From contig CAMOHF010000014.1 of NCBI GenBank assembly GCA_946614685.1, positions 1-11,047 of the forward strand: a DNA stretch of 11,047 nt. Reading direction: 5' to 3'. Position numbers and translations under genes: made by a program. The number at the start of each line of letters is the position of its first letter. The stretch's first letter is position 1. The notes beneath the pieces were generated by a model. That model was not told the origin of the DNA. It made no database searches and was given only the letters and a program-made list of their open reading frames with translations. Below are positions 1 through 11,047 of the stretch, one piece after another. Source of the DNA: an uncultured Clostridia bacterium (GTDB lineage: Bacteria; Bacillota; Clostridia; Lachnospirales; Lachnospiraceae).

Positions 1-745
1 CTGCCTCGGAAACTTCGTCGACTGCTTCGGATACTTCGGGCACCTCGGAAACTTCGTCGACTGCTTCGGATACTTCAGACACCTCGGAAACTTCGTCGAT
101 TGCTTCGGTAACTTCAGGTACCTCGGGAACAGCGTCAGACACCTCGGTTACTGCGGGTGCTGCGCCGGCGGGTACGGAAACGTTGACTACCGGGGCGGGT
201 ACATTTACCACGGGAGAAGGCGTGTGCTCGATGCTGTCGCTGATCTTGTCGATGCTGCCGCTTAAACTGCCTCCCAGGCTCTGCAGGGAGTCGATCAGCT
301 CACGGTTGCCGGTCTGATTATACTTGACGATGATCTTCACGGCCTTCTCGATGGACTCGTTGATCTCGCGTGTGGCGAGATTCCTGGATTCGGTGTTCTG
401 GTGATCGGATGCGATAAGCTCCGCAAAGCCGGTGTTCAGCTTGCGGATCTGCACATAGGTGGCCTTCGCAAGGCGCTCCATGGTGTCGTCATCCGTGTCG
501 GTGCCGAGCTTCTCAACGGATGAGAGCACGGTTTCTCGGATATAGTCCCGAAGTTCCGCTTCCTTCGCGGCTCGGACTTGAATCAGGGCCATAAAGAACA
601 GGTATGCGGATGCCACAAGCATCAGAGATACCACGGCGATGTAGATCGGTTTCTCTTTGAATTCGACAATGCAGTAGAGGAAGCCCAGGAAGGCTGCGAC
701 ACTGATCATGCCGAGTGCTACAAGTCTCTTGTACAAAGCGTTCAT
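1..745 (-). CDS. Membrane-anchored protein with Val/Glu repeat tail (5' part only)
   Basis: I do not recognise a named family. Reading leftward from the ATG at 745, an open frame of 248 codons runs off the left edge, so the C-terminus is missing. Residues 10-25 and 34-53 are hydrophobic and look like two transmembrane helices joined by a short charged loop (EFKEKP). Residues about 55-155 are charged and helix-prone (AAKEAELRDY, REINESIEKA), probably a cytoplasmic coiled coil. After a Pro/Val linker (VVNVPAPVVNVS) the protein enters a Val/Glu-rich repeat of 13 residues built from EVSEV and EAVDEVSE. The start is supported by GGAGGA four bases upstream. It is divergent from the CARF nuclease gene. 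A structural or envelope-associated role is only a guess; no catalytic motif is visible. Confidence 0.8.
   Translation of the reverse strand, partial: MNALYKRLVALGMISVAAFLGFLYCIVEFKEKPIYIAVVSLMLVASAYLFFMALIQVRAAKEAELRDYIRETVLSSVEKLGTDTDDDTMERLAKATYVQIRKLNTGFAELIASDHQNTESRNLATREINESIEKAVKIIVKYNQTGNRELIDSLQSLGGSLSGSIDKISDSIEHTPSPVVNVPAPVVNVSVPAGAAPAVTEVSDAVPEVPEVTEAIDEVSEVSEVSEAVDEVSEVPEVSEAVDEVSEA
4..159. repeat. 39-bp tandem repeat inside the membrane-protein gene
   Basis: Units begin at 4, 43, 82 and 121, each opening with CCTCGG on the plus strand, giving an exact 39-bp period. By eye, copies 1 and 2 differ at two bases and copy 3 differs from copy 2 at about five; copy 4 is strongly diverged. 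The period is 13 codons, so copy-number changes would keep the minus-strand frame. The array may continue beyond the left edge. Confidence 0.85.
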
Positions 746-781
746 GATGTCCTCCGTAGATTCATATACATAACTACCGAA

Positions 782-810
782 ATTCTACCATATATCTATG
801 GAAAATGCCA
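782..810 (-). promoter_or_regulatory. Putative promoter of the membrane-protein gene
   Basis: On the minus strand TAGAAT (787-782) is preceded by TGG, an extended -10, with a weak -35 (TGGCAT, 810-805) 17 bp upstream. The predicted start leaves a leader of about 30 nt before the ATG at 745. The elements overlap three alternating copies of CCATA/TATGG (788-792, 797-801, 808-812) that could form a regulator site. Confidence 0.45.
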
Positions 811-828
811 TAAAAAAACAACAAATAC

Positions 829-857
829 TATGCAAAAACGGGCGGAAGAAGTATAAT
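829..857 (+). promoter_or_regulatory. Putative promoter of the CARF nuclease gene
   Basis: A consensus TATAAT lies at 852-857 with a weak -35 (TATGCA, 829-834) 17 bp upstream. Transcription would begin near 864, giving a leader of about 26 nt that contains the GGAG ribosome site at 879-882. The weak -35 limits confidence. Confidence 0.45.
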
Positions 858-889
858 AATATTGACAAAAAATGTGCCGGAGTGAGCCT

Positions 890-2077
890 ATGGAACGTAC
901 AAAAGTGATGGCGGAGTTCTATTCCGAAGAGCCCGTCGAAAACATCATGGCCATGATCAAATACAGACCGGAGAAGATCATCTTTCTGGGTCATAAAGAC
1001 AATATGATCACGAAGAAGATCAAGGATATCATTGACTTTCGGGATATGAAGTGTCCGGATTGCGAGCTGGAGTTCGTTGAAGTCCCGAAGGACGACCTGA
1101 ACGCGGCGATCGACGCTCTAACGAAGATCATCCGCGAGTATCCGGGAATCCGATTTGAGCTGACCGGCGGCAGTGAGCTTATCCTGATCGCTCTCGGCTG
1201 TATCGCTGCGCGTATGGAGATCAGCAAGCTTCGTATCGATCCGTTCACCGGCAAGGAGATCGACATCATCGGCTCCGAGGCGAAGATGACGGATTATCAT
1301 TTCAACATCGGCATCGCCGAGGATATCGTGCTTCACGGCGGTATCTTAACGCCCCAGACAGGAAGTTATGCAGAATGGAAATTCACGGACGCATTTCGCG
1401 GAGACATCCGCGTGCTCTGGGATATCTGCTGTAAGTATAAAAGCAACTGGAACCGCTATTGTTCCGTGATCGACGAGCTCGCGAAGAACACCCCCAATTG
1501 CAACGAGGGCTGGTGCGAGCTTTACAGGAATCAGCTCGGAGAAGCGGCGAAGCTCCTCCGCGACCTGGATGAAGCGGGGATGATGAAGGACTACTATGAG
1601 TCCGGCAAGAAAATTTGCTTCAGATACAAGGACAATATGATCCGAAAGGTGATCGCCAAAGCGGGGAATATCTTAGAACTGCACGTCTATGAGGTGGCTA
1701 CGAGAGACTGCTACGTGTTCACGGACGCCATCATCGGAGCCCATATCGACTGGGACGGCGAGATCCACGACTTAAGCAACCCGGGCTACGACACCATGAA
1801 CGAGATCGACGTGATCCTGATGAAGAACGTCTGTCCGATCTTCATCTCCTGCAAGAGCGGCAAGACAGGGGGCAACGCCCTGCATGAACTTGAAACCGTA
1901 TCGAGAAAGATCGGCGGAAAGTATGCGAGAAAAGCGCTTGTGATGGCGAAAAGCTGTGACGACAATATGGGCGGACAGTTTTTCAGACAGCGCGCAAGAG
2001 ACATGCATATCTGGATCATCGACGATGTCTTCCGCATGTCGGACGAGCAGCTCTTCAACAGGCTGAAGAGAATCTAG
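890..2077 (+). CDS. Card1/Can2-like CARF-domain nuclease (DUF1887 family)
   Basis: Predicted two-domain effector: an N-terminal CARF domain that in relatives binds cyclic oligoadenylate, and a C-terminal PD-(D/E)XK domain that in Card1/Can2 cuts nucleic acid. With the ATG at 890 it has 395 residues. The CARF part shows EFYSEEPVENIM near the N-terminus and the ligand-loop signature ELTGGSE at about 90-96. The nuclease part shows an early acid in GNILEL (E263), NEIDVIL with D307, then FISCKSG with K322; Ser occupies the usual Glu position of ExK. The helix after it (HELETVSRKIGGKYA) matches the family pattern. I prefer ATG 890 over the in-frame ATG at 872 because GGAG sits seven bases upstream and family proteins start close to the EFYSEEP segment. 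No cas genes or repeats are visible. The family call is strong; the ligand is unknown. Confidence 0.87.
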   Translation: MERTKVMAEFYSEEPVENIMAMIKYRPEKIIFLGHKDNMITKKIKDIIDFRDMKCPDCELEFVEVPKDDLNAAIDALTKIIREYPGIRFELTGGSELILIALGCIAARMEISKLRIDPFTGKEIDIIGSEAKMTDYHFNIGIAEDIVLHGGILTPQTGSYAEWKFTDAFRGDIRVLWDICCKYKSNWNRYCSVIDELAKNTPNCNEGWCELYRNQLGEAAKLLRDLDEAGMMKDYYESGKKICFRYKDNMIRKVIAKAGNILELHVYEVATRDCYVFTDAIIGAHIDWDGEIHDLSNPGYDTMNEIDVILMKNVCPIFISCKSGKTGGNALHELETVSRKIGGKYARKALVMAKSCDDNMGGQFFRQRARDMHIWIIDDVFRMSDEQLFNRLKRI

Positions 2078-2877
2078 TTTAAGACAAGTACGACGGACTG
2101 CCGGTAGAAGTCATCAAAAATTTCGGCGAATCTGTCGATATCATAAGTGGTGATGCCGTAGATGGGATCGTAGACGGTAAGGGTATTCGCGGCCCGGTCG
2201 TATCCGCTCAGGACGACGCAGTGCTCGAAGTAGTCCCAGACATACTCCTTGCCCTGATACATGGCGGAGTAGCCGTATTGACGGGGCGCAAGCTCCAGGG
2301 TGCACCATACGAGCACCGGCACGCCTTCGTCAAGATAATCAAATAATTTGCGGACATCGGTTCCGCTTGTGTTGACGGCGGAGTATTTTCTGCCGTTATC
2401 TGCGAGGAAGTTGTTGGCGGTCATGGTGATGGCAGGTGCGAGACATCCGCCGTCTACCCAGGGACTTCCCGTATAGCCGGCCATAAAATTATCGGAGTAT
2501 ACCAGATAGTTTTCGGCTAGGTAGGTTTTATCAAGATTGTAACCGTAGTAATTGAGTACCATCGTGAGCGACACGACCTCACATCCTGAGGGCAGCTCAG
2601 GGTACTGATTGATCAGATCGAGCGTAAGATCCACGTGACCTTCTTCGATGGTTCCGTGTGTGATATCGGTGAGCGGCTTCGGTGCGGCCGCTTCCGTAGA
2701 AGCAGGAAGAATCGACGAGACGTCGGGTATGGAATCCGCAGGCGTTGCGGACTCTGCCGAGGTCGGCGTGGATACGGCGGGATTCTTGTGGCTCGTGTCG
2801 GAATATGTTACAATAATCCATACATACGCACCAACCACCAGAACAGATAGAATTGTAGCCAGAATAACTCGTTTCAT
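2074..2877 (-). CDS. Exported or membrane-anchored C39-like cysteine peptidase
   Basis: A 267-residue protein of the C39 papain-like family (Peptidase_C39_2 type). Residues 1-26 are a hydrophobic signal or anchor, followed by a Ser/Thr/Pro/Ala linker to about residue 70, so the catalytic domain probably lies outside the membrane. The catalytic Cys is C99 in LPSGCEVVSLTMVL, with an upstream Gln (Q91) fitting the oxyanion role. The His is H219 in FEHCVVLSGYD and the Asp is D237 in VYDPIYG. There is no ABC transporter domain, so this is not a bacteriocin exporter; the substrate is unknown. The frame stays open to a TTG at 2913, but ATG 2877 is preferred because it begins the signal sequence and a good promoter lies between the two. 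The stop overlaps that of the convergent nuclease gene. Confidence 0.85.
   Translation of the reverse strand: MKRVILATILSVLVVGAYVWIIVTYSDTSHKNPAVSTPTSAESATPADSIPDVSSILPASTEAAAPKPLTDITHGTIEEGHVDLTLDLINQYPELPSGCEVVSLTMVLNYYGYNLDKTYLAENYLVYSDNFMAGYTGSPWVDGGCLAPAITMTANNFLADNGRKYSAVNTSGTDVRKLFDYLDEGVPVLVWCTLELAPRQYGYSAMYQGKEYVWDYFEHCVVLSGYDRAANTLTVYDPIYGITTYDIDRFAEIFDDFYRQSVVLVLN
2786..2814 (+). promoter_or_regulatory. Putative promoter of the FapA-family gene
   Basis: TTGTGG (2786-2791) and TACAAT (2809-2814) are separated by 17 bp, and the -10 is extended by TGT. It lies inside the 5' coding part of the divergent peptidase gene. Transcription would start near 2821, giving a leader of about 92 nt. 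Confidence 0.5.
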
Positions 2878-2883
2878 AGGAAC

Positions 2884-2913
2884 AGTATAGGTGTTTTCGA
2901 GGGGGTTCGTCAA
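2884..2913 (-). promoter_or_regulatory. Putative promoter of the C39-like peptidase gene
   Basis: On the minus strand TTGACG (2913-2908) and TATACT (2889-2884) are separated by 18 bp. Only six bases separate the -10 from the ATG at 2877, so the predicted transcription start is the A of the ATG, and no Shine-Dalgarno is present. The -35 overlaps the FapA start codon at 2913. Confidence 0.6.
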
Positions 2914-4346
2914 TGCCGGATTTCGATGATTTTGAGATGGATAATGACTGTTTGCTGCTGACGATCGACCCTTATAAAATGTGGGCCGGGCTGACGATCA
3001 CACAGCCGCTCTCCGATGCGGAAACAGCAATGCGGCAGGCGCTTACGGCGGAATACGTGGAGGAGTTTTTACGTGACGACGGGATCAGCGCCGGTATTTT
3101 GCGTGACAAAATCGACGAATTGATCGAGAAGACGAAGAACGGTATCTATGACGAAGAGGTGATCGTGGCGAAAGGCCAGGAGCCGAAGGACGGTGACGAA
3201 GGCTACTACACCTACAACATCCCGCTTGAGGATACCCGTGCGAAACCGAAGCTGAATGACGACGGTTCGGTAGATTATTTCAGTACACTCTCCCTTGCGA
3301 TGGTGGAGGAGAACCAGGTATTCGCAGTGTATCATCCGCCGACTGCCGGTACATACGGCTACACAGTCTATGCGGAGCCTCTGAAGCCCAAGCGCGGCAG
3401 AGACCAGAAAATGCTTCGCGGCAAGGGCTTTAAGATGGTGGAGGAGGGCAGCGAGGTCTACTACGTTGCCACCATCACAGGTCGTATCTTCAGAGACGAA
3501 GAGAAGATCAACATCGAGACCATCTATGTGGTGAAGGGTGACCTCGATATCGGCGAGGGCAACATTACATTTGAAGGCGACGTGGAGATCAAGGGAGATG
3601 TCCGAAGCGGACTTTCCATCGATGCCACGGGGGATATCTTTGTTCACGGACATGTGGGTTCCTGCGTGCTTAAAGCGGGCAAGAGCATCACGATCCGGGG
3701 CGGCCTGCAGGGCAAGGGCCGAAGCGAGATCACGGCCGGCACAGACATTGCCTGCAGCTTTGTGGAGCGATGCGTCGTGATTGCGGGCGGAAGCCTCTAT
3801 GCGGATTCCGTTATGGACAGCGAAGTGGTCGTAAGAGACAAGGTCATCGTAAGCTCAAAGCGAGGACAGGTGGTCGGCGGCAGGATCCTTGCGAGTCAGT
3901 TCATCCAGGCCAAGCAGATCGGCAACGATTCCGGCATCAAGACGGAGCTTTCCATCGGCGTGCCCGACAGTTACTTAAGGCGGGTGCAGGAGCTTCGTAC
4001 GAATAAGATCAAAGTCGGCAAGGAGCTGGAACTCCTTAAAACCAGACTGCACGAGATGGAGACGATGGTGGACGGTGAGCGCGATGCGAACACCGAGGCT
4101 TTCCGCATGAAGTGCATGCGCGTGAAGGTGATCAAGGACGCCGAATTAAAGCAGATCTGCGAAGAACTCGAGGAGCGCGAGACAGAGATGGAAACCTCCA
4201 AGCGCGAGGGCAGGATCGAGATTATGGGACTCGTTCATTCCGGCACCCAGGTTCACATCTGGGGAGATGCGCTTGCGGTGAAGGAAGAGGTCTACCGGGC
4301 ATCCTACAGAGGCTCAATTCACGGCGTTGTACAAGAGGGCCTTTAG
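2913..4346 (+). CDS. FapA family protein (DUF342)
   Basis: A 477-residue polymerisation-type protein of the DUF342/FapA family, whose members are linked to polar or flagellar and cell-surface organisation. Residues about 50-190 match the FapA N-terminal domain, including the typical IVAKGQEPKDGDEGYYTY segment. Residues about 205-350 are short Gly/Val repeats (VKGDLDIGEGNITFEG, DVEIKGDVRSG, HVGSCVLKAG) of a right-handed beta-helix. Residues about 351-432 are a charged coiled coil (KVGKELELLKTRLHEME), followed by a short beta-rich end. GAGGGGG at 2900-2906 supports the start. The gene is divergent from the peptidase, with 35 bp between start codons, and has no flagellar neighbours here, so a non-flagellar role is plausible. 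Confidence 0.88.
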   Translation: MPDFDDFEMDNDCLLLTIDPYKMWAGLTITQPLSDAETAMRQALTAEYVEEFLRDDGISAGILRDKIDELIEKTKNGIYDEEVIVAKGQEPKDGDEGYYTYNIPLEDTRAKPKLNDDGSVDYFSTLSLAMVEENQVFAVYHPPTAGTYGYTVYAEPLKPKRGRDQKMLRGKGFKMVEEGSEVYYVATITGRIFRDEEKINIETIYVVKGDLDIGEGNITFEGDVEIKGDVRSGLSIDATGDIFVHGHVGSCVLKAGKSITIRGGLQGKGRSEITAGTDIACSFVERCVVIAGGSLYADSVMDSEVVVRDKVIVSSKRGQVVGGRILASQFIQAKQIGNDSGIKTELSIGVPDSYLRRVQELRTNKIKVGKELELLKTRLHEMETMVDGERDANTEAFRMKCMRVKVIKDAELKQICEELEERETEMETSKREGRIEIMGLVHSGTQVHIWGDALAVKEEVYRASYRGSIHGVVQEGL

Positions 4347-4367
4347 GGGCCGAAGGCTATATAAACA

Positions 4368-4396
4368 TTGACGATAAAGTGCGGATATAGTAAAAT
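4368..4396 (+). promoter_or_regulatory. Strong sigma-A-type promoter before the 304-residue protein gene
   Basis: TTGACG (4368-4373) and TAAAAT (4391-4396) are separated by 17 bp. Transcription would begin near 4403, leaving a leader of about 30 nt containing a tiny CGGT/ACCG inverted repeat and GGAGG at 4420-4424. It is the clearest promoter before the SbcD/SbcC-like cluster. Confidence 0.7.
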
Positions 4397-4431
4397 GTCC
4401 GTATCGGTTTTTTACCGTCGGAGGCATTATC

Positions 4432-5346
4432 ATGAGTATCAATTTATCCGAATATATCTGCGGCAACACTTCCGTCTGCCGCGAAAAAAGACAACTGACG
4501 GCCTATCTTTACGAGATCGTCGAAAAGTGCGGCAGAGTCAGGATCGATATGGACGGTTTTGCGAATAAGAACTTTGAAGTAGCCGGAGCGTTTTATGAGC
4601 CGGCGTTTTTACGCGATTATTTCAATGCAGCGAAGAACAAGGCCGCGTTCAACCTAAACCTCCTTTCCTACGCGGGAGAGAAGCTTACCGCATGGGTGAA
4701 GGGCACGGAGACGCACCCGGATGTGAAGGTTGAGAAGCTTACCAAGAAAGCCATCGAGGCGCTTTCAGGTACGGAGGAGATCTTCTCCTTAGGCATCGGT
4801 CTTCCCGGTGAGGATGCGGAGGGTGACTTCGGCAAGCACATCAACGGCTGGAGCAAGCCGGAGCGTATCTATAGAAATCCCGTGGCAAGGTGGATGATGA
4901 ACACCAAGCCGGATGTCGCTTTGCTCCTCAAGAGAAAAGGCGTGAAGCGTCCGTCCTATCGGCTTTTTATGATCGAGTGCAATTATCTGTCCGGCGAGGA
5001 AGTCTATCCCGCTTATGTCGGCGTTTACGACAAGACCGGAGAGAAACTGAAAGAGTGTTATCATATCATCTGCGGCAAGCAGGCCATCTGCGATGCCGTG
5101 CTTGGATTTATGGGACGCGAGGATGCGGAGGATGTCGCCATGACATACGCCGCAGAAGGCGAGGAGACGCCGGTATATGTTTCGAGCGGATGCACCGGGA
5201 TCTTAAATTTCTCCGGAGCACAGAGCGGATATGCGGAAGGACTTTCCGTAGAAGCACTTGACAATTATCACAGAAAGCTGATTGCAGGCGAGAAAGTGAA
5301 AGAACCGAAGCTCCTTCTTGGAGAGAAGGCTGTTCTTACGATCTAA
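4432..5346 (+). CDS. Unrecognised protein with PD-(D/E)XN nuclease-like pattern
   Basis: A 304-residue protein of a family I do not recognise; it appears cytoplasmic, with no signal or membrane helix. Residues 159-187 carry KPDVALLLKRKG followed by YRLFMIECNYLSGE. This resembles the PD-(D/E)XK nuclease core, with D161 and E182, but Asn (N184) stands where Lys is normal. A following helix (HIICGKQAICDAVLGF) places Q217 where some relatives have a conserved Gln. The pattern recalls restriction-endonuclease-like families such as PGN_0703, but this is by eye and weak. The N-terminal part (YEIVEKCGRVRIDMDGF) and the CTGILNFSG segment match nothing I know. The start is well supported by GGAGG seven bases upstream. 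It ends at a terminator before the SbcD-like gene. Confidence 0.8.
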   Translation: MSINLSEYICGNTSVCREKRQLTAYLYEIVEKCGRVRIDMDGFANKNFEVAGAFYEPAFLRDYFNAAKNKAAFNLNLLSYAGEKLTAWVKGTETHPDVKVEKLTKKAIEALSGTEEIFSLGIGLPGEDAEGDFGKHINGWSKPERIYRNPVARWMMNTKPDVALLLKRKGVKRPSYRLFMIECNYLSGEEVYPAYVGVYDKTGEKLKECYHIICGKQAICDAVLGFMGREDAEDVAMTYAAEGEETPVYVSSGCTGILNFSGAQSGYAEGLSVEALDNYHRKLIAGEKVKEPKLLLGEKAVLTI

Positions 5347-5350
5347 GGAA

Positions 5351-5396
5351 AAGTGAGGCCCCGGGGTTACTTTAGGAATCTCCGGGCTTACTTTTT
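5351..5396 (+). terminator. Rho-independent terminator after the 304-residue protein gene
   Basis: AAGTGAGGCCCCGG (5351-5364) pairs imperfectly with CCGGGCTTACTT (5382-5393), allowing a G-T pair and one or two bulges, and ends in a T run to 5396. No clear promoter follows before 5420, so the next genes may depend on read-through or on a weak promoter I cannot identify. Confidence 0.7.
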
Positions 5397-5419
5397 AAGG
5401 CTTGCATAGGATATAAGAC

Positions 5420-6490
5420 ATGTTCAAATTTATTCATATCGCGGATGTGCATCTTGGGATGCATCCCGACAAAGACAAGGTATGGAGTGACGACCGCGCG
5501 GCGGAGATCGAGGCTACATTTGATACGGTTCTCGAACATTGCGCAACGCACGAGGTGAATCTGCTTCTGATCGCCGGTGATCTTTTCGATGCGCCTCCGA
5601 CGGAGACGGAGCTTCGAAAGTTGGACGCCAGACTGAAGAAGGCCACCGGTACGAAGGTGGTCATCGTGACGGGCAGCAGCGATGCGGCGCCGGCCGACAG
5701 CATTTTCTTTAAGTACGGTTTCGAGTCGGATGTCACCGTGCTTCCGCCCGACGTGATCTCGCAGGCTTACTTCGAGGAATTGGGCGTTGCCGTCACAGGT
5801 ATTTCCTATGGCAGGGAGCACTACGACGAGCCGATGCTCGAGCATATAACGCCGGCGAAGGAGGGTGCCTTCAACATCCTGCTCGGCTACGGCGGTGAGA
5901 AGGGTTATATGCCTTTTTCAAAAGATCGTCTTTTGGAGAAGGGTTTTGATTATATCGCACTCGGCAGAAGACACAAGCCGACGGTGGTTGCGGAGCATAA
6001 GATGGCATTTGCCGGAAGCCTTGAGCCCCTTTCCTACAAGGAGACGGGGGAGCACGGCTACTTTTTCGGCAAGTCGGATCCCGAGGAGGGAACCGAGGTA
6101 TCCTTTGTGCCCGTAAGCTTACGCAGGTACGTGAACCTGACGGTAGAGGTCCTTCCGGATATGAACAACGCCGCGATCACAGCGAAGGTGGAGGAGGCGA
6201 TCCGCGAAAGCGGCAGTCAGAACATCTTCCGAATCCTGATGAAGGGCTACAAGAACAGTGATGTTACCATCAATCTAAGCGAGATCCTGCGCAGATATCA
6301 GGTGCTCGAGCTTCGCGATAAAACAGGCTACAGCTACGATATTGAGGAGTTGGCCAGAGAGAATACAGGGAATCTTCTGGGTGAGATCGTCACCAGACTG
6401 TCCGATGAGGAGAGTCTGACCCGGGAAGATATCAGAGAGAAGGCAAAGCGTTATGCCGTGCTTGCCCTGATGGATACGGGGGTTTCATAG
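5420..6490 (+). CDS. SbcD/YhaO-like metallophosphoesterase with degenerate active site
   Basis: A 356-residue relative of the SbcD/Mre11/YhaO exonuclease subunit. The fold is clear: FIHIADVHLG (D9, H11), LLIAGDLFD (D54, D57), and FDYIALGRRHKP followed by AGSLEPLSYKETGEHG, which closely follows the YhaO/SbcD pattern ALGHxHKP...GSxxPLSxxExGEHG. Three catalytic motifs are changed. GNHD is GSSD (85-88), removing the Asn ligand and catalytic His. The motif IV His is replaced around NILLGYGG (152-159). GHxH is GRRH (182-185), losing the first His. Expected ligands of metal site 1 (D9, H11, D54, H185) remain. The C-terminal third probably serves as the capping and partner-binding region. AGGA lies eight bases before the ATG. 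The next gene starts one base after the stop, indicating coupled expression. Nuclease activity is doubtful. Confidence 0.87.
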   Translation: MFKFIHIADVHLGMHPDKDKVWSDDRAAEIEATFDTVLEHCATHEVNLLLIAGDLFDAPPTETELRKLDARLKKATGTKVVIVTGSSDAAPADSIFFKYGFESDVTVLPPDVISQAYFEELGVAVTGISYGREHYDEPMLEHITPAKEGAFNILLGYGGEKGYMPFSKDRLLEKGFDYIALGRRHKPTVVAEHKMAFAGSLEPLSYKETGEHGYFFGKSDPEEGTEVSFVPVSLRRYVNLTVEVLPDMNNAAITAKVEEAIRESGSQNIFRILMKGYKNSDVTINLSEILRRYQVLELRDKTGYSYDIEELARENTGNLLGEIVTRLSDEESLTREDIREKAKRYAVLALMDTGVS

Positions 6491-6491
6491 G

Positions 6492-8183
6492 ATGCACCTG
6501 TACAAGCTTCTTCTGAAGGACTTCGGACAATTCCATAACAAAGAGATCGAGCTTGCGCCCGGGATCAACGTCTGCAGCGTGACGACCGATGCGGATGAGG
6601 ATGCGCTGGGTGATTTTGTAGAAGCATCGATCTACGGTATCGACCGCTCCTATGAGGCCGGCGACCGACGGGATCTGCTTGAGCGAAGCCGCCCCGATGA
6701 AGGAGGTTTCTCCGGCAAGGCTTACATCAACCGCGGAAGCGACCGGATCCTGGTGGAGCACAACTTCCAGCCGAAGAGCAGGCAGATGAGCGTGCTGGAT
6801 CTGTCAAGCGGCCGCGAGCTTACCACAGCCGAGCGCTATTCCTTATACAAGACCGTTACAGATCTGGACAAATACACCTACCGCGATGCGCTTCGTATCT
6901 CGGCGGAGCTTCCGAAAGAGGGAGATCCCGCCGCAATCAGGGATTATGTGGTGCACATGGCGACCACGGGTGCGACCAGATTCGACAAGGAAGCCGCCAT
7001 TGCGGCACTCGAAAAGCGTAAGCGCACATTTACCTCGGAAGGCATCGACCGACGGATCTCTTCCCTTGAAGCGGAGATCGCGACCTACGCGGACTGCGAG
7101 GAGCAGCTTACGAAGGTCCGGGAGCAGATCAAGGAGACCGAGGACGAATTTGCCATGGAGACCGCACGCAGAAAGCGTGAGGCCCGCAAGTTGATCGACA
7201 CCAAGAGCGGTGAGGTCAAGTACAAAGACAACAAGGAGCTCAATGAGAACCTGGATGCACTCGCCGAACAGCGCGTCTTCCTCGACCCCGAGCTTCTGAA
7301 TGAATACAAACCACCGAAGAAACTGACGGACAAGATCTGGTTTATCCTGCTCACGGGACTCTTTGTCATCGGCGTGATCACGCTGATGGTGATGCTGCTT
7401 CCCTTTGAGAAGGATGTCCGGGAGATCTTCATCTTCTGTACCATCCTCTTTGTTATCGTGACCATCGTGAACGGTATGTACGAGAAGGGTATCTTCGACG
7501 GAGACGTTTACACGCCGACGGAGGAAGAATTCAAGCAGATCCTGTACGATCTTGAGCGCAAGAACGAGGCCTTCGAGGATGTGGAGATCGACATGTCCTT
7601 CGCGAAGGAATTCCTCGATCGAAAGTCCAAGCTTCGCACCGAGGAGAACGAACTCCTGGTAAAGTATGACCGTATGGTGAAGCTGCAGGAGGAACTTGCG
7701 CAGGCAAGAGACGACAAGAACAACTCCATCGGAGAAGTGACTGCGGTGAATCTTGCGATCAACACCATCCGCGAGCTTTCGGACGCAAGGACTACAGCCA
7801 ACCGCTATCTGATCAACCACAGGATATCGGATATGCTGTCGGATCTGACGTGCGGAAGGTACATCGACGCAAGGATCACGAACGACGAGCGGCTTCTGCT
7901 TCGTACGGCGGCAGGCAGTGCCATCGATATCATGAAGGCCCCTGCGGAGGATCTTCTTCCGGTATATCTGGCGATCAGGCTTACGGTAGCGAAGGAACTT
8001 ATCAAAGACCGAATGCCTGTTGTGATCGACCGCCTTTCGCACCTCGGCGAGACTGAGCTGATGGCGCTTGTCAGGGGCACGGCGAAGATCGATACGGACC
8101 AGATCATATTCATCGCGCGCGACAACCGCGTGAGCGATACATTTGCAAATGAGCACATACCCTATCAGCCGGTAGTGCTTTAG
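6492..8183 (+). CDS. SbcC/YhaN-like membrane-spanning protein lacking ATPase motifs
   Basis: A 563-residue protein with the layout of YhaN/SbcC-type ATPases but without their ATP site. The N-terminus KLLLKDFGQFHNKEIELAPGINV is a typical SbcC/YhaN start. The Walker A segment that should follow (YGPNEAGKST-like) reads SVTTDADEDALG, with neither Gly-Lys nor Ser/Thr in place. Residues about 165-265 and 340-435 are coiled coils flanking two hydrophobic segments (281-303 and 310-328), as in YhaN-type proteins with a central membrane hairpin. The signature region reads KAPAEDLLPVYLAIRL, without LSGG. The Walker B region MPVVIDRLSHLGE keeps D513, but Arg replaces the second acid. It is shorter than SbcC or YhaN, which usually approach 1000 residues. 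It is translationally coupled to the SbcD-like gene and intact, so it looks like a retained pseudo-ATPase rather than a pseudogene. Confidence 0.85.
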   Translation: MHLYKLLLKDFGQFHNKEIELAPGINVCSVTTDADEDALGDFVEASIYGIDRSYEAGDRRDLLERSRPDEGGFSGKAYINRGSDRILVEHNFQPKSRQMSVLDLSSGRELTTAERYSLYKTVTDLDKYTYRDALRISAELPKEGDPAAIRDYVVHMATTGATRFDKEAAIAALEKRKRTFTSEGIDRRISSLEAEIATYADCEEQLTKVREQIKETEDEFAMETARRKREARKLIDTKSGEVKYKDNKELNENLDALAEQRVFLDPELLNEYKPPKKLTDKIWFILLTGLFVIGVITLMVMLLPFEKDVREIFIFCTILFVIVTIVNGMYEKGIFDGDVYTPTEEEFKQILYDLERKNEAFEDVEIDMSFAKEFLDRKSKLRTEENELLVKYDRMVKLQEELAQARDDKNNSIGEVTAVNLAINTIRELSDARTTANRYLINHRISDMLSDLTCGRYIDARITNDERLLLRTAAGSAIDIMKAPAEDLLPVYLAIRLTVAKELIKDRMPVVIDRLSHLGETELMALVRGTAKIDTDQIIFIARDNRVSDTFANEHIPYQPVVL

Positions 8184-8207
8184 ATACATCTTTGTAGGAG
8201 GTATGAC

Positions 8208-8549
8208 ATGGCGAAAAATTTAATCGAGATTGAAGACATACCGCCGCAGCTTGCCAACAGAGTCAAGCAGGATCTTAGGTTTAAGACGGGTAAGTTTGTC
8301 TGGAGAGTCCGGTTCAATATACCGCTTGATCCGAAGAGCGTGAACAACGAGACCATGTATGTGGTGAACTCGGAGAATAAAAAACTGCGGGCATTTATCA
8401 AATATGATACACAGAAGGAATTGATCGAAGTAGAGCCGATGGAAGCGTACGCCACCAATGAGTACTACTATCTGACCATCACCACCGACGTGAAGTCACG
8501 GGGCGGGCAGACACTTCCGGAACCGGTTCAGGTCAAATTCAAACTGTAG
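8208..8549 (+). CDS. Small Ig-like (SbsA/Big_5-type) domain protein
   Basis: A 113-residue protein consisting almost entirely of one predicted beta-sandwich. Residues about 36-112 resemble the SbsA Ig-like (Big_5) pattern: FNIPLDPKSVNNETMYVV, then EVEPMEAYATNEYYYLTI, then DVKSRGGQTLPEPVQVKF. Such domains usually occur in secreted multi-domain proteins, but this one has no signal peptide and no membrane helix. AGGAGG ends six bases before the ATG, and the gene starts 24 bp after the SbcC-like gene, so it is probably in the same transcript and may be a partner of that complex. That role is inferred from position only. The domain call is by eye and moderate. Confidence 0.78.
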   Translation: MAKNLIEIEDIPPQLANRVKQDLRFKTGKFVWRVRFNIPLDPKSVNNETMYVVNSENKKLRAFIKYDTQKELIEVEPMEAYATNEYYYLTITTDVKSRGGQTLPEPVQVKFKL

Positions 8550-8577
8550 GACATGGCATTCAGAGGGAGGAATTAGC

Positions 8578-9588
8578 ATGAGCGTAAAAGCGACTGTGAT
8601 TGATTTTAAGGGAGAGAAAGCGGTAGAACTTGTAGCGGGAAAGTATCGTGCCATCGTGGCACCTTTCCTCGGAAGCAATGTGATCCGTCTGCAGGACACG
8701 GAGGAGGACTTGGAGATCCTTCGCTATGAGGATGACCTTACGGTCGAGGATCTTAAAAAGCAGCCCGAGGTATACGGACTGCCGACACTCTATCTTCCGA
8801 ACCGTTTAAAGGGCGGCAAGCTTAAGGTGTCCGATGCGACGTATCAGCTTCCGGTCAACGATCCTCTCGGCAACCACATCCACGGCTTCCTGCATCATAG
8901 GGAGCATGAGATTGTCAGTGTCGGAACGGAGGGATCGGGCGCAGTTGTGAAGACCGCGTATACCTATGATGAGAAGGACGAGTTCTTCAAATATCTTCCG
9001 GTTTCTTTCAAGGCAGAGTTCACCTTCCTGCTGAATGACTCCGGACTGCATATGTCCTTCACCATGACCAATACATCCGATAAGCAGCTGCCTTACGGTG
9101 TCTGCAACCATACAGCCATGAAGGCGCCTTTCACCAAGGACGGCGATCCCTTCAAGACACATCTCTATGTACCGGTAGGCGAGAAGTGGGAGATTGACAA
9201 GCATTGCATCCCCACCGGCGAGTGTCTCCCGATCACAAATCATGACAGACAGTACCTGACCGGATCTCAGATCCCCGTAAAGCAGGTGATCGACAATGAT
9301 GTCTACTTCGCGGAAGAGGGAACCTACGACGGCGATCCCTTCTACGGAACCGTGACCGTGGACGACGAGACCGGCAACGCGGTTGTATATGAAGTATGCC
9401 GTGATTTCAAATTCTGGATCATTTGGAATGATCTCGGAGAGAAGGGCTACTACTGTCCCGAGCCGATGACCTGGATCATCGACGCACCGAATCAGCCCAT
9501 CCCCGCCGATGAGTCCGGCTACAGAGAGCTTGCTCCCGGCGAGAGCCACACCTTGACCGAGCGAATCTACACAGAGAAAAGAAAGTAA
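8578..9588 (+). CDS. Aldose 1-epimerase family protein (galactose mutarotase-like)
   Basis: A 336-residue cytoplasmic protein of the galactose mutarotase-like fold. Family members interconvert alpha and beta anomers of free sugars, or act on related sugar substrates. Landmarks in order are LPNRLKGGKL (N75, R76), the His motif GNHIHGFLHH (H100, H102), GVCNHTAMKAPF (H178, in the position of the catalytic His of the NH motif), an Asp in VIDNDVYF (D239 or D241) and YCPEPMTW (E295, in the position of the catalytic Glu). Length is typical. GGGAGG lies seven bases before the ATG, and 29 bp separate it from the Ig-like gene, so it is likely the last gene of that cluster. No terminator precedes the ferredoxin promoter. 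The substrate cannot be told, and a link to the SbcD/SbcC-like genes is not obvious. Confidence 0.87.
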   Translation: MSVKATVIDFKGEKAVELVAGKYRAIVAPFLGSNVIRLQDTEEDLEILRYEDDLTVEDLKKQPEVYGLPTLYLPNRLKGGKLKVSDATYQLPVNDPLGNHIHGFLHHREHEIVSVGTEGSGAVVKTAYTYDEKDEFFKYLPVSFKAEFTFLLNDSGLHMSFTMTNTSDKQLPYGVCNHTAMKAPFTKDGDPFKTHLYVPVGEKWEIDKHCIPTGECLPITNHDRQYLTGSQIPVKQVIDNDVYFAEEGTYDGDPFYGTVTVDDETGNAVVYEVCRDFKFWIIWNDLGEKGYYCPEPMTWIIDAPNQPIPADESGYRELAPGESHTLTERIYTEKRK

Positions 9589-9591
9589 TAC

Positions 9592-9620
9592 TTGATAATT
9601 ATTATCAGAAGTTGTATAAT
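9592..9620 (+). promoter_or_regulatory. Near-consensus sigma-A promoter of the ferredoxin gene
   Basis: TTGATA (9592-9597) and TATAAT (9615-9620) are 17 bp apart. Transcription would begin near 9627, leaving a leader of about 38 nt with AGGAGG at 9650-9655. This strength fits a highly expressed small electron carrier. Confidence 0.8.
9593..9607. promoter_or_regulatory. Perfect 7-1-7 inverted repeat matching the Fur-type box
   Basis: TGATAAT-T-ATTATCA is a perfect palindrome with one central base. It equals the 7-1-7 Fur core consensus described for Bacillus subtilis (TGATAATNATTATCA); the related PerR and Zur boxes differ in the outer bases. It covers the -35 and part of the spacer of the ferredoxin promoter, where a bound repressor would block RNA polymerase. 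Which Fur-family protein binds is not shown by the sequence. Confidence 0.75.
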
Positions 9621-9664
9621 CGAGAAAGCTGGTAGAAGCAATACGAGATAGGAGGCTTAAAGTC

Positions 9665-9835
9665 ATGGCATATGTAATTAACGACGGCTGCTTAATGTGT
9701 GGAGCTTGCGCAGGTGCTTGTCCTGTTGGCGCCATCAGCGAGGGCGACGGCAAGTATGTGATCGATGCAGATACATGCATCTCTTGCGGAGCTTGTGCAG
9801 GTACTTGCCCTGCAGGCGTAATCTCAGAGCAGTAA
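9665..9835 (+). CDS. 2[4Fe-4S] ferredoxin, clostridial type
   Basis: A 56-residue low-potential electron carrier of the bacterial two-cluster ferredoxin family. It has two near-duplicate cluster motifs: CLMCGACAGACPVGAI (first Cys at residue 9) and CISCGACAGTCPAGVI (first Cys at 38). Each follows CxxCxxCxxxCP, giving eight cysteines for two cubane clusters. The internal repeat and acidic middle (EGDGKYVIDADT) are typical, as is the length. In fermenting anaerobes such proteins serve pyruvate:ferredoxin oxidoreductase, hydrogenase and Rnf. AGGAGG at 9650-9655 supports the start. The gene is monocistronic, with its own promoter and terminator, and its -35 is overlapped by a Fur-type box. Confidence 0.95.
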   Translation: MAYVINDGCLMCGACAGACPVGAISEGDGKYVIDADTCISCGACAGTCPAGVISEQ

Positions 9836-9846
9836 TTCTTAAAGAT

Positions 9847-9880
9847 AAAAGGTCTGCCGCGTTGGTGGCAGACCTTTTTT
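9847..9880 (+). terminator. Rho-independent terminator of the ferredoxin gene
   Basis: GGTCTGCC (9851-9858) pairs perfectly with GGCAGACC (9867-9874) across an eight-base loop and is followed by six T. Four A before the stem also pair with the T run, so it may act in both directions. Confidence 0.92.
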
Positions 9881-10118
9881 GGCTTTTAGTGCAATATGGA
9901 AGTTACAATGGTTATCCGGCAACACCTCCGTTCCGGCACGGTCGCGCAGCATAAGGAAACTGTGGTATATCCATACATTCCGGTCCGTGCTTTTGTAGAT
10001 TTGTGTTTTTGGAATTCGCGGGACACCCGCATATGATTCATAAGAATGATACAAAAAACATCCTAACGCTATTCTGTGAAAATTCTGTTAAAACTCTGTG
10101 TAAAAAGTGAGAAAAATC
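9881..10118. other. Non-coding gap between the ferredoxin terminator and the mecA promoter
   Basis: I see no convincing gene here. It holds a small hairpin GCGGG-ACA-CCCGC (10018-10030), an adjacent 11-bp palindrome TATGA-T-TCATA (10032-10042), and GCACGG and CCGTGC segments that could pair at longer range. An open frame into mecA from GTG 10076 has no ribosome site and is not read as coding. Confidence 0.5.
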
Positions 10119-10146
10119 TTTACATGGGGCAGAAATATGTTAAAAT
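10119..10146 (+). promoter_or_regulatory. Putative extended -10 promoter of mecA
   Basis: TTTACA (10119-10124) and TAAAAT (10141-10146) are 16 bp apart, with TGT before the -10 forming an extended element. The expected transcription start is about 10153, one base before the ATG at 10154. Confidence 0.6.
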
Positions 10147-10153
10147 ACGTGAT

Positions 10154-10960
10154 ATGAAGATTGAGAGATTAAACGAAAATCAAATACGTTGCACCTTATA
10201 CAAGGCAGACCTTGCCGACAAGGAGCTGCTTCTTTCCGAGCTCGCATACGGTACGGAGAAGGCGAAGGAACTCTTTCGCGATCTGATGGAGCGCGCTTCG
10301 GAGGAACTTGGATTTGAGGCGGACAATGTCCCTCTGATGATCGAGGCGATTCCCGTGAACCGCGAGTGCCTGGTACTGATCATCACCAAGGTGGAGGATC
10401 CCGATGAGCTTGACGGAAGATTCTCAAGATTTACGAATTTTGATGAGGATGCATATGATGAAGACGAAGACGAGGAAGGCTCAGGTAATCTTCTGGACGC
10501 GTCAAGACGTGCGCAGACGGATATCGAGAATATGAAGAATCTCCTTCGTCATCTTGGCGTGGACTTAAGCAAGCTTAAAGATATGGGCAAGAATCAGGAA
10601 AGCACCTCCGGCAATGTCATCAAAGCCGATCAGGAGGCTGCGAAGGCAGAGAAGGTGGCATCCGCCGATGTATTCCGTATCTATGCCTTCAAGAACTTGG
10701 ATCAGGTGATCCTGCCGGCGCGCATGGTCGACAATGTCTACAAGAGCATCAATTCGCTTTACAAGAATCCGAAGGACAGCCGGTTCTACTTATACATGAC
10801 TAAGGACAAGAACACCGAGGCAGAGTTCGTGCAGGTCTGCAACATTATGGGTGAGTATGGCACGAAGCAGTCCGGAAGCTACGCATCGCAGGCGCACATG
10901 GAGGAGCACTACAAGCTGATCCTCGCAGGGGATGCGGTTGCGAAGCTCGCCGAACTCTAA
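10154..10960 (+). CDS. mecA: MecA-like adaptor protein for ClpC
   Basis: A 268-residue adaptor of the MecA family. In Bacillus subtilis MecA delivers substrates such as ComK to the ClpCP protease and activates ClpC. Residues 1-93 form the N-terminal substrate-binding domain, opening with MKIERLNENQIRCTLYKADL. A very acidic linker follows (DEDAYDEDEDEEGSG, 97-111), then a charged helical stretch to about 170. The C-terminal ClpC-binding domain begins at VFRIYAFKNLDQVI and ends at HYKLILAGDAVAKL. It is longer than B. subtilis MecA (218 residues), mainly through the linker. The start at 10154 fits the family N-terminus; an in-frame GTG at 10076 would add 26 residues but lies upstream of the promoter. 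No Shine-Dalgarno is visible, so the message may be leaderless. The true substrate in this organism is unknown. Confidence 0.92.
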   Translation: MKIERLNENQIRCTLYKADLADKELLLSELAYGTEKAKELFRDLMERASEELGFEADNVPLMIEAIPVNRECLVLIITKVEDPDELDGRFSRFTNFDEDAYDEDEDEEGSGNLLDASRRAQTDIENMKNLLRHLGVDLSKLKDMGKNQESTSGNVIKADQEAAKAEKVASADVFRIYAFKNLDQVILPARMVDNVYKSINSLYKNPKDSRFYLYMTKDKNTEAEFVQVCNIMGEYGTKQSGSYASQAHMEEHYKLILAGDAVAKLAEL

Positions 10961-10986
10961 ACATACGCATACGATAGAGCACGTTC

Positions 10987-11017
10987 GCACCGGGGCACAC
11001 GCCCCCGGTGCTTTTTT
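10987..11017 (+). terminator. Rho-independent terminator of mecA
   Basis: GCACCGGGG (10987-10995) pairs perfectly with CCCCGGTGC (11003-11011) across a seven-base loop and is followed by six T. It lies 26 bases after the mecA stop. Confidence 0.93.
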
Positions 11018-11047
11018 CATGCGCAGGAATTGACAGAGATACGCAGG

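Follow-up and report, generated by a model that had tools for sequence, protein, structure and literature searches.

The window analysed here is a stretch of 11,047 nucleotides of contig CAMOHF010000014.1 (GenBank assembly GCA_946614685.1) from an uncultured bacterium of the Lachnospiraceae. Two adjacent open genes lie on its forward strand, at positions 5420..6490 and 6492..8183, and the second starts one base past the stop codon of the first. The first encodes an SbcD/Mre11-fold protein of 356 residues with a broken active site (protein A), and the second encodes a short Rad50/YhaN-like protein of 563 residues (protein B). The original prediction had described an SbcD-like gene followed by an SbcC/YhaN-like gene, and the open reading frames, profile matches and predicted folds all bear out this layout.

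The fold of protein A is recognized by both sequence and predicted structure. Pfam Metallophos matches it with 36.6 bits (cut-off 21.5), its profile matches Mre11 chains of the PDB by sequence, and its AF2 model (pLDDT 93) has the Mre11/SbcD fold, with Foldseek matches to 3tho_B (E 4.3e-15), 1ii7 and 7dog. The NCBIfam SbcD model TIGR00619 scores 46.6 bits, under its cut-off of 77.65. When A is aligned with its relatives, motif I (D9-V-H11, 5444..5452) and motif II (G53-D54, 5576..5581) are found to be intact. Motif III reads GSSD (5672..5683) where intact relatives have GNHD, motif IV reads YGG (5888..5896) where they have HGG, and motif V reads GRRH (5963..5974) where they have GHxH. Ser-Ser therefore stands in place of Asn-His, the motif-IV His has become Tyr, and the first His of GHxH has become Arg, while the last His of that motif (H185) is retained. 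Over the eight ligand and catalytic positions, A reads DHDSSYRH and intact relatives read DHDNHHHH, in agreement with the losses originally listed for this subunit; the two-metal active site that SbcCD and Mre11-Rad50 require (DxH, GD, GNHD, H, GHxH) is incomplete. For Pyrococcus furiosus Mre11, we take the ligands of metal 1 to be D8, H10, D49 and H208 and those of metal 2 to be D49, N84, H173 and H206. On that assignment, A retains all four metal-1 ligands and lacks the three that are private to metal 2 as well as the catalytic His. In PMC3175470, His173, His206 and His208 of P. furiosus Mre11 are reported to have a role in nuclease activity, and PMC4996933 describes Mre11 H85 as a conserved His that is essential for this activity. 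The His-to-Ser change in A corresponds to Mre11 H85S, and PDB entry 3dsd, by its title, contains the H85S protein with branched DNA and manganese.

Protein B is predicted to be a short coiled coil that carries an SMC/Rad50 head; the model has a pLDDT of 79.9, with low values in the tip loops. Its structural matches are SMC and Rad50 heads (5xei, E 2.7e-12; 3auy; 3qku), and its profile matches Rad50 chains of the PDB by sequence. No Pfam family exceeds its cut-off in B itself. PF13514 and PF13476 are found in most B relatives among the matches listed, and PF13514, the YhaN-type AAA_27 head, is matched by intact and by some degenerate relatives and not by window B. All three ATP motifs that the original prediction gave as missing prove to be so upon alignment: the Walker A position reads VTTDADED (6579..6602) where intact relatives have a P-loop, the LSxG signature position reads APAE (7938..7949) where they have LSAG, and the Walker B pair is D513-R514 (8028..8033) where they have DD, within VIDRLS as compared with IIDDIF.

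In SbcC and Rad50 the tip of the coiled coil is a zinc hook. At this place B has, by hydropathy and the predicted fold, a hydrophobic hairpin (residues 282-332, 7335..7487), predicted to be transmembrane and made of hydrophobic stretches at residues 285-303 and 312-330. A conserved basic stretch (residues 216-236, 7137..7199) precedes the hairpin, and the 15 residues that degenerate B proteins conserve best, AMETARRKREARKLI, also lie ahead of it. All full-length B proteins of the genus have at least two hydrophobic stretches; one of the four outgroup proteins (G007) has a single stretch. Searches of the PDB, Pfam and papers turned up no clue to what the tip does.

The pair is nearly universal in the genus. 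B was found in 35 of 37 genomes, the window genome included, and in all 18 that are near-complete (completeness of 90% or more, contamination of 5% or less); the two genomes in which it is missing have a completeness of 79% and 71%. A is distributed likewise, and the sole A match in one genome (G305) belongs to another kind of SbcD. The listed genus copies contain no internal stops, and a second genome of the genus, G180 (identical with L062, MAG RUG12564), has identical lesions in proteins that are 99% (A) and 94% (B) identical to those of the window. An assembly or frameshift artefact is ruled out by these two observations. Upstream of the pair lies a C39 peptidase or FapA-family gene, and downstream are converging Prs, DnaC-like and DnaD-like genes, each of these neighbours occurring in some genomes with intact pairs and some with degenerate ones. 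MurC appears to lie beyond the downstream genes, a reading that is taken from a sequence start. Since gene order overlaps between intact and degenerate pairs, a single locus altered in place is likelier, and a paralogue at another locus is disfavoured, with contexts that vary among clades. No PADLOC model matched A or B at E 0.1, and a defence system was set aside.

We then asked how the two sets of lesions are distributed. Both proteins could be read in 43 genomes (33 from the genus, 6 from other genera in the family and 4 outgroups), and a pair was scored as intact when A had all eight residues and B all three motifs. Both proteins were broken in 26 genomes and both intact in 17, with no discordant case. 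Two further genomes, G310 and G328, stand outside this table as their B is split over contigs; by eye, the second piece of B in G310 also lacks the signature and the Walker B pair. Among the 26 degenerate genomes, the lesions in A affect the GNHD Asn (26), the catalytic His (24), the first GHxH His (19), D54 (9), the motif-IV His (8), H185 (6), H11 (4) and D9 (0), and those in B affect the signature (25), the Walker B pair (17) and Walker A (13), scored as a GK[ST] pattern. Loss of the GNHD Asn in A and loss of the ATP signature in B are thus the most widely shared lesions. Of the B motifs, Walker A is the most often retained, and its presence in 13 of the 26 degenerate B proteins indicates that ATP binding may persist there. 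In protein lists ranked by similarity, and so biased to the window (the best 120 of 734 matches for A and the best 120 of 295 for B), at least one lesion is present in 25 of 118 scorable A proteins and 69 of 120 B proteins. The net charge of A and B did not separate intact from dead proteins in 15 genomes.

Selection on the degenerate genes was estimated from pairwise comparisons. Across 12 pairs of degenerate genomes, dN/dS is 0.007-0.065 for A and 0.031-0.105 for B, values being less reliable where dS exceeds 1.5 (two pairs for A, four for B). The markers rpoB, gyrA and valS give 0.010-0.053 in 6 or 7 of the 12 pairs, similar to A. When the window is compared with G180, 3 codons of A differ in amino acid and 58 differ synonymously (dN/dS 0.013); for B the counts are 34 and 82 (dN/dS 0.105). 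A dN/dS of 1 was rejected in each of the seven degenerate pairs tested, with 2 delta lnL of 150-312 for A and 132-353 for B. Five usable intact pairs gave 0.024-0.042 for A and 0.011-0.043 for B, which are unreliable given dS values of 1.5-3.2 and 2.8-7.4, respectively; the G330-G308 pair was saturated and its dN/dS was dropped. In the G306-G323 pair, dS is 1.1-1.6 in A and B, as against 0.09 in gyrA and 0.19 in valS, and B has 54 amino-acid changes in the tip and 2 in the C-lobe; this mismatch and the skew toward the tip make recombination likely in that pair. The original prediction held that both subunits had lost their motifs and yet were being kept rather than decaying, and it called for dN/dS and motif conservation to be compared across homologous pairs. 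That comparison revealed conserved loss under purifying selection, and the absence of stops, the B lesions in 26 of 26 degenerate and 0 of 17 intact pairs, and the hairpin in all full-length B proteins of the genus agree with it. As judged from these comparisons, the pair is retained and not decaying, and it displays the trait of a pseudoenzyme, in that catalytic residues are gone while the genes remain under purifying selection.

Constraint is not evenly spread along the two proteins, as was seen when mean identities of nine degenerate and six intact genomes of the genus were compared by region. The C-lobe of B has an identity of 0.28 among degenerate and 0.91 among intact genomes, passing from the best- to the worst-conserved region. 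The N-lobe has 0.40 versus 0.78, the tip (residues 216-367) 0.59 versus 0.62, and A 0.53 versus 0.71. The degenerate set is somewhat more diverged in its markers (rpoB 0.88 versus 0.89, gyrA 0.87 versus 0.92, valS 0.84 versus 0.92). A set of seven intact genomes drawn from several genera (marker identities 0.83-0.85) gives 0.68 for the C-lobe, 0.36 for the tip and 0.55 for A. With this set as the yardstick, A is no looser in degenerate genomes, the ATPase lobes have lost constraint and the tip has kept it. Likewise, C-lobe dN/dS (0.07-0.21) exceeds that of the tip (0.013-0.130) in all seven degenerate pairs, although the two are close in G333-G331 (0.155 and 0.130), and the reverse holds in all three intact pairs (C-lobe 0-0.005, tip 0.007-0.010, with saturated dS). 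By dN/dS, the tip too is looser in degenerate than in these saturated intact pairs. Within A, identity fell most in the C-terminal helices, taken as the Rad50-binding part (ratio 0.61, versus 0.76 for the nuclease domain). On these regional values, the fold of A and the tip of B are what selection still holds best. Relaxed selection, which was to count against a retained role, is seen in the ATPase lobes of B.

Close homologues with intact motifs, which the original prediction had named as evidence against it, do exist in the genus (G311, G330, G327 and others). They form a separate clade, however, and so they date the loss and leave retention standing. In a tree of RpoB, GyrA and ValS from 30 genomes, built by a quick method, seven intact genomes of the genus cluster in a single clade, with an SH-aLRT of 100, and the degenerate genomes fall into four, on a poorly supported backbone. 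A single degenerate clade in the genus is still compatible with the data (p-AU 0.138). Outside the genus, G070 is intact and G040 and G160 are degenerate, and the grouping of the latter two as one clade is also still compatible (p-AU 0.068). Parsimony requires three changes on the marker tree and two on a tree of A and B, in which all degenerate members of the genus come together, although long branches may attract there. At least two degenerations are needed, one within the genus and one beyond it.

The nearest known system is SbcEF (YhaN-YhaO) of Bacillus subtilis, likewise an adjacent pair of an SbcD-like and an SMC/Rad50-like protein. The likeness is judged from the matches of intact B relatives to PF13514 and PF13476. 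YhaN has about 960 residues and window B is far shorter at 563, and the window pair differs further in having lost motifs in both subunits. SbcE was reportedly the subject of a study by Krishnamurthy in 2010. In the literature, YhaN is SbcE, an SMC-like protein of double-strand-break repair (PMC4205851), SbcEF is mentioned along with SbcCD as one of the factors that were dispensable in the assay concerned (PMC12748557), and yhaO and yhaN are listed as lexA/SOS genes in B. pumilus (PMC3896406). With SbcCD and Mre11-Rad50, the window pair shares the predicted folds of both subunits and the profile matches to Mre11 and Rad50 chains, whereas it lacks the complete two-metal site, Walker A, the signature and the second Walker B acid. 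The calcineurin-fold B-subunits of eukaryotic DNA polymerases are inactive. Together with archaeal DP1, they are an example of an Mre11-like phosphoesterase fold serving as a polymerase subunit (PMC4996933); that case concerns the phosphoesterase fold alone, whereas in the window pair the ATPase motifs of the partner are lost too. A term search of a pseudoenzyme review (PMC10211241) returned no word beginning with nuclease or ATPase, and no description of a concerted loss of this kind was found in the open-access literature, as judged from result listings and the openings of abstracts, most subscription papers lying outside that search.

Given that the residues for cutting and for burning fuel are lost in both halves, the pair is probably a holder or a sensor and not a cutter. 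We consider it somewhat more probable than its alternatives combined that the pair is a pseudoenzyme of the SbcEF (YhaN-YhaO) branch, anchored in the membrane and working as a scaffold or sensor with no ATP cycle. In such a complex, the hairpin of B would be inserted in the membrane and the heads of B would lie in the cytoplasm, holding A, which would bind a ligand (DNA ends, structured DNA or a partner protein) without cutting it. Cutting would be prevented by the lack of an ATP cycle and by the presence of at most one complete metal site in A, so that cutting and ATP-driven head closure would have been lost together. The complex would then act at the membrane as a constitutive tether, scaffold or sensor. 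Several observations count against this reading: the lower identity of A in degenerate than in intact genomes of the genus, with the largest fall in its C-terminal helices, the looser dN/dS of the tip, the Walker A retained in half of the degenerate B proteins, and the second, intact pair in many of the same genomes.

Other Mre11-Rad50-like proteins in the same genomes bear on this reading. A second SbcEF-like pair, of 366 and 842 residues in G180 (locus L104, contig C1), resembles the window pair in joining an SbcD-like protein to a hairpin-bearing Rad50-like one; it differs in its longer B, in having its catalytic motifs and in its location at another locus. The motifs are present in all the second-pair proteins that were read (four A and five B), with MSKG for LSxG in one, and the hairpin is present in four of the five B proteins (that of G320 has one hydrophobic stretch only). 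At E 1e-15, this pair was found in 20 of the 27 degenerate genomes and in none of the 14 intact ones, which leaves room for a subordinate role of the dead pair. The dead pair might partner or inhibit the second pair without any catalysis of its own, for example through mixed head dimers, and the shared hairpin is consistent with this. We regard such a role as unlikely, since the association amounts to only three independent contrasts on the tree (sign test p 0.5), and no second pair was found in seven degenerate genomes, among them G299, G313, G309, G326 and G160, which are 95-100% complete. Between two of these, G313 and G299, A still has a dN/dS of 0.007.

The same association would fit a replacement, in which the second pair or SbcCD took over cutting and the dead pair keeps an ancestral non-catalytic role. 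The intact orthologues share the hairpin, and within the genus its conservation is almost the same in intact and degenerate genomes, which also favours this explanation. It differs from the scaffold or sensor reading mainly in how new the role is. An SbcD over the NCBIfam cut-off was found in 9 intact and 7 degenerate genomes, 16 of the 41 in all. In G309, G313 and G326 we found neither the second pair nor any other SbcD-like gene, which counts against replacement; barring missed genes, service to another Mre11-Rad50 complex need not be the role of the dead pair in every genome. Little weight is placed on absence in the SbcC search, which covered 18 of the 41 genomes with at most 25 candidates each and missed the second-pair B of G180. 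On balance, we think replacement improbable.

It is similarly doubtful that the pair has kept enzymatic activity, with A using a single metal or another chemistry. In favour of this, the window lineage and 17 of the 26 degenerate genomes retain all four metal-1 residues, on the assignment given above, and the A of G325 may be active, as its sole lesion is N to D. The three residues private to metal 2 are all present in none of the 26, and the further residues lost differ by clade (H11N and D54N in the G304 group, D54N and H185R in the G313 group), metal-1 ligands among them. Breakage of different further residues in different clades fits lost demand better than a single new catalytic design, and B of the window lineage lacks all three ATP motifs. 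Slow decay toward pseudogenes whose frames are open by chance could account for the faster C-lobe of degenerate B (0.07-0.21 versus 0-0.005, from saturated intact pairs), but it is barely credible, being refuted in substance by a dN/dS far below 1 (with 1 rejected in 7 of 7 pairs), the lack of internal stops in the listed copies and the near-universal presence in the genus.

A further protein in the genus speaks for the scaffold or sensor reading. In 19 genomes (7 with intact and 12 with degenerate pairs), we read a headless fusion of 537-607 residues in which an SbcD-like domain is followed by a coiled coil with a pair of hydrophobic stretches and the ATPase head is missing. Its GNHD motif is altered in all 19 proteins, to GEAD in 13, and its tail resembles the tip of B weakly (hhalign 92.9%, a value biased by the coiled coil and hydrophobic helices). 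The fusion of G317 has a match to the P-loop pattern. The layout of this protein suggests that an altered nuclease fold has a use of its own when joined to a hydrophobic hairpin. With concerted loss in at least two lineages and this parallel fusion, we tentatively propose, at a little below even odds, that there is a family of membrane-anchored, ATP-independent pseudo-Mre11-Rad50 complexes.

The function of Mre11-Rad50 is usually explained as nuclease action gated by ATP. If the present reading is true, a part of the Mre11-Rad50 superfamily would be a pure membrane tether or sensor of a DNA or protein ligand, with no cutting and no ATP cycle. Near-universal retention after the loss would amount to a natural separation of function, in which the need for cutting or an ATP cycle is seemingly nil, and the occurrence of intact and dead orthologues within one genus would make this testable by gene swap.

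A further lineage in which the small pair is degenerate comprises genomes G324, G332 and G304 (loci L065, L066 and L067). In this lineage, the SbcD/Mre11-fold protein A carries the substitutions H11N and D54N, while the short Rad50/YhaN-like protein B has lost the signature motif and kept Walker A. B motifs of the same kind are found in protein cluster P0155, which contains 2078 member sequences. In 19 genomes of the genus we also read headless fusions in which an SbcD-like domain with a changed GNHD motif is followed by a coiled coil, a hydrophobic hairpin and a second coiled coil, without an ATPase head (L072:4953-6737, L073:5384-7192, L074:5923-7707 and loci L285-L300).

Between genomes G306 and G323 (loci L085 and L086), synonymous divergence is 1.1-1.6 for A and B, whereas it is 0.09 for gyrA and 0.19 for valS. 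This excess over the two reference genes suggests recombination at the A-B locus. G317 encodes a full B together with a second, partial B-like piece (G317:C69:2-832), which represents either a further copy or contamination.

The neighborhood of the window's pair includes a CARF-PDDEXK gene (872-2077, + strand), identified by PADLOC models as a Can2/Card1-like nuclease of the CRISPR signaling type; its Pfam Card1_endonuc score falls slightly under the cut-off. At the window edge lies a truncated ORF of at least 248 aa (2-745, - strand), the C-terminal part of which is an acidic VSEVSEA-like repeat.

A second, SbcEF-like pair with intact motifs is encoded at L104:5466-9052 (genome G180) and, in the window's own genome, at L105:553-3081. 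This second pair is present in 20 of the 27 genomes with a degenerate small pair, as opposed to none of the 14 with an intact one.
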